Source: an uncultured Bacteroidota bacterium (GTDB lineage Bacteria > Bacteroidota > Bacteroidia > UKL13-3). From it: a stretch of 64,000 bases of DNA. Under the pieces are notes generated by a model. The model had not been told where the DNA came from. It made no database searches and was given only the letters and a program-made list of their open reading frames with translations. The position numbers and the translations under genes were made by a program. Below, in pieces: positions 1 through 64,000 of the stretch. The stretch is from NCBI GenBank assembly GCA_903910445.1, contig CAIVZR010000006.1, positions 66,127 to 130,126 on the forward strand, in the 5' to 3' direction. Position 1 is the stretch's first letter. Each line of letters opens with the position of its first letter.

Positions 1-2
1 CT

Positions 3-641
3 ATTATTATTCTAACTTTAAACATTAAACTGGTCGTTGAGCAAGTCATGGATTGGTTAGAAATTTCGGGCGATAATGATATCTATATTTATTGGATTGT
101 AATTCCAATCATGGTACTCTGTGCCTTGCTATTGCTATATATCGTATTTGTTCCCTTGGTGAAGAGTTCGCTCGAAAAAGAAACACGTACCCCTCATGAT
201 ACCTTTAAAGAGCTCGACTTTACCTCGTTGGTTCAATATCAAAAAATTGCAGTGACCATCGATTTTGGAAAGATGGACCAAAAAACTATTAATGGTGCGA
301 TGAAGCAAGGTGGCACGCAAGCCCAATACTATTTGATTCATGTGGTGGAGAGTGCCAATGCCCGTATTTATGGAAAAGATGCGGATGACTTTGAAACACA
401 AGCCGATATTAAATACCTCGAGCGATATGCCTCTGAATTAAATGCACAAGGATATAAAACCGAAACACGTATTGGTTTTGGCAACCCACGTGAAACCATC
501 GCCAATATTGTGAATGAGCTCGAAGCCGACCTCCTGGTGATGGGAGCACATGGGCACTCAGGGCTTTACGATTTAATTCTGGGTGATACCGTTGATAAAG
601 TGCGTCACTCGGTGAAGGTTCCGGTTTTCATTGTTAAATAA
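3..641 (+). CDS. Nramp-family metal transporter C-terminus fused to UspA domain (5' partial)
   Basis: The reading frame is open from the first bases of the window, so the ATG at 48 is internal. The residues before it (LNIKLVVEQVMDWL) look like the end of an Nramp (MntH-type) transporter. A strong membrane segment follows (IYWIVIPIMVLCALLLLYIV), then a short linker and a universal stress domain over about the last 140 residues. The stress domain ends with the nucleotide-binding pattern G-x2-G-x9-G (GAHGHSGLYDLILGDT). Nramp proteins with a cytosolic C-terminal UspA domain are known in Bacteroidota. The likely role is proton-coupled Mn2+/Fe2+ uptake at the inner membrane with an ATP-binding regulatory tail. 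Shikimate kinase starts 2 nt after the stop, so the two are probably cotranscribed. The Nramp identity is inferred from only a short visible piece; the UspA domain is clear. Confidence 0.75.
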   Translation: MIILTLNIKLVVEQVMDWLEISGDNDIYIYWIVIPIMVLCALLLLYIVFVPLVKSSLEKETRTPHDTFKELDFTSLVQYQKIAVTIDFGKMDQKTINGAMKQGGTQAQYYLIHVVESANARIYGKDADDFETQADIKYLERYASELNAQGYKTETRIGFGNPRETIANIVNELEADLLVMGAHGHSGLYDLILGDTVDKVRHSVKVPVFIVK

Positions 642-643
642 TC

Positions 644-1183
644 ATGATCTACGAAAAGAAAAATAAAATCTATCTCATCGGATTCATGGGCAGTGGAAAA
701 TCAACCCTTGGAAAAAAACTAGCACGACTGCTGCATTACGACTTCTCCGATTTGGATCAATACATCGAATCTACGGCAGCCGATTCAATTAGCAATATCT
801 TTGATTTGCATGGGGAAGAATATTTCAGGAAGCTAGAAAGCAAATGCCTGAATGATTTCAATAATGAAACTTATAAGGTGATTGCTACCGGTGGCGGCAC
901 GCCGTGCTTTCACGAAAATATGAATTTAATGTTGTCCCAAGGCTGTTGTGTATACATACGTATGCCCGAAGGTGCATTATTAGAACGATTGAGAAAAGCT
1001 GCCCCAAAGCGTCCCCTATTAGCCGGAAAGGATGAAGCGGAATTACGCACCTATATTCATGATACCTTACAAGCTCGCGAAGAAACCTATCTCAAAAGCC
1101 ATCTAGTCATTGATGGGGTAAGTTTAAGCATGCCCTCTTTAGCACAAATACTCAAAAGCAAGATGATGGAAAGAACCCATTAA
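644..1183 (+). CDS. aroK: Shikimate kinase
   Basis: The 179-residue protein has the normal length for shikimate kinase, which phosphorylates shikimate at the 3-hydroxyl in the chorismate pathway in the cytosol. The P-loop GFMGSGKST is at residues 13-21. The shikimate-binding Asp lies in DLDQYIE, the conserved Arg in EEYFRKLE, the glycine motif is ATGGGTP, and the lid Arg region is KRPLLAG. The gene begins 2 nt after the Nramp-UspA stop, suggesting one transcript, although the functions are unrelated. Confidence 0.93.
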   Translation: MIYEKKNKIYLIGFMGSGKSTLGKKLARLLHYDFSDLDQYIESTAADSISNIFDLHGEEYFRKLESKCLNDFNNETYKVIATGGGTPCFHENMNLMLSQGCCVYIRMPEGALLERLRKAAPKRPLLAGKDEAELRTYIHDTLQAREETYLKSHLVIDGVSLSMPSLAQILKSKMMERTH

Positions 1184-1259
1184 TCAATACTTTGTATTGT
1201 TTTTATAATCAAGGAAAATTATCAAAAATAGGGTACAAAATGCCTGGAAGGCGATAAAA

Positions 1260-1289
1260 TTGTCGATTATTTTCAATCAGTTATCTTTG
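1260..1289 (+). promoter_or_regulatory. Bacteroidota-type promoter for pgk
   Basis: A perfect -7 element TATCTTTG lies at 1282-1289, with a partial -33 element TTG at 1260-1262 about 19 nt upstream. The leader to the pgk ATG would be about 25 nt. Confidence 0.65.
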
Positions 1290-1317
1290 TCTCCCTAAAA
1301 AAAAGATAACCCACCGC

Positions 1318-2508
1318 ATGAAAACCATTGATAACTTTAATTTTTCCGGTAAGAAGGTACTCCTTCGCGTTGATTTCAATGTGCCTTTAAATAAAGATTT
1401 CAGCATAGGTGATGACGCACGTATTCAAGCCGCCATACCTACCATTCAAAAAATCCGCAAAGACGGAGGCGCCGTAATTTTAATGAGCCATTTAGGTCGG
1501 CCCAAAACAGGACCTGAAGAAAAATATTCTCTCAAACATATTGTTAGCCATTTAAGTCAAGTGCTCGATTGCACCGTGAAATTTGCAGATGATTGTATTG
1601 GTGAACAAGCCGTGAAGATGGCAGCTGGGCTTGAAGCCCGTGATGTACTTCTTTTGGAAAACCTAAGATTTTACAAGGAAGAAGAAAAAGGAGATGCTGC
1701 CTTCGCAAAGAAACTCGCCGATTTGGGAAATTTCTATGTGAATGATGCTTTCGGAACAGCCCACCGTGCCCATGCGAGTACCGCCATCATCGCTCAATAT
1801 TTCCCTGAAAATAAATGCTTTGGTTATGTAATGGCCAAAGAAATTGCTAATGCAGAAAAGGTGATGCATAATTTCGAACGCCCTTTCACTGCCATCATGG
1901 GAGGAGCAAAGGTGAGCGACAAATTGCTCATCATTGAAAGCTTAATGGATAAAGTAGATAATATGTTGATTGGTGGAGGAATGGCCTATACCTTCTTTAA
2001 GGCCATGGGGGGGAAAGTGGGAAAATCGCTTGTTGAGGAAGATCGCATTGAATTATGCAAGGAGATTCTTCAAAAGGCGAAAGATAAAAACATTCAATTC
2101 TTATTGCCATTCGATAGCATTACTGCCAATGCTTTTAGTAATGATGCCATCTTGGGGGAGGCTGACAATATGAATATTCCTGAAGACATGATGGGATTGG
2201 ATATTGGCGCCATGGCTCGCAAAAGCTTTTATGATGTTATTGTTAAATCTAAAACGGTTTTATGGAATGGCCCTATGGGTGTTTTTGAAATGAGTAATTT
2301 CGAGAATGGAACCAAAGCAGTGGCTGTAGCTGTAGTTGAAGCCACCGAAAAGGGGGCTTTCACCTTAATTGGAGGTGGTGATTCGGCAGCAGCGGTAGCC
2401 AAATTCGGTTTTGAAGAAAAAGTGAGCTATGTGAGCACTGGAGGTGGTGCATTGCTTGAATATTTCGAAGGCAAAGAATTGCCAGGTATCGCCGCAGTGA
2501 ATGCCTAA
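1318..2508 (+). CDS. pgk: Phosphoglycerate kinase
   Basis: This 396-residue cytosolic glycolytic enzyme transfers the acyl phosphate of 1,3-bisphosphoglycerate to ADP. The N-domain signature RVDFNVPLN, the SHLGRP substrate loop, the basic helix around HRAHAS, the LWNGPMGVFE motif and the C-terminal GGGDSAAAV nucleotide loop are all present. Length and order are typical of bacterial Pgk. It has its own promoter and a hairpin terminator directly after the stop, so it is probably monocistronic. Confidence 0.97.
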   Translation: MKTIDNFNFSGKKVLLRVDFNVPLNKDFSIGDDARIQAAIPTIQKIRKDGGAVILMSHLGRPKTGPEEKYSLKHIVSHLSQVLDCTVKFADDCIGEQAVKMAAGLEARDVLLLENLRFYKEEEKGDAAFAKKLADLGNFYVNDAFGTAHRAHASTAIIAQYFPENKCFGYVMAKEIANAEKVMHNFERPFTAIMGGAKVSDKLLIIESLMDKVDNMLIGGGMAYTFFKAMGGKVGKSLVEEDRIELCKEILQKAKDKNIQFLLPFDSITANAFSNDAILGEADNMNIPEDMMGLDIGAMARKSFYDVIVKSKTVLWNGPMGVFEMSNFENGTKAVAVAVVEATEKGAFTLIGGGDSAAAVAKFGFEEKVSYVSTGGGALLEYFEGKELPGIAAVNA

Positions 2509-2513
2509 ATTTC

Positions 2514-2540
2514 AAAACCTTATTTTGAAAGGTTTTATTT
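2514..2540 (+). terminator. Likely terminator of pgk
   Basis: An inverted repeat AAAACCTT/AAGGTTTT (2514-2521 with 2529-2536) follows the pgk stop by 5 nt and runs into a T-rich stretch. A competing overlapping hairpin TTTCAAAA/TTTTGAAA (2510-2530) is also possible. Confidence 0.55.
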
Positions 2541-2573
2541 AATCCTTCCTTTTGTTATTATTCTCAAAAACAG

Positions 2574-2605
2574 TTTGGGTATTTAACAAATTACGGATAT
2601 GTTTG
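2574..2605 (+). promoter_or_regulatory. Full-consensus promoter for the PepSY-like gene; decides its start
   Basis: TTTG at 2574-2577 is followed by 20 nt and TATGTTTG at 2598-2605, a complete -33/-7 pair. The in-frame ATG at 2599 lies inside the -7 element and would be upstream of the transcript start, so the ATG at 2635 is the real start. Confidence 0.75.
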
Positions 2606-2634
2606 TAGTGTTTAAAAAAATTAATTTTTCAATC

Positions 2635-3531
2635 ATGAAGAAATTATCTTTAGTCATTGCCTTTCTTATTGCCCTTGGTAATATCACCTTCGCACAGAAA
2701 AGCAAAAAAGGTGCAGGTCCGGAAATAGATGTTCCAACTCCTGTTCTCAAAACTTTCAACACCAAATATAAGTTGGCCACTAAAACCAAGTGGGCTCAAG
2801 AAGAGGACAACTATCGTGTAGATTTCAAATACAACGATCTAAACATGGCTGCTGCATATAGCGGTGATGGTAAGTTGCTTTATACTGAAAAGGAAATGGC
2901 CAAAGCGCAATACAACAAAACTGCGTTGAAATACATCTACGAAAATTATGCTGGATATAAAATTTCTTATATGCGCAAGCGCGATACCTACGATAAGAAA
3001 ACTACTTATATCGCCATGCTAAAGAAAACTAAGGAAATGCTTGAAGTAGAATTCGACAAAAAAGGCGGATTCATTCGTGATGCTGATAAAACTCCTGTAA
3101 CTGCTAGCAAGAAGAAAGCGAAGAAAGAAGAGGATGAGGAAACCACTACTGATGAGGAGAAACCTGCTAAGAAGGACACCAAAGCTAAAAAATCTAAGGA
3201 TAGCGAAGACAATGAAGATGAGGAAGCAACGCCTCCTCCAGCTAAGAAAGAAACCAAAGCCGCTCCTAAGAAAAGCAACGATGATGAGGATGAAGAAGCA
3301 ACCCCTCCTCCAGCTAAGAAAGAAACCAAAGCTGCTCCTAAGAAAAGCAATGACGATGAGGATGAAGAAGCGACTCCTCCTGCAAAGAAAGAAACCAAAG
3401 CCGCTCCTAAAAAATCGAGTAGCAAGGACGATGAGGATGAAGAAGCTGCTCCCGCTCCTAAGAAGGAAAAGGCCAAACCAGCACCAAAACCTAAAAAGAA
3501 AACTAGCGACGACGATGAGGATGATGAATAA
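2635..3531 (+). CDS. Secreted PepSY-like protein with Lys/Glu/Pro repeat tail
   Basis: A signal peptide (MKKLSLVIAFLIALGNITFAQ) precedes a domain of about 120 residues. That domain resembles the PepSY-like (beta-lactamase-inhibitor-like) fold found in secreted Bacteroidota proteins, with paired strands such as WAQEEDNYRVDFKYNDLNMA. The last ~130 residues are low complexity: about three near-identical 23-24 residue units of the form EATPPPAKKETKAAPKKSNDDEDE, then a variant, ending in an acidic run. The start at 2635 is set by the promoter. The protein is predicted periplasmic or exported; its function is unknown. A strong terminator follows, so it is monocistronic. The N-terminal domain call is by resemblance only. 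Confidence 0.7.
   Translation: MKKLSLVIAFLIALGNITFAQKSKKGAGPEIDVPTPVLKTFNTKYKLATKTKWAQEEDNYRVDFKYNDLNMAAAYSGDGKLLYTEKEMAKAQYNKTALKYIYENYAGYKISYMRKRDTYDKKTTYIAMLKKTKEMLEVEFDKKGGFIRDADKTPVTASKKKAKKEEDEETTTDEEKPAKKDTKAKKSKDSEDNEDEEATPPPAKKETKAAPKKSNDDEDEEATPPPAKKETKAAPKKSNDDEDEEATPPAKKETKAAPKKSSSKDDEDEEAAPAPKKEKAKPAPKPKKKTSDDDEDDE
3205..3440 (+). repeat. In-frame tandem repeat (about 66-72 bp units) in the PepSY-like gene
   Basis: Three nearly identical units repeat with a period of about 69-72 bp, followed by a diverged copy. Each encodes a segment alternating acidic (DDEDEE) and basic (AKKETKAAPKK) runs. The units differ by one proline codon, as expected from slippage or unequal exchange. Confidence 0.8.
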
Positions 3532-3555
3532 TCCTGTTGTCAGTCAATAAAATTA

Positions 3556-3589
3556 AAACCCTGCAGTTTTTAACTAGCAGGGTTTTTTT
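3556..3589 (+). terminator. Rho-independent terminator
   Basis: The stem AAACCCTGC/GCAGGGTTT (3556-3564 with 3577-3585) is followed by a run of seven T. It lies 25 nt after the stop of the PepSY-like gene. A weaker inner AGTT/AACT pairing can extend the stem. Confidence 0.85.
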
Positions 3590-3791
3590 ATGATTTAGAT
3601 TTCGGCTTACCTTTATGACTACACACTCGTCGGACTTTCTAATCTAAATAGTAAAGATGCTACTAATAAGTTTAAAAGGCTAGGGTAGAATGCGTTCACG
3701 AAACCCTGGAGGGCATGCGTATCGTACTGAAAAATTCCATGCTGCAAACAATTAATGTATATTTGTTATTCAAATTTTAATACTTATCAAT

Positions 3792-6143
3792 ATGAAAAAA
3801 TTTCTTTTGACCCTCCCGCTATTTCTTTTATTCTTCTTAAATAATAACGTAAAAGCTGCTGATATTACTTTTACGTATTCTTCTACTCCACAATACATGA
3901 GTGCCATAAACGGTTGTGACAACATTATACTGGATCGAGGTGCATATGTTATAATTAGTGGTGTTACAATAAAAATGAATCCAAATAAATCAATAACTAT
4001 TAATAAGGGGGCTGTCTTGAAAATAGAAAACAGTGGTGCGGTTCGCAGCCAGATTACTCATACAGGAAGTGGCACCAATTATTGGAGTGGAATTGATATT
4101 ATTGGTGATAGAAATTATGCCCAAATGCCAGAGAATATTTACACAAGTAATTTCTTTAGCAGTAATAATGCTACCAATTACCAAGCCATGAATCAAGGAT
4201 TACTCTGGGTGGAAAATAGTGATATCATGTGGGCAAACATCGCAGTTAACTCTTCCTGGGGCACTGGAGGTGGGTATTTCCTGATAAACAATGCCAGATT
4301 TGATAATAATAACTATTCTATTGTCTTAAGAGGTTATTCAAAATTTGATCAGTTATCAAGTGTACACGGATCTTTATTTAATTGTTCTACTTATTTACCG
4401 TCAACCAACTACGACTTTGCTCATATTTTAATCCAAGATTGTTCAAAAATAAACAATACAGGATTTTATATTGAAGGTTGCTTATTTAATAATAGTCAGT
4501 TGTATTCAAATTTAGTTGGTGTCTCTGCCCTTAATTCATTTATAAGTATTATAAAGGAAACAAAATTTTATAACTTGAAAATTGGAGTCCTTTCTGAAAA
4601 GGGTACCTATGTAAACAGCGGAGGGTATTTAGGTAGTGCAATTTTTGAACATTGTGATAGAGGAGCCGTGGTATTGGGTGCTAATAGTTTTATTGCAAGT
4701 TACTGCTTCTTTGGTGTTGATAGAAAAGTAATTTACGGTAACTTCAGTAAATTGGTTCCTACTAATGTGCCTGTGGGACTTTTTATTTCTGGCGCCGCTT
4801 ACTATCGTGTTGATCATTGTTTCTTTGATAAGGCCGCTGCACAATCCATACCACCTTACACTGTTTCAAATTATGGAATCATCGTTGATAATAATGCCAG
4901 CCTTGGATTCAACCTTATAGATAATAATACCTTTATTCGAGAATGTGTAGGGGTTCAATCTCAAAATGAGATCAAATCAACATTTTTGCAATGTAATGAT
5001 TTTGGTATGGGAACAGTAAGTTTAGAAACCATAAACTACGATATTACCGTACCAAAGGGCACCTTACGACAACATTTCGGATGTGGAAGTTCAGGCGCCT
5101 TCTATGACAGGCTTCCAGGAAATAAATTTAGTACCAAAGTTCAATTTGAACATAATATTCATATTATTTCGCCCGATCATAATTTGACTAATCCATTAAG
5201 ATACAGATGGGGGAGTGGCGCACGTCAACAACCACAATCTGCCTCTAATCTTCAAAAATCAAATTCTGGTTGTAGCATTCCTGGTTGTAGCCAAGGGGAA
5301 GACGATTCTATCCGTGCTAATAACTTTCTCAGAAGTTTTGTAAGTTACTATGGATCGGCATCAATTTTAGATTCATTAACGAATGCGAACAGCAATGACA
5401 CCGCCGAAGTTGAAATGGCGATATATTTTAAAAATCATTTTTTAAATGAATTGGTAAGTAGTATTTCAAATGCTGAGCAATTAGATACCGCCTTAACTGT
5501 TCTGAGAAACGATACATCGCTTACAAGCGCCTATCAATTAGTTATTTTACAACTCAATAGTGGAAATTACACCGATGCTCAAGGTACTTTAGATAATATT
5601 TCTTCGACAACACAAGAAGCATTAAATTTTAAAGGGCTTTATAATATATTAATTCCAGTTTATAATTCTGGCACTTTTGAAAGTTTAGACTCAGTTAGAA
5701 ACTTAATTGACTCCATTGCCTCTGACTCGGATTTTATTGCCAAACAAGCAAAGTATCTGGTTAATTATATTGATGAAACCAATTCAATAATAGACAGTGT
5801 TGAATTTACTCCTGTTTATCTTGACAGTATCTTACCCGATGAAATTATAGATACTGGTGCTGTTGAAGGTAACAACTATGAAATCGTGGTTTACCCAAAT
5901 CCAATTCAAGAAAATTTATATGCAGATCTTACCAATAATTCTGGATCTGTTGGGAACTACACTATGAAATTATTCAATTCCTTCGGTACTTATATAAATG
6001 AAAACCAAACTATTATTAATAATACAGAGACCCAAACCTTACATATTGATACTTCGGGTTTAGGTATTGGATTTTATTATCTTTTATTTTATGATAATGA
6101 TAATGCAGTAATTGACAACAGAATTATTATAAAAACCCCATGA
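3792..6143 (+). CDS. Secreted beta-helix-like protein with type IX sorting domain
   Basis: The 783-residue protein begins with a signal peptide (MKKFLLTLPLFLLFFLNNNVKAA). A long Asn/Ser/Tyr-rich region follows, with short strands and periodic turns suggesting a right-handed parallel beta-helix (about residues 60-430). A more helical segment with DTA/DSV repeats covers about 500-680. The C-terminal ~85 residues (EIVVYPNPIQENLYADL ... GIGFYYLLFYD) form a type A Por sorting domain for export by the type IX system. An isolated -7 element TATATTTG lies at 3758-3765. The next gene overlaps it by ATGA, so the two are translationally coupled. The ligand or substrate is unknown, and no catalytic motif is recognisable. 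Confidence 0.75.
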   Translation: MKKFLLTLPLFLLFFLNNNVKAADITFTYSSTPQYMSAINGCDNIILDRGAYVIISGVTIKMNPNKSITINKGAVLKIENSGAVRSQITHTGSGTNYWSGIDIIGDRNYAQMPENIYTSNFFSSNNATNYQAMNQGLLWVENSDIMWANIAVNSSWGTGGGYFLINNARFDNNNYSIVLRGYSKFDQLSSVHGSLFNCSTYLPSTNYDFAHILIQDCSKINNTGFYIEGCLFNNSQLYSNLVGVSALNSFISIIKETKFYNLKIGVLSEKGTYVNSGGYLGSAIFEHCDRGAVVLGANSFIASYCFFGVDRKVIYGNFSKLVPTNVPVGLFISGAAYYRVDHCFFDKAAAQSIPPYTVSNYGIIVDNNASLGFNLIDNNTFIRECVGVQSQNEIKSTFLQCNDFGMGTVSLETINYDITVPKGTLRQHFGCGSSGAFYDRLPGNKFSTKVQFEHNIHIISPDHNLTNPLRYRWGSGARQQPQSASNLQKSNSGCSIPGCSQGEDDSIRANNFLRSFVSYYGSASILDSLTNANSNDTAEVEMAIYFKNHFLNELVSSISNAEQLDTALTVLRNDTSLTSAYQLVILQLNSGNYTDAQGTLDNISSTTQEALNFKGLYNILIPVYNSGTFESLDSVRNLIDSIASDSDFIAKQAKYLVNYIDETNSIIDSVEFTPVYLDSILPDEIIDTGAVEGNNYEIVVYPNPIQENLYADLTNNSGSVGNYTMKLFNSFGTYINENQTIINNTETQTLHIDTSGLGIGFYYLLFYDNDNAVIDNRIIIKTP

Positions 6144-6955
6144 AAAAAATAATTTCTATTTGTTTTCAACTAGGTATAGTGCTATTGGCCAATTCACAAT
6201 GTACCCGACAAGTAACGCATACTTCAGGGACGATGAATATTGGAGGTATTAATATAAATGTAACATCTTCAGGAATAGTTGATACTATGACTACCTATTG
6301 TACAAGTACCTTCCCATTTGTAGTTGGAGGACATTGGCCAAACATAAGCGGGATTGGTAGATATATGTTCAGCTTTTCCCCCCCTATTGATTCCCTCACT
6401 TTAAATTTTAGTCAAATTAATGATGCTAATGATACAAATGAACAAGAAGTAGTTAGGCTCTATATTAATTCTGTACATTACTCAATACCATCTCCCGGTA
6501 CCAGAAAAGGTTGTGATTCCTTCGCTGTATTAACTCCGTATGGTGATATAACAGGATGTAAGAACTGTGGGGTTGCGGGATGGAATGGTACTACAATTCG
6601 AGGTAAAATTTCAACCTTAACTGTGGTTGACACGACTGGAGACGGACTTGGTTTTGGAGGCTCCCTATTTTCACTTTTTATTTCCAGTCCTTGGGGTAAT
6701 GGAATAAATACTAGTAATAAAAATTCGCCTGCCGTTTTATATCCTAATCCAATTACAAACAATACCCAATTAACTGTTCCCGATTTTATTCCTTCACAGG
6801 TAATAATATACGACCTACAAGGCCTTGAATGCATGCGGGAGTACTTTAGTCATTCCGTTATACTAAATATGGAATCATTGCCTAATGGTTTTTATTTTTA
6901 CAAAATAATGAATGAGCAAGGCGCGGAGTACACTGGCAAAATTTTGAAAGAGTGA
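6140..6955 (+). CDS. Secreted protein with type IX sorting domain
   Basis: The 271-residue protein has a signal peptide (MKKIISICFQLGIVLLANSQ), a beta-rich body, and a C-terminal type A sorting domain starting at VLYPNPITNNTQLTV and ending GFYFYKIMNEQGAEYTGKILKE. Its start codon overlaps the stop of the upstream sorting-domain gene (ATGA), so the two are probably made together and may act together on the surface. The body contains the cysteine pair GCKNCG. I recognise no enzymatic family. Confidence 0.7.
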   Translation: MKKIISICFQLGIVLLANSQCTRQVTHTSGTMNIGGININVTSSGIVDTMTTYCTSTFPFVVGGHWPNISGIGRYMFSFSPPIDSLTLNFSQINDANDTNEQEVVRLYINSVHYSIPSPGTRKGCDSFAVLTPYGDITGCKNCGVAGWNGTTIRGKISTLTVVDTTGDGLGFGGSLFSLFISSPWGNGINTSNKNSPAVLYPNPITNNTQLTVPDFIPSQVIIYDLQGLECMREYFSHSVILNMESLPNGFYFYKIMNEQGAEYTGKILKE

Positions 6956-7534
6956 CATTTTGAAGGTTTGAAAATTGAATGAGTAATTCATTACGATTTG
7001 TTCAAAATCAATTCCCTGAAAGTTCCGATCAACAATAGTCAAATTTATACCTATGGGGCAAATGATTCAAGATTCAACAATTTCAACTCCGCTGGGGTTG
7101 TAATGCATTTTTTAGCAATTAATTAAACAACCATAAATTGTAATTATGTTCCGATTTCATTCCATATTGTATCCTAATAAATTCTCTAATTTGTTTATTT
7201 CTGGTTGAACAAGAGGGTAGTTAAACTTTACTTTGATGTCTCATTAATTCATTTTGGGTTGTGCCGATAAGGAATTTCTCAGAAGCATTTGCATTATATT
7301 TATGAAAAATTTCACCACGCACCTGCTTTTGTATTGCACACCAATAGAATTAGATAACAATCGAAACGATATTCATATTGAATCGGCTCAAAGTTTCACT
7401 TAAAAATATGTTTAGGTAAGATGTAAAAAATTTAGACCCGAAGGTAGTGCTTGTAATAGGACACAACGTTTGATTAACGAATTTAATAAATATCTTCGCA
7501 CAACGATTTCAGCGATTCAAGCGATTAGTATTAT
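6956..7534. other. Intergenic region of about 580 bp, mostly featureless
   Basis: No convincing gene is visible on either strand. One plus-strand stretch stays open for 47 codons between stops (about 6981-7124; includes NNSQIYTYGANDSRFNNF) and might be a gene remnant, but I recognise nothing in it. The promoter of the DUF4340 gene is at the right end (7469-7498). Confidence 0.4.
7469..7498 (+). promoter_or_regulatory. Promoter for the DUF4340 gene
   Basis: TTTG at 7469-7472, an 18-nt spacer and TATCTTCG at 7491-7498 match the Bacteroidota pattern with the TTCG variant of the -7 element. The leader to the ATG at 7535 would be about 32 nt. Confidence 0.65.
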
Positions 7535-8533
7535 ATGAACAAAAGACGTGTCTTATCACTCCTGGCCATCTTGTTACTGGCAGCAGTTTCAGTTTTTATT
7601 TTCCGTAAAAAAATCTTCAAAGAAAATAGTATTAGCGATTTCGCAATACAGGATACCGCCGCTATCACCCGCATTTTTTTGGCCGATAAGAATGGACACC
7701 AAAGTACGCTCGATAAAACTGCCAATGGCCACTGGCGCGTGAATAATAAGTTTGATGTACAAGAAAGTAAAATGCAAACCTTGATGGATGCCATCTATCG
7801 TGTTCGTGTAAAAAGTCCCGTGCCACAAAAAGACCGAGAAGATGTAATAAAAATTTTAGCAACCTCCGTGAAGGTAATGATTTACAAAGGAGATGAAGTA
7901 CTAAAAGTATACTATGTGGGCAGTGAAACAGCCGATTACTTGGGAACTTATATGGTAATTGAAAATGCCGAATCACCCATGATTGCTGAAATACCCGGAT
8001 TTAATGGCTTCTTGACTCCCCGTTTTATGACTCGAGAAGAGGATTGGAAATCGAATACCATGGTACGTATTAAATCGGAAAATTTAGAGATGGTATCGGT
8101 GAGTTATGCCAACCATCCAGAAGTATCTTATACGATTACCGGTAGTATTGGCAATTATGAAGTGCATTCACTTGACCCTTCGATTAAGGTTGTATTTAAC
8201 AACCAACAAAAAATTTCGGAGTATCTGCAACTCTTTTCCAATCTATCCATGGAAGGTTATGATAACCGAGCCAATAAAGCTTTTAACGACTCCCTTAATA
8301 CGTCCGAACCCTTAATGACCATTAATCTGAAAGAGATGAACGGAACTACTTCATGGATACATGTGTACTTAAAAATGTTACCCGTAGGCAACGAGCGCAT
8401 CGATGAATATGGAAAAGCCACAAATATAGACCCTAACAGATACTATGCGATAAGCAGTACTGAAGGCAGGGTAATGGTAGTGCAAGCAGCCAATTTTGGC
8501 CGCGTCATGCAGCGTTTCGACTTCTTCAAATAA
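7535..8533 (+). CDS. DUF4340 domain protein, membrane anchored
   Basis: The 332-residue protein starts with a single membrane anchor (RRVLSLLAILLLAAVSVFIFRKK). It then shows the DUF4340 pattern: an AITRIFLADKNG strand, an HWRVNNKFDVQESKMQTLMDAI segment, YVGSETADYLGTYMVIE and EIPGFNGFLTPRF. DUF4340 proteins are of unknown biochemical function and in some phyla sit beside gliding or ABC-2-type transporter genes. No such neighbours are seen here. It is predicted to face the periplasm. It converges with the LUD/4Fe-4S gene, leaving 9 nt between the stops. Confidence 0.75.
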   Translation: MNKRRVLSLLAILLLAAVSVFIFRKKIFKENSISDFAIQDTAAITRIFLADKNGHQSTLDKTANGHWRVNNKFDVQESKMQTLMDAIYRVRVKSPVPQKDREDVIKILATSVKVMIYKGDEVLKVYYVGSETADYLGTYMVIENAESPMIAEIPGFNGFLTPRFMTREEDWKSNTMVRIKSENLEMVSVSYANHPEVSYTITGSIGNYEVHSLDPSIKVVFNNQQKISEYLQLFSNLSMEGYDNRANKAFNDSLNTSEPLMTINLKEMNGTTSWIHVYLKMLPVGNERIDEYGKATNIDPNRYYAISSTEGRVMVVQAANFGRVMQRFDFFK

Positions 8534-8542
8534 GTATCCGAT

Positions 8543-9931
8543 TTAGTTGGTGGTGGTAGGATGTAAAGCCCTCCACTGTTCATTAAAACTTTTCTCCGCT
8601 ACAATGGGTGTCTCGCGTTTATCGCCCCATGTTTCTTTAAAGAAGTATTTCATGAATTGATTCTTGAGACCGCTGCTTTTATTCATTCGGCTGCGTTCCA
8701 TCATACCCCAACGCCATAGTTTCCAACCGTTATTTTCCGTCCACTTATTCAATTTGCTTTTCACCGCATCTCTTCTATTAAAAAGAAGCAGGTTATGGAT
8801 ATCAATTTTTACTGGGCATACTTCGGTGCAATTACCGCAAAGCGTAGATGCATAGCTAAGATGCTTGTATTCTTCCATACCCCGTAAATGTGGTGTTATT
8901 ACTGAGCCTATCGGACCTGAATACGTGGTTTGATAGCTATGTCCACCAATATTTTTATATACCGGACAAGCATTTAAACAGGCACCACAGCGAATACATC
9001 CCAAGGCTTGTCGTTGCTCGTGTTGAGCCAATAATTCTGTACGTCCGTTATCGAGTAACAATACATACATCTCCTTCGGTCCGTCGGCTTCTTCTTTGCC
9101 TGCGGGTCCACTTATAATGGTATTGTATGCCGTGATTCGCTGACCGGTACCCGCTGTTGCCAATAAAGGAAGAAACAAATCAAGATCGGTTAAGTTTGGA
9201 ATTATTTTTTCGATACCAACCACCACAATATGTACTTTGGGAAATGCAGTAGTAAGTCGAGCATTTCCTTCATTCTCGGTAATGGAAATACTTCCCGTAT
9301 CAGCAATTAAAAAATTAGCTCCGGTGATTCCCACTTTTGCTTCCGTATACTTATCGCGGAGAAGCATACGTGCATGCAAGCTCAATTGCTCAGGAGTTAA
9401 ATCGGGTGAGGTGCCTAGTTTACGAGCAAAGAGATCGGCAATATCTTCCTTGCTTTTATGCATCGCTGGAGTAACAATATGGTAAGGTTTTTCTCCATCG
9501 AGTTGTTGTATATATTCACCCAAATCTGTTTCGATGCTATCAATTCCCTGATGCTTGAGAAGTTCATTGAGTCCTATTTCTTCGGTGGCCATCGATTTGG
9601 CTTTCACAATCATCTTAGCATCATTTGCTTTTAGAATGCTCATCACCTCTTTCTGTGCACCTTCCACATCTTCACACCAAATTACCTTCGTTCCTTTTCT
9701 TTGGGTATTCGCCTCAAATTCTAAGAGGTACTTATCTAAATTTTCAAGCACCTTCCATTTAAGCATGGCGGCACGTGTTCGGGCAAGTTCGTAATTGTCG
9801 TATTGCTTCCGACCATTACTTACAGCCACTTTATATTTCCCAATATTATTATTGATTATCTGGCGGTGACGCGTATCGAATGCCTTGGCATCAGAGGCTT
9901 CCAGAAAGGATTCTAATTCTTTTTTTGACAC
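8543..9931 (-). CDS. lutB: LUD-domain 4Fe-4S protein (LutB-like)
   Basis: The 462-residue protein combines an N-terminal LUD domain (about residues 60-290, with ITGANFLIADTGSISITENEGNARL) and a dicluster ferredoxin region. The cluster ligands are CIRCGACLNACP and CGNCTEVCP. This matches LutB/YkgF, the iron-sulfur subunit of the LutABC L-lactate oxidising complex in the cytosol. LutA and LutC, normally adjacent, are absent from the window, so partners must be elsewhere or the role differs. It is the last gene of a close minus-strand run, 6 nt after panC. The family is clear; a lactate role is an inference. Confidence 0.85.
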   Translation of the reverse strand: MSKKELESFLEASDAKAFDTRHRQIINNNIGKYKVAVSNGRKQYDNYELARTRAAMLKWKVLENLDKYLLEFEANTQRKGTKVIWCEDVEGAQKEVMSILKANDAKMIVKAKSMATEEIGLNELLKHQGIDSIETDLGEYIQQLDGEKPYHIVTPAMHKSKEDIADLFARKLGTSPDLTPEQLSLHARMLLRDKYTEAKVGITGANFLIADTGSISITENEGNARLTTAFPKVHIVVVGIEKIIPNLTDLDLFLPLLATAGTGQRITAYNTIISGPAGKEEADGPKEMYVLLLDNGRTELLAQHEQRQALGCIRCGACLNACPVYKNIGGHSYQTTYSGPIGSVITPHLRGMEEYKHLSYASTLCGNCTEVCPVKIDIHNLLLFNRRDAVKSKLNKWTENNGWKLWRWGMMERSRMNKSSGLKNQFMKYFFKETWGDKRETPIVAEKSFNEQWRALHPTTTN

Positions 9932-9937
9932 GGTGTG

Positions 9938-10771
9938 TTAGTTTAAAACCAAGTTGTCAATCAATCGCACCTCATCAACAAAGGCGGCACAAAGTGCAAC
10001 CGCAGGCTCTGCTAAGGAGTGTAATGGCAACAAGGTTTCTGCATTCACAATATTAAAATATTCTGTTCGGTATAATGGCTCCTCATCTAGCCAACTTTTA
10101 CACCGTTGCTCCAACATTGTAATATTTTGTGTACGGTAATGCGCTTGAGCATATTGCAGCGCTTCATAAATACGAATGGCTTTATGTCGAGCAATATCAC
10201 TTAATCTTGTATTTCTAGAACTCATTGCCAATCCATCATTTTCTCTTAGAGTAGCTTCGAAATGCAATACTATTGGTAGCTTCAGGTCGGTAACCAGTTT
10301 TTTTATGAGCATGCATTGCTGATAATCTTTCAATCCGAAATACGCATTGGATGGATTTACAATCATGAAAAATTTATGAACCACGATGGCTACTCCTTTA
10401 AAGTGACCAGGGCGCAAAGCCCCTTCAAATACGCTATCTAGCGCACCTACTTCAAATTTCAATTCGGGCTCCTTCGTATCGGGGTACATTTCTGAAGCAT
10501 CGGGTGCAAATAAAATATCACATCCTGCACTAACCAGCAATTCCATATCGGATGGCAAGGTGCGAGGATACTTTTGTAAATCGCTCGTATTATTAAATTG
10601 TAAGGGGTTGACGAATATACTGCATACAGTAAATTCATTTTCTTCTTTACTCTTTGCTATTAATGAAATATGACCTGTATGTAAAGCCCCCATCGTGGGC
10701 ACAAATCCAATAGTGCCTGTGAGTGTTGACAAGTGATTTTGTAGGTCCTTAATTTTTTTAAATAACAACAT
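9938..10771 (-). CDS. panC: Pantothenate synthetase
   Basis: The 277-residue enzyme condenses pantoate and beta-alanine with ATP to make pantothenate in coenzyme A synthesis. The nucleotidyl-transferase HIGH-like motif is HTGH in FVPTMGALHTGHISLI. FKGVAIVVHKFF and the KMSKS-equivalent MSSRNTRLS are present, and the length is standard. It lies in a tight minus-strand run between the LEA14-like gene (10 nt upstream) and the LUD/4Fe-4S gene (6 nt downstream). Confidence 0.95.
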   Translation of the reverse strand: MLLFKKIKDLQNHLSTLTGTIGFVPTMGALHTGHISLIAKSKEENEFTVCSIFVNPLQFNNTSDLQKYPRTLPSDMELLVSAGCDILFAPDASEMYPDTKEPELKFEVGALDSVFEGALRPGHFKGVAIVVHKFFMIVNPSNAYFGLKDYQQCMLIKKLVTDLKLPIVLHFEATLRENDGLAMSSRNTRLSDIARHKAIRIYEALQYAQAHYRTQNITMLEQRCKSWLDEEPLYRTEYFNIVNAETLLPLHSLAEPAVALCAAFVDEVRLIDNLVLN

Positions 10772-10781
10772 GATGATGTTT

Positions 10782-11252
10782 TTAGGGTGTAATTCTATCC
10801 AATAATTTCTTCAATTCAAATGGAAAAAATCTTTTAACATTCAATGGAAAGGTCACAGATACTCCCAATTTACGCAACTGCACATTGCCATTCAATTGAA
10901 GTGGCAGCGTGATAATTCCATCGTTAAGTATATTAAGAAATTGATCTTTCAATGCTTCCTTGAGTGCTAATGCATCTAGTGTTACAGGGATGGTAAGTGT
11001 AAACATTGATTTCTTCTTAATTTGAGTATTCAGGCGTAGCTGAGTGTTTCCAATAAGTATATCCAAGCATCTCCAATCCATTGAAATTTCGCGAAGCTCC
11101 ACACTCATTGCATTGGGGTTACGAAGTGTAACTGTAAATACGGTGGGTAATTTCCCTTCGTGTAAATCTCCAAATTTCAAATCATCAAAACTCACCCATT
11201 CTGGTGGTTTCGGTTTTAAGCCAGAAGCGATATCGGAGAAGAAGGAAGGCAT
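10782..11252 (-). CDS. LEA14-like (WHy-type) hypothetical protein
   Basis: The 156-residue protein contains a beta-sandwich-like stretch with VTLRNPNAMSVELREISMDW. The NPN turn and the following hydrophobic strands resemble late-embryogenesis-abundant group 14/WHy domains, which bacteria often carry as envelope proteins. No signal peptide or lipobox is present from this start. It lies 9 nt downstream of the symporter gene and 10 nt upstream of panC, so it is cotranscribed with them. The function is unknown and the family call is tentative. Confidence 0.55.
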   Translation of the reverse strand: MPSFFSDIASGLKPKPPEWVSFDDLKFGDLHEGKLPTVFTVTLRNPNAMSVELREISMDWRCLDILIGNTQLRLNTQIKKKSMFTLTIPVTLDALALKEALKDQFLNILNDGIITLPLQLNGNVQLRKLGVSVTFPLNVKRFFPFELKKLLDRITP

Positions 11253-11261
11253 AGATATTTG

Positions 11262-12632
11262 CTAATTATTTTTCTTAAAGGCACCCTCCCATTTACTTAC
11301 TACTACGGTAGCAATGGCGTTTCCTACTACATTGGTTGCACTGCGTCCCATATCCAGTATTTGATCGATACCAATAAATAATAAGATGCCCTCTGTTGGA
11401 ATTCCAAAATTGGCGAGCATGGCGGTAATAACAACCAAACTTGCACGTGGCACACCAGCAATGCCTTTACTGGTCACCATCAGCATCAATAACATCGTGA
11501 GCTGTTGCTGAAACGATAAATCAATTCCATAGATATGCCCGATGCTAATACTTGCGAAGGTCATGTACATCATGCTTCCATCCAAGTTAAATGAATATCC
11601 CAAAGGCAATACAAAGCCTGTGATATTTTCGGGACAACCAAAACGATTGAGTTCTTCGATGGTTTTAGGCATGGCGGCCTCGCTGCTTGAGGTGCTAAAT
11701 GCCAGGATAATAGGCTGACGAATATGTCGGAATAAACTAACTACTTTTTTGCCAACTGCTAAAAAACCAAACCCAAATAATATACACCATAATAGTCCAA
11801 GTGAAGCATAAAACGAAGCGATATAAACAGCAAATTTATTTAATACTCCGATGCCCAGAACTGCTACTGCTGCTGCCATAGCGCCAAATACTGCCAAGGG
11901 AGCCAGGTACATAATATAACTCGTTATTTTTAACATAACGTGCCCGGCAGTATCTAATGCACTCACCAAACTTTTCCCTTTTTCTTTTAAGGCGGCAAGT
12001 GCTACACCAAATAAAATCGAGAAGATGACAATTTGTAAAATTTCATTTTTCGCCAGGGCATCGAAAATGTTTTCTGGAAATATATGTGTGATAAACTCTT
12101 GAGGGTTGATTGCCGAAGCTTTAATGCCTGTTTCAGCACCTTTTGCAGGCAATGGCATATGTATGAGTTTGCCTGGATGAAATACATTCACCAACAACAT
12201 TCCTAAAAATAGTGATACAAGCGATGCAAACACAAACCATCCCAAGGCTTTGCCTCCAATACGACCCACTTGCTTCAGATCGCCTAGTTTGGCAATGCCT
12301 ACAATGAGAATACAAAATACCAAGGGTGCAATGATCATTTTAATCAAGCGAAGAAAAATCGTCGTTAATGTTTGATAGAAAATCAAGGTATTGTTTTTTT
12401 CCTTTTCGGCAACCAATTTGGTTTTTTTAGCTTCCGCTATTTTCAGATGCAATGCCGCGGCGGTAGCACTATCGGCCTGGGTACTATCCGTTTGCAAAGC
12501 TTGAATTTGAGTACTCGTTTCATCAATTTTTTGAATGATGGCTCCAACCTTATTTACATTCAAATAGTATCCCATGAGAATACCTAGAAACATGGCAACA
12601 AAAATTACCGTGGTGAGATTCTTAAAACGCAT
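11262..12632 (-). CDS. Dicarboxylate/amino acid:cation symporter (DAACS family)
   Basis: The 456-residue inner-membrane protein has the glutamate/dicarboxylate symporter fold: the serine-rich hairpin loop FSTSSSEAAMPKT, NLDGSMMYMTF, and DQILDMGRSATNVVGN in the last helix. The substrate Asp and Arg of the family (DMGR) are conserved. The residue equivalent to archaeal GltPh Asp405 is Asn, as in E. coli DctA, which points towards C4-dicarboxylates. Between the first two membrane helices there is an unusual insertion of about 45 residues, rich in Ala, Lys, Glu and Gln and predicted to coil outside the membrane. The gene starts 17 nt after the EamA gene. Confidence 0.88.
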   Translation of the reverse strand: MRFKNLTTVIFVAMFLGILMGYYLNVNKVGAIIQKIDETSTQIQALQTDSTQADSATAAALHLKIAEAKKTKLVAEKEKNNTLIFYQTLTTIFLRLIKMIIAPLVFCILIVGIAKLGDLKQVGRIGGKALGWFVFASLVSLFLGMLLVNVFHPGKLIHMPLPAKGAETGIKASAINPQEFITHIFPENIFDALAKNEILQIVIFSILFGVALAALKEKGKSLVSALDTAGHVMLKITSYIMYLAPLAVFGAMAAAVAVLGIGVLNKFAVYIASFYASLGLLWCILFGFGFLAVGKKVVSLFRHIRQPIILAFSTSSSEAAMPKTIEELNRFGCPENITGFVLPLGYSFNLDGSMMYMTFASISIGHIYGIDLSFQQQLTMLLMLMVTSKGIAGVPRASLVVITAMLANFGIPTEGILLFIGIDQILDMGRSATNVVGNAIATVVVSKWEGAFKKNN

Positions 12633-12649
12633 AATGCGAAAATAATAGT

Positions 12650-13471
12650 TTACGAATTGACCGGGGCGATTTCTTTTGGCTTATAACTCACCAAATATAC
12701 GCCCGAGAAGATGATGAGCATATAAGCAACCTTCTCAAAGCTAATAGTATCGGTATTTTTAGCAATGGCGATGAGAATGGCAAGCACTGGTTGCAAATAA
12801 ATATAACTGCCAACAGTTGCAGCAGAAGCTTTGCTAAGTGCATATGCATTAAGTAGGTAGGTGATGAATGTAGCACCTATCAAAATAAAAATGATATAAC
12901 CCCAAATTTCGTTAGGAATAATACTGAAGTCGGTATGCTGCAAATCGCTCCACCCAAAGGGTATTACAAATAAGAACCCAATGCCAAAGGTGTAGGCCGA
13001 TAGTGTAATTGGATGATATTTCTTTAGTAATGGCTTTGCATAAACAAGATAAAACGAATAGATGATGGCATTAAGTGCCACGGCAATATCACCCCAAACA
13101 TTTTTAGTATCAAAAGTAAAATTCATGCCTCCTAACAACAAAATAGCACCCATACAAGCAATACCAATTCCGATATAACGAATGATAGATAATTTTTCAC
13201 GAATAAGGAAAGCGGCAAATACTGCCACAAACACAGGAGTACATGCCATCAAGATGGCCCCATTGATGGGTGTGGTAATGGATAAGCCTTTAAAGAACAG
13301 GAGCATATTGGCTCCGCAACCAGTAATAGCACAAAGAATTATTTTCGACAAATCTGCTTTTAAATCAACCTTCTGGCGGATAAAAATTAAACTACAAAGG
13401 GTGAAGAGAATTCCAGCGGTGCCTACTCTTAATACAATAAATCCAAACGGTTGCAAAAAACCAGGCATCAC
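12650..13471 (-). CDS. EamA-family (DMT) transporter; canonical start gives a truncated N-terminus
   Basis: The protein has about ten membrane segments and two EamA repeats (ILMACTPVFVAVFAAFLIREKLSIIRYIGI and the second around YIYLQPVLAILIAIAKNTDTISFEK). It is probably a metabolite exporter of the drug/metabolite transporter superfamily. From the first usable start (GTG 13471 or ATG 13468) it is 273 residues and lacks the first membrane helix. The frame continues upstream for 26 codons that read exactly like that helix (IKNFLVHLALFTVTFIYA, then CTFSFSKL). These begin at an ATC codon at 13549, 8 nt after the stop of the lipoprotein gene, with no ATG, GTG or TTG between. Either ATC is the start or a start codon was mutated or misread. 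Confidence 0.8.
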   Translation of the reverse strand: MMPGFLQPFGFIVLRVGTAGILFTLCSLIFIRQKVDLKADLSKIILCAITGCGANMLLFFKGLSITTPINGAILMACTPVFVAVFAAFLIREKLSIIRYIGIGIACMGAILLLGGMNFTFDTKNVWGDIAVALNAIIYSFYLVYAKPLLKKYHPITLSAYTFGIGFLFVIPFGWSDLQHTDFSIIPNEIWGYIIFILIGATFITYLLNAYALSKASAATVGSYIYLQPVLAILIAIAKNTDTISFEKVAYMLIIFSGVYLVSYKPKEIAPVNS

Positions 13472-13557
13472 TAGCTTACTAAAGCTAAAGGTGCATGCGT
13501 AAATGAATGTTACGGTAAAAAGTGCGAGATGTACTAGAAAGTTTTTGATACCGTATT

Positions 13558-13953
13558 TTAATTAGCTTTGAATTGCCATTCGTAACTCGACCCATTCACA
13601 TTTTCGATAAGCCACATCGCTTTCTTCTTTAATTTCAAAATTTTAAAACGATGCAGTACCTGGCTGGCATTATAATTAATGATGATGGAATCTTGGTTGG
13701 CAGTAAAAGCCCAACTGCCCTTGATGGAGTTGAAGCCGTTGTCCTCTGTATAAGAATTATCGGAGCCATAACTATAGGTGTACTTCGAATAATAACCGGT
13801 GCTTTCTTGCGAATTCACCACTACCTTCTCCACTGCCCAACTTCCTGCTACACGGGCATCACGTGATTGTAGCGACAAGATAGGTCCTTCAGGATATTTT
13901 TTACAAGCACCTACGGTTAAAAGTACAACTAGAGATAATAATAGAATACGCAT
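13558..13953 (-). CDS. Small lipoprotein, lipocalin-like
   Basis: The 131-residue protein has a lipoprotein signal (LLSLVVLLTVGACKK, lipobox VGAC). A short beta-barrel-like body follows, with a start pattern VAGSWAVEKVVV and an end AMWLIENVNGSSYEWQF. Such small Bacteroidota lipoproteins resemble lipocalin-like domains. It is presumably anchored in an envelope membrane. It heads the minus-strand run that continues into the EamA transporter. The ligand is unknown. Confidence 0.65.
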   Translation of the reverse strand: MRILLLSLVVLLTVGACKKYPEGPILSLQSRDARVAGSWAVEKVVVNSQESTGYYSKYTYSYGSDNSYTEDNGFNSIKGSWAFTANQDSIIINYNASQVLHRFKILKLKKKAMWLIENVNGSSYEWQFKAN

Positions 13954-14145
13954 GAATTTAAAAATAAGCTGCGAATATAATTATTTGATATAGATGCTTG
14001 TAGTAATTTCTGATCGGACTGATATAATCATTAATCTATAAGCCGCCTTCCGAAGTTTCCATAACCTTAGGGTTGAATCTTAGCCGTGAAAAAATTGCGC
14101 AACAAAAGGTTCGTATTCCAGGAGTTTTATTCTCAATTAAATCTT

Positions 14146-14153
14146 TATTTTTG
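14146..14153 (+). promoter_or_regulatory. -7 element immediately before the membrane 4Fe-4S gene
   Basis: TATTTTTG is separated from the ATG at 14159 by only 5 nt. If it is used, the transcript would begin at or next to the start codon. The -33 region has only TTTT. Confidence 0.45.
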
Positions 14154-14158
14154 CCATC

Positions 14159-15454
14159 ATGCATATACTATCACAAGTTTTATTTGCCGGAGTCTTGGGC
14201 GTTGCGGTATTTTATTTTACAAGAAATATTCAGCGCATTCGTCGTAATATATTTTTAGGCCGCGATTGGGAAGTACAGGGTACCTCCGATATGCGATGGA
14301 AGAATATGTTTCGGGTGGCTTTAGGCCAAAGTAAAATGGTACGCAAACCTATTGCAGGGATTTTACACATCATTGTTTATGCAGGTTTTATTTTAATCAA
14401 TATCGAAGTGCTGGAAATCATTATTGATGGGCTCTTTGGCACCCATCGTGTATTGAGTTTCTTCGGGCCACTTTATAATTTAGCCATTGGCTTTTTCGAA
14501 ATACTCGCCTTTATGGTACTTGCGGCTTGTGCCATATTTTTAGTACGTCGTTATATTTTAAAACTTGGCCGCTTCAATCATATCGATTTGAAAGGATTTG
14601 CAAATCGCGATGCCGCAATTATTTTAACTACTGAAATTGTATTGATGTCGGCACTCCTTTTCATGAATGCAGCCGATCAACGCTTACAAGCCTTGGGCAG
14701 CGAGCACTACCATCAAGCAGGTAGCTTTCCTGTTTCACAATACTTGGTTTCGTTTTATGGTGATGCAAGTGAAAATGCATTAATGATTGCAGAGCGAGGC
14801 ATGTGGTGGGCACATCTCATTGGTATTTTAATGTTCTTGAATTATCTGCCTTTTAGTAAACACTTTCATATCATCTTAGCGTTTCCAAATACATTTTACG
14901 CCCGGTTCAAACCCAAAGGTGAGTTTACCAATCCCGAGAATGTAACCAAAGAGGTGAAGCTTGCTTTCTTTCCCGATTCACCCGTTGATGAGTCGAAGGA
15001 GCTACCTAAAACCTTTGGTGTGAAAGATGTTCAGGACCTTACCTGGAAAAACTTGATGGATGCATACACGTGCACCGAGTGCGGTCGTTGTACAAGCCAA
15101 TGCCCAGCGAATATCACCGGCAAATTACTATCGCCTCGTAAAATTATGATGAGTACCCGCGACCGATTGGAGGAAGTGGGCCGAAATATTGATCAAAAAA
15201 TAACCGATGAGAAAACCTTGCATGATACGATTAGTGCTGAGGAATTATGGGCTTGTACCAGTTGCAATGCCTGTGTTGAGGCTTGCCCAGTAGAAATAAA
15301 TCCATTGGAAATAATTGTTGAAATGCGTCGCTATTTGGTGATGGAGCAGAGTGCAGCTCCTCAGGAACTCAACCTCATGACCACCAATATCGAAAACAAC
15401 GGTGCACCATGGCAATATGCTCAGAGTGAGAGAATGGGCTGGACACAAGACTAG
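14159..15454 (+). CDS. Membrane-bound 4Fe-4S dicluster protein (heterodisulfide-reductase-like)
   Basis: The 431-residue protein has an N-terminal membrane region of about 250 residues with five or six helices and scattered histidines (ILHIIVYAGFILIN, MWWAHLIGILMFLNYLPFSKHFH), resembling NarI/DsrM-type cytochrome b subunits. A cytosolic ferredoxin region follows with CTECGRCTSQCP and CTSCNACVEACP. The layout suggests electron transfer between the quinone pool and a soluble partner. In many Bacteroidota an HdrB-like (CCG-domain) Fe-S gene follows; here FtsK follows instead. The role is inferred. Confidence 0.75.
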   Translation: MHILSQVLFAGVLGVAVFYFTRNIQRIRRNIFLGRDWEVQGTSDMRWKNMFRVALGQSKMVRKPIAGILHIIVYAGFILINIEVLEIIIDGLFGTHRVLSFFGPLYNLAIGFFEILAFMVLAACAIFLVRRYILKLGRFNHIDLKGFANRDAAIILTTEIVLMSALLFMNAADQRLQALGSEHYHQAGSFPVSQYLVSFYGDASENALMIAERGMWWAHLIGILMFLNYLPFSKHFHIILAFPNTFYARFKPKGEFTNPENVTKEVKLAFFPDSPVDESKELPKTFGVKDVQDLTWKNLMDAYTCTECGRCTSQCPANITGKLLSPRKIMMSTRDRLEEVGRNIDQKITDEKTLHDTISAEELWACTSCNACVEACPVEINPLEIIVEMRRYLVMEQSAAPQELNLMTTNIENNGAPWQYAQSERMGWTQD

Positions 15455-15586
15455 TATTTCTCGCTGCATACTCCATCATACACATTTTACTTATTCACAA
15501 TAATAACCTCGATAGGTCGTTATTATTCTCCCGGGGCTTCCTTTACTTTTACGGATTACTAATTCCCGCGTTTCATCTCATTTAAG

Positions 15587-18085
15587 GTGGCTAAAAAAGT
15601 ACAATCAAAAGAATCAGCAAAGAGCGATTTCGAAAAAGAAAAAGTGTCGAAAGAAAAACCAAGTGTAAGTGGTTTTGTTGGATTTCTGCGCAGTGAAAAA
15701 TTTCGTCGCATCCTCGGCTTTCTCTTCATCGCTTTTGCATTGGCATTGCCGCTTGCATTCACTTCCTTTTTAGTTTCATGGGAATATGATCAGAGTGTCG
15801 TCACTGGATTATCATTAGGAAAGCTTTTTGAAATAAATCCGGATGCTGCCCAAAACTGGTTAGGCATAGGAGGCGCCTGGATAGCCCATGTAATGATTTA
15901 TAATGGATTTGGTATTGCAGCATACAGCTTTGCACTCCTCTTCTTTCTTATTGGCGTAAAACTATTTTCAGGTACTTCCCTCCTTCCATTTGGTAAAACC
16001 TTCGCCTATACTTTTTTTGGAGTTATTTGGTTGAGTATTTTATTGGGCTCCATTTTCACCACTCATTTCTTTAATGCGGGTGGCTCTTTTGGATACTTTG
16101 GTTTTCTCTGGTTAAAAAGTATTGCAGGTTATATTGGTGTCGTGCTTTTCCTCATTGGATACCTGGCCATCTTTAGCATCGTAGTATTCAATACCGATTT
16201 CTCTTTCTTACTTACGCCTTTTCAAAAATTGGGAAACATCTCTTTGAAGAAAAAAGCTCCGCTATCCAACGAAGAGCTCGAAATAACACAACCTGAAGTA
16301 GCTGCCGAGATGCCAACGGGTAACGTGATAACATTTAGTCCCGATTCATTTGAGAACGAAGCCAATAGTTTTAAAGAGCAATTGGAGGATACAACCGAAG
16401 AAGAGGATATCAATGAAGAAGAAATAGCACAAAGTATTTCTTTATCGAAGAAAACGGTTCCTGTGATGAAACAAGAGCTGACCTTCGAAGTAGAAGACAC
16501 CACACTAAGAGAAGAAGAGGTTGCCGAAATTGTTGAAGAGCGACCACGCACTACCGCAGAAGAGCTGGTTGCCGAGTTTGGTCTCTACGACCCCACCCTC
16601 GATTTGAGTAATTATGTGAAGCCTACGCTCGATTTATTAAGCGATTACCCGAATATAAAATCGCAGGTGGATGTGAAGGAACTGGAAGAAAAGAAGAACA
16701 TGATTTTAGATACTTTGAAGAATTATAATATCGAAATTCAAAGTATCAAAGCAACCATAGGACCCACGGTTACACTTTACGAAATTGTGCCAGCCGCCGG
16801 CGTACGTATTGCTAAAATTAAAAACCTGGAAGATGATATTGCATTGAGTTTGGCTGCCCTTGGTATTCGTATCATTGCGCCCATGCCAGGCAAAGGTACG
16901 GTGGGTATTGAAGTGCCCAATGCACGACCGGAAATGGTACCCATGAAAACGGCGTTGATGAGTCCGAAGTTTCAATCATCGGATATGGACCTTCCGATTG
17001 TAATGGGCAAGACCATCACCAATGAAGTATTCGTTGCCGATTTGGCGAAGATGCCGCATTTACTGATGGCAGGTTCTACAGGTCAGGGAAAGTCGGTTGG
17101 ATTGAATGCACTCATCGTATCGCTACTTTATAAGAAGCATCCCGCCGAATTAAAATTTGTGATGGTCGATCCCAAGAAGGTGGAGCTCAGTTTGTACAAG
17201 CATATTGAAAATCATTTCTTGGCCAAACTACCAGGCGATGCCGATGCGATTCTTACCGATACCTCATTGGTAGTAAACACCTTGAAGAGTTTGACCTTAG
17301 AGATGGATCAGCGCTACGAGCTCTTGAAACATGCCGAAGTACGTAACCTCAAAGAATACAATAAGAAATTTTTAGAGCGCCGATTATCTCCAGTTGATGG
17401 GCACCGCTTCTTGCCTTATATCGTTTTAATTATTGATGAGCTGGCCGACTTGATGATGACCGCTGGTAAAGAGGTAGAGCTACCCATCGCCCGTCTAGCG
17501 CAGTTGGCTCGTGCCATTGGAATTCATTTGGTACTTGCTACCCAGCGTCCGAGTGTAAATATTATCACAGGTACAATTAAAGCCAACTTCCCTGCCCGAT
17601 TGGCTTTTAGGGTAATTAGTAAAATCGATTCGCGCACCATTCTCGATTCAGGAGGTGCCGATCAACTCATTGGAAAAGGTGATATGCTCTTCAGTACTGG
17701 CAACGATTTAATTCGTTTGCAATGCCCTTTTGTAGATACTCCCGAAGTAGAACGCATTGCAACCTTTATAGGGCAACAGCAAGGCTATGCACACCCAATG
17801 CATTTGCCTGAAAACTTTGAAGGCGCTGAAAAAGAAAAAGAAACTTTCGACCCCAAAGAACGAGATCCATTATTTGAAGATGCAGCCCGCATCATTGTTC
17901 AGATGCAACAAGGTTCTACCTCATTGCTTCAGCGTCGTATGAATCTTGGATATAACCGTGCTGGCCGCCTTATCGATCAAATGGAAGCTTGCGGTATTGT
18001 GGGACCCAACGTAGGAAGCAAAGCCCGCGATGTACTGGTGAAAGACATGGAGATGCTGGAACGCATGTTGGAGAATATGATTTAG
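15587..18085 (+). CDS. ftsK: DNA translocase FtsK/SpoIIIE
   Basis: The 832-residue protein starts at GTG. It has four N-terminal membrane helices (about residues 37-198), an acidic linker (about 215-330), and the motor domain. The Walker A loop GSTGQGKS is at 496-503 and the Walker B sequence LIIDEL is near 615-620. The C-terminal gamma winged helix (DPLFEDAARIIVQMQQGSTS ... RAGRLIDQME) reads polarity sequences on DNA. It pumps chromosome DNA through the closing septum and activates dimer resolution. The linker is short compared with E. coli FtsK. It converges with the DUF2147 gene. Confidence 0.95.
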   Translation: MAKKVQSKESAKSDFEKEKVSKEKPSVSGFVGFLRSEKFRRILGFLFIAFALALPLAFTSFLVSWEYDQSVVTGLSLGKLFEINPDAAQNWLGIGGAWIAHVMIYNGFGIAAYSFALLFFLIGVKLFSGTSLLPFGKTFAYTFFGVIWLSILLGSIFTTHFFNAGGSFGYFGFLWLKSIAGYIGVVLFLIGYLAIFSIVVFNTDFSFLLTPFQKLGNISLKKKAPLSNEELEITQPEVAAEMPTGNVITFSPDSFENEANSFKEQLEDTTEEEDINEEEIAQSISLSKKTVPVMKQELTFEVEDTTLREEEVAEIVEERPRTTAEELVAEFGLYDPTLDLSNYVKPTLDLLSDYPNIKSQVDVKELEEKKNMILDTLKNYNIEIQSIKATIGPTVTLYEIVPAAGVRIAKIKNLEDDIALSLAALGIRIIAPMPGKGTVGIEVPNARPEMVPMKTALMSPKFQSSDMDLPIVMGKTITNEVFVADLAKMPHLLMAGSTGQGKSVGLNALIVSLLYKKHPAELKFVMVDPKKVELSLYKHIENHFLAKLPGDADAILTDTSLVVNTLKSLTLEMDQRYELLKHAEVRNLKEYNKKFLERRLSPVDGHRFLPYIVLIIDELADLMMTAGKEVELPIARLAQLARAIGIHLVLATQRPSVNIITGTIKANFPARLAFRVISKIDSRTILDSGGADQLIGKGDMLFSTGNDLIRLQCPFVDTPEVERIATFIGQQQGYAHPMHLPENFEGAEKEKETFDPKERDPLFEDAARIIVQMQQGSTSLLQRRMNLGYNRAGRLIDQMEACGIVGPNVGSKARDVLVKDMEMLERMLENMI

Positions 18086-18143
18086 TAGTGTATCTCTCCA
18101 AAAACTAAATTCAGAAACATTTTTAAAATTTCTAAAATACTCC

Positions 18144-18584
18144 TCAATTAAATGGAGGCAACTTCTCATCCGTATAACGATTGAAATACATCGACTGGCC
18201 AAAAATCGTGAGCCATACAAAACCAGTAACTTTTAAGGTATTGGCATCCTTAAGTATGATATACGAATCGTACTTCTTTCCTGAATTCAAATCATAAATT
18301 TCACCATTTTTCCATTGATTTCCAACATAAGAAAAGTGTTTCATCACAACATAATTTAACCATTGATCCTCGGGTACAGCTACATTTTTCCCATGCTCAT
18401 TGTCATAGTAGTTTTTGTACCAAACAATTTTCCCATAATACATACCATTTACTTTATAACAACTAACAATTAAATCCTTTTTGGGGGTTATCCAATTGCC
18501 TATTATTTGATCGCACGCAGGTACTTGTGAAAAGGCCACGATATTATTAATGAATACTGCAATAAAAAAAAGTATTCTTTTCAT
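18144..18584 (-). CDS. DUF2147 family secreted protein
   Basis: The 146-residue protein has a signal peptide (MKRILFFIAVFINNIVAFSQ). The DUF2147 pattern follows: IIGNWITPKKDLIVSCYKVNG, YYGKIVWYKNYYDNEHGKN, a GEIYDLNSGKKYDSYI strand and a final VTGFVWLTIFGQSMYFNRY. The family is a small periplasmic beta-barrel of unknown function. It begins 11 nt after the stop of the upstream type IX cargo gene and is probably cotranscribed. Confidence 0.75.
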   Translation of the reverse strand: MKRILFFIAVFINNIVAFSQVPACDQIIGNWITPKKDLIVSCYKVNGMYYGKIVWYKNYYDNEHGKNVAVPEDQWLNYVVMKHFSYVGNQWKNGEIYDLNSGKKYDSYIILKDANTLKVTGFVWLTIFGQSMYFNRYTDEKLPPFN

Positions 18585-18595
18585 CTTTAGAAAAA

Positions 18596-20098
18596 TTATT
18601 GAATTACGAGTCTTTTAACGAGATTGTGTTGATTATTTTGAGTTATTACTATTTGATAAATCCCTGGAGCAAAATCACTGATATTATAGTGATGCGAATT
18701 TGAAACTTCACTAAGCTTTTGTTTTTCACCCAATGTATTGATGAGAAATACTTGTGATTCATCTTCAATGCCTATTAAGGTTATTTCATAGGATGTTGGA
18801 TTTGGAAATATTTGAATTGATGAACTACTAACGAAAGTAGGGATACCATCAATGCTAGCACAAGCTTCATTGCTAAAAGCACTATTGCCAACATTATTAA
18901 ATGCCAAAACTTTAAAGCAATAATTATTACTTACTAAATTAGAATCCAAATAATAATTAATATTAGTAGGTGTAGAATCTATCATGATATAGGTACCTCC
19001 AACCGTATTGCTTCTAAATATTTTAAATCCTTTTTCATCGTTGCTGCTATCCACCCAATTCAATTGAATATTTTTTTGAGTCACCTTCTGCAAACTCAAA
19101 TTCACTGGGGCTTTCGGAACGGTGGGCGCGGGTGCAACAATCGAATCCTTGATTGCAAGCCATATGGTGGTATTCATAATTAGCAATTGATGATTGCCAG
19201 AAGCATCTACAAAATATCCATTATAAAGCTGGTCACCGGAATCGCCGCTACCATCATCAAATGGTGAGCTATCGCCTATTGCGGCAACTTTACCTTTACC
19301 AAATCGAGCATATACCACCATAGCTTTACTATTGTTATTGGTAATACCATTACGATAAACAGCAATTTTTACGCTTGGATTTATGGTAGGATCCACCGTG
19401 ATATCACAACCATTAAACCATTGAATTTTACTCACTTCGCCAAAGGGGCCATGTATTAAACTATCGGTGCTAATAGCACTAACACTGGTAGAAGTTTCTG
19501 AGATATTGGTTAGATTAAAAGTAATGCCCATACCTGAACCTGATAGTAGGTCGTTCCAAATTGCTGGCGAATCCCAGCCATCATTATTTCTATCCGATTG
19601 CGTATGATCGGAAATCATGTATAAACTACCGCCATTTTGCACAAAAGCCAAGATGGCAGATTTCTCGGAGGTTGTAAAGCGGATATTGGGTTCGCACACC
19701 ACAAAGATTTTATACCTGGAAAGATCCTGTGTGTTACTTGTATTGTTATAGGTAATTGAACCATTGTATGGCAGGGTTTCTACGGCGTACCCTCTCTTCA
19801 CACAATCGATTCCCCACGATGAAAGTGCTCCCGACCAAAATGTTTCGGCCGTGCCAGATATAATATTTGACTGGGCAGGTAATGGAATTTGTTGCGCATT
19901 CGATTCCGTTCCACCATTCAAGCTGGCATTGGGGTTCCATCCTAAGTTGTGAGCATCAGCATCGATAATCCAATCAGCATTATTGGCGGTCTCGGCTTTG
20001 GTGGCATCGAATAAAATTTTTACTTGCTGTGCATTCAATGCAAAACCGAGTAAAAGAAATATTTGTAGAACTAAAATTCGCATGCCTGACTTAATCAT
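18596..20098 (-). CDS. Secreted GATase-like/FN3 protein with type IX sorting domain
   Basis: The 500-residue protein has a signal peptide in MRILVLQIFLLLGFALNAQ; the start may be Met6 (20083). Residues ~25-325 look like a DUF4350/GATase-1-like fold, with YKIFVVCEPN, ILAFVQNGGSLYMISDH, a GKGKVAAIGDSSPFDDG loop and a final buried strand. A fibronectin type III domain covers about 332-420 (NLSLQKVTQKNIQLNWVDSS). A type A sorting domain is at about 430-500 (IQIFPNPTSYEITLIGI). Surface or released; the substrate is unknown. A minus-strand -7 element lies at 20172-20179. Confidence 0.72.
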   Translation of the reverse strand: MIKSGMRILVLQIFLLLGFALNAQQVKILFDATKAETANNADWIIDADAHNLGWNPNASLNGGTESNAQQIPLPAQSNIISGTAETFWSGALSSWGIDCVKRGYAVETLPYNGSITYNNTSNTQDLSRYKIFVVCEPNIRFTTSEKSAILAFVQNGGSLYMISDHTQSDRNNDGWDSPAIWNDLLSGSGMGITFNLTNISETSTSVSAISTDSLIHGPFGEVSKIQWFNGCDITVDPTINPSVKIAVYRNGITNNNSKAMVVYARFGKGKVAAIGDSSPFDDGSGDSGDQLYNGYFVDASGNHQLLIMNTTIWLAIKDSIVAPAPTVPKAPVNLSLQKVTQKNIQLNWVDSSNDEKGFKIFRSNTVGGTYIMIDSTPTNINYYLDSNLVSNNYCFKVLAFNNVGNSAFSNEACASIDGIPTFVSSSSIQIFPNPTSYEITLIGIEDESQVFLINTLGEKQKLSEVSNSHHYNISDFAPGIYQIVITQNNQHNLVKRLVIQ

Positions 20099-20171
20099 TA
20101 TATTTTTTACGTAAAAAAGATATTAGTGTCGGAGGTTTTTACTTAGAAATAAATTCTTAAGATATTGTCAT

Positions 20172-20179
20172 CAAAGATA
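20172..20179 (-). promoter_or_regulatory. -7 element for the GATase-like type IX gene
   Basis: TATCTTTG on the minus strand is 73 nt upstream of the ATG at 20098. No TTTG is visible at the -33 distance. Confidence 0.4.
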
Positions 20180-20251
20180 GTACATTCCTTTCTCTATTAA
20201 TTTTACAGTATTAATAATCATGAAATGAATTACAACAAGAAAAATTTAGTT

Positions 20252-21337
20252 CTATCTTTTAAAGGCTTGCATCACGGGTAAGGCTCTTCGATTAAAATTG
20301 AAGACTGCCTGATTCTCCCAAGATGATCCAGTAGTAGAAACAGGTCCCTTAAATGCAACCCATTCGCAACCCCAGTAACAAAATCCCATACCCAATTTAT
20401 TCTGCTCAAGGATGGAGCGAATCTTTTTCAAAAAGTTCAATTGACCAACAGAAGTGGGTTCATAGTTACTAACAATTTGTGAAGTATCACCTATAATATT
20501 ATTGGTATAATCATTCCATCCAAGTGTGAATGGATAGGATGTTTCGGCAATCACCACCTTTTTTCCTGTTAGTGAAGTTAATCGTTTTAAACTTTGTTCT
20601 AAAGTGTCTAAGTTGCGCCCATGCCATATCGGATAATACGAAAGTCCCATGATATCGTAATCCAGTTTATTGGTTTGTAATAGGGTATAAAACCATTCTG
20701 AATTATTGAGCCCGGCGAAGTGAATAATTATCTTACTTGCTGGCAGTGCATCGCGACATGCCTTACTTCCCGCTTTCAATAAATCAATAAAATTGCTTTG
20801 ATTATTTATACTTCCTATATTCCAAAGTAATCCACCATTGATTTCATTTCCAATTTGCACATACTCGGGTTGTATTGCACTCATTACTCTTTTAGTGTAG
20901 TTGTATACGGTATCTAATAAAATTGAAGTATTCAATCCATTCCATGCACTTGGTAACGTTTGATGGCCAGGGTCGGCCCAGGTATCCGAATAATGAAAAT
21001 CGAGCCATAATTTCATCTTGTTTTGTTTTACACGTTTGGCCAATTCATATACTTCATCAAAACTGCTATGCGTATTGCCTGGATTCACCCATAGCCGAAT
21101 TCTCACTGTATTGCATCCGGCAGATTGCATTATAGATAATACATTTCCCCCTACACTATCAATATTGTAAAACTGGGTGCCCGTCTGTTCAATTTCGGGC
21201 AGGAATGATAAATCGGCACCACGAATAAACGTGTCTTCAACAATGGTAATAATGGGAGGAGTTATCGGTGGAATTGTTTTCTTGCGGCAAGCAAAAACCA
21301 ATACGATGGAAAGGAGTATGATTAAATATTTATGCAT
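20252..21337 (-). CDS. GH53 arabinogalactan endo-beta-1,4-galactanase, lipoprotein
   Basis: The 361-residue protein carries a lipobox (IVLVFACRKK, Cys17). The GH53 TIM-barrel signatures follow: FIRGADLSFLPEIEQTG, NTVRIRLWVNP, LDFHYSDTWADPGHQ, the acid/base Glu in QIGNEING, and the nucleophile Glu in VIAETSYPF. It should cleave beta-1,4-galactan side chains at the cell surface. No SusC/SusD pair is nearby, so it is not part of a classical utilisation locus. It starts 18 nt after the adenylate cyclase stop, which suggests joint transcription. Confidence 0.88.
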   Translation of the reverse strand: MHKYLIILLSIVLVFACRKKTIPPITPPIITIVEDTFIRGADLSFLPEIEQTGTQFYNIDSVGGNVLSIMQSAGCNTVRIRLWVNPGNTHSSFDEVYELAKRVKQNKMKLWLDFHYSDTWADPGHQTLPSAWNGLNTSILLDTVYNYTKRVMSAIQPEYVQIGNEINGGLLWNIGSINNQSNFIDLLKAGSKACRDALPASKIIIHFAGLNNSEWFYTLLQTNKLDYDIMGLSYYPIWHGRNLDTLEQSLKRLTSLTGKKVVIAETSYPFTLGWNDYTNNIIGDTSQIVSNYEPTSVGQLNFLKKIRSILEQNKLGMGFCYWGCEWVAFKGPVSTTGSSWENQAVFNFNRRALPVMQAFKR

Positions 21338-21355
21338 TGGCTAAGCGCCTGCAAT

Positions 21356-22600
21356 TTACTCAACAAAATACATATCAATATCCCCTTTGTTTTTGGCGGC
21401 TACCTTGCCACGGTATGAGCATTTGATATCGTCTTTCACCAATTCGTAGGTAGTGTTAGATATATTAATTCTATTGGTATCGCCACTTTCTTGCATACGT
21501 GCTGCAGTATTTACCGTATCTCCCCAAATATCGTATGCGAACTTTTTAATCCCTACAACCCCTGCCACCAATGGACCGGTATGAATTCCAATTCGAATAT
21601 CAAAGGCTACATTGGTATTTCCTTCACTTGCTGTTTTTAATTTGTTTACTTCATTTAAAATCTCTTGCGATAATTGCACCGCACGAATGGCGTTGTCCTT
21701 AGTTTCCAATGGAATACCCACTGCACAGATATAGGCATCACCCACCGTTTTTATTTTTTCTGCACCAAATTGCCCTACCAAATTATCAAAGATTTCATAG
21801 TACATATCAATAGTAGAAACTAATTCTTGAGGACTCAATTTCTCACTTACCTTCGTAAAATCTTTAAAATCGGCGAATATCACCGAAACCATTTCGTAAT
21901 GACGCGCACGAGTTTTACCTGTGCTCTTCAATTCCTCCATCACCTCGGCAGGAAGAATATTAAGCAACAATTCATCACTGCGTTGCTTCTCTTTATCCAG
22001 TTGTTTATTTTTTTCATCCAAATTCTGTAATGCTGTATTTTTAGTATTTTCAAATACCAAGGCAATTAAAAAAATGAGGACTCCCAATCCGTTGAGGTTA
22101 GAGGTATTGAAAATAATTAGAATTGATTGATTGGTTTCGTCCGCAAATTGAAATCCATTCAATGTAAGTGCTCCAATAAATGAAATGGTGAGATAGGTGA
22201 CGATAGTCCAAATCCATCCACTTCGTTTATTAATGAGCATGAGTGATGCGATGGGTAAAACAGCGAGCCAAGGCAAACTCGTAGAAATAAGACCACCAGT
22301 ATAAAAAACAGTAACCACCACCCCAATCGTTCCGATGAGGATATACCCATTGGTAAGCACCTTTAAGGGTAGTAAATCGTGTTTTAATAAAAAGGGTAAA
22401 AGTAGAAACCCTATTACATTAAATGCCATGGCCCAAAGCACGTGTGGCATCCCCGCCATGTAAGAAGTGAGGAAATAAAAAGATGAAAATAAACTTGTAA
22501 TAAAACAAGTTGTAACAAAAAGTCTGACTTTCCGAAATACCTCTTCATCATTTCGGTATTTATCAGGAATAAAGTTCAGTATAAATTCTTTGATATTCAT
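21356..22600 (-). CDS. Membrane adenylate cyclase (class III)
   Basis: The start is placed at the ATG at 22600 (MNIKEFILNFIPDKYRND), 2 nt after the stop of the FAD gene; the longer frame from 22702 would overlap that gene by 100 nt. The 414-residue protein has about six membrane helices (residues ~25-185), a signalling coil ending LLLNILPAEVM, and a class III cyclase domain (~245-414). Metal-binding Asp are in FADFKDF and TVGDAY. The adenine-selecting Lys (EKIKTVGD) and Asp (YDIWGDTVNTAARM) are present, so the product should be cAMP. Confidence 0.88.
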   Translation of the reverse strand: MNIKEFILNFIPDKYRNDEEVFRKVRLFVTTCFITSLFSSFYFLTSYMAGMPHVLWAMAFNVIGFLLLPFLLKHDLLPLKVLTNGYILIGTIGVVVTVFYTGGLISTSLPWLAVLPIASLMLINKRSGWIWTIVTYLTISFIGALTLNGFQFADETNQSILIIFNTSNLNGLGVLIFLIALVFENTKNTALQNLDEKNKQLDKEKQRSDELLLNILPAEVMEELKSTGKTRARHYEMVSVIFADFKDFTKVSEKLSPQELVSTIDMYYEIFDNLVGQFGAEKIKTVGDAYICAVGIPLETKDNAIRAVQLSQEILNEVNKLKTASEGNTNVAFDIRIGIHTGPLVAGVVGIKKFAYDIWGDTVNTAARMQESGDTNRINISNTTYELVKDDIKCSYRGKVAAKNKGDIDMYFVE

Positions 22601-22602
22601 AT

Positions 22603-25089
22603 TTAACCAATAAAATAAAATGCTATGATACATGCAAGCCACATCACCAATCCCTGAATAATACCTAGTATTGGAACCCATTTTAATGCAATGGTTTCGC
22701 AACGATCAAAGAGGTCGGGGATGGTTAACATCAAAAGCCCTTCTGTAATAAAGATATATATTGGAACTACACCCCACATTGGTGCATTTTCATAATGCCA
22801 CCATTCAGCATGAATGGCAAGGTATTCATATAGTGGGATAATCATACATCCTAATAAGCCTACAATTAGAGAGGTGATTAACAAATTATACTTCTTGTTG
22901 ATTAAGAATCCAATATATCCAATTTGTGTTAGTACAACAATCCAACTAAACGGCATATAGGCTGGAGATGCATAGAGCATGGGCTCATTGGGAGGATAAA
23001 ATAAAGTATGAGTTACATTCACCAACCAATTGTCGGGTAACAATTCGGTGAAACCTGCAGCTGCCGAGAACAATAGAAACCGCAGCAATATTTTATCATT
23101 AAATAAAATAGCATACAATAAATAAAGACCCGAGAAACCATAGCCCCACCATGCTGCACCTTCCCATCCATGATATTTCCAAGCAGCCAATACCAAGCAA
23201 CCTATTGCAATGGGCATGCTCCCTAAAATAAACCAGGCTCTGCGTTTATCGGCATTGAGATCGGCATTATCGGGAAATATTTTTTTAATGATAAGCTTCA
23301 CAAATCCTTCTACCAGGCAGAAGGCACTCCAAAATACCATCGTAATTTTTAACCATAATGGAATATGCATCGTCCATGGTAATCCTTTCTTCCAGCGCGA
23401 TTGATCATACAGCTTCATCGGAGCTAAAAACAACGGTTCCTCTAAATTCCAAATAGTACAATCCTCCACATTGCTTTGGTCGGCATCGAGTAAGCAGTTT
23501 ACTGCTCTTCGGGCTGCTTCATTGGCGCCTTCCATCGTGGCCAAGTCGGTGAAGGTTCTTACATAATCGGCAGCGAAAAATAAGTTATCAATATCGCAAT
23601 TCGCATCAGGGCGCAAATTCCATGTATTGACATTATTCACCAATAAGGGTTCAATATTTTGAAGTTTATTATTCGGGTCGTTCTTCACCGAAAGTAAATC
23701 AAAAATTCGTTTACCACTAGGGTTCCCATCTTCATAAGCCTCAATCGTTGTCTTTGGAGAAATATCTCGATCAAGATACCAATCCACCAACATATCATCT
23801 CTTAAAATCACTTGTCCATCAACATTGATACTATTACATAATTGTGCCCATACCTCATCCTTTATTTGCTTGGCATCGCAATCGTCCGCGTGCATGGTGG
23901 TAGTGAATTTACCAGGAGCAAACCAATCGCTAATATCTACACTGAGCAAGCCTTTTACATTGCCATTGCCTTTGGTAGTGATATCAAAATCGTCCCAAAA
24001 TTGAATTTGAGATATACAGGTTACAGCCCATTCACTATCACAACAAATGATATGGCCATTATTCAAGACCACTTCTTCATTCAAATAAAATTGAATTCCA
24101 TTCATCCAACTAACACTTGGGGCCAAATCGCGAATATATTGCAGGGTGGCATCGGCTTTCACCATCTCATCCGAAATAAGTGATGCTGCGCGTTCCACTG
24201 GAGTAGCCAAAATAAAATAATCGCCAGTCACTTCGAAAGTCGATTTGTCTTCACGCATCACTGTAGCTGACGTAACTTGTTCGGTTTTATTGATATTGAT
24301 TGCAACCACTTCATTTCCTAAATGATATTGTACCCCCTTGGTTTGAAGGAATGAAAGCCATGGATTTAACCATCTATCGTTGGTAGGACCATCCAATACC
24401 CTATCGGTATTAATTGCTGGATTAGTCATACAAAATAAGAGCTGTAAAAAAATATCCCCTCCTGTTTTGGTACTTGCCGTTTCTGCACGAGCTGCTACCA
24501 GGGTACGTGTAAGTCCTTCAACCAATAGGCTTCGATAAGTATCACTAAATCGGTCGGCTTCCAAATATTGCCACCATCCCAATCGCTCATAATCATTATT
24601 ACGGCGTAACGTGCAACTCGTCATCAATTGCCATGTGCGCTCAGCAAAAAACTTTTCTTCCTCTTTCGTAAGTCCCGTATTGGTTCCAAAAATATCTTTC
24701 ATCAATACTTCCAGGTCGGCCAAACTTTTAGGAAAAGATGCATTGGCAACGATGGGAGCCATCCCATATCTCGCAATCATTATTCGAGAAGTAGGTGTTA
24801 AATTGTCGTATACCGTAGATTGTTTTCCATTATTATTAAATGGAATACGTTTCATGGTATCGATGATATGTTTGTAAAATCCAGGAAAAAAACGGAATCC
24901 ATGTTCACCTGGAAGTGGGGTTGGGTAAGGCTTATTGGGGTCGCCAAAATAATCAATACTTCGAGCTTTACCACCTACATAGGTGGTGTTTCTATCGTAA
25001 ACTTCAACGGCGTAACCGCGCTCAATGAGCTCGTGGGCAGCACTCATACCGGCTACACCACCACCAAGGATGACAACTTTTTTTTGCAT
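22603..25089 (-). CDS. FAD-dependent amine-oxidase/desaturase-like protein fused to a polytopic membrane domain
   Basis: The 828-residue protein starts with the FAD dinucleotide fold VVILGGGVAGMSAAHELIERGY. The flavin-enzyme pattern of hydroxysqualene dehydroxylases and carotenoid desaturases follows (VGGKARS, GEHGFRFFPGFY, and a final FFAADYVRTFTDLATMEGANEAARRAV). The flavin part covers about residues 1-560. The remaining ~260 residues contain about eight membrane helices, with conserved-looking acidic and aromatic loops (AGFTELLPDNW, HAEWWHYENAPMWG, FITEGLLM). I do not recognise this membrane domain; it may be an isoprenoid-handling or cyclase-like module. The substrate is unknown, most likely a lipid or terpenoid. 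It heads a close run with the cyclase and GH53 genes. Confidence 0.72.
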   Translation of the reverse strand: MQKKVVILGGGVAGMSAAHELIERGYAVEVYDRNTTYVGGKARSIDYFGDPNKPYPTPLPGEHGFRFFPGFYKHIIDTMKRIPFNNNGKQSTVYDNLTPTSRIMIARYGMAPIVANASFPKSLADLEVLMKDIFGTNTGLTKEEEKFFAERTWQLMTSCTLRRNNDYERLGWWQYLEADRFSDTYRSLLVEGLTRTLVAARAETASTKTGGDIFLQLLFCMTNPAINTDRVLDGPTNDRWLNPWLSFLQTKGVQYHLGNEVVAININKTEQVTSATVMREDKSTFEVTGDYFILATPVERAASLISDEMVKADATLQYIRDLAPSVSWMNGIQFYLNEEVVLNNGHIICCDSEWAVTCISQIQFWDDFDITTKGNGNVKGLLSVDISDWFAPGKFTTTMHADDCDAKQIKDEVWAQLCNSINVDGQVILRDDMLVDWYLDRDISPKTTIEAYEDGNPSGKRIFDLLSVKNDPNNKLQNIEPLLVNNVNTWNLRPDANCDIDNLFFAADYVRTFTDLATMEGANEAARRAVNCLLDADQSNVEDCTIWNLEEPLFLAPMKLYDQSRWKKGLPWTMHIPLWLKITMVFWSAFCLVEGFVKLIIKKIFPDNADLNADKRRAWFILGSMPIAIGCLVLAAWKYHGWEGAAWWGYGFSGLYLLYAILFNDKILLRFLLFSAAAGFTELLPDNWLVNVTHTLFYPPNEPMLYASPAYMPFSWIVVLTQIGYIGFLINKKYNLLITSLIVGLLGCMIIPLYEYLAIHAEWWHYENAPMWGVVPIYIFITEGLLMLTIPDLFDRCETIALKWVPILGIIQGLVMWLACIIAFYFIG

Positions 25090-25365
25090 TATTTTTGGAA
25101 TGATTAACTACTATATTAATACAATTCGTTGGTGAAGGTAAAATTAAAATACAATTATGAAAAATATTTATACCCTAAAAATTACATACCTTTTTCTCTT
25201 TTAATAATTTCCTCTCAATTTCCTGATTAACAATATCAAACAGAAACCTAGTATGACTAACCTTAATTAAATTAACCGATGCATCCATTCTTATCTATTC
25301 TAGTGCCAATTAGCCCATTCCACAAACTCTTAAATTCAATTTTCCTACACTTTAAAAATAAAAAT

Positions 25366-25373
25366 TATTTTTG
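25366..25373 (+). promoter_or_regulatory. -7 element next to the uridine kinase start
   Basis: TATTTTTG ends 4 nt before GTG 25378 and 7 nt before ATG 25381. The predicted transcript would be leaderless or nearly so. Confidence 0.45.
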
Positions 25374-25380
25374 CTAAGTG

Positions 25381-26004
25381 ATGCAGCCATATATCGTAGG
25401 AATTACTGGAGGGAGCGCCTCCGGAAAAACAAGTTTTTTAAATGCGTTGAAGGAAGGTTTTACGCCTGAAGAGGTGTGTTTAATATCCTTCGATAATTAT
25501 TATAAACCATTGGCTCAAGTGCCTTTAGATAATAATGGGCGCCCTAACTTTGATGAACCCGAATCGCTCGATATTGAAGCCTTTGTGAGCGATTTAGAGA
25601 AATTAAAAAATGGTGAACCCTACGAACGCCCCGAGTATAATTTTAATGTAGAAAATTGGATTCCAAAAATTATCAATCATCGCTCAGCAAAAATTATCAT
25701 TGTTGAAGGACTATTTATTTTTAGTGAACCCGATATTTTAAAGCATCTCAACCTGCGAATCTACGTAGATGCCAACGACCTATTGCGCTGGCACCGAAGG
25801 GTAAACCGCGATCGCGACGAGCGCAATGTAGATGATATTACCTCAAAATATCAGTGGGATAATCATGTAGAGCCCTCCGAAAAAAAATATTTGATTCCTT
25901 ACAAAGAAATTGCCGATATTATCATCCTAAACAATACCTCATTTAAGGTAGGTTTGGAAATTGTAAAAAATCATTTTAAACAAATATTAGTATGCAATCC
26001 ATGA
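25381..26004 (+). CDS. udk: Uridine kinase
   Basis: The protein (207 residues from ATG 25381; a GTG lies one codon upstream) carries the P-loop GGSASGKT at its N-terminus. The uridine kinase body follows: SFDNYYKPL, FDEPESLD, IIVEGLFIF, and RWHRRVNRDRDERN as the lid. It phosphorylates uridine and cytidine in pyrimidine salvage in the cytosol. Its stop overlaps the start of the TrkA-type gene (ATGA), so the two are coupled although their functions differ. Confidence 0.9.
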   Translation: MQPYIVGITGGSASGKTSFLNALKEGFTPEEVCLISFDNYYKPLAQVPLDNNGRPNFDEPESLDIEAFVSDLEKLKNGEPYERPEYNFNVENWIPKIINHRSAKIIIVEGLFIFSEPDILKHLNLRIYVDANDLLRWHRRVNRDRDERNVDDITSKYQWDNHVEPSEKKYLIPYKEIADIIILNNTSFKVGLEIVKNHFKQILVCNP

Positions 26005-26693
26005 GATACAAATTTGCTGTCATAGGTTTAGGGCGCTTTGGTACCCGTATTGCCAAAACCCTCAGCGACCGCGGTGCAGAGGTAATTGCCATCGACCGTT
26101 CGATTGCAAAAGTAGATGCTCTGCGCGATGATGTTTCATTGCCAGTATGCATGGATAGCACCGATTTGAAAAACTTAAAAGCGCAAAACATCAATGAGGT
26201 GGATGCGGTGGTGATTGCCATTGGGGAGGATTTTGAATCTCTCTTACTTACTGTGGTGCATTTGATGAGTTTGAAAATTAAACGAATTATTGCTAGGGCT
26301 TCTACCCCGCAACAACGCCTTATATTAGAACGTTTGGGGGTCGACGAAATCTTATCGCCCGAAGAAGAAGTAGGAAGTATCGTCGCCGAACGACTCATCC
26401 ACCCGAACGTAAAAACATTCCTACAACTAAGCGACCACTATGAAATTGCAGAAATTAAATCGCCTGCGAAAACATGGAATAAACCAGTAAGCGAAATTGG
26501 TTTTCGCGAAACGTATAAACTCAATCTTATCACCCTTAGACGTGAGATGAGTGAAATGATTGGTGGTAAACCTACCGTTACTTCTACCATCATTGGGGTA
26601 CCCAAATCAGATAATATTATTTATGATAACGATACAATCATCGTTTTTGGCAAAACCTCGGATATTGAGAAGTTTGTGGAACTGAATTCCTAA
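26001..26693 (+). CDS. TrkA/KtrA-type potassium uptake regulatory subunit (RCK)
   Basis: From the ATG at 26001, which overlaps the udk stop, the protein is 230 residues; an ATG at 25992 would add three. It has an RCK_N Rossmann domain (FAVIGLGRFGTRIAKTL, acidic strand end VIAIDR) and a C-terminal RCK_C domain (TYKLNLITLRREMSE ... DNDTIIVFGKTSDIEKF). Such cytosolic proteins gate KtrB/TrkH channels in response to nucleotides. No KtrB or TrkH gene is adjacent, which is unusual but seen in some genomes. Confidence 0.88.
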   Translation: MRYKFAVIGLGRFGTRIAKTLSDRGAEVIAIDRSIAKVDALRDDVSLPVCMDSTDLKNLKAQNINEVDAVVIAIGEDFESLLLTVVHLMSLKIKRIIARASTPQQRLILERLGVDEILSPEEEVGSIVAERLIHPNVKTFLQLSDHYEIAEIKSPAKTWNKPVSEIGFRETYKLNLITLRREMSEMIGGKPTVTSTIIGVPKSDNIIYDNDTIIVFGKTSDIEKFVELNS

Positions 26694-26771
26694 AATTAAT
26701 CTTTTAGTGGGTAGTTCTACCTTAATTGGGGGCCTTTCCTAAATACCTTATTCCAAATACTCCCTTTTCCC

Positions 26772-26779
26772 TATCTTCG
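26772..26779 (+). promoter_or_regulatory. -7 element upstream of the GtrA gene
   Basis: TATCTTCG ends 10 nt before the ATG at 26790, again predicting a very short leader. No clear -33 element is seen. Confidence 0.4.
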
Positions 26780-26789
26780 CGCTCTCCTT

Positions 26790-27308
26790 ATGATGCTCAT
26801 TCCTGGCTTTATAAAACACAATCGGCGCCTACTTAAACTATTTCGTTTTTGTGTAGTAGGCGGGTCTGCTTTTGTGTTAAGTATTCTTGTTTTTAATATC
26901 CTTAAAAATTTTGTTCCTTACTTCCGTGTTCACTTTGTGCTTGCCTCTATCATTGGCGATTTAAGTGGATTGGTATATGGCTTTTACATCAATAAACACT
27001 GGACCTATTCTTCTCAAAAGAAAGAAGAAGAGAAGTATTTCTTTAAGTACATGCTTCTTTATACTTTCACCATTATTCTAAATAGTTTATTACTTAAAGC
27101 CTTTATTTGGGTGCTTACTCATTATACCATCTTCGATGAAAGTATTACTCAAAACATCAAAGAGAATATTGCCAAAATTGCTGCTACCGTAATCACTACT
27201 GGGCTTAACTTCGTTGGCACCAATTATGTCATCTTTGTACATGAAGAGGGCGACGATGAAGAGGAAGAAGAGGAAGAAGAAATAAACGCATCCGAAAATA
27301 ATCACTAG
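26790..27308 (+). CDS. GtrA-family membrane protein
   Basis: The 172-residue protein has four membrane helices. The GtrA motifs are FRFCVVGGSAFVLSILVFN near the N-terminus and GLVYGFYINKHWTY between helices two and three. GtrA proteins help move lipid-linked sugars across the inner membrane for envelope glycan modification. The C-terminus ends in an unusual run of about 14 acidic residues (residues ~150-165), likely cytosolic. galE begins 6 nt after its stop, consistent with a shared envelope-sugar role. Confidence 0.82.
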   Translation: MMLIPGFIKHNRRLLKLFRFCVVGGSAFVLSILVFNILKNFVPYFRVHFVLASIIGDLSGLVYGFYINKHWTYSSQKKEEEKYFFKYMLLYTFTIILNSLLLKAFIWVLTHYTIFDESITQNIKENIAKIAATVITTGLNFVGTNYVIFVHEEGDDEEEEEEEEINASENNH

Positions 27309-27314
27309 AAAGCT

Positions 27315-28340
27315 ATGCAAAACATTTTAGTCACTGGAGGTTTGGGATATATTGGCTCTCATACCGTTGTGGCCTTGCACGAGGCAGGATTTAACCCGAT
27401 AATCCTCGACAATAATAGTAATTCATCTCCCGAATTTCTTCAACGTATTGCAAAAATAATTGGACAAACTCCTACACATTATAATTTTGATGTATGCGAT
27501 AAAAATGCATTAAACAATTTATTTGCTAAAGAAAATATTTCAGGAGTCATTCACTTTGCTGCTTTCAAAGCCGTGGGAGATTCGGTAAATAACCCACTCT
27601 CCTACTATCGAAATAATGTAGATGGCCTCTTAAGCCTACTTGAAAGTATGCAGGAGAATAAAATTAAAAATGTTGTGTTCTCTTCTAGTTGTAGTGTATA
27701 CGGCGATGCTAAGGAGCAGCCTGTAAATGAGAATACTCCTACCGAAAAAGCACAATCGCCTTATGCTCATACCAAGCAAATTGGTGAAGATATTTTGAAT
27801 GCCGCTGCTGTTGCCAATAATCAATTGAAAGTAATTGCCTTAAGATATTTTAATCCCACGGGAGCGCATGCATCAGCGATTATTGGAGAAGCACCACTGG
27901 GAGTGCCTTCCAACCTCATTCCTTTTTTAACTCAAACAGCCGCGGGCATTCGCAAGCAACTTACTATTTATGGTAATGATTACGATACCCCCGATGGCAC
28001 TTGTATTCGCGATTATATACATGTTACCGATTTGGCCAATGCGCATGTCATTGCCATCAAACGCATGTTAGAAAATAAAAATTTAAGTGGATACGAACTG
28101 TTTAATATAGGCACAGGCAAAGGAAGCAGCGTATTAGAATGTGTAAATATCTTTGAAGAAGTAACGGGCGTAAAAGTTAATTATACCATCGGTGAAAGAA
28201 GGGTTGGAGATGTAGTTCAAGTATGGGCCGATACCCGCAAAGCCAATGAAGTGCTAGGTTGGAAATCGGAATGCGACCTAAAGATGATGCTTAAAAGTGC
28301 ATGGGATTGGCAATGTGCACTCCTTAATAATGAATCATAA
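27315..28340 (+). CDS. galE: UDP-glucose 4-epimerase
   Basis: The 341-residue extended SDR enzyme interconverts UDP-glucose and UDP-galactose. The NAD-binding GGLGYIGSH is at residues 8-16, the catalytic Ser is in FSSSCSVYG, and the YxxxK pair is YAHTK. The C-terminal substrate motifs RDYIHVTDLA and FNIGTGKGSSVLE are present. It is tightly linked to gtrA upstream and rfbB downstream in a sugar-nucleotide cluster. Confidence 0.93.
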   Translation: MQNILVTGGLGYIGSHTVVALHEAGFNPIILDNNSNSSPEFLQRIAKIIGQTPTHYNFDVCDKNALNNLFAKENISGVIHFAAFKAVGDSVNNPLSYYRNNVDGLLSLLESMQENKIKNVVFSSSCSVYGDAKEQPVNENTPTEKAQSPYAHTKQIGEDILNAAAVANNQLKVIALRYFNPTGAHASAIIGEAPLGVPSNLIPFLTQTAAGIRKQLTIYGNDYDTPDGTCIRDYIHVTDLANAHVIAIKRMLENKNLSGYELFNIGTGKGSSVLECVNIFEEVTGVKVNYTIGERRVGDVVQVWADTRKANEVLGWKSECDLKMMLKSAWDWQCALLNNES

Positions 28341-28375
28341 GTAAACAATTTATTTAAGTACATAAATATATTCAA

Positions 28376-29428
28376 ATGAAAATACTAATCACCGGCGGTG
28401 CCGGATTTATAGGAAGTCATGTGGTACGTTTATTTGTAAACCATTACCCACAATACAAGATTGTAAATTTAGATAAGCTTACCTATGCAGGTAATTTGAA
28501 AAACTTAACCGACATAGAAAATAAGCCAAACTATAAATTTATTAAGGGCGATATATGTGATGCCGAGTTCATTCAAAATTTATTCGCCACAGAAAATTTT
28601 CAGGCCGTGATTCACCTGGCTGCCGAAAGCCATGTAGATCGTAGCATTTCCAACCCCTTGGAATTTGTAATAACCAACGTGATGGGAACGGTGAACCTCT
28701 TGAATGCTGCCCGCTATCAATTTCAAAAAGAGGGCGCCACCTTCCAAAAGTTTTATCATGTAAGTACTGATGAAGTATATGGTTCACTCGGAAAAGATGG
28801 TATGTTCACCGAAACTACTGCATACGACCCACATAGCCCCTACTCCGCTTCGAAAGCATCGAGCGATCATTTTGTAAGGGCATATCACGATACCTACAAA
28901 TTGCCTGTGGTGATTAGTAATTGCAGTAACAATTATGGACCGTATCATTTCCCCGAGAAATTAATTCCACTCGCCATTCATAATATCAAGAACAATAAAC
29001 CCGTTCCTGTTTATGGTAAAGGGGAGAATATTCGCGATTGGCTTTTTGTTATCGATCATGCACGCGCCATCGATACCATCTTTCATAATGCACAAATTGG
29101 AAGTACGTATAATATCGGCGGACATAATGAATGGAAAAATATTGATGTTATCGAATTGCTATGCGATATCATGGACCAAAAATTGGGTCGTCCTCAAGGA
29201 ACATCACGTGCCTTAATTAGCTTCGTGAAAGACCGTGCAGGCCACGATTTGCGCTATGCTATTGACGCATCAAAACTACAGCGCGACCTTGGCTGGATGC
29301 CTTCCGTTCAATTTGCCGAAGGGCTAGAAAGCACGGTTGATTGGTACCTCAACAATGATGTTTGGTTGCAAGAAGTGACCTCTGGCAACTATCAAAATTA
29401 TTACGAAGAGCAATATCACAAGCGATAA
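28376..29428 (+). CDS. rfbB: dTDP-glucose 4,6-dehydratase
   Basis: The 350-residue extended SDR enzyme makes dTDP-4-keto-6-deoxyglucose, the rhamnose precursor. It shows GGAGFIGSHVVRLF, LAAESHVDRSI, STDEVYGSLG, the active-site YSASK and NCSNNYGPYHFPEKLIPL. Length and motifs are standard. The rfbACD genes are not in the window. It follows galE by 35 nt. Confidence 0.94.
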   Translation: MKILITGGAGFIGSHVVRLFVNHYPQYKIVNLDKLTYAGNLKNLTDIENKPNYKFIKGDICDAEFIQNLFATENFQAVIHLAAESHVDRSISNPLEFVITNVMGTVNLLNAARYQFQKEGATFQKFYHVSTDEVYGSLGKDGMFTETTAYDPHSPYSASKASSDHFVRAYHDTYKLPVVISNCSNNYGPYHFPEKLIPLAIHNIKNNKPVPVYGKGENIRDWLFVIDHARAIDTIFHNAQIGSTYNIGGHNEWKNIDVIELLCDIMDQKLGRPQGTSRALISFVKDRAGHDLRYAIDASKLQRDLGWMPSVQFAEGLESTVDWYLNNDVWLQEVTSGNYQNYYEEQYHKR

Positions 29429-29494
29429 AAAGCACTTACAATTACATCTCGTTATTTCAACTAAATTGCAACTTTAAATTATTTAATATTATAA

Positions 29495-30931
29495 ATGACC
29501 GTTATAAAACTCACACCCAAAGTATCTAATACTATTTGCACCGCAGCCATCGCTGCTAAAAATTCAAAATTTGATACGCTGAATTTAACTCCTGCAGAAA
29601 TAAAATATGTAGCTCAAAAAATTAAGGATGATGAGAAATCTATCATCATTAATCAATTAACACGCATTGTCTACATCAAAATAAAAGATGATAAAAAAAC
29701 AGGGTATGCTCTGGCCGAAAACCTTCGTGTAGAAGGCGCTAACATGGGAGGATTATTAAATAAACACAAATACAAAGAAGTACAAATTACTGATCTTACA
29801 GGTGATGATGCCAATGCATTATCGATGGCAGAGGGTATGGCTTTGGCCAATTATCAATTTCTAAAATATCGTAAAGAGGCAAAGAAAGAAACCAATAGCC
29901 TAACCAGTATTTTAGTCGCCGTTGATAAAAAACTTAACCAGGCAATTACCGAACTCAATCATGTGATTGAAGGAACTTGTGCAGCACGTACCCTTGTGAA
30001 TGAACCACAATCTTTCCTTACTGCTGAGCAATTCAGTAAAGAAATGCAGGCTTTGGGTAAGTCGGCTGGCTTTCGCGTAGAAGTGCTTAATAAGGCGAAA
30101 ATTAAAGCGTTGAAGATGGGAGGCCTCCTTGCCGTAAATATGGGCAGCCAGTTGCCACCTACATTTAACGTACTCGAATACAAGCCCAAAAATGCGAAGA
30201 ACAAAAACCCTTATGTGCTGGTAGGTAAAGGCGTGGTGTATGATACCGGTGGTTTGAGTTTGAAGCCAACTGCCAATAGCATGGACTACATGAAATGTGA
30301 TATGGGTGGTGGTGCTGCAGTAGTAGGAACTATGGTGGCGATTGCCAAAAGCAAATTACCAATTTATGTTGTAGGATTAATTCCAGCAACCGATAACCGC
30401 CCAGGCGAAAATGCTTATTGCCCTGGTGATGTATTGAATATGATGGACGGACAAACGGTAGAAATGCTGAATGCCGATGCAGAAGGCCGATTGATATTGG
30501 CGGATGCTTTACATTATGCGAAACGATACAAACCAGAATTGACCATTGACCTTGCAACACTTACTGGCGCAGCCGCAGCTGCTATTGGTGGATACGGTAT
30601 TGTAGCCATGGGTAATGCTGATGAGAAAATAAAAAACAAATTAAAAGATAGTGGTAATCAAGTGTACGAGCGCCTGGTAGAATTTCCGATGTGGGATGAA
30701 TATGGTGAATTATTGAAATCGGATATTGCGGATATGAAAAATATCGGAGGACCTGTTGCTGGGATGATTACTGCAGGAAAATTCTTAGAGAAATTCACCG
30801 ATTACCCTTGGATGCATTTCGATATCGCGGGCCCTGCCTTTACACACAAAACCGATAAATATCGCGGTAATGGTGGTACTGGAGTTGGAGTGCGATTGCT
30901 TACCGATTTCTTAAAAGGATTGGCAAAATAA
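29495..30931 (+). CDS. pepA: Leucyl aminopeptidase (M17)
   Basis: The 478-residue protein has an N-terminal macro-like domain (about 1-170) and the C-terminal catalytic domain of M17 peptidases. Metal and active-site motifs are GKGVVYDTGGLSLKP, MKCDMGGGAAVVG and the family signature NADAEGRL. It is a cytosolic two-metal hexameric exopeptidase that releases N-terminal residues. A strong terminator follows. Confidence 0.93.
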   Translation: MTVIKLTPKVSNTICTAAIAAKNSKFDTLNLTPAEIKYVAQKIKDDEKSIIINQLTRIVYIKIKDDKKTGYALAENLRVEGANMGGLLNKHKYKEVQITDLTGDDANALSMAEGMALANYQFLKYRKEAKKETNSLTSILVAVDKKLNQAITELNHVIEGTCAARTLVNEPQSFLTAEQFSKEMQALGKSAGFRVEVLNKAKIKALKMGGLLAVNMGSQLPPTFNVLEYKPKNAKNKNPYVLVGKGVVYDTGGLSLKPTANSMDYMKCDMGGGAAVVGTMVAIAKSKLPIYVVGLIPATDNRPGENAYCPGDVLNMMDGQTVEMLNADAEGRLILADALHYAKRYKPELTIDLATLTGAAAAAIGGYGIVAMGNADEKIKNKLKDSGNQVYERLVEFPMWDEYGELLKSDIADMKNIGGPVAGMITAGKFLEKFTDYPWMHFDIAGPAFTHKTDKYRGNGGTGVGVRLLTDFLKGLAK

Positions 30932-30949
30932 AAAATCAATATTAAAGAA

Positions 30950-30981
30950 AAACCCGGTGGAGATTCCATCGGGTTTTTTTG
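30950..30981 (+). terminator. Rho-independent terminator after pepA
   Basis: A 12-bp stem (30950-30961 with 30965-30976, one G-T pair) is capped by a 3-nt loop and followed by a T run. It lies between the convergent pepA and ricT genes. Confidence 0.85.
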
Positions 30982-31051
30982 TTTTCACTTAATTTGATAA
31001 TTAAAAAGCAGGTATTGTCAAATGCTAACTTCCTTCACCTTTTCAAATTTC

Positions 31052-32554
31052 CTACTCCTTATTATCTCCACCATCCTCCTTCTTTGGGGGGCGTTGGTTT
31101 TGCGGAGGGCGGTTGTCCTTCGGTTTACCAGTATTGGGGTTATTATTGTTTTGCGGAGGGCGCTGATTTGGATTCGGGTTTTGTGGCGGACGCTGATTCG
31201 GGTTATTATTATTCTGCGGTGGGCGCTGATTCGGATTCGCGTTTTGTGGCGGACGTTGATTTGGATTCGGCTTCTGCGCGTTCGGATTATTATTATTTTG
31301 CGGTGGGCGTTGATTCGGCTTCTGCGCGTTCGGATTATTATTATTCTGAGGAGGGCGTTGGTTACCTTGTGGTGCATTTGGATTGGGCTTGCGCTGCTCG
31401 TTGCCTCTGCGGTTATTCGTATTCGATTTCCCTTTCTTATTGAAACGATTTAAATCTCCATCCAATTCTATATTCTCTGTTTCTGCTGCTTCATCTACTG
31501 CTTTTTCAAGAACCACTTCCTTCGAGGCAAATCCATCAGGATCGGCTGGTTTGGTGCCTTGTGTATTTAATGCCATCACCTCTTTTACATTGCTCAAAGT
31601 GAATTTAAGCCATGCCGGACTCGCAATATCTTCCGAGTTCTTAGGCTCGGCCACAAACCACATGGTGCGTTTCAGGATATCCGTTTTCACCCATCTCAAG
31701 GTCACCGATTCAAAACGTAAGCGAATGCGTTCGCTCGATGTTTCAGGGAATTCGCTCAAAGCTTCGGAGTAGGTATCTAATTCATAATTCAAGCAACATT
31801 TCATCTTGCCACATTGTCCGGCAAGCTTCAATGGATTGATTGATAAGTTTTGATAACGGGCAGCATTCACACTTACCAGTTTAAAATCGGTAAGCCAAGT
31901 GCTACAGCACAATTCTCTGCCACAGCTACCAATACCACCTAGGCGAGCTGCCTCTTGGCGGTAACCTATCTGACGCATTTCGATACGAATACGAAATTCA
32001 TCGGCATAGGCCTTAATGAGTGCACGAAAATCCACGCGATCTTCGGCAGTATAAAAGAAAACGGCTTTGCTATTATCGCCCTGAAACTCGATATCACTGA
32101 GTTTCATTTTGAGCCCTTGCTCCAAAGCAATGGTACGAGCACGTTGTAAAACGAATACTTCGCGACCTTTGGCTTCTTCATATTTTTTCAAATCGCCCTC
32201 ATTGGCCTTGCGATAAATTTTTTTAATCTCCTCGCTATCTTCCTTGATAAAATATTTCTTGAGTTGTAAACGTACCAGATCTCCAGTAAGCGATACCATG
32301 CCTACATCATGACCCCCAGTACCCGTTTCGACCACCACATTATCACCAATGATGAGCTCGATATTATTGACGTTACGGTAAAAAAGCTTTCTACTGCCTT
32401 TAAAGCGCACTTCAACAATATTGAGCTGCTTATATCCTGGTGGCATTTCCATATTGCCTAACCAGTCGTAAACGTTTAATTTATTGCATCCCGAGGTGCC
32501 GCAGGTACTACAACCTGTAAATTTATCTTTTTTCTTTTCTGTTGCTACTTCCAT
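31052..32554 (-). CDS. ricT: RicT/PSP1 family protein with Asn/Pro repeat tail
   Basis: The start is placed at ATG 32554 (MEVATEKKKDKFTGC), giving 500 residues; 32581 adds nine. The PSP1 region (about 40-260) has the cysteine motifs of RicT/YaaT, CGRELCCSTW and CGKMKCCLNYE, which hold an iron-sulfur cluster in the B. subtilis Ric complex. An extra N-terminal CSTCGTSGC is present. The last ~110 residues are a repetitive tail built of NQRPPQN units. RicT acts in RNA maturation and development in Firmicutes; its Bacteroidota role is not established. holB lies directly upstream, as in B. subtilis. Confidence 0.85.
   Translation of the reverse strand: MEVATEKKKDKFTGCSTCGTSGCNKLNVYDWLGNMEMPPGYKQLNIVEVRFKGSRKLFYRNVNNIELIIGDNVVVETGTGGHDVGMVSLTGDLVRLQLKKYFIKEDSEEIKKIYRKANEGDLKKYEEAKGREVFVLQRARTIALEQGLKMKLSDIEFQGDNSKAVFFYTAEDRVDFRALIKAYADEFRIRIEMRQIGYRQEAARLGGIGSCGRELCCSTWLTDFKLVSVNAARYQNLSINPLKLAGQCGKMKCCLNYELDTYSEALSEFPETSSERIRLRFESVTLRWVKTDILKRTMWFVAEPKNSEDIASPAWLKFTLSNVKEVMALNTQGTKPADPDGFASKEVVLEKAVDEAAETENIELDGDLNRFNKKGKSNTNNRRGNEQRKPNPNAPQGNQRPPQNNNNPNAQKPNQRPPQNNNNPNAQKPNPNQRPPQNANPNQRPPQNNNNPNQRPPQNPNPNQRPPQNNNNPNTGKPKDNRPPQNQRPPKKEDGGDNKE
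31075..31375 (-). repeat. Tandem repeat encoding the NQRPPQN tail of RicT
   Basis: About eight copies of an RPPQ-centred unit are spaced by Asn/Pro/Ala-rich linkers with periods of about 30-48 bp. Antisense reading frames over this stretch are long only because of the biased composition. Confidence 0.8.
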
Positions 32555-32659
32555 GATTTGAAAATACAAGATATCCTGCATTGGTTTTTTTTTACCCCAA
32601 TAACAAGAGCTTGCTATTTATTCGTTTCGTTTTCCCCCGATTGGAAAACCTGATGAAGA

Positions 32660-33772
32660 TCAGGCCGCCGGTATCTTAAAAAGTTTCTCTACTTGCAAAG
32701 ATAGGTTTAATAATGTAATCTTTGGATTGGCATTTCGCTCAATATGATAGATGGCATCATTGAACTCAGAAGCAAAGCTGTACATGTTTTTAGGGTGAAT
32801 AAATCGGGCAAACTTGCTGATGAATTCCTTATCGGAGGTATTGGCTATCAAACTTTCATACACTCCATTATTATAAAGCATGCAAGCTCTCATTACATAC
32901 AATCCATAGCTAAGCAGGTTCTTAAGTTGTATTCTACCCATGCTATTCATTTCTTCTATCTGCCCCATCACTACACCCATCTGGCCTTTTACACAGGCCA
33001 GCATCCAATCGCGAAATACCTCGTGAAAATTATTTTCTACTTCGCCCATCAGTGATACCGCCGTATTAAAGTTGCCATCAGCAATTTTAGCAATGGTGGC
33101 AGCCTGCACTTCGGGCAACTGATATCGGGTAATGAGTCCTTCGGTAATTTCTTCTTCGCTGAGTATTCCAAGCTGCACTATTTGTGTACGACTTTGAATA
33201 GTACTTAAAATACGGTCACGATTTTCGGTTACAAACAATAAGATCGTATCGTCCGTGGGTTCTTCGATGAGCTTTAGCAATACGTTTCCATCTTTACCTA
33301 AATACTCGGGCAACCACATGATAAGCACCTTGTAAGGTCCTTCAAACATTTTCAATGAGAGCTTCCGAATAATCTCATGGGTTTCGGCGGCGGTGATATT
33401 TGCTTGTTTGTTTTCGGTGCCGATGCGCTGCACCCATTGTAGTGCATTGAGATAAGGGTTCTCAAAAAACGCTGCACGCCAGTCTTCAATAAAAGTGGTA
33501 CTTAATATTTGTGCTCCAATCGCAGGATATGAAAAGTGTAAATCGGGATGAATGAGCTTCTGATATTTATTACAACTATTGCAAGTACCACAACTGTCTT
33601 GGTCGCCAGGATTCTCGCAATTTAGATATTGGGCATAGGCAACCGCCAGTGCAAGTCCACCCGAACCTTCACCGCCACAAAACAATTGTGCATGGCTCAC
33701 TCGCTGGCTCTTGACTCCCTGTATTAAATTCTTCTTGATGATTTCTTGTCCGACAACCTCTTTAAACTGCAT
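32660..33772 (-). CDS. holB: DNA polymerase III delta' subunit
   Basis: The 370-residue protein is a clamp-loader AAA+ subunit. The P-loop position reads GEGSGGLALA and lacks the Lys-Thr needed for ATP binding, as expected for delta'. A zinc module with four cysteines (CENPGDQDSCGTCNSC) follows. The acidic box is replaced by LIMWLPEYLG, and the sensor region is LSTIQSRTQIV. It works with DnaX (encoded at 42189) to load the sliding clamp. It is followed by ricT. Confidence 0.88.
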   Translation of the reverse strand: MQFKEVVGQEIIKKNLIQGVKSQRVSHAQLFCGGEGSGGLALAVAYAQYLNCENPGDQDSCGTCNSCNKYQKLIHPDLHFSYPAIGAQILSTTFIEDWRAAFFENPYLNALQWVQRIGTENKQANITAAETHEIIRKLSLKMFEGPYKVLIMWLPEYLGKDGNVLLKLIEEPTDDTILLFVTENRDRILSTIQSRTQIVQLGILSEEEITEGLITRYQLPEVQAATIAKIADGNFNTAVSLMGEVENNFHEVFRDWMLACVKGQMGVVMGQIEEMNSMGRIQLKNLLSYGLYVMRACMLYNNGVYESLIANTSDKEFISKFARFIHPKNMYSFASEFNDAIYHIERNANPKITLLNLSLQVEKLFKIPAA

Positions 33773-33831
33773 AAGAATGACTGAATAAATACTGATTTAT
33801 TTTCTTCGTAAATTACGGTAGTTTATAACGT

Positions 33832-33867
33832 AAAAAAAAATAGCCTCAGAAGAATCTTCTGAGGCTA
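33832..33867 (-). terminator. Rho-independent terminator of the HU gene
   Basis: A long perfect inverted repeat TAGCCTCAGA/TCTGAGGCTA (33841-33850 with 33858-33867) is followed on the minus strand by nine T. It lies 22 nt after the HU stop and separates HU from holB. Confidence 0.9.
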
Positions 33868-33889
33868 TTCGATAAACAGGTAAAATGAA

Positions 33890-34165
33890 TTACTTGTTAA
33901 CGGCTGTTGCCAAATCGGCGCCTGCTTTAAATTTAGCTACTTTTTTAGCTTTGATTTGAATGGCTTTTCCAGTTTGTGGGTTTCTGCCTTTACGAGCAGC
34001 ACGTTTAGAAATTGAGAAGGTACCGAAACCTACTAAAGTGATTTTATCACCTTTCTTTAAAGTTTTAGTAGCTACTTTGGTAAATGCATCTAATGCCTTA
34101 CCAGAATCAGCTTTAGTCATTCCTGACTCAGCTGCGATTGCGTCGATGAATTCTGACTTGTTCAT
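33890..34165 (-). CDS. hup: HU family DNA-binding protein
   Basis: The 91-residue protein is the usual HU size and bends DNA as a dimer in the nucleoid. The helical N-half (MNKSEFIDAIAAESGMTKAD), the VGFGTFSISKRAARKGRNPQTG arm motif with the intercalating proline, and the basic C-terminus are all present. It is a single gene with a strong terminator. Confidence 0.95.
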   Translation of the reverse strand: MNKSEFIDAIAAESGMTKADSGKALDAFTKVATKTLKKGDKITLVGFGTFSISKRAARKGRNPQTGKAIQIKAKKVAKFKAGADLATAVNK

Positions 34166-34638
34166 TTGAAATAATAGAGTTTAAAAGAGTTGATTATAAA
34201 TTATAATGCAATTCTACATTAAAAAATGTTACGTAGCAAGTGTTTTAGAGATTTTCTAAAAAATAAATCCCTTTTTTATTGGTTTACACCCCCTTTACAG
34301 GGGCTGAAAGCATGGATAGTAGCCTCCTTGGGGTAAATTGCATTCACATTATACAATTGGAAGCAACTCGCTACAATCCTTTGTAATTAAGCATTACAAC
34401 AGTTTTCATGAAACGCCAGAATAGTTTTTCTATTTAAAAAATAGGGTGCGTGCCAAAAAAATAAACTCCCTGAAAAAAAAGTAAAAAAATTGCTTTTGCA
34501 TCCATTTAGCCTAAAAATTGAATCAAAACTTATTCACCGGAACGCTCCATTTGTCAACACTTACAAGGGTTTTAGGAAAATATTTGCCATACTTTTTGAG
34601 TCAAAATCAAGGATATGTGATTTTCAATTTCGTAAATT
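34166..34638. other. Intergenic region of about 470 bp
   Basis: It holds the unseen HU promoter and the 3' flank of the type IX gene on the right. A CCCC-TTTACA-GGGG hairpin (34290-34303) is present without a T run. Several A-rich stretches are seen, but no gene or RNA is recognisable. Confidence 0.4.
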
Positions 34639-37600
34639 TTATTCCTTGATCCATTTCTTCACTTCAGTTTCTACTTTTATAAAATAGATTCCTGCTGGTA
34701 ATGAATGAATATCAATGAGGGTACTATTGCTAGTTAACTCGCCACGTAATACTTGCTGACCAAAAATATTATCAATTTCGTAGTAATATTGATTTTGATA
34801 ACCATTCACCGTAATCGCATCCTTCGCCGGGTTGGGATGAATGTTTAAAGTGCTATTAATTACATTTTGATTATCGATTCCAACATGGGTGACTGTGATG
34901 GTAATTTGTGCAGAGTCGGTACATCCATAAATGTTCTTGCCAATAACTTTATAGGTATTCGTTAGCATTGGATTCACCTCAATGGAGTCGCCCCAGTTTT
35001 GTGCAATGCTATTGCCATACCATACAAAGCCACTGCCATTGCCTGCTTTAAGAATCGTGCTTTGATTTTTGTTGATGGTTTGATCTTTTGCCGTAATGGT
35101 GATTCTGCTTTGGGGGAATACATGAATGGTAATTGAATCTCGATACACCTCAGTGCAGATTGCATTAGAGGTAATTTCAAGGTATACTTTTGTTGTAGTA
35201 TCAAAAGTATAAACTGGGTTAGGTAAGGTACTACAACTCTTACCTACAGGGCACCACGAATAATTATACGTATTACCACCAGAAAGTATTGCTTTAAAAG
35301 TATAGGGTGTATTAAAGCAAATGGTGGTGTCGCGAGTAGTTTGTACTGTCAATGTTTTGGGTAAAAAATTCACATGCACAGTATCATACAAGGTATTATA
35401 ACAAGCATCTGAAGAAACAGATTTTAAAATGTAGCTGCTTGCTTTCGTTGGTATAATCTGCAAAGTATCCTTGGTACTTATTAGGGAATTGTTCTCATAC
35501 CATGAATATTGAATTGGTAAGGTTCCACTAAGCACTTGAGGAATGATTTGAGTCATCGAACCCTCACAAAAAGAAGTATCACTTAGTGTTTGCATTAACA
35601 AACGAGAGGTATCTGCAATGACCATTACTGTATCATACGCTACACTATGGCAACTATCACTCGATATAACCCTTACCTGATACTGCTGAGAATTATTTAC
35701 AATGATAGTAATACTCGATAGACTATCTATAAGCACCCCGTTCGAATACCATTGATAATGATAGGGCGATTTGCCATTTTTGATGTTTGGAGTAAAACTT
35801 ACCGACGCACCTTTACATACTATTGTATCCTTCATTGAATTCAATGAAATGCTATTGGTATCAACAAATACATTGAAAGTGTCCCTTAAATTAACGAAGC
35901 AATTGCCTTTCGACTGAACTTCAAATACATAAACTCCGGATACTTGCGGACGGTGAACCAGTGTTTTTGATGCATTAATGATTACTCCATTAAAATACCA
36001 GCGATAGAATGATTGTATTTGACTACCTATAATTATTGGTGTAATAGTAATTTGTGTGCCTCTACAAATTCTTTTGTCACTAATTGGTTGAACAACAAGG
36101 GAACTTGTATCTACCAATATATTAACCGTATCCTTGTTTGTATATGCACATGAATCACCCGATACTACAACCACCCGATAGCTTGTATTTATCACTGGTG
36201 AAACAGTAATCGTTTGTGTGGTATCAGTGAGCACTCCATTCGCATACCATTTATAAGTAAAAGGAGCCGAACCCGTGATTGAAGTGGTTGATATTGAAAT
36301 AGCATTCCCTATACATATGGTGGAATCGTTAGTAGAAATGAGCTCAAGTGGGGTAGCACAATACACATCAATCGTATCAAATTTTTCGGCAAAGCAACTG
36401 GTATTATTATACATCTTACTTCTAATAATATACTTACCATACCTTGTGAAATTGTAATACGCTATTTGTGAAACAGCGAATACCTGATTGGGCAATCCAG
36501 CACCTATGAGTTTTGGAACATACCATTCATAGCTCACATTGGTGAAGGTGCCAGTAGGTGTTGCTTCAAATTTCCATTGATTGCCGCTTAAATGAGTAAT
36601 GGTTGTGGAATAATTTGGAGAAGGCTTCACAATGATGCTAAAAGCCCTAGAATTGACCCCTTTTAAGGGGCAATGATTATCTTTCACGATTGCATCAAAA
36701 TAGTAGGGAAGGGTGCTTATTTGAGAATCACTGGGGGTCCAGCAGAAGGTGCCAATAGCATGTTTAACAGTATCTACTACATTCCAGGTAGAACCGGGTA
36801 TGGCAATTAAAGCATTTGATAAAAGTTGTGTAGTGTCAGTAAGATCTTGATCAGTCGTATTAATCGTGATACAGAGTTGCTTACCTGCACAAGCTTCATA
36901 AGCAAATGGACCCAAAATGGAAGGCAATTTATTATTGCAACTTTGATATGTAATAAATTGAATTTCCCTGGAGGTTCTTCCAATGATTTTAGAAACGCCA
37001 TTAATTTTCCTCCATTCTATTGCTTCAATTTTAATGACAGAAATTTGTACCTGCATAGAACGAAAAAGTAAGTCTCCATTTGTGGGGTTAAGATTAAAGC
37101 CTGTTGGGGGGAAGGTATTCGGATTCGGGTTATTTCCCCCCAAACAAGTAATAGGGTAAGCATAACTCCAAGGCGATGTATAGCTGCCAGTAACTAATGG
37201 AGCTAAGCGATACGAAATGGAATCGTTTTCGGTATCAATAGCACCATTATTATATACCACATCTTGTGAAGTACATTTAGTAACCAAGGGGTCATTAGTA
37301 AAAATTGGGCTATTATTCTGTATACAGCGATTCATCCAGGCATCATTCGTGAAAACTGAATCTGCAGCACCAGTAGTAATATTTGAATGTCTACAACAAA
37401 ACTGCCAGCGAATTTTATACCAGCAACAGTTGGCGTATTGTCCACCCAAGTATATTTTATATCTCCAACTTACCTTTACGTATCCTACGGGAACTGCGGC
37501 GGAAGAGTTGCCATTTCCTCCTGAAATAACACAAGGGGATTGTTGCGTTTTGCAAACTGGAGTCAGGTCGATATAAGTTGAATCCAGGGGAGCGCCCATA

Positions 37601-37830
37601 TTTATTGAATATGAATTTGCACAGGAGTCGCTGCTAATACTTGGAGGAGAAAGGTAAAAGGTAGTAGCCAGATCTGTGCAACGTGTATAGGCTATTATTG
37701 TTATTTCAAAGGTATCGTTCCCTAAGTTTCTCCAGCGGGTTTCGGAACCAAAAATAGAACTAGCATTCGCAGCTTTTGTGCTAAGAATAAGAATTGAAAC
37801 TAAAAGAAATAAGTAAATGATGTTTTTCAT
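34639..37830 (-). CDS. Giant secreted protein with Ig/PKD-like repeats and type IX sorting domain (paralogue 1)
   Basis: The 1063-residue protein has a signal peptide (MKNIIYLFLLVSILILSTKAANA). Its N-terminal module of ~400 residues belongs to a Bacteroidota-specific secreted family (FGSETRWRNLGNDTFEITIIAYTRC; GFNLNPTNGDLLFRSMQVQISVIK). About six Ig/PKD-like domains of ~75 residues follow, each with a YKWYANG or YSWYENN core. The type A sorting domain is LNIHPNPAKDAITVNG ... IYFIKVETEVKKWIKE. Many cysteines in the N-module suggest disulfides. It is probably a surface adhesin or structural protein. It lies 62 nt downstream of a paralogue sharing a nearly gap-free ~880-bp segment. Confidence 0.78.
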   Translation of the reverse strand: MKNIIYLFLLVSILILSTKAANASSIFGSETRWRNLGNDTFEITIIAYTRCTDLATTFYLSPPSISSDSCANSYSINMGAPLDSTYIDLTPVCKTQQSPCVISGGNGNSSAAVPVGYVKVSWRYKIYLGGQYANCCWYKIRWQFCCRHSNITTGAADSVFTNDAWMNRCIQNNSPIFTNDPLVTKCTSQDVVYNNGAIDTENDSISYRLAPLVTGSYTSPWSYAYPITCLGGNNPNPNTFPPTGFNLNPTNGDLLFRSMQVQISVIKIEAIEWRKINGVSKIIGRTSREIQFITYQSCNNKLPSILGPFAYEACAGKQLCITINTTDQDLTDTTQLLSNALIAIPGSTWNVVDTVKHAIGTFCWTPSDSQISTLPYYFDAIVKDNHCPLKGVNSRAFSIIVKPSPNYSTTITHLSGNQWKFEATPTGTFTNVSYEWYVPKLIGAGLPNQVFAVSQIAYYNFTRYGKYIIRSKMYNNTSCFAEKFDTIDVYCATPLELISTNDSTICIGNAISISTTSITGSAPFTYKWYANGVLTDTTQTITVSPVINTSYRVVVVSGDSCAYTNKDTVNILVDTSSLVVQPISDKRICRGTQITITPIIIGSQIQSFYRWYFNGVIINASKTLVHRPQVSGVYVFEVQSKGNCFVNLRDTFNVFVDTNSISLNSMKDTIVCKGASVSFTPNIKNGKSPYHYQWYSNGVLIDSLSSITIIVNNSQQYQVRVISSDSCHSVAYDTVMVIADTSRLLMQTLSDTSFCEGSMTQIIPQVLSGTLPIQYSWYENNSLISTKDTLQIIPTKASSYILKSVSSDACYNTLYDTVHVNFLPKTLTVQTTRDTTICFNTPYTFKAILSGGNTYNYSWCPVGKSCSTLPNPVYTFDTTTKVYLEITSNAICTEVYRDSITIHVFPQSRITITAKDQTINKNQSTILKAGNGSGFVWYGNSIAQNWGDSIEVNPMLTNTYKVIGKNIYGCTDSAQITITVTHVGIDNQNVINSTLNIHPNPAKDAITVNGYQNQYYYEIDNIFGQQVLRGELTSNSTLIDIHSLPAGIYFIKVETEVKKWIKE
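34885..35770 (-). repeat. Duplicated segment, copy A (partner 38148-39033)
   Basis: This stretch of the first giant gene aligns with 38148-39033 at a constant offset of 3263 bp at both ends. It encodes the last Ig-like domains up to just before the sorting domain. Shared landmarks include GNTYNYSWCPVGKSC and TEVYRD. Outside it the two genes diverge much more. Confidence 0.75.
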
Positions 37831-37892
37831 TTTGAGTTTCTTTAGGATTATAGTTGCAAATAGGGATAATATTTTCTCATAAAAATAGCACT

Positions 37893-40592
37893 TTATAGTT
37901 TCACAAACTTACGAACTTCATTCCCAACGCGTATAAAATATATTCCAGGTTCTAAAGTACGAATATCAATATTGGTCTCCAATTTATCTAATTGGCCTTC
38001 AATTAAAATTTGTGATAAGCTATTCATTATCATAAATGTATAATTTTTCGTATCTGTTAATTTACAATTCACAACTAATATATCTTTCGCCGGATTAGGA
38101 TGAATATTTAATTTACTGCTTTCTGCATTTTTATTATCAATTCCTACATAGGTAACTGTGATGGTAATTTGTGCAGAGTCGGTGCATCCATAGATATTAT
38201 TGCCAATAACCTTATATGTACTTGTGATTATTGGGTTTACCTCTATAGAGTCGCCCCAATTTTGTTTGATGCTATTACCACTCCATACAAAGCCACTGCC
38301 ATTACTTGCTTTAACAATAGTGCTTTGGTTTTTATTAATCGTTAGATTTTTAGCAGAGAGCGTTATTGGGCTTTTGGGAAATATATGGATGGTTATCGTA
38401 TCTCGATAAACTTCTGTGCAAATTGCATTCGAAGTAATTTCTAAATAAACTTTTGTTGTGGTATCAAAACTATAAACTGGGTTGGGTAAGGTACTGCAAC
38501 TTTTTCCTACTGGGCACCAGGAGTAATTATACGTATTGCCACCACTCACTAAAGAGGTTAATGTGATTGAATTACCAGAACAAATTGAAGTGTCATTTTG
38601 ATGTTTTACTACTAAGGTTTTTGGTAAGAAATTTACATCAACAGTATCATATACCGTATTATAGCAAGCATCAGAAGAAACTGATTTCAAAATGTATCTA
38701 CTTGCTTTCGTTGGTATAATCTTTAAAGTATCCTTCGTGCTTATCAGGGTATTGTTCTCATACCATGAATATTGAATTGGCAAAGTACCCGAAAGCACGC
38801 TCGGTATAATATGAGTCATCGCTCCATCACAAAAAGTAGTATCCCTCAACGATTGCATTATTAAATATGAAGTATCGGCACTGATCATCACCGAATCGTA
38901 AGCCATACTGTGGCAGCTATCGCTTGAGGTGACTTCCACTTTATACTGCTGTGAATGGTTTACACTTATTGTAATGCTCGATATTGTATCGATAAGTAAT
39001 CCATTTTCATACCATCGGTATTGATAGGGCGCCTGACCATTTAATGCTACTGTACTTATTGTAATGCTGGCGTTTTTACATATCACCGTATCATGGGTGG
39101 TAACAATTTGAAGTGGTGGTGGTAATGAATAATACACTGTATCGTAATGCGTAAGTAAGCAACCGGCATTGCTCACCAAATATTTAAAAATATACGTCCC
39201 CGTTGAATCCATCGTATATCGAATGGAATCTTGATTTTTATATGTAATCTTTAACGCACCTTGGTAAAATACTTGCCATTGGGTGGACTTATTTAGAAGC
39301 GGTTTATTAAGCATTCCTGTAATATCATATTCATAACAGGAAACACGTTTTATTTGAGTGGTAATTATTGGAGGGGCACTTACAGTTATTTTAAATGTAT
39401 AAATACTAGACCCATAAACAGGGCAATGATCATCCTGTAACTTCATATTGAAAGTATATGGTTGTGTCCTTATGAGCGAAGAGTCGGTGGACCAACAAAA
39501 TTTACCTCTTTGTAACCGAGGGTTAGAAGTAGAAAGAATACTAAAGGTGGAGTTAGGTATTTGAGATGCACTGTCGATAAGCAATGAGGTATTGTCGGAA
39601 AGATTGGCATCATGAGTTCCAATTTCAAAACAAAGCTGCTCTCCTGCGCAAACTTCATAATTTAAGGGCGTGGTAATAAAGGGAGTTGAATTCCCACTAA
39701 CATTAAATACAGTAAGGACAAGATCCCGAAAAGTAATTCCAACAATTGTATAAACTCCGTTAATCTTCCTCCATTCGTTTATACCAAATTTAATGACCGT
39801 TACTTGTATTTGCATGGGGCGAAAAATTATTTCTCCAGTAATAGGGTTCAAATTAAAACCTGACGGAGGATTCGACAATGGGTTTGGAGAATTTCCGCCA
39901 TAACATGTAAGTGGATAATTTTTACTCCAAGGAGAATTATAGTATCCATCCAAGGGTTCAGCCATAAAGTAAGATAAAGAATCATGATCAACATCAATAG
40001 CACCTATATTATAAAAAACATCTTGCCCTCCAAATTTTAAAATTAATGGGTCACTATTAAATTTAGGGGAGGTATTATTATTACATCTACTATACCATGA
40101 ATTTATTTCTAATACCTGATCTGCAAAACCTGTAGTAATATTGGTGCTTCTTGCTGCTTGAATCCAATTCGCTTTTAACCAACAACAGTTGGCAGGTATG
40201 TTACCTATATAATAATGGTATAGACTTGTATACTTTTCTACACCTACTGGTATCTGTGAGGTACCTTGCCCATTACCTCCAGACATCGGACAAGGCTTCT
40301 GTTGGCTTGCACATACTGGAGTTATATCTACTACTTTTGATGATATAAATTTATACAGAAATGTAATGCTGGATGAACAGGAATCTGTTGTAAGTCTTGG
40401 TGGGACTTCAGTCATAGAAACTGCACCCCCAGTGCATTGTCTATAAGCTGAAACTGTAACTTCTATAGAGTCGCTGCCAATACTTTTGAAATGTAGCTCT
40501 GCTCCAAGTAAATGATTAGACATGCCAAGTTTAGGAAGCGCTAAGGCAACTAAAAAGTAAAAGCTGAGTATCCACTGGTTTTTTCTATTCAT
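37893..40592 (-). CDS. Giant secreted protein with Ig/PKD-like repeats and type IX sorting domain (paralogue 2)
   Basis: The start is placed at ATG 40592, where a signal peptide begins (MNRKNQWILSFYFLVALALP); the upstream 19 codons are unlikely. The 899-residue protein shows the same order as its neighbour: the family N-module (SNHLLGAELHFKSIGSDSIEVTVSAYRQC), fewer Ig-like repeats, and a C-terminal sorting domain (LNIHPNPAKDILVVNC ... IYFIRVGNEVRKFVKL). The N-modules and sorting domains differ clearly from paralogue 1, whereas the middle repeats are close to identical. Surface exposed; the ligand is unknown. Confidence 0.78.
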   Translation of the reverse strand: MNRKNQWILSFYFLVALALPKLGMSNHLLGAELHFKSIGSDSIEVTVSAYRQCTGGAVSMTEVPPRLTTDSCSSSITFLYKFISSKVVDITPVCASQQKPCPMSGGNGQGTSQIPVGVEKYTSLYHYYIGNIPANCCWLKANWIQAARSTNITTGFADQVLEINSWYSRCNNNTSPKFNSDPLILKFGGQDVFYNIGAIDVDHDSLSYFMAEPLDGYYNSPWSKNYPLTCYGGNSPNPLSNPPSGFNLNPITGEIIFRPMQIQVTVIKFGINEWRKINGVYTIVGITFRDLVLTVFNVSGNSTPFITTPLNYEVCAGEQLCFEIGTHDANLSDNTSLLIDSASQIPNSTFSILSTSNPRLQRGKFCWSTDSSLIRTQPYTFNMKLQDDHCPVYGSSIYTFKITVSAPPIITTQIKRVSCYEYDITGMLNKPLLNKSTQWQVFYQGALKITYKNQDSIRYTMDSTGTYIFKYLVSNAGCLLTHYDTVYYSLPPPLQIVTTHDTVICKNASITISTVALNGQAPYQYRWYENGLLIDTISSITISVNHSQQYKVEVTSSDSCHSMAYDSVMISADTSYLIMQSLRDTTFCDGAMTHIIPSVLSGTLPIQYSWYENNTLISTKDTLKIIPTKASRYILKSVSSDACYNTVYDTVDVNFLPKTLVVKHQNDTSICSGNSITLTSLVSGGNTYNYSWCPVGKSCSTLPNPVYSFDTTTKVYLEITSNAICTEVYRDTITIHIFPKSPITLSAKNLTINKNQSTIVKASNGSGFVWSGNSIKQNWGDSIEVNPIITSTYKVIGNNIYGCTDSAQITITVTYVGIDNKNAESSKLNIHPNPAKDILVVNCKLTDTKNYTFMIMNSLSQILIEGQLDKLETNIDIRTLEPGIYFIRVGNEVRKFVKL
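38148..39033 (-). repeat. Duplicated segment, copy B (partner 34885-35770)
   Basis: This is the second copy of the segment shared by the tandem giant genes. The constant offset indicates few or balanced gaps, consistent with recent duplication or gene conversion. Confidence 0.75.
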
Positions 40593-41018
40593 GCTTCTTA
40601 AACAAGGAAATTGAAAAAGGTTGCAATAATTAATCCATGCACGTTGCATAAAAATGCCCTGATGGTAACCTGGAAACTGAATGATAAAGCTGTTCTTGTT
40701 AACTAGGTACTTCTATTGAATTTCATGCAGCTTGAAAAAAGTCGTAACAGAAAATTTAGTAGTGAAACTCATAAAACCGGGTAGGCTATTTATTGATTGA
40801 AATTCACCCTATTTTGTACAATAAAATGGAAATTTTTTAGCTTTTGTATTTTATTTATTTACTAAATAATTCAATGGTGGCGGCAATTTCAGGAAATTGT
40901 ATGATATATTGAACGACTAAAAAAATACTTCGATTATTTTCGGTTTTCATTTGTTTAGTATTCGTTTTCGTCTTTATCTTCGCTTATCTATCCACAGAAA
41001 CGGGTAATCAAAACTATT
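40593..41018. other. Intergenic region of about 425 bp between divergent genes
   Basis: Only the promoter at 40950-40982 is recognisable. AT-rich, with no open frame of note and no RNA gene seen. Confidence 0.4.
40950..40982 (+). promoter_or_regulatory. Promoter of the repeat protein gene at 41019
   Basis: TTTG at 40950-40953 and TATCTTCG at 40975-40982 are separated by 21 nt. The leader would be about 32 nt. Confidence 0.6.
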
Positions 41019-42029
41019 ATGACAACTTTAACTTCAATGCATAAAAATATGGAGTTCGGCTCCAAATTGCATTCCAATCGAATCATTTTCAAGAAGCAAC
41101 ATTCTATTTTCTCACCATTGGTGTCTGATGATGAACGCATCTTGTTTGAAGCCTCACACAAAGACCATTCATCAGTTTGGTTTTACTTCCTAAAACTGTT
41201 TTTCTTTACCATTGTTGCTTTATCTACTATTTGGGCTTTAGGGCAATCACCTTTACCTACGGTTACCAAAACTACTTATGTACCGAACATTTCAAAAAAT
41301 GCGATTTCGGTTGAGTACGCTGCGAATTCGGCCACCATTGGTGTGGAACAACTCAATGATTTAAAACCTGGAGATCGCGTGCGCGTTTATAATGATGCAA
41401 AAGATTTCTACGATGCAACAGTTGTATGTATACGCGGAAATTATTTCACCATTGAAGGTTTATCTCAGGAAGTATTTGGAACATCCATTTTTGTTTATGG
41501 TAAAGAAGTGTACAATTTCAAAACTATAGATTACGATGCGGTAGGAATGATGAATTATAGCAATTTAAAGAAATTGTCGAAGCTGGAAGAAGCCCAACAA
41601 CAACAAATTGCATCGTTGCAAAATGAAGTGGTTGATTTAAAGCTAACCATGAAAGAGATGCTATTGATTATGCAAGAGCAAAATATTCAAATGACTGCAA
41701 TACAAGCTACTCTTTCATCACAAGTAGCTTTCAATAATAATGCTGAAGCCGATGCAAGAGGTACCCGATTTATTCCAAATGTATATCGCAAAGCGAGCGC
41801 AGTGACCTATGCTGCTAATAGTGCAACCATCACTATCGAAAAACTTGATGATATCAAACCTGGTGATATGATCAGAATCTACAATAAGAACAATCAATCC
41901 TATGAAACTACGGTGGCGGCCGTAAATGGGAATTGCATTACCATCGAACAAGTTCCACAAGAATTGTTTGGTGAAAATGTATTCGTGTATGGAAAAGAAG
42001 TAAGCGACCTACGTAGTGTAGGCTTATAG
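41019..42029 (+). CDS. Membrane protein with two copies of an S74-linker-like beta domain
   Basis: The 336-residue protein has one membrane helix (WFYFLKLFFFTIVALSTIWAL, about 54-74). Two related ~75-residue domains follow, around residues 95-170 and 255-335. Each contains YAANSATI, KPGD(R/M)(V/I)R(V/I)YN, a second strand pair and a closing FVYGKEV. A coiled coil (KLSKLEEAQQQQIASLQNEVVDLK, ~185-235) lies between them. The VYGKEV ... YDAVGMMNYSNLKKL stretch resembles the region before and inside intramolecular-chaperone (peptidase S74) tails of Bacteroidota surface proteins, but the catalytic part is missing. Met7 could be the start. Function unknown; topology suggests a periplasmic trimeric or dimeric stalk. 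Confidence 0.6.
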   Translation: MTTLTSMHKNMEFGSKLHSNRIIFKKQHSIFSPLVSDDERILFEASHKDHSSVWFYFLKLFFFTIVALSTIWALGQSPLPTVTKTTYVPNISKNAISVEYAANSATIGVEQLNDLKPGDRVRVYNDAKDFYDATVVCIRGNYFTIEGLSQEVFGTSIFVYGKEVYNFKTIDYDAVGMMNYSNLKKLSKLEEAQQQQIASLQNEVVDLKLTMKEMLLIMQEQNIQMTAIQATLSSQVAFNNNAEADARGTRFIPNVYRKASAVTYAANSATITIEKLDDIKPGDMIRIYNKNNQSYETTVAAVNGNCITIEQVPQELFGENVFVYGKEVSDLRSVGL

Positions 42030-42049
42030 TCCATCGGTGGATATATTTT

Positions 42050-42086
42050 AACGCGGCAGGATAATTATCCTGCCGCGTTTTTTTAT
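42050..42086 (+). terminator. Rho-independent terminator
   Basis: A 15-bp perfect inverted repeat (42050-42064 with 42065-42079, GC-rich core CGCGGCAGG) is followed by a T run. It closes the gene ending at 42029. Confidence 0.9.
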
Positions 42087-42188
42087 GCCCTTTATTCTCA
42101 ATGCCATCAGCCTTTGAAAATAAGTCTGCACTTTTAATCCACAACCGCCTTTCATTCCAAGGGCTTTTCTTAAATTGCCTACGTTTTC

Positions 42189-43910
42189 ATGGAAAATCAT
42201 TTCATTGTTTCTGCACGTAAGTACCGCCCTGCCACCTTTGATACGGTGGTTGGTCAAGAACATATCACCACTACTTTAAAAAATGCCATCACCAATAATC
42301 AATTGGCGCAAGCATTTTTATTTTGTGGACCGAGGGGTGTAGGTAAAACTACTTGTGCCAGAATCTTGGCCAAAACAATTAATTGCACCCAGCGCACCGC
42401 CGATTGTGAACCATGTAATGAATGTGAGAGTTGTACTTCATTTAATCAAAGTACCTCTTTCAATATTTACGAAATGGATGCTGCTAGTAATAGCGGAGTT
42501 GATGATATGCGCGCCCTCGTTGAGCAAGTGCGTGTACCTCCACAAGGAAGCAAATACAAGGTATACATTATTGATGAGGTTCACATGCTCAGTCAATCGG
42601 CCTTCAATGCCTTCCTAAAAACGCTAGAGGAGCCACCTCCTTATGCCATTTTTATTTTAGCAACAACCGAGAAACATAAAATCATTCCAACCATCCTTTC
42701 ACGTTGTCAGATTTTTGATTTCAAACGTATTCGGGTAGTCGATATTTCTAACCATTTGAAATATATCGCTACAAAAGAGGGAATCAATTACGATGAACAA
42801 GGATTACACATTATCGCTCAAAAGGCGGATGGCGCTTTGCGTGATGCACTCTCTATATTCGATCAAACATCTTCCTTCACCAATCAAAATATCACTTATC
42901 AAAATGTAATTGAGAACTTAAACGTACTCGACTATGATTACTTTTTTAAGATGATGGATGCCATAGGTTCATTCCAAATTGCCAATACATTATTAATATA
43001 TAATGATGTGATGCGCAAAGGATTCGACGGACATCAGTTTGTGGTAGGGTTAAGCGAACATATTCGCAACCTGATGGTATGTAAGGACCCCAATACCATT
43101 CCATTATTGGAAGTGGTGGAGACGGTGGCCAACAAATACCGAAATCAAGCGGATGCCTTCCCTGGCATACAACTCCTAAGATATTTAGGCGTTCTCAACG
43201 ATTGTGATACACACTATAAAGATGCACGCAATCAGCGACTGCATGTAGAACTCGCACTGATGCGACTGGCCTACCTTAGCGCTCCTAAAACAGAGGATGC
43301 GGATAAAAAAAAAATAGCTAACCCCACGGTTGTCGCTCCGATTGAAATAGTTAAAGACGAATTAAAACCTTCTGCAGCACCTTCACTCAATGTAGTTACT
43401 AAAACCGATTCGGTGCCAAAACCTAGTGCTGGCGGTGGATTGAAGCTAGGTTCGTTTAGTGGTATCAAGGATAGCATTGTACCTGAAACCAAAGAGCAAA
43501 AGGAAGAACTGCAAGAAGAGATCCTAGAAGCTGGACCAATTACAGAAACATTGGCGAAAGATACATTTCAAAATTTTCTTCAATCTTTAATAAATAACGG
43601 TAAGAACGCGGTTCATTTCATTTTAACCAGAAGCATCCAAAAATGGAATCCTGATAATAATGAACTGCAAATAATCATACCGATGGATTATTATCATGCC
43701 GATGAAATTATCAACTACAAAACAGATATTCAGTCATTTTTCAAGAAAACCATCAAACGTGGAGTGAACCTCATCATCGAACAAGGTGATAAAATTAACC
43801 TTGAAGAACGAAAGATATTTACTGGTAGAGACAAACTCGAGTTCATGCTTAACCAAAATCCAGATCTAAAAATATTAATGGAACGATTGGGTTTAGATTT
43901 AATGTTTTAA
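42189..43910 (+). CDS. dnaX: DNA polymerase III gamma/tau subunit
   Basis: The 573-residue clamp-loader ATPase shows Walker A GPRGVGKTT near residue 45, a four-cysteine zinc module (CTQRTADCEPCNECESC), Walker B YIIDEVHML and the SRC sensor ILSRCQIFDF. Residues ~365-450 are a charged linker, and the C-terminal part is a tau-like extension. It assembles with HolB and HolA to load the clamp on DNA. A glycosyltransferase gene follows by 17 nt. Confidence 0.93.
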   Translation: MENHFIVSARKYRPATFDTVVGQEHITTTLKNAITNNQLAQAFLFCGPRGVGKTTCARILAKTINCTQRTADCEPCNECESCTSFNQSTSFNIYEMDAASNSGVDDMRALVEQVRVPPQGSKYKVYIIDEVHMLSQSAFNAFLKTLEEPPPYAIFILATTEKHKIIPTILSRCQIFDFKRIRVVDISNHLKYIATKEGINYDEQGLHIIAQKADGALRDALSIFDQTSSFTNQNITYQNVIENLNVLDYDYFFKMMDAIGSFQIANTLLIYNDVMRKGFDGHQFVVGLSEHIRNLMVCKDPNTIPLLEVVETVANKYRNQADAFPGIQLLRYLGVLNDCDTHYKDARNQRLHVELALMRLAYLSAPKTEDADKKKIANPTVVAPIEIVKDELKPSAAPSLNVVTKTDSVPKPSAGGGLKLGSFSGIKDSIVPETKEQKEELQEEILEAGPITETLAKDTFQNFLQSLINNGKNAVHFILTRSIQKWNPDNNELQIIIPMDYYHADEIINYKTDIQSFFKKTIKRGVNLIIEQGDKINLEERKIFTGRDKLEFMLNQNPDLKILMERLGLDLMF

Positions 43911-43927
43911 CGTATCTTTTCACCATC

Positions 43928-44695
43928 ATGTCGGCCAAGGTAAGTATCGTCACCGTAGTGTTTAATGGAGCAAAAGCAATGGAAGCCACGATTAAAAGTG
44001 TGCTCAATCAAAGCTATTCCCCCATCGAATATATTATTGTAGATGGAGGAAGCTCCGATGGAACCCAGGCCATCATTGAAAAATACTCCAATCATATTGC
44101 TAAATATATTTCAGAGAAAGATACTGGTATTTATGATGCCATGAACAAAGGGGTGAAGATGGCCACTGGTGAATGGGTAAACTTTATGAATTGTGGAGAT
44201 ACCTTTCACGATAATAAAATCGTTCAAAATATATTCGAGAAAAACCGAGATGGATTCGATTTTATCTATGGAGATTATATTGCCGATTATTCTCACAAAG
44301 GACAGCGACTCATTAAAGCTTCCTTGCCTCAGCCACCACACCAAATGGTGCTCTCCCATCAAAGTGTATTTGCCCGTACTGCAGCGCTTCTAAAATTTCC
44401 TTTCGATACCCAATACCGAATTAGTGCCGACTTGAAATTTTATGAACAATGCTGGCATCATGAACTTAAATTTCACTATTTCCCACAAGTCATTTCTATT
44501 CGCTCCCACGCCGGATTAAGTGAAGTAAATCGAAGCCTGGCTTTCAAGGAAACAGAACAGGTATTATTCGAGTTTTATGATCACGATAAAATAAAACGGC
44601 TGATGCAGCGTATTAAGGTGATGCACCTTATAAAACATGGCGCTAAGAAAATATTGCCCGCTTTCTTACAACGAATTTATCGCCGTAATTTGTAA
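43928..44695 (+). CDS. Glycosyltransferase family 2
   Basis: The 255-residue protein has the GT-A fold start KVSIVTVVFNGAKAMEATIKSV, the nucleotide-sugar acid motif VDGGSSDGT, and the metal or acceptor region MNCGDTFHD. The size is typical of WcaA-like enzymes building surface polysaccharides on the cytosolic face. A variant -7 element TATCTTTT (43913-43920) ends 7 nt before the ATG. It opens a four-gene glycan cluster. The sugar specificity cannot be read. Confidence 0.87.
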   Translation: MSAKVSIVTVVFNGAKAMEATIKSVLNQSYSPIEYIIVDGGSSDGTQAIIEKYSNHIAKYISEKDTGIYDAMNKGVKMATGEWVNFMNCGDTFHDNKIVQNIFEKNRDGFDFIYGDYIADYSHKGQRLIKASLPQPPHQMVLSHQSVFARTAALLKFPFDTQYRISADLKFYEQCWHHELKFHYFPQVISIRSHAGLSEVNRSLAFKETEQVLFEFYDHDKIKRLMQRIKVMHLIKHGAKKILPAFLQRIYRRNL

Positions 44696-44708
44696 AAAAT
44701 CAATTGCT

Positions 44709-44716
44709 TATTTTCG
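44709..44716 (+). promoter_or_regulatory. -7 element before the family 4 glycosyltransferase
   Basis: TATTTTCG lies 18 nt before the TTG start at 44735. TTTG at 44689-44692 is a possible -33 element, but the 16-nt spacer is short. Confidence 0.4.
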
Positions 44717-44734
44717 CACCCAAAAATTAATCAT

Positions 44735-45781
44735 TTGCGAATCGCGTTCCTTCTCCCCTCTTTGGCAAAAACTGCCCCTATTATTGTGGCAGCCAATATC
44801 ATTAAGCATATCAAAGATGCTTGTGAGAAGGTGGAAGTATTTTATTTCAAAAACGAAATAGGCATAGACCCTGGTGTCCCTTGTCATTTAATTAGCTTTG
44901 GAACTCCCCATTCTTTCGAGGAGTTTGATGTGCTTCATACACATATGTTTAAGCCCGATATGTATGTGCTACGCCATAGGAAACAAATAAAATGTCGCAC
45001 CGTGAGCACCATCCATAGCTTTATTCGCCATGATGTATTTAATAATTATAGTTTCCCAAAAAACTTATTAATTACACAAAGTTGGTATAATGCTTTACGT
45101 AAGCATGATGTATTGGTATGTCTAACCCAAACCATGAAGGCCTACTACGCTGATCGCTATCCAGGCATGACAATTAAAGTGGTAAATAATGGAATTAGCC
45201 CCGATACTTATCATGAATCACTTTCAACTAAAGAAAAACAAGAACTGATAACGATAAAGGAGAAATATAAAATTATAGGCACCTCGTCCTTGCTAACCAA
45301 ACTCAAAGGGTTGGAAATTATTATACCTTTCTTACAAAAACATTCTAACTATGTGTGGTATGCACCTGGGGCTGGTAATTTTGCAAAAGTATTAAAACGA
45401 TATGCTACTCGTGCTGGCGTTGCCGATCGTTGTTATTTCCCTGGTTATAAAAGCAATATTTCTGCGTTCTATACTTGGTTCGACATATTTGCCTTTCCAT
45501 CGCGCAATGAAGGATTCGGGCTTAGTTTGGCAGAGGCCGCCTACTATAAACGCCCCATCGTATGCAGTAATATTCCGGTTTTTAAGGAGCTCTTTAATTC
45601 AGAGGAGGTGGCTTTCTTTGATTTGGATGATACCAATTCTTTCTCGGAAGCCGTTGAGAAATTGGAAAAAAACCCCGAGTATTACGGCAAGAACGCAGAG
45701 GCAAGAATGCAGAAAAATTATACTTCAACCAAAATGGCTGAAGGCTATTTAAAAATTTATCAAGAACTCATTAGCGAATGA
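44735..45781 (+). CDS. Glycosyltransferase family 4 (GT-B)
   Basis: The start appears to be TTG (MRIAFLLPSLAKTAPIIVA), because the N-terminal Rossmann strand begins exactly there. The 348-residue protein has the GT-B two-domain form. The acceptor domain contains LHTHMFKPD. The C-domain has VVNNGISPDTYH, the glycine-rich YAPGAGNF and the E-x7-E motif in PSRNEGFGLSLAEAAYY. It builds surface glycans with its neighbours. The next gene overlaps its stop (ATGA). Confidence 0.87.
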   Translation: MRIAFLLPSLAKTAPIIVAANIIKHIKDACEKVEVFYFKNEIGIDPGVPCHLISFGTPHSFEEFDVLHTHMFKPDMYVLRHRKQIKCRTVSTIHSFIRHDVFNNYSFPKNLLITQSWYNALRKHDVLVCLTQTMKAYYADRYPGMTIKVVNNGISPDTYHESLSTKEKQELITIKEKYKIIGTSSLLTKLKGLEIIIPFLQKHSNYVWYAPGAGNFAKVLKRYATRAGVADRCYFPGYKSNISAFYTWFDIFAFPSRNEGFGLSLAEAAYYKRPIVCSNIPVFKELFNSEEVAFFDLDDTNSFSEAVEKLEKNPEYYGKNAEARMQKNYTSTKMAEGYLKIYQELISE

Positions 45782-46539
45782 ATCCAGTAAGCATCCTTAT
45801 TTCAATTGTTTCATACAATCATGAATCTTTTATTCTCGCTAATCTTCGCTCAAATGAAAATTTCATTCCCGAAAATATAAAAGTAATAATTACCGATTTG
45901 GCAAAAAATGATTCATTTAAAAATGAATTGAAAGCCTTGAATTTACCCAACCTTATTTACCATACCAATAAAGAAACCTATGGTTATGGAAAAAATAATA
46001 ATATCGCATTCAGAACCTATGCCCATACCTCCGATATTTTTGTGGTATGCAATCCGGATGTAGTAGTGAACTTCAATGATTTCAACACTTTCATCTCAAA
46101 TACCAATTGGACGAATCATTTGATAACCTGCAAAACAGAAATCCCGGGAGGAATTAAAAACAATAATATTCGCCGATTCTTCAATCCCATTATTTGGATG
46201 GGTTCCTTCTTGAAAGTACTCGACTTCAACTACTGGTATTATGGCAATCAGCTCGATAAAGTAGTGAGATTTGATTGGTGTAATGGGGCATTCATGGTAT
46301 TTGACAGTGAGGCTTATAAAAAATTAAATGGGTTCGATGAAGGGTATTTTATGTATATCGAAGACACCGATATTTGCTATCGTTGTGACAAATTAAAAAT
46401 TGATAAATTGTTTTACCCTACTTTCGTGATCCAGCATTTTGCTCAACGTCGCAGTAGTGCTATTTTTAATAAACATTTTATTTGGATGCTGCGAAGTGTA
46501 ATGCGCTATTATTGGAAATTATACACTGGCAAAATGTAA
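45778..46539 (+). CDS. Glycosyltransferase family 2 (rhamnosyltransferase-like)
   Basis: The 253-residue protein starts with SILISIVSYNHESFILANL. The sugar-nucleotide region is CNPDVVVN in place of a strict DxD. A catalytic-base motif GFDEGYFMYIEDTDICYR follows, as in WbbL-type rhamnosyltransferases. It is coupled to the preceding gene by ATGA overlap. It probably adds a deoxysugar; dTDP-sugar supply by rfbB in the same window fits but does not prove this. Confidence 0.82.
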   Translation: MNPVSILISIVSYNHESFILANLRSNENFIPENIKVIITDLAKNDSFKNELKALNLPNLIYHTNKETYGYGKNNNIAFRTYAHTSDIFVVCNPDVVVNFNDFNTFISNTNWTNHLITCKTEIPGGIKNNNIRRFFNPIIWMGSFLKVLDFNYWYYGNQLDKVVRFDWCNGAFMVFDSEAYKKLNGFDEGYFMYIEDTDICYRCDKLKIDKLFYPTFVIQHFAQRRSSAIFNKHFIWMLRSVMRYYWKLYTGKM

Positions 46540-46591
46540 TGAGAGTCATCAAACTTATACCCATACTATTCGATAAAAAACAATCACGAAA

Positions 46592-48226
46592 ATGCTAAAA
46601 AAATTCTGGCAGCTTCATAGCATCGATATTCTATGGTTGATTACCTTATTATTATGTGGCTTAAAATTTACACAACACCTTCCAGGTATTATCGACTATC
46701 CTATTAGTGATGAAGGTGCTTATTTGCAAGATGGATTGGATATCCCGCTGCATGGGGTAAAGCCTGTGTATTGGGGCAGTTTATATAATATTTGGTATTA
46801 TATAGGCTCTTTAATTATTCCAGATAAAATAATGCTATTCTATGCTCATGTAAAATTTATTACCATTGGTATTCCACTTCTCTTTTTCATATTATTACGC
46901 CAAATTGGATTTTCGCCTTGGGTAAGTTTTATTACTTCATTTCTTTATCTCATTTCCTTTGGTAATTTATATATCTTTCATAAGGCCAATCATACCGCTT
47001 TATTTCTTATGTTAGTGGTATTGGTACTTGGATATAAATTACATCAATCAAAACATTTCTGGTTATTGGCATCTATTAGTATTTTGGTAAGTGCATTTAT
47101 TCGCCCCGAATTATTCATTGCATTTTGGTTTGCAATTGGGTATTATATTTTTCTTACGATAAAAAGCGAAGGCTCCTTGATAAATAAATTAGCAACAGTA
47201 ATTTCTTTGGTTCTAATTACCATCTATCTTTCTACACTTATGTTTGGACATGAAACACGCAGTTTCTATACATTTCAACAAAATTTCTCGGCCAATTGGG
47301 TACAGTGGAATCAAATTGATTTGGATCCCGATCAAAATAGTGTGCTCATTTTTAAAACAGCCTTCGGTGATGTGAATTCTATCTCAGAAGCTATTATGTC
47401 CAATCCCTCTTTATTTATTAAAAATTGCGGATGGAATATCTGGGGCTTTGGAGAAAATTATCTCAAGTTGGGATTTACCCATTTCAATATTTTATTACCA
47501 GCCACAGAGCGAGCGTATACCCTTTGGGAAGCTTTACTTTTACTTCTGCCAATGATTGCTTTAGGTTGGATTTACCATCCAAAAACTTCATCGTTAAAAA
47601 AAGTCATCAGCGAAAATTCGAGCTGGCTCCTTTTTTCTGCAATGCTTTTAATACCCTCATTAGCAATTAATATTTTATTTTTTCCTCGATTCAACTTTAT
47701 CGTATTGCCAATATTTCTAACCTTTTTATTGACTCCGCTCCTGATTTTTAAAAATATAAAATGGTCACCACCTAAGTTAAGCGCTATTGCAATCGCTATT
47801 CTCTTTTTTGTTTTTGTTCCGGTTCCAGGCAAAGGTGATAATTGGTATTTCGCACCACTTAAAAAGAACAATAACTTCGACAAAACACCTATAAAGAATA
47901 CTGTTGAAGCCATTCAACAATTACCATTAAAACATGCCGTAGTGAGCTTTTTAGCTGAGAAGGCCATTTATCAATACACCGATAAATTAATCAATGGGGC
48001 TTATAGTTTTCATCAAGGCATACGAATTGATGAGTTCATTGATGAGAATAATATCGGCTTATTTGTAATTAGTGATGTGTTGCTTACCAATAATATGGTG
48101 AATGAAATTACGGGCTTCAATGCCCTTTTGCAGGACCCTGAACAATTTCATTTCCGGAAAATTTCCATAGAGAATTCATCCAATTATTTATTGGTTCGCA
48201 CGGATGAATTAAATGAATCGAATTAA
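46592..48226 (+). CDS. GT-C type membrane glycosyltransferase (family 39-like)
   Basis: The 544-residue protein has about ten membrane helices. An early periplasmic loop carries the acidic pair in YPISDEGAYLQDGL, placed like the catalytic Asp of GT-C enzymes. The C-terminal ~100 residues are soluble. Such proteins use polyprenyl-phosphate sugars to decorate glycans or proteins at the periplasmic face. It is the last gene of the glycan cluster and converges with fabI with 3 nt between the stops. Confidence 0.68.
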   Translation: MLKKFWQLHSIDILWLITLLLCGLKFTQHLPGIIDYPISDEGAYLQDGLDIPLHGVKPVYWGSLYNIWYYIGSLIIPDKIMLFYAHVKFITIGIPLLFFILLRQIGFSPWVSFITSFLYLISFGNLYIFHKANHTALFLMLVVLVLGYKLHQSKHFWLLASISILVSAFIRPELFIAFWFAIGYYIFLTIKSEGSLINKLATVISLVLITIYLSTLMFGHETRSFYTFQQNFSANWVQWNQIDLDPDQNSVLIFKTAFGDVNSISEAIMSNPSLFIKNCGWNIWGFGENYLKLGFTHFNILLPATERAYTLWEALLLLLPMIALGWIYHPKTSSLKKVISENSSWLLFSAMLLIPSLAINILFFPRFNFIVLPIFLTFLLTPLLIFKNIKWSPPKLSAIAIAILFFVFVPVPGKGDNWYFAPLKKNNNFDKTPIKNTVEAIQQLPLKHAVVSFLAEKAIYQYTDKLINGAYSFHQGIRIDEFIDENNIGLFVISDVLLTNNMVNEITGFNALLQDPEQFHFRKISIENSSNYLLVRTDELNESN

Positions 48227-48229
48227 AAA

Positions 48230-49027
48230 TTAAAGTCCGTTTACCACTTCGTTACTTACCCCAGTGAATGAAAATCCTCCATCGTGAAATAAATTCTGCA
48301 TGGTTACCATTCGGGTATAATCGCTAAATAAACTAATGCAATATTTGGCGCAATCGTCTGCACTTGCATTGCCCAATGGACTCATCTTTTCGGCATAATC
48401 AAAAAAACCATCAAATCCTTTTACACCACCACCGGCTCTGGTTCGTGTGGGCGATTGAGAAATAGAATTAACTCTCACCTTCTTAGCTTTCCCATAATGA
48501 TAACCAAAGCTGCGAGTAATCGATTCGAGCAATGCTTTTGCATCGGCCATTTCATTATAATCAGGAAATACACGTTGTGCTGCGATATAAGAGAGTGTAA
48601 CTACGCTCCCCCATTCATTTATTGCATCTTGTCTTAAACATGTTTGTAATACACGATGAAACGACATGGCACTAATATCCATCGTCTTATGCATGTGCTC
48701 ATAATCCAAATCAGTATAGCTTCTTTCTTTTCTGATATTTAAACTCATACCTACCGAGTGAAGTACGAAATCGAGTTTGCCTCCCAACACTTGCATGCTT
48801 TGTGCAATAAGATTCTCTATATCTTCCGTTTTAGTTACATCGGCAGCAATAATAGCAGCGCCAGTAGCAGTAGCAAGCTCATTTATATTGCCCATTCTAA
48901 TGGCAATTGGAGCGTTTGTCAATACAAATGAGGCACCTTCCACATGCGCTCTCTCGGCTACTTTCCAAGCAATCGATTGTTGGTCGAGTGCACCGAAAAT
49001 AATTCCTCTTTTTCCGTTTAGAATCAT
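48230..49027 (-). CDS. fabI: Enoyl-[acyl-carrier-protein] reductase
   Basis: The 265-residue SDR enzyme reduces enoyl-ACP with NADH in fatty acid elongation. The FabI-specific features are the N-terminal GIIFGALDQQSIAWKVA nucleotide loop, LHSVGMS and the catalytic Tyr-x6-Lys (YNEMADAK), with a first Tyr in LSYIAAQRV. The Bacteroidota form has the flipping loop around QSPTRTRAGGG, slightly different from E. coli. Confidence 0.92.
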   Translation of the reverse strand: MILNGKRGIIFGALDQQSIAWKVAERAHVEGASFVLTNAPIAIRMGNINELATATGAAIIAADVTKTEDIENLIAQSMQVLGGKLDFVLHSVGMSLNIRKERSYTDLDYEHMHKTMDISAMSFHRVLQTCLRQDAINEWGSVVTLSYIAAQRVFPDYNEMADAKALLESITRSFGYHYGKAKKVRVNSISQSPTRTRAGGGVKGFDGFFDYAEKMSPLGNASADDCAKYCISLFSDYTRMVTMQNLFHDGGFSFTGVSNEVVNGL

Positions 49028-49051
49028 CTGGAAATATATAAAATGGATTAT

Positions 49052-49801
49052 TTATAAAGTGGCCAATATCTTTTTTGACTCCGACTGATAACCAGGATCA
49101 TCGGGGGTTACAGCCTTCATTACGCCCACTTTGGTATAGGCTGTTTTGGCATTGGCTTTATCTCCATTAAGCCTGTACATTCTTCCCAAATCAAATTGAT
49201 ATAGAATATAATTCGGCTCTAACTCATTGGCTTTTTTGCAGTATTGAATTGCTTTATCCTTTGATGCTTCTGGGAGTCCTCCAAAAAATTTATCTGCCAC
49301 CTGACGTTCCATCCAATTGAGTTCACTCACCTCTAAATGCCATACTGCCAATACATGATTTGAAGCCGCATGATTCGGACTTAACTCCACGGCCCGTTCG
49401 GCAAATTTTTTAATTTCACGTACTGCCGCAATTTTCTCTTTGGTATCGCTAATGAGTGCTATTCGTCCCATGGCAACAGCCATTACATAATTGCTTTGGA
49501 CATCGTTGGCATTTATTTTAAGGGACTTCTCCGCATAGTTTTTTGCAATAATATAATATTCCTTTTGCTTTGCTGGATCAGCTTCCCTGCGCCCAATTCT
49601 AGACGATAATAAACTACAATTCCATAAGGCTTCGTAATTATTCATGTCGAAAGCCAATACTTGCTTGTATTTAGCCAGTGCCTCTATTTCTTTAAATTGA
49701 GCACCCAATGACCTTGCTTCCTTTAAGGTTTTGTCGGCCATAGTTTGGGCAGAGGCAGTAGAGATAAGGAATAATGTAATTATGAATAAGAATTGTTTCA
49801 T
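49052..49801 (-). CDS. Secreted TPR protein
   Basis: The start is ATG 49801 (MKQFLFIITLFLISTASAQ), because the longer frame from 49852 begins inside the -33 element of the promoter. The 249-residue protein has a signal peptide. It then has four or five TPR-like helix pairs (ALAKYKQVLAFDMNNYEALWN, YAEKSLKINANDVQSNYVMA, FAERAVELSPNHAASNHVLA, YCKKANELEPNYILYQFDLG) of the regulator-of-microtubule-dynamics type. Probably a periplasmic scaffold; the partner is unknown. Confidence 0.75.
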   Translation of the reverse strand: MKQFLFIITLFLISTASAQTMADKTLKEARSLGAQFKEIEALAKYKQVLAFDMNNYEALWNCSLLSSRIGRREADPAKQKEYYIIAKNYAEKSLKINANDVQSNYVMAVAMGRIALISDTKEKIAAVREIKKFAERAVELSPNHAASNHVLAVWHLEVSELNWMERQVADKFFGGLPEASKDKAIQYCKKANELEPNYILYQFDLGRMYRLNGDKANAKTAYTKVGVMKAVTPDDPGYQSESKKILATL

Positions 49802-49822
49802 TATAATTATGTTGATTGTATG

Positions 49823-49853
49823 CAAAAATAAAGGTTGTAGGTCAAATGCCAAA
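49823..49853 (-). promoter_or_regulatory. Full-consensus promoter for the TPR gene; decides its start
   Basis: On the minus strand TTTG (49850-49853), 19 nt, then TATTTTTG (49823-49830). The start codon follows at 49801. Confidence 0.75.
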
Positions 49854-49950
49854 CGATTATTTACGTGTTGTGTTTTTAAGACTTATATTAGAATTCCACT
49901 ACGATACCTTTTGTGTAAAAAATTTGCTATTTCATAATCCAGCCTCCAAG

Positions 49951-49958
49951 TATCTTTG
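49951..49958 (+). promoter_or_regulatory. -7 element of the HAD gene
   Basis: TATCTTTG ends 4 nt before ATG 49963, which predicts a leaderless transcript. It also rules out the upstream in-frame start at 49816. TTTG at 49923-49926 lies 24 nt upstream, longer than usual. Confidence 0.55.
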
Positions 49959-49962
49959 TAAT

Positions 49963-50388
49963 ATGTTAGATAAAGAACTCCACACACTCACAGATGCCGA
50001 GGGTCATCACCTGAGTCCGGTATTGAATGAAGAAGTGAAGAATTACCTCATTGATATTGATGGTACAGTATGCGATGATGTTCCCAACGAGGAGCCATGG
50101 CGCATGGAAACAGCCGAGGTGTATATAGATGCTTTGGACATTGTAAATAAATGGTACGATCAAGGGCATATCATCACCTTTTTCACATCACGAACAAGCA
50201 ACTTGGCCGAAATCACCGAAAAATGGTTACAAGAAAAAGGATTTAAATATCATGGGGTACTTTACAATAAACCTCGAGGAGGAAATTATCATTGGATCGA
50301 CAACCATATCGTTCGTGCTACTCGCTTCAAGGGTAAGTTCACCGATTTGGTAGTTAAAAATAAGAAGGTGGAAGTATTTAAGAGATAG
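49963..50388 (+). CDS. HAD-superfamily small phosphatase-like protein
   Basis: The 141-residue protein carries HAD motif I (LIDIDGTVCDD, nucleophile and acid Asp), motif II FFTSRT, a motif III Lys in NKPRGGNYH, and motif IV WIDNH. It is a minimal HAD without a large cap. Homologues in this phylum are often labelled phosphoheptose-related without proof. The start is set by the promoter element just upstream. Its last 11 nt overlap the convergent cyclase gene. Substrate unknown. Confidence 0.78.
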   Translation: MLDKELHTLTDAEGHHLSPVLNEEVKNYLIDIDGTVCDDVPNEEPWRMETAEVYIDALDIVNKWYDQGHIITFFTSRTSNLAEITEKWLQEKGFKYHGVLYNKPRGGNYHWIDNHIVRATRFKGKFTDLVVKNKKVEVFKR

Positions 50389-51901
50389 GTTTTATCTCAC
50401 TGTCGATAAAATACATTTCGACTTCGCCCTTGTTCTTGGCATAAAGCTTACCTCGATGTGTGCATCTGAAATGGCTCTTCACTAAATTAAAGGTGGCCTC
50501 GCTAATATTAACTTTTCCTGGCTCACTATTTTGTTCCATACGTGCTGCGGTGTTCACGGTATCTCCCCAAATATCGTAAGCAAACTTTTTGCTACCTACA
50601 ACTCCCGCTACCAATGGACCTGTGTGAATACCAATTCGGATTTCAAAATACGGCTTATCGGTACCATCGCGTTCATTTTTAATTTTTTCCATGAACTGCT
50701 GTATCTCCAGTGCTGCACGAACTACCTTCAATGGGTCATGGGTATTGGCAATGGGAATACCGCCTGCACATAAATAGGCATCTCCAATCGTCTTAATTTT
50801 TTCAATATTGTATTTACCTACGATATCATCGAAAGCCCTAAAACAATAATCAATTTCATCTACTAAATGCTTCGGTGATAAACGTTCAGATATTTTTGTG
50901 AAGTCCTTAAAATCGGTGAATAACACAGTTACTTGCTCGTAATTGCGGGCCTGAGCCGAACCGCTTGCCTTGAGTTCATTGGCCAATTCAAGAGGTAAAA
51001 TATTCAATAGTAGCTCCTCACTTCTTCTTCTTTCTTCTTCAATAATTTTATTTTTTGTAGAAAGCTGCATGGTGGTTCGGCGTTGAAACAAGAAGAACAA
51101 TGCCATCAAAACCGCCAATACCAATCCCGAAATTGCAAAACCGGTGGTGATGATTTGTTGCTTTTTATGGTTCTCATTTTCGGCATCCTTGAGCTGAATA
51201 TCTTGTTCCTGAAGCTTTGTCAACATCTCCAAACGATCTTTCTCTTCCTGAGTTTGAACAATTACCTCGTCTTTTGTTTTGATTGTTTCCTTTTGTTCAA
51301 CAATGGTTTTATTGGCACTTGAGAGTTGCTCTTGCTTTGCCTTTATCTCTTTCGATCGTTTTTCCGCCTCTTCTTTCGAAATTTTTCCTTCTGCGGCCAG
51401 ACGTTCATTCTCTATTTGTTGACGTTTGGCCTCTTCCATCTGACGCTCATTCTCCTCTTGTTGTCGTTTCAATTCATCTTCCTTAAGCTTTCGCTTCATC
51501 TCCTCCTCTCGCGCTATCTTTTCACTGTCATCGGTAAGCTGGCTCTTTGTTTTTTGTGCGTTATACTCGTAAATTTTAGCTTGAATTTTATTGCCATCCC
51601 TCTTGTAAATATTCGACATATTGGTGTATGCCTCTGCCAAACCACGTTTGTAGCCAATTTTTTCGGCTAGCAAAGATGCGTCTTTTGCATACTTCAATGG
51701 CTGATCCCAAAAATCTTCAGCCACTTCTTCCGTGGTGGTAAGAAATTCTTGCGCAATTTTATTCATTATGTCTACACGCGATTTATCATCAGGTGCAGCA
51801 TTGAGTTGCTGAATATATTGCGTTATAAGCTTGCGGTTTTGAGCCTGAACTTTCACTGCAAATACAGAAAGCATGGCAATCAAAATCAATAATCTTTTCA
51901 T
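50378..51901 (-). CDS. Receptor-like adenylate cyclase with periplasmic TPR/coiled-coil region
   Basis: The 507-residue protein has a signal peptide (MKRLLILIAMLSVFAVKVQAQ) and a TPR-like stretch (~25-115, GLAEAYTNMSNIYKRDGNKIQA). A ~130-residue charged coiled coil follows, then one membrane helix (~253-273, GFAISGLVLAVLMALFFLF), a signalling linker LLLNILPLEL and a class III cyclase domain (~320-500). Metal Asp are in FTDFKDF and TIGDAY. Adenine-specific Lys and Asp are present (EKIKTIGD, YDIWGDTVNTAARM). cAMP should be made in the cytosol in response to a periplasmic cue. The catalytic domain is close to that at 21356. Confidence 0.87.
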   Translation of the reverse strand: MKRLLILIAMLSVFAVKVQAQNRKLITQYIQQLNAAPDDKSRVDIMNKIAQEFLTTTEEVAEDFWDQPLKYAKDASLLAEKIGYKRGLAEAYTNMSNIYKRDGNKIQAKIYEYNAQKTKSQLTDDSEKIAREEEMKRKLKEDELKRQQEENERQMEEAKRQQIENERLAAEGKISKEEAEKRSKEIKAKQEQLSSANKTIVEQKETIKTKDEVIVQTQEEKDRLEMLTKLQEQDIQLKDAENENHKKQQIITTGFAISGLVLAVLMALFFLFQRRTTMQLSTKNKIIEEERRRSEELLLNILPLELANELKASGSAQARNYEQVTVLFTDFKDFTKISERLSPKHLVDEIDYCFRAFDDIVGKYNIEKIKTIGDAYLCAGGIPIANTHDPLKVVRAALEIQQFMEKIKNERDGTDKPYFEIRIGIHTGPLVAGVVGSKKFAYDIWGDTVNTAARMEQNSEPGKVNISEATFNLVKSHFRCTHRGKLYAKNKGEVEMYFIDSEIKPIS

Positions 51902-51987
51902 TTTGGGCTAATGTTTCAAGAAATATATAAAGTTCCAAACCTACATCATTTTTTTTCAAAAAGCAAAGGTATTTTAAAATGTTTCTC

Positions 51988-51995
51988 TATTTTTG
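51988..51995 (+). promoter_or_regulatory. -7 element of rpoN
   Basis: TATTTTTG ends 7 nt before ATG 52003. The in-frame ATG at 51979 lies upstream of it and is therefore unlikely to be used. Confidence 0.45.
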
Positions 51996-52002
51996 TCCGA
52001 AC

Positions 52003-53532
52003 ATGTTAAAACAAAATCTTCAACAAAAGTTACAGCAGAAACTGAGCCCTCAACAAATTCAGTTTATTAAACTGCTGCAATTAAATACCGTTGATTTTGA
52101 AGAACGTGTAGAGCAAGAGCTTATTGAAAACCCTGCCATTGAAGATGCAAAGACAGATGAGGACAATGAAGGAGAAATGCAGGATTATAATAATACCCAA
52201 ACCGCCGAAGATATTACCCCAGTAAACTCGGAAGAGAAAGAGTTTGATGGACCTACCGACGATCTTGCCGAATTTGAAACACCCTCTGAAGACCCCTTTG
52301 AAGACGACCTCTTCGATTTAAGCAGTTATACCGATATCGACGATAATGAAGGCTTTCATTTAGGTGAAGATTTGACTGGTGACGAAGATCCGCGAGAATT
52401 TTTTATAGCCACAACAAGTACCTTTCACGAAAATCTTAAAGAACAACTTACCGCTTTTAAACTTACTGAAGCCGAACATCAACTCGCCGAGTACATAATT
52501 GGTAGCATTGACGATGATGGTTATTTGAGAAGATCGTTACCTGCCATGGTTAACGATATTGCTTTCTCTCTAAATACCGAAACCACGCCTCATGCTTTGG
52601 AGCAATTGCTTAAACTCATCCAAACTATGGAACCCGCTGGTATTGGCGCCCGCGACCTACAAGAATGCCTTTTACTTCAGCTAAGACGTAGAGATAAGAA
52701 TGTAATTGCTGTTAAGCTAGCTATTAAAATCATCGAACATTATATGGATGAATTTAGTAAAAAGCATTACGACAAACTCATGAAACGCCTCGAGATTAAT
52801 AACGATCAGTTGAAAGAGGCCATCGACTTAATTGCCCATTTAAATCCGAAACCTGGTGAAAGTGCTGCTGAATTAAAATCGCAATATATCATTCCCGACT
52901 TCATCCTTACCAACAATAACGGAATCTTAGAAGTTACTCTGAATTCGCGTAATGCCCCCGAACTAAATATCAGCAGAAGTTATAAAGAAGCCTTACAGGG
53001 TTACGAAAAATCGGCAAAGCCTACCCGCGAACAACGAGATGCGGTGCAATTCATCAAACAAAAGTTGGATGGAGCAAAATGGTTCATTGATAGTGTAAAA
53101 CAGCGCCAACATACCCTCTTAAATACCATGCGCGCTATCGTACATCAGCAATATGATTACTTTCTTACTGGCGACGAAAAAAAGTTGAAGCCTATGATTT
53201 TGAAGAATATTGCTGAAGAAGTAAAAATGGATATCAGCACTATTTCGCGCGTAGCGAATAGTAAATATGTTGAAACCGATTTTGGGGTCATCTCTCTAAA
53301 ATTCTTTTTTAGCGAGGGCATTCAAACCGAAGATGGAGAAGAGGTTTCTAATCGCGAAGTGAAGAAAATTTTGCAAGATGCCATCAGTGTAGAAGATAAG
53401 AAAAAACCTATTCCAGATGAAAAGCTAATGGAAATCTTGAAAGAAAAAGGGTACTCTATCGCCCGCAGAACAGTGGCAAAATATCGCGAACAACTTAGCA
53501 TTCCAGTTGCCCGTATGCGTAAAGAACTCTAA
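52003..53532 (+). CDS. rpoN: RNA polymerase sigma-54 factor
   Basis: The start at 52003 gives 509 residues beginning MLKQNLQQKLQQKLSPQQIQ, the Gln/Leu-rich activator-interacting region. An acidic linker covers about 50-130. The core-binding and DNA-binding parts follow, with DISTISRVANSKYVETDFG and the RpoN box ARRTVAKYRE near the C-terminus. It directs polymerase to -24/-12 promoters, needing an AAA+ activator; none is in this window. A GTG-started membrane gene follows by 27 nt. Confidence 0.95.
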   Translation: MLKQNLQQKLQQKLSPQQIQFIKLLQLNTVDFEERVEQELIENPAIEDAKTDEDNEGEMQDYNNTQTAEDITPVNSEEKEFDGPTDDLAEFETPSEDPFEDDLFDLSSYTDIDDNEGFHLGEDLTGDEDPREFFIATTSTFHENLKEQLTAFKLTEAEHQLAEYIIGSIDDDGYLRRSLPAMVNDIAFSLNTETTPHALEQLLKLIQTMEPAGIGARDLQECLLLQLRRRDKNVIAVKLAIKIIEHYMDEFSKKHYDKLMKRLEINNDQLKEAIDLIAHLNPKPGESAAELKSQYIIPDFILTNNNGILEVTLNSRNAPELNISRSYKEALQGYEKSAKPTREQRDAVQFIKQKLDGAKWFIDSVKQRQHTLLNTMRAIVHQQYDYFLTGDEKKLKPMILKNIAEEVKMDISTISRVANSKYVETDFGVISLKFFFSEGIQTEDGEEVSNREVKKILQDAISVEDKKKPIPDEKLMEILKEKGYSIARRTVAKYREQLSIPVARMRKEL

Positions 53533-53559
53533 TATATAGCTAGCAGCTTCCACTTACTT

Positions 53560-54177
53560 GTGAATGATTTAACACCCGCACAAAAACGCGCCTATTATCT
53601 TTCTGCTATCACCCACCCTGTGTTTATGCCAGTAATTGGATTTGTTGTTTTCAATGAATTCAATATCATGTCGTTTCATGGGAAGGCTTTCTTAATATTA
53701 CTTGGGGTATACTCGCTTACAGTAGTAGCACTCCCTTTGTATTTTATCTTTTCATTAAAACGAAGTGGATATATAGAGAGTTATGAAATGCATACCCTAA
53801 AAGAAAGAAGGTTACCATTATTATTTACCTCAGGTGCCATGCTCTTTAATTACTACCTCATGCAAAGAGCCAATATGCTTGGCATCTATCAAATTTACTT
53901 CCTAAGCACCGCAGCGGCTGCCATTGTATCCCTGGCAATTAGCTCCTTTTATAAAATAAGTTTGCATACCATAGGCATCGGTTTCCTCTTTGGATTGGGA
54001 TTGGTACTTTCAAGTTTAGGCCAATCCGATATGCGATGGTATTTGATATTGATTGCGATTACTGCAGGCATCGTTGGATATTGCCGCTTGATTTTGAATG
54101 CACATAATCATACCCAAATTTATTTAGGCTTTATTGTAGGCGCAATTTGTGCGTCGGGTATGCTTTTCTTCCTATAA
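53560..54177 (+). CDS. Polytopic membrane protein, PAP2-like
   Basis: The 205-residue protein starts at GTG and has about six membrane helices. A KERRLP stretch after helix two and LNAHNHTQIYLGFIVGA in the last part resemble degenerate PAP2 phosphatase motifs (KxxxxxxRP and the His-containing third motif). The central SGH motif is not evident, so enzyme activity is uncertain. It is probably cotranscribed with rpoN. A shared hairpin terminator follows. Confidence 0.5.
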   Translation: MNDLTPAQKRAYYLSAITHPVFMPVIGFVVFNEFNIMSFHGKAFLILLGVYSLTVVALPLYFIFSLKRSGYIESYEMHTLKERRLPLLFTSGAMLFNYYLMQRANMLGIYQIYFLSTAAAAIVSLAISSFYKISLHTIGIGFLFGLGLVLSSLGQSDMRWYLILIAITAGIVGYCRLILNAHNHTQIYLGFIVGAICASGMLFFL

Positions 54178-54202
54178 TTCGTAAAACTTTTTATATCATT
54201 AT

Positions 54203-54235
54203 AAAGGCGCCCTTACTAATTAAGAGCGCCTTTGT
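54203..54235. terminator. Bidirectional terminator between convergent genes
   Basis: The stem AAAGGCGC/GCGCCTTT (54203-54210 with 54226-54233) lies between the convergent PAP2-like gene and the TonB receptor gene. Flanking A and T residues allow function on both strands. Confidence 0.65.
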
Positions 54236-54251
54236 TAAATCTAATGAAATA

Positions 54252-56468
54252 TTAATATCTCAGGCGAAGTGTAAGAAATACATTGCGTCCAGGGGCATTG
54301 ATTCCTGAAGCAAAGGTGCGATACTGTGTATCTAAAATATTCTCAATTCCGGCTTGAATTGTTGCATATTTTTTGAACTCGTATTGTGCGCGCAAATTCA
54401 AAGTAAACCATGCTGGTGTTCCATCCACTGTGGCATATTGTTGGTTGTCTTCACCCAACATATTATAGTTTTTAATCTTTTTCCAGCCATTATACAATAC
54501 ATAAAAATTACTGCTAAAACGGTTTTCAGTATACTGTAAACTTAAGCTACCTGTAACTGGTGAAACATGATCTAATGGGTAATCAAATGAATCGGTTTTA
54601 ATTCTGCCATAAGTATAATTGAAGTTAGCACGTACTGTGAAGTTGGCATCTACATTATAAATATAGTTACTGCTTAAACCATATACATAAGCTTTACTTT
54701 TATTTTGAGGTGCAACCACAACCGACATGGTATTACCATATAGTACCGAATCCTTGCCATTATAAGTGAAATTATCAGTTACAATTGCATCTGAGATTAG
54801 GGTGTAGTATACCACATTTTCCCAACTAAGTTTCTTGCCCATTTTACGAGTTATACTTAAATCGGTTGTCCATGTTTTTTCTGGTTTCAAATCGGAGTTT
54901 GGTACAATCAAGCGACCTGGAGCTGATTCGAAAATTTTAGTGAGGTCGTCAACATTGGGAACCCTGAAACCTGTATTCGTAAATAAAGCAATGCGCCATT
55001 GATTATTAGGGTTAGAGATGATGCCAATATTGCCTGAATATACCGGTGTGTTTTGAACCATATCATTATAAGGAAGCTTACGGAAGGTAGTATCTAAAAT
55101 GGTTGAATGTAAGTTGCTGATACCGAATCGAACCCCATCATTTAAAACCAATTTCGAATTTATTTCATAGGTATGTGTTGCGTATAATGCAGCATTCATC
55201 ATGGTATTAATACCATCTGGATAGCGTGTATCCAACGGCACCGTAGTTAAGGAAACTATCTTTTCCTGGGTTGCTGTCGATTTCAAATTGTTATTCTGAA
55301 CATCGATACCAAAACGTAAATCGTGTTTTGCCAATTTATTATCTATATCAATATTTAAACCAAGAACTGATACATCTTCTACACGATGATTTAAATTTTG
55401 GCTTCCAAAGTTTCGATTATGACGGCTTTCCTGAATGGTTTGACTGCTCACATTGGCAACCACACTTCTAAGCCATGTTTTCTCTACATCCAGATATTTA
55501 AACGTATAAATACCCATAAGCCTTGATTGCGGACCATAGTACCACTCGGCACTATTTAACCCATTTCCCTTTGGGTCGGTCAATCGATCATAGCGTGGCA
55601 CATTACCGCTATTCGAATATTGAATATTTAAGAGATGTGAAATTTTTGTATTCTGTTGAAATAACATTTTTCCTAGAACATCCATTTGCTTAAATCCACT
55701 AAACTTTTGCAAATACTTATCGGCATTTTTTATCACAGAGTCTTTGCCATCGATACGTTCGGCATAAATTGAGCGAAGTCCGTAAGTGGTGGTATAAAAA
55801 GGATTCACGTTTTTCCCACTTTCCAAATCTCCAAAATTGCTATTGGTTGCTGATACTAAAAAAGCAAATTTCTTGAACCCAAAATTCAAATCAATATGTT
55901 GTGTCATTTCATTGTTAACGGTACCATAACGACCGTAAGCATTGGCTTTCAACAACATTTTGTCACCAGTAGAAAAGCTGGGATTCTTGGTGAAAAAATG
56001 GATAGCACCACCCAATGCATCACTTCCATATACGGTAGATGCTGGCCCATAAGCAACCTCCACCCTATCGAGCATTGCATTATCAATGGTCACGATATTT
56101 TGTAAATGGCCCGCTCTATAAATGATATTATTCATGCGAACACCATCTACAACTAACAAGACACGGCTGGCTTCAAAGCCTCTTAAAACAGGGCTTCCTC
56201 CACCTTGCTGACTTTTTTGAACGCCAATGCCTTGTGCCGCAACCAGGTCGGCAGTCGATTGTGCATTCGTCCTGGCAATATCCTCACTTGTAATAACGGT
56301 AACTTGTTGCGCTACCTTATTTTTGTCCTGAGTTTCTTTATTGGCCGAGATAACGACCTCCTTTATATTCACCGTATCGGCTGGGGTTTGGGCCCATGCA
56401 CCAATGCTACCTGCGGCTGTGATGAAAAAACAACTATATTTAATTATTGTACTCTTGAATGATTTCAT
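54252..56468 (-). CDS. TonB-dependent outer-membrane receptor
   Basis: The 738-residue protein has a signal peptide ending AWAQ, a TonB-box-like NIKEVVISANKE and a plug domain (~45-160) with VLRGFEASRVLLVVDGVRMNN and VEVAYGPASTVYGSDALGGAI. A 22-strand barrel follows, ending in the aromatic C-terminus FLTLRLRY. The plug wording is close to haem/haemoglobin-type receptors. There is no N-terminal carboxypeptidase-like domain and no SusD partner. It probably imports a haem or metal complex. A small membrane-anchored protein is encoded directly upstream. Confidence 0.85.
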   Translation of the reverse strand: MKSFKSTIIKYSCFFITAAGSIGAWAQTPADTVNIKEVVISANKETQDKNKVAQQVTVITSEDIARTNAQSTADLVAAQGIGVQKSQQGGGSPVLRGFEASRVLLVVDGVRMNNIIYRAGHLQNIVTIDNAMLDRVEVAYGPASTVYGSDALGGAIHFFTKNPSFSTGDKMLLKANAYGRYGTVNNEMTQHIDLNFGFKKFAFLVSATNSNFGDLESGKNVNPFYTTTYGLRSIYAERIDGKDSVIKNADKYLQKFSGFKQMDVLGKMLFQQNTKISHLLNIQYSNSGNVPRYDRLTDPKGNGLNSAEWYYGPQSRLMGIYTFKYLDVEKTWLRSVVANVSSQTIQESRHNRNFGSQNLNHRVEDVSVLGLNIDIDNKLAKHDLRFGIDVQNNNLKSTATQEKIVSLTTVPLDTRYPDGINTMMNAALYATHTYEINSKLVLNDGVRFGISNLHSTILDTTFRKLPYNDMVQNTPVYSGNIGIISNPNNQWRIALFTNTGFRVPNVDDLTKIFESAPGRLIVPNSDLKPEKTWTTDLSITRKMGKKLSWENVVYYTLISDAIVTDNFTYNGKDSVLYGNTMSVVVAPQNKSKAYVYGLSSNYIYNVDANFTVRANFNYTYGRIKTDSFDYPLDHVSPVTGSLSLQYTENRFSSNFYVLYNGWKKIKNYNMLGEDNQQYATVDGTPAWFTLNLRAQYEFKKYATIQAGIENILDTQYRTFASGINAPGRNVFLTLRLRY

Positions 56469-56609
56469 GTTAAAAAAATTATGATAAAAAATAATAGCAT
56501 CAATTTACTCAGCAATGAATACCACAATAGGCAATCATCGTAGCGTATATGCTTTAAAAAATAAGATTTATTGTAAAGGGAGTGCCTTTGCAATATGTCA
56601 ATTATAAAT

Positions 56610-57116
56610 TCAGCCTTGCGGTGGTGGTGAATTTAATGTAGACGCTGGAGATAAATAATAGCATGGATGTCCATAGCTCAATAGCGTTACCATCCCAAAA
56701 TTATCTGAGTTTAATGAGGTGATATTTTGAAAATAATTTAAGGAAAACAGCACCGAGAGGGGTGGGACTCCACTTTTTGAATTCCCCTTTTTCTCAGAAA
56801 AATAAGATGCGATTTGATTTAACAAATCATGTTCTTCATTGTCCTGTTTTAGCGTAAGAATTAACTTATCAGAATCATAGGTGATGTGTTTCACATCATA
56901 CATGATATCGTTGATGTTTATTTCATGCTCATTAATTTTCATGCTCTGAAATTCTTCATAAGTTAAACTAAGTCTTGTTTCACCACCGCTAATTATGGGT
57001 TTCCAATTTTCATGATGAAGCTGCCTTGTTTTTACTTCCCAAAAAACTTGCATCACCACACTCTGAGTAAGAATGAGGCAAAGAAGCCCGAAACTGATTT
57101 GTTTTATGGAAAGCAT
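56610..57116 (-). CDS. Small membrane-anchored protein upstream of the TonB receptor
   Basis: The 168-residue protein has one N-terminal hydrophobic segment (KQISFGLLCLILTQSVVMQVF) and a soluble remainder ending CYYLSPASTLNSPPPQG. Bacteroidota often encode a small protein of similar outline, with a Pro-rich end, immediately upstream of metal or haem receptors. This one lacks the Cys motif of the common type. It is probably transcribed with the receptor gene, 141 nt downstream. No family is recognised with confidence. Confidence 0.5.
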   Translation of the reverse strand: MLSIKQISFGLLCLILTQSVVMQVFWEVKTRQLHHENWKPIISGGETRLSLTYEEFQSMKINEHEININDIMYDVKHITYDSDKLILTLKQDNEEHDLLNQIASYFSEKKGNSKSGVPPLSVLFSLNYFQNITSLNSDNFGMVTLLSYGHPCYYLSPASTLNSPPPQG

Positions 57117-57149
57117 GAAGGCACAATTTTAATGATTTTTTATTTAATA

Positions 57150-57157
57150 TACCTTTG
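57150..57157 (+). promoter_or_regulatory. -7 element of menC; decides its start
   Basis: TACCTTTG ends 6 nt before ATG 57164. An in-frame TTG at 57155 lies inside this element and is rejected as a start. Confidence 0.5.
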
Positions 57158-57163
57158 CATCCC

Positions 57164-58183
57164 ATGCACGCTTCTTTTGAGAAACATTTATTAAAATTCA
57201 AAATACCCGCCAAAACAAGTCGGGGTAGCTATACCGATAAAATTGTATATGTGCTAACCCTCACCCAGGAAGGCCGACAAGTACTTGCAGAAGCCTCTCC
57301 CCTCCCCGATTTGAGCATCGACGAAATGCCAAGTATGGAGGAAAAGCTTAAAGCGTGCTGTACCTATATCAACGAACAAAAAGATCTATATGAAATTTAT
57401 GATGCGCTCGAATTAAAAAAATTTCCAAGTATTCAATTCGCATTTGAAAGTGCTTTTGAAGGCTTGAAATACAAAACACCCGGGATCTTTTTCCCCTCTC
57501 CATTTACCAATAAAAAGGAAGGGATTCCTATTAATGGCCTCATTTGGATGTCGGATACCAACCAAATGCTGGAGCAAATTACTCACAAGGTTGAGGAAGG
57601 ATATCAATGCATCAAACTAAAAATAGGTGCTCTCGATTTTGATGCAGAATGCCGATTGCTCGAACAGGTAAGAAAAAAGTATTCTGCTCATAAAATCACA
57701 TTAAGAGTAGATGCTAATGGAGCTTTCAGTGCCGATGATACTACCCAAGTATTGCGCGATTTAAAGCGATTCGATTTGCATAGTATTGAACAACCAATTA
57801 AAGCAGGGCAGCCCGATGCTATGCAGAAACTATGCGCTGAAACCCCAATTCCTATTGCATTAGATGAAGAACTTATTGGGGTAGATGCGAATTTAAATGC
57901 GTCACTAATAGTCAAATATATTCGCCCTCAATACCTCATTTTGAAACCCACTTTGCTTGGGGGATATCAAAATTGTAATACCTGGATTAATGCAGCACAT
58001 CAATTTCATATTGGTTGGTGGATTACCTCTGCATTGGAAAGTAACTTGGGCCTTAGTGCCATTGCGCAATATTGTGCAAGTTTGAATATAACCCTTCCAC
58101 AAGGCCTGGGAACTGGTGCTTTATATCAGAATAATTTTCCGGAAAATACCGAAATTAAAAAGGGGGTACTGTACTTTAAGTAA
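57164..58183 (+). CDS. menC: o-Succinylbenzoate synthase
   Basis: From ATG 57164 the protein has 339 residues and belongs to the enolase superfamily. Catalytic residues are the IKLKIG lysine pair, three metal ligands in RVDANGAF, SIEQPI and ALDEEL, and the opposite Lys in LILKPTLLGG. The N-terminal capping domain is about 1-95. This pattern fits o-succinylbenzoate synthase of menaquinone synthesis, the quinone used by most Bacteroidota. The other men genes are not in the window. Dipeptide epimerase is a less likely alternative. Confidence 0.83.
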   Translation: MHASFEKHLLKFKIPAKTSRGSYTDKIVYVLTLTQEGRQVLAEASPLPDLSIDEMPSMEEKLKACCTYINEQKDLYEIYDALELKKFPSIQFAFESAFEGLKYKTPGIFFPSPFTNKKEGIPINGLIWMSDTNQMLEQITHKVEEGYQCIKLKIGALDFDAECRLLEQVRKKYSAHKITLRVDANGAFSADDTTQVLRDLKRFDLHSIEQPIKAGQPDAMQKLCAETPIPIALDEELIGVDANLNASLIVKYIRPQYLILKPTLLGGYQNCNTWINAAHQFHIGWWITSALESNLGLSAIAQYCASLNITLPQGLGTGALYQNNFPENTEIKKGVLYFK

Positions 58184-58206
58184 AGAATATACCATTGAAT
58201 GTGTCG

Positions 58207-58986
58207 TTATTCAACCGCAGGAAAGAGTTGATTGGTAATCCAGATAAAATCGGTTACGCTTAACTGTTCTGCTCTCTTACTATAAATCTCATTGCTTAAT
58301 ATTAGTTTATCATTTACCAAGGATTGCAAAGCATTTCTTAAGGTTTTACGTCGTTGATTAAAACCTGTTTTTACAACCAATTTAAATTTCACCTCATCAC
58401 AAGGTAGGCTTATAGTATTATTGCGAATCAGCCGAATAACACCACTTTTAACTTTAGGTGGGGGTATAAATTCATTTTCCCCAACAGTAAATAAATATTC
58501 TATGTTGTAGTAGGCTTGTAATAGCACGCTGAGTATTCCATATTCTTTACTACCAGGAGGCGACGCAATACGCATGGCCACCTCCTTTTGAAACATACCC
58601 ACTACCTCACATACCTTGTCTCTATTCTCCAGTGCCTTAAATAAGATTTGAGAAGAAATATTATAGGGGAAGTTACCTATGATTGCGAATGGAGTCTCTG
58701 AAAATTTCGATAAATCCATCCATAAAAAATCTTGTTCAAGTAGTCGGGCCGATAAACTTAAATAATTGGCCTGCAAATAGGAGATACTTTCTGAATCAAT
58801 TTCTACTACCCATGTTTCGAAACGAGAATCTTCGAGAAGGTATTTAGTGAGTACGCCCATGCCTGCGCCAATTTCCAAAACTTTTGTATAGGGTGTTTTG
58901 CGCAGCAGGCTTTGTGCAATATCTTGCGCAATACCTTCATTCTTTAAAAAATGTTGTCCGAGATGCTTTTTGGGTTGTACTTTCAA
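58207..58986 (-). CDS. rsmA: 16S rRNA dimethyladenosine transferase
   Basis: The 259-residue methyltransferase starts KKHLGQHFLKNEGIAQDIA. It has the SAM-binding loop LEIGAGMGVLTKYLL and the catalytic NFPYNIS motif, followed by the KsgA C-terminal helical domain (FNQRRKTLRNAL). It dimethylates two adjacent adenines near the 3' end of 16S rRNA. It converges with menC. Confidence 0.95.
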   Translation of the reverse strand: MKVQPKKHLGQHFLKNEGIAQDIAQSLLRKTPYTKVLEIGAGMGVLTKYLLEDSRFETWVVEIDSESISYLQANYLSLSARLLEQDFLWMDLSKFSETPFAIIGNFPYNISSQILFKALENRDKVCEVVGMFQKEVAMRIASPPGSKEYGILSVLLQAYYNIEYLFTVGENEFIPPPKVKSGVIRLIRNNTISLPCDEVKFKLVVKTGFNQRRKTLRNALQSLVNDKLILSNEIYSKRAEQLSVTDFIWITNQLFPAVE

Positions 58987-59309
58987 TAGGGCTATAATTG
59001 GGTCGCTAAATTAGAAAAACATTCTGTACCCTGCACATATAGTTTCTGAAGTAGTTGAGCGTAATAGCTAGAAAGCAGGAGAAACTTCAACGAATCATGC
59101 TTAAACTATATCATTTTCCTAGCCTATTTTGATAACATTGGCTCATAAAAACCAATTTTTAGGCTTACAAATGCGGGGCTAGTTTTCATACAAATTTTAT
59201 TAATGTGAAGGGCTTTAAAAAAAATTGAATCCCTTACTGGGTATATATTAGAGCGCAATTGAATAAGTTTTTTGATGAAATCCAGATATTCCTTGCAAAT
59301 ATATTTTTC

Positions 59310-59327
59310 TTATGACTTTCATCATAA
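59310..59327. promoter_or_regulatory. CRP-like palindromic operator TTATGA-N6-TCATAA (copy 1)
   Basis: A perfect 6+6 bp inverted repeat with a 6-nt spacer (CTTTCA) matches the geometry of CRP-family sites (TGTGA-N6-TCACA) with A for the first G. Its centre is 29.5 nt before the -7 element, so it covers the -33 position. It would sit near -41 from the likely transcript start, as in CRP class II promoters. The same half-sites and spacing recur at 63380-63397. Confidence 0.65.
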
Positions 59328-59347
59328 TTATTAAAATTAAAGGTTTT

Positions 59348-59355
59348 TACCTTCG
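59348..59355 (+). promoter_or_regulatory. -7 element of the sensor kinase operon
   Basis: TACCTTCG, identical to the -7 element of the CoA-transferase gene. No TTTG is found at -33; the palindrome occupies that place, consistent with activator dependence. Confidence 0.6.
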
Positions 59356-59381
59356 CGTCAGCCAAAATACTTAGATTTGAC

Positions 59382-60587
59382 GTGAAAAATAATTTAGTAT
59401 CAAAGATGGAAAGTAAAGAGGGTGTTGATGCCTTGTTCCTTTATGCAACAGAAGGAATTTTGGTTGTAAACGCTAATGGCGAAATAATACGCACCAACCC
59501 GAGTGCCGAAAAATTATTCGGATATGGGGAGGGAGAGTTATTGAATCAAAAAATAGAGGTATTGGTACCAAAGAGTTTTTCGCATAAACATACAGCGGTA
59601 AGGGAAAACTATACGGAGCAACCCAAGGCTCGTCACATGGGCGCAGGCTTGGAATTGATGGGATTGAAAAAAGATGGTACAGAGTTCCCGGTAGAAATAA
59701 GTTTAAGCCCTTATACCAGCCCACAGGGACGATTTGTTATTGCATTTATTGTGGATGGCACCTTGAGAAAACAGGCAGAAGAAAAGCAAAAAAATTACTC
59801 TACCGAGCTGGAGAAACAAGTTAAGAATAGAACACTCATACTAGAAGAAGCAATTTCGGAATTAGAAAAAACAAAACGTGATTTAAGAAAAGCATTGGAG
59901 AAGGAGAAGGAATTAAACGAATTGAAATCTCGATTTGTATCTATGGCTTCTCATGAATTCAGAACTCCTCTTACCACCATCATGTCGTCGCTCTCATTAG
60001 TTACTAAGTATGGAGAGATCAATGATGCAGAAAATCAGAATAAGCATGTCAATAAAATAAAATCATCCGTTATTAATTTAACCGATATCCTGAACGATTT
60101 CTTATCGGTAAGTAAGTTAGAAGAAGGTAAAATTGAGTTCATGCCCGAAGACACTAATTTGATGGGATTTTTAGGTGAAATTATTTCTCAGATGGAATCA
60201 ATGTGTAAGGATGGACAGAAGATTCTACCATTTCATTCCGGAAACGAAATGGTAAATCTTGATAACAAACTGATGCGTAACGTGCTCTTTAATCTCATCT
60301 CGAATGCAATTAAATTCTCTCCTGAAGATAGTGTTATTGAAGTTCATGCTTTAGCATTAAATTCGTCACTTAAAATTGCAGTAAAGGATAAGGGAATTGG
60401 CATTTCTAAGGAAGATCAGAAACATTTATTTGAACGATTCTTCCGCGGGCACAATGCAACCCATATACAAGGTACCGGTTTAGGTCTTAATATCGTAACA
60501 AAATATGCCGAACTTATGAACGGCAGTATCGACTTCGAAAGCGAAGAAAATAAAGGAACAACATTTACAATTATTATATCCCAGTAA
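59382..60587 (+). CDS. Soluble PAS-domain histidine kinase, FixL-like
   Basis: The frame starts at GTG 59382; ATG 59406 is an alternative. The 401-residue protein has no membrane segment. A PAS domain (~12-130) follows the FixL pattern (NGEIIRTNPSAEKLFGYGEGELLNQKIEVLVPKSF, split by a short loop from LKKDGTEFPVEIS). His70 in SHKHTAV aligns with the haem-binding His200 of B. japonicum FixL, though the distal Arg positions are not kept. A coiled coil (~135-183) leads to the H-box SHEFRTPL (His191), then N, G1 (KDKGIGIS) and G2 (GTGLGLN) boxes. The cognate regulator begins 2 nt after the stop. The signal is unknown; oxygen or redox is an inference. Confidence 0.85.
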   Translation: MKNNLVSKMESKEGVDALFLYATEGILVVNANGEIIRTNPSAEKLFGYGEGELLNQKIEVLVPKSFSHKHTAVRENYTEQPKARHMGAGLELMGLKKDGTEFPVEISLSPYTSPQGRFVIAFIVDGTLRKQAEEKQKNYSTELEKQVKNRTLILEEAISELEKTKRDLRKALEKEKELNELKSRFVSMASHEFRTPLTTIMSSLSLVTKYGEINDAENQNKHVNKIKSSVINLTDILNDFLSVSKLEEGKIEFMPEDTNLMGFLGEIISQMESMCKDGQKILPFHSGNEMVNLDNKLMRNVLFNLISNAIKFSPEDSVIEVHALALNSSLKIAVKDKGIGISKEDQKHLFERFFRGHNATHIQGTGLGLNIVTKYAELMNGSIDFESEENKGTTFTIIISQ

Positions 60588-60589
60588 GC

Positions 60590-61648
60590 ATGAAAAGAAT
60601 CCTCTTAATTGAAGATAATAAAGACGTTAGAGAAAACACCGCAGAGATACTTAAATTATCGAAGTATCAGGTTATTACCGCTAAAAATGGAAAGGAAGGC
60701 GTTGAACTCGCACAAACCGAGAAGCCTGACTTAATCATTTGCGATATTATGATGCCAATCCTCGATGGTTATGGCGTTTTGCATATGTTATCAAAAAGCG
60801 AGGAAACAAGTGGTATCCCTTTCATATTCCTAACAGCGAAAGCAGAGCGTGGCGACTTCCGAAAAGGAATGGAAATGGGAGCTGATGATTACCTTACCAA
60901 ACCTTTTGATGATGTAGAGTTACTTAATGCTATTGAAAGTCGTTTAAAGAAAAACGAAATTCTAAAAAAAGAATTTGCTAAAAATATCGATGGGATTAGT
61001 GATTTCATTAATGAGGCTAAAGGCATAGAATCTTTAAAAAAGTTATCGGAAGAAAGAGATGTTAGGGTATATAAGAAGAAAGATGATATTTATAAAGAAG
61101 GTAGTAATCCAAAAGGAATTTATTTCATTGGAAAAGGAAAAGTGAAAACTTATCAAACCAATGAATTCGGAAAAGATTTAATTACCGAATTATATAATGA
61201 AGGTGATTTCTTTGGGTACCTTTCTTTATTGCACGATGAAAATCATACCAGTTCGGCAACTGCATTAGAGGAATCAGAAATTTACATGATTCCAAAAGAA
61301 GATTTCTTTGCTTTGATGTATAAAAATGCAGGAGTATCTAAGAAATTTATTGAAATGCTTTCTGACAATTTATTGGAAAAAGAAAAGCAATTAATAAAGT
61401 TAGCTTACGATTCTGTACGCAAAAGAGTTGCAGAAGCATTGGTGAAACTCTCTGATAAATACAAGAAGGAAGATGATCAAAAATTTAGTATGAATATTTC
61501 TAGGGAGGATTTGGCCAACTTAGTTGGTACCGCAACCGAAACCCTGATTCGTACTTTAAGCGACTTTAAAGACGAAAAATATATCGAAGTTTCTGGTGGA
61601 ACCATTACCATCTTAAACTATACTCAGTTAGTGAAAATGAAAAATTAG
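60590..61648 (+). CDS. Response regulator fused to a CRP/FNR-type transcription factor
   Basis: The 352-residue protein has a receiver domain (1-120) with acidic Glu8/Asp9, phosphoacceptor Asp52 (ICDIMMP), Thr82 and Lys104 (YLTKPF). A cyclic-nucleotide-binding-like barrel covers about 145-250 and a Crp-type winged helix about 275-345. The positions of the cAMP contacts Glu72 and Arg82 of E. coli CRP are Tyr210 and Thr220, so cAMP binding is unlikely. The recognition helix reads VGTATETLIRTL: Thr316, Glu317 and Arg321 align with CRP Arg180, Glu181 and Arg185. It is presumably phosphorylated by the kinase 2 nt upstream and binds the palindromes at 59310 and 63380 (inferred). Confidence 0.88.
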   Translation: MKRILLIEDNKDVRENTAEILKLSKYQVITAKNGKEGVELAQTEKPDLIICDIMMPILDGYGVLHMLSKSEETSGIPFIFLTAKAERGDFRKGMEMGADDYLTKPFDDVELLNAIESRLKKNEILKKEFAKNIDGISDFINEAKGIESLKKLSEERDVRVYKKKDDIYKEGSNPKGIYFIGKGKVKTYQTNEFGKDLITELYNEGDFFGYLSLLHDENHTSSATALEESEIYMIPKEDFFALMYKNAGVSKKFIEMLSDNLLEKEKQLIKLAYDSVRKRVAEALVKLSDKYKKEDDQKFSMNISREDLANLVGTATETLIRTLSDFKDEKYIEVSGGTITILNYTQLVKMKN

Positions 61649-61703
61649 CATTATTGTCAATCAAGTTTTGATAATTGGGATGCTGACTGAAATCATATTC
61701 TCC

Positions 61704-61713
61704 TCTGACCTAA
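61704..61713. promoter_or_regulatory. Shared 10-mer TCTGACCTAA (copy 1)
   Basis: The same decamer occurs at 63339-63348 in the next regulatory region. Here it lies just upstream of the -33 region of the gene at 61919. It may be chance. Confidence 0.25.
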
Positions 61714-61717
61714 CTCA

Positions 61718-61748
61718 TTTCGAATAATTTAGGTTCTCTTTACTTTTG
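61718..61748 (+). promoter_or_regulatory. Promoter of the conserved unknown gene at 61919
   Basis: TTTC (61718-61721), 19 nt, then TACTTTTG (61741-61748). The predicted leader is about 165 nt and contains a CTTCG/CGAAG hairpin (61845-61861). Confidence 0.5.
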
Positions 61749-61918
61749 TATAATGAATAATCAAACGACTTTGTATAACAAGGTCATATGGTTACTTAAT
61801 AAAAAATACAAAAGAAGGCCGTAACTTATACTGATAAAAGCTCACTTCGCATTTAACGAAGCTTCCTTTATCAACTAAATTTCGGTAACAAATTAAAGAA
61901 TCATTGATTGAATTTACA

Positions 61919-62320
61919 ATGCTAGACCTTTCAATGATTCACAAATTAAACATGGCAGCGAAAATCGCAATAAACGAACAACGGAAAATATCCTCCATAC
62001 AGGAAGAGTTCAATATGGTATTCCCATATTTGCGCATGGAGTTTTTTTCGAAGCCGATTAAGCCAGGAATTCCAGCAGTAAAAAAATTAATTAAGCAAAC
62101 GAACAAAACTTTAGGAGAATTTAGTTCTGTTCACGATAAAGGTGATATCACCGTTACCCCAAGCATGACCGTTGCCGGATTGGAAGATAGCTTTAAGGAA
62201 ATGTTTGGGTTGGGAGTTAAAATATTCAGGAAGTCGGGTAAAGCTTGGTTGGAAACAACCATTACTGATATTTGGACGCTTGAAGAACAAAACCACCAAG
62301 GTGAAGATTTGAGTCGTTAA
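61919..62320 (+). CDS. Conserved protein of unknown function
   Basis: An ATG at 61919 (MLDLSMIHKLN) is preferred over the TTG at 61904; ATG 61934 or 61952 are also possible. The protein has about 133 residues, is soluble, and shows IQEEFNMVFPYLRMEFFSK, a central ITVTPSMTVAGLEDSFKEMFGLGVKIFRKSG, and an end WLETTITDIWTLEEQN. I have the impression of a Bacteroidota-conserved small protein found near universal stress genes, but know no function. It lies between the two-component pair and the stress protein, with its own promoter and a long leader. Confidence 0.65.
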   Translation: MLDLSMIHKLNMAAKIAINEQRKISSIQEEFNMVFPYLRMEFFSKPIKPGIPAVKKLIKQTNKTLGEFSSVHDKGDITVTPSMTVAGLEDSFKEMFGLGVKIFRKSGKAWLETTITDIWTLEEQNHQGEDLSR

Positions 62321-62378
62321 TTTTAGCCTTCATAAAGGCATTCTGTCTTTCGAATTTCTTCCTCATTCCTAGCTAGCT

Positions 62379-63218
62379 TCACTTAGATACTTTATTGAAT
62401 ACAATAAGTGGCACTCTTGTTTTATAAGAGAACCCTGCGGAATTGCTCGACAAAAAGAGTCTTTCAAAGAAGCTCTTTTTATGTTGTGTAAACATGATAA
62501 CCGCCGATGGTTTTGATTTCTTTACTGCTTTGATAATATTCGCTACCAAAGTGTCGGCCAAATTAATTTTTTCTAGATGAACATCTATTTCATTTTTTTG
62601 AAAATGTTTAAATGCTTTTTCTGTAACCTTTGAGCCTGTTTCAGTTTCTGATGGATAACTAAAATGAAGCATCTCCACTTTTGCCTTTAATGGTTTGACA
62701 AACTTGGCAACTTCCTTTAATTCCATGTCGGCATTGGCTAAATCGGAAGCATACATAATACGCTTGATTGCTTTTGGTTTATAATCATACGGTACTGCTA
62801 TTACAGGTACCAATGAAGTATTGATGAGTTCGGAGGTGTTTGTTCCTAGGAACTTTTTCATACCTCCCGCGCCTCTTGTGCTAATGCATATAAAATTAAA
62901 TTGATGCTCCTTAGCAAATAAATGAATGGCTTCATCTGTTTTCAGGGAGCGCACACAGGCGTAGTTCACCAATTTAATATCTATACCCGACTTCTTCATT
63001 TCGTTCATCACAAAATGATCTAGTTGTGTATATAATTTTGCTACTTCCTCTTTTTCAAAATCATCAAATTTTTGTTGCGTCCATATCGTGGGTTTTGCAT
63101 TATAATAGCAATGTATAAAGGTAAGCTCCACTTTGCTTTGTGAAGCCAATTGTAGTGCGAATCGTATACCAGCTCTTGAATATGTAGAAAAGTCGGTGGT
63201 TACTAATATTTTGTTCAT
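62379..63218 (-). CDS. Tandem-domain universal stress protein
   Basis: The 279-residue protein has two Usp domains. The first (1-145) starts KILVTTDFSTYSRAGIRFAL and carries a G-rich nucleotide loop (STRGAGGMKKFLGTNTSELI). The second (~150-279) starts KRIMYASDLANADMELKEV and ends MFTQHKKSFFERLFLSSNSA, with the ATP-loop glycines lost. Cytosolic, probably a dimer induced in energy or oxygen limitation. It is divergent from the CoA-transferase gene, and the palindrome at 63380 lies 162 nt upstream of its start. The antisense gene at 61919 converges with it. Confidence 0.87.
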   Translation of the reverse strand: MNKILVTTDFSTYSRAGIRFALQLASQSKVELTFIHCYYNAKPTIWTQQKFDDFEKEEVAKLYTQLDHFVMNEMKKSGIDIKLVNYACVRSLKTDEAIHLFAKEHQFNFICISTRGAGGMKKFLGTNTSELINTSLVPVIAVPYDYKPKAIKRIMYASDLANADMELKEVAKFVKPLKAKVEMLHFSYPSETETGSKVTEKAFKHFQKNEIDVHLEKINLADTLVANIIKAVKKSKPSAVIMFTQHKKSFFERLFLSSNSAGFSYKTRVPLIVFNKVSK

Positions 63219-63338
63219 GGCAAATAGATTTTTAATAAAGTTTCAGTTCCGAAAGTTCGGTATTTTTTATTTAAATCCGTCTGATATCAATCATAAATCA
63301 TCAAAATTCTAAATTTGATTTGAGTCTAAATTTCTACG

Positions 63339-63348
63339 TCTGACCTAA
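63339..63348. promoter_or_regulatory. Shared 10-mer TCTGACCTAA (copy 2)
   Basis: Second copy of the decamer at 61704-61713. It lies in the divergent region, 32 nt left of the palindrome. Confidence 0.25.
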
Positions 63349-63379
63349 ATTAAAGCCTGCATTAAAGTAGCGCTATCGA

Positions 63380-63397
63380 TTATGAGATACATCATAA
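63380..63397. promoter_or_regulatory. CRP-like palindromic operator TTATGA-N6-TCATAA (copy 2)
   Basis: Here the arms extend to 7 bp (ATTATGA/TCATAAT, 63379-63398) around the spacer GATACA. Half-sites and spacing equal those at 59310-59327. The centre is 45.5 nt before the -7 element of the CoA-transferase gene, roughly -57 from its likely start, a class I-like position. It is also upstream of the divergent stress-protein gene. Confidence 0.65.
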
Positions 63398-63410
63398 TGC
63401 TACTTCCTGC

Positions 63411-63441
63411 TTTGTACTCTTCCTTAATTGAAATACCTTCG
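63411..63441 (+). promoter_or_regulatory. Promoter of the CoA-transferase gene
   Basis: TTTG (63411-63414), 19 nt, TACCTTCG (63434-63441). The -7 octamer equals that of the kinase operon. The leader is about 27 nt. Confidence 0.7.
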
Positions 63442-63472
63442 CGCACCATAAGCTAATTCAATATTAATCAAT

Positions 63473-64000
63473 ATGCTAAGTTATAAAACCGCTGAAGAAG
63501 CGATTAAACTCATTCGAAGTAATGAGCGCGTATTTATACATGGGGGTGCAGCAACTCCAACACCCCTTATTATGGCACTAAGTGCCCGTCATCATGATTT
63601 ACGTAATGTAGAAATCATTCATTTACATACCGAGGGTGAAGTACCCTATGCAAAACCGGAATTCAAAGATTCATTTTATGTAAACAGTTTTTTTATTGGC
63701 AACAACCTTCGCAAGTACGTTGGTAATTCCAATGTGCAATATATCCCTGTCTTTTTAAGTGAAATACCGGCGCTTTTTCGCAAAGGGGTGATGCCTATTG
63801 ATACGGCTTTAATTCAAGTATCAATGCCCGATGAACATGGATTTTGCTCTTTGGGTGTATCAGTTGACGTAGCCAAAGCTGCTACGGATATTGCTAAAAA
63901 AATAATCGCTCTGGTTAACCCCAATATGCCTCGATCTCATGGCGACGGACAAATTCATAGCAGCCGTTTTGCTGCTGCTGTTTACACCAACGATCCAATA
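63473..64000 (+). CDS. Acetyl-CoA hydrolase/CoA-transferase family protein (3' partial)
   Basis: The frame opens at ATG 63473 and runs off the window end after 176 codons. It reads as the N-terminal domain of acetyl-CoA hydrolase/4-hydroxybutyrate CoA-transferase-type enzymes: SYKTAEEAIKLIRSNERVFIHGGAATPTPL, IIHLHTEGEVPY, FFIGNNLRKYV, YIPVFLSEIP, ALIQVSMPDEHGFCSLGVSVD. These cytosolic enzymes move CoA between acetate or other acids, often in fermentation or energy-limited growth. The catalytic Glu lies beyond the window. It has its own consensus promoter with the palindromic operator upstream. Confidence 0.85.
   Translation, partial: MLSYKTAEEAIKLIRSNERVFIHGGAATPTPLIMALSARHHDLRNVEIIHLHTEGEVPYAKPEFKDSFYVNSFFIGNNLRKYVGNSNVQYIPVFLSEIPALFRKGVMPIDTALIQVSMPDEHGFCSLGVSVDVAKAATDIAKKIIALVNPNMPRSHGDGQIHSSRFAAAVYTNDPI

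Follow-up and report, generated by a model that had tools for sequence, protein, structure and literature searches.

The window analyzed here, a stretch of 64,000 nucleotides from an uncultured Bacteroidota bacterium, contains a gene that joins a phytoene desaturase-like flavoprotein to a membrane domain with conserved acidic residues, directly followed by the gene of a membrane-bound adenylate cyclase. We propose that these two genes may form a make-and-sense lipid signalling module, in which the product of a bifunctional membrane enzyme would be sensed by the adjoining cyclase, with cAMP as the output, and we put the probability of this reading at about 45%. The proposal builds on the architecture, on the occurrence of split, fused and replaced versions, on the tight spacing of the genes, on their recurrent adjacency and on the co-variation of their parts, all of which we observed. 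An earlier note on this DNA had singled out the fused gene; we think that it missed the most important point, namely the adjoining membrane cyclase and the way in which it co-varies with the membrane enzyme.

The fused gene and its flavoprotein half

The open reading frame at 22603-25089, on the minus strand, begins with an ATG start codon and encodes 828 residues without an internal stop. We observed the same protein with 98% identity in another species of this genus and with 67% identity in another genus of the family, and the FAD part was 62-64% identical in another family of the class. Since the homologous protein is kept across genus, family and class, the reported reading frame is a genuine gene. 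Promoter and terminator scans gave results at about chance level. The full-length AlphaFold model of the protein had a mean pLDDT of 42 and was left out of the interpretation. The domains of the fused gene and of the downstream cyclase gene are as follows.

23374..25089, minus strand: FAD oxidoreductase domain, residues 1 to about 572 (Pfam NAD_binding_8 and Amino_oxidase; profile match to 5mog; both FAD motifs)
23275..23367, minus strand: hydrophobic tail helix, residues 575-605 (hydropathy; helix in the structure model)
22606..23274, minus strand: DUF6989 membrane domain, residues 606-828, with the Pfam match at 683-827 (PF22497; seven-member alignment)
22016..22600, minus strand: six-helix membrane (putative sensor) domain of the cyclase (six hydropathy segments and junction sequence; weak MASE6 match)
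21356..21907, minus strand: class III nucleotide cyclase catalytic domain, including the stop codon (PF00211, E 7e-50; motif positions)

The N-terminal half belongs to the FAD-dependent amine-oxidase/PDS superfamily, as indicated by its GxGxxG fold, its C-terminal FAD motif and its match to phytoene desaturase. Both dinucleotide motifs are present, GGGVAGMSAAHEL at residues 9-21 and ATMEGANEAARRAVN at residues 517-531. Using a profile of eleven members of the FAD family, we obtained the phytoene desaturase 5mog as the best PDB match (E 2e-14). The best NCBIfam models were HpnE, zeta-carotene desaturase and phytoene desaturase, all far under their cut-offs. The earlier assignment to the hydroxysqualene dehydroxylase/phytoene desaturase kind is correct as to the PDS/HpnE-type fold; the identity as hydroxysqualene dehydroxylase HpnE (TIGR03467) was rejected, with 67.3 bits against a curated cut-off of 283. 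The window protein has in common with the PDS, ZDS and HpnE-type desaturases the fold family, both FAD motifs and the character of a lipid-acting flavoprotein, but it belongs to its own subfamily, with the GEHGFRFFPGFY motif, and adds a C-terminal membrane domain.

This FAD family, which has motifs of its own (EHGFRFFP among others), extends to plasmid-borne homologues in Ruegeria, Streptomyces, Nocardia and haloarchaea, about 37-46% identical, and those of Ruegeria and Streptomyces adjoin a polyprenyl synthetase gene. Because of these polyprenyl synthetase neighbours, and because the FAD part is nearest to phytoene desaturase and to the HpnE and zeta-carotene desaturase models, the substrate of the FAD enzyme is likely an isoprenoid. 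On two Ruegeria plasmids (L042:8001-10124 and L031), the FAD homologue has an extra C-terminal tail of about 100 residues or more, and its gene is flanked by a DUF3237 gene and a polyprenyl synthetase gene and adjoins a family 1 encapsulin shell gene. Possibly this tail acts as a cargo peptide of the encapsulin shell; a literature search on the encapsulin/polyprenyl pairing returned nothing relevant.

The membrane half belongs to the DUF6989 family

The C-terminal half is polytopic, with seven hydropathy segments and, in the structure model, nine helices including the tail helix, which makes the earlier count of about eight a fair one. The domain had been described as unrecognised; residues 683-827 match Pfam DUF6989 (PF22497) with E 7e-39 and 133.3 bits against a curated cut-off of 27. 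The Pfam entry assigns no function to the family, and our search of the open-licence literature found no paper naming it. In an alignment of seven members, from Bacteroidota and one haloarchaeon, residues D665, E682, D686, E755, E783, W716, W764 and Y766 are invariant, and SPxYMPFxW (residues 708-716) is also among the most strictly kept. Two loops had been noted as conserved-looking, and they are so in part: the invariant positions are E682 and D686 in FTELLPDNW and, in WWHYENAPMWG, W764 and Y766. The region did not prove to be a known anchor or transporter devoid of conserved polar residues, the outcome that the earlier note had named as refuting its reading.

Weak DUF6989 matches in other Bacteroidota were mostly CruF-type carotenoid proteins (PF04240) encoded beside glycosyltransferase genes, with a carotene-hydroxylase- or ketolase-like gene as a neighbour in three of four cases. 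When four CruF-type hydratases (PF04240), picked via these weak matches, were submitted to a Pfam scan, three matched DUF6989 with E 3e-4 to 9e-4. Comparison of the DUF6989 and CruF profiles gave E 2e-4 over 64 columns, with a probability of 47%. This weak profile similarity to the CruF carotenoid 1',2'-hydratase runs from SPxYMPFxW to the WWxY region, and a conserved Glu in the helix preceding the WW motif is common to both families. The window domain itself had no Pfam match to PF04240 (CruF/Caroten_synth) up to E 1. Overall, these profiles weakly suggest a remote relation of DUF6989 to CruF. From the conserved acids and this CruF link, we infer that DUF6989 may be an enzyme protonating or hydrating a C=C bond.

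Other comparisons were negative: DUF6989 showed no relation to the CrtYcd-like protein of the same genome, and a profile search of PDB sequences returned nothing. The structure model of the domain had a pLDDT of 72.6, and Foldseek against the PDB gave no E below 0.001. With a second structural aligner, the top four matches were all Insig chains, with MvINS at Z 9.2 over 136 residues and Insig-2 at Z 6.2 and 5.5 (Z 9.2, 9.2, 6.2 and 5.5 for the four chains; 5.4 for the next, unrelated one). For helical bundles, Z below about 13 can reflect a mere common arrangement, and the Insig value of 9.2 falls in that range; we regard the likeness of the model to Insig as suggestive only. Insig, the best structural match, is a regulator; neither it nor MvINS matches DUF6989 in sequence.

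Two further genes lie outside the arrangement described here. A stand-alone DUF6989 gene on a Halorarius halobius plasmid (L037:7773-8459) adjoins metal P-type ATPase genes, with no FAD enzyme nearby. In addition, a 207-residue membrane protein (L029:1207-1830, genome G085) matches DUF6989 below the threshold and PF04240 not at all, and is possibly another branch of the DUF6989 superfamily.

The downstream gene encodes a membrane-bound adenylate cyclase

A gene of 414 codons begins 2 bases past the stop codon of the fused gene and encodes a class III cyclase domain preceded by six membrane helices. Besides its match to PF00211, the protein carries K in EKIKT, D in YDIWG, and N and R in DTVNTAAR, with motifs located at 281 and 356; among class III cyclases, these residues mark the adenylate type. 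The membrane domain, hereafter the sensor, scored 20.1 bits with MASE6, below the cut-off of 27.4, which a relative in another genome of the class (G504) passes with 28.6.

Like the Rv1625c-type six-helix class III adenylate cyclases and CqsS, the window protein has six membrane helices and then an output domain. A receptor function was shown for the membrane domains of the Rv1625c type and of CqsS (PMC4821796, PMC12505454). C18 mono-unsaturated fatty acids inhibit Rv1625c via its membrane domain (PMC12505454), and when CqsS, the receptor of the quorum signal CAI-1, takes the place of this domain, the cyclase is under ligand control (PMC4821796). Because of this lipid response and of the CqsS swap, six-helix membrane domains of cyclases are plausible receptors. 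In contrast to these known systems, the window cyclase gene directly follows the gene of a lipid-modifying-type enzyme.

As had been reported earlier, no terpenoid genes lie nearby in the part of the window inspected. The same genome has, on another contig, a carotenoid operon composed of crtI, crtB, idi, crtZ and a CrtYcd-like gene (L063, contig C56, 7042-11132); the window gene lies away from it, a further difference from CruF. Contig C39 of this genome encodes a second membrane cyclase (L092:1480-2724), whose sensor is 20% and whose catalytic domain is 63% identical to those of the window cyclase, with no lipid enzyme adjoining.

Split, fused and replaced versions

We surveyed 320 genomes of the class, among which G000 is the genome of the window and G566 that of locus L003. 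Looking for genomes in which the two halves are separate genes, as the earlier note had suggested, we found adjacent FAD and DUF6989 genes in L003, L004 and G710. The two are fused in the genus of the window, in G019 and in G644. In three other genomes (G006, G489 and G619), a Pyr4-type terpene cyclase occupies the DUF6989 slot after the FAD gene. In L003 and G006, where the FAD protein stands alone, it likewise ends in a hydrophobic tail comparable to that of the fused protein. A membrane nucleotide cyclase gene of the same kind as in the window comes next in L003, L004, G019 and G644, and in G006 it lies behind the Pyr4 gene.

The Pyr4 protein of G006, a genome of the same genus as G019, matches PF25129 with E 9e-13, and six aligned Pyr4 proteins have invariant acids in common, E65 and D209 (G006 numbering) among them. 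The role described for Pyr4-type cyclases is biosynthetic, with an acidic residue starting the cyclisation (PMC13307353). DUF6989 and the Pyr4-like transmembrane terpene cyclases (PF25129) share the operon slot and, putatively on the DUF6989 side, the character of small, polytopic, acid-dependent lipid enzymes, but they have no detectable sequence relation (no Pfam match of the window domain; hhalign E 0.19). The presence of two sequence-unrelated membrane enzyme families in one slot behind the FAD enzyme provides the strongest support for a catalytic role of DUF6989. Taken together, the split versions and the Pyr4 replacement bear out the architecture first described, in which a FAD lipid oxidoreductase and a membrane domain with conserved acids are carried on one chain. 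We did not find DUF6989 elsewhere in the genomes of G504 (72% complete), G717 and G489, and in G006 we found a sub-threshold match only.

Co-variation of the membrane enzyme and the sensor

Comparison of G006 with G019 showed protein identities of 85-88% for the FAD enzyme and 88% for the cyclase catalytic domain, whereas the membrane enzyme is replaced and the sensor is merely 29-31% identical. At the DNA level, the FAD domains of the two operons are about 82-95% identical; the identity drops sharply from the FAD tail helix onward, over the membrane enzyme and the six helices of the cyclase, and recovers at the catalytic domain. Judging from these alignments, this genus has exchanged the membrane enzyme along with the membrane domain of the cyclase. 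The four DUF6989-linked sensors are 56-65% alike, and the G006 sensor is 20-32% identical to them, depending on the alignment. In G644, DUF6989 has diverged (35-37%) and the sensor is equally diverged (23-29%); the identities of its FAD enzyme (52-64%) and catalytic domain (46-52%) are not unusual.

Across the six DUF6989 operons, identities of DUF6989 and sensor correlated with r 0.97 (3 of 720 label permutations gave as high a value), a result that rests mainly on the two diverged operons, G644 and G710. For FAD enzyme and sensor in the same operons, r was 0.44 (reached by 91 of 720 permutations). The adjacency of DUF6989 and sensor in most operons is a confounder of this correlation, since one recombination could move both neighbours without a functional link. 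The G710 operon, the only one with a gene between the two, fits the correlation. The enzyme type does not fully predict how similar the sensors are: the sensor of G504, in whose 72% complete genome DUF6989 was not found, is 37-40% identical to the DUF6989-type sensors, compared to 31-35% for the G710 sensor. Moreover, sensors beside Pyr4 genes are unlike one another (11-22%), and similar sensors also occur alone: of 12 class genomes with a relative of the G006 sensor, 7 lack a FAD gene in the flanks covered.

Genomic neighbours in the class and alternative readings

The FAD gene was present in 10 of the 320 genomes, distributed over 8 families, and DUF6989 or Pyr4 accompanied it in eight of these. 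A membrane signalling protein adjoins the FAD gene, or the FAD and membrane-enzyme genes, in nine of the ten: a membrane cyclase in five (G000, G006, G019, G566 and G644), a membrane-SpoIIE phosphatase in two (G489 and G504) and a membrane histidine kinase in two (G710 and G717). In G619, which has FAD and Pyr4 genes, no sensor adjoins. The module is self-contained, since its flanking genes vary between genera.

Pyr4 genes also occur without a FAD gene, in part with signalling neighbours, such as a membrane cyclase in G118 and a histidine kinase in G329 and G337; most, above all those of family f39, have none. Several single loci were also recorded. In G717 (L123:3788-8104), the FAD enzyme lies between a response regulator-adenylate cyclase fusion and the membrane histidine kinase, a possible two-component route to cAMP. 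Also without a FAD gene, the Pyr4 gene of G443 (L082) adjoins an MpaB/Lcp-type oxygenase and a membrane SpoIIE phosphatase, and those of G155 and G070 (L084 and L077) adjoin an MpaB/Lcp-type oxygenase and a Ser/Thr kinase-AAA protein.

An ordinary tailoring of lipids or carotenoids would account for part of this context. The FAD desaturase and a DUF6989 hydratase or cyclase would then modify a membrane isoprenoid for a structural or protective role, the adenylate cyclase being incidental or a regulator of the operon. Carotenoid production is indicated by the gene content of the genome, outside Bacteroidota the FAD homologues have polyprenyl synthetases, not membrane sensors, as neighbours, and the Pyr4 genes in family f39 and beside UbiA resemble plain biosynthesis loci. 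However, the signalling neighbour at nine of ten FAD genes with three types of output, the joint exchange of membrane enzyme and sensor in G006, and the variable flanks of a self-contained module argue against this explanation, which we consider unlikely.

Less probable again is that the sensor detects an external or stress lipid, its output controlling the enzymes that modify or destroy that lipid. The same genomic evidence would fit, since an enzyme and a receptor sharing a ligand would co-vary, and the MpaB/Lcp-type oxygenases, from a family that includes a rubber-cleaving enzyme, adjoin Pyr4 and signalling genes. In contrast, Pyr4-type cyclases are known for biosynthesis (PMC13307353) and the polyprenyl synthetase neighbours of the FAD family indicate synthesis, making a degradative module improbable. 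The least credible reading is that DUF6989 is a non-enzymatic, Insig-like lipid-binding regulator of the attached FAD enzyme: its four best structural matches are all Insig proteins, but their Z values may reflect a common helical arrangement, Foldseek gave no E below 0.001, and both the Pyr4-type replacement and the CruF relation indicate catalysis.

Proposed mechanism and significance

In the make-and-sense module that we favor, the PDS-like flavoprotein half would oxidise an isoprenoid lipid, by desaturation or oxidative activation, and the DUF6989 bundle would then perform acid-catalysed C=C chemistry (hydration, isomerisation or cyclisation), in the manner of CruF- or Pyr4-type enzymes. 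The six-helix domain of the downstream adenylate cyclase would bind the resulting product as its ligand, and the two genes would together make and sense a signal with cAMP as the output. In sister modules, a Pyr4-type terpene cyclase would serve as the second enzyme, and the output would be a SpoIIE phosphatase or a histidine kinase. We infer the co-transcription of the two genes, the isoprenoid substrate, the order of the reactions, the product and its perception by the sensor.

More tentatively, Bacteroidota may possess exchangeable signal modules based on terpenoids or isoprenoid lipids, in which the FAD enzyme would work with either of two unrelated membrane enzymes of cyclase or hydratase type to make a lipid signal, the cognate receptor being swapped along with the enzyme between conserved flanks and the output (cAMP, phosphatase or histidine kinase) varying. 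Each piece belongs to a known family; their combination and modular exchange appear undescribed, and our search of the open-licence literature found no relevant paper on terpene cyclases paired with bacterial receptors.

To our knowledge, most membrane domains of adenylate cyclases in bacteria are orphan receptors, with few known ligands, namely C18 mono-unsaturated fatty acids and, in a chimera, CAI-1. If the proposal is true, the ligand of such a cyclase receptor would be the product of the neighbouring gene, which would provide a direct handle on orphan receptors. A function would also be assigned to DUF6989, and bacterial Pyr4-type terpene cyclases would gain a role outside antibiotics. 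Isoprenoid lipids would join the signal molecules of bacteria and, if sensing is confirmed, would constitute a new kind of bacterial lipid signal.
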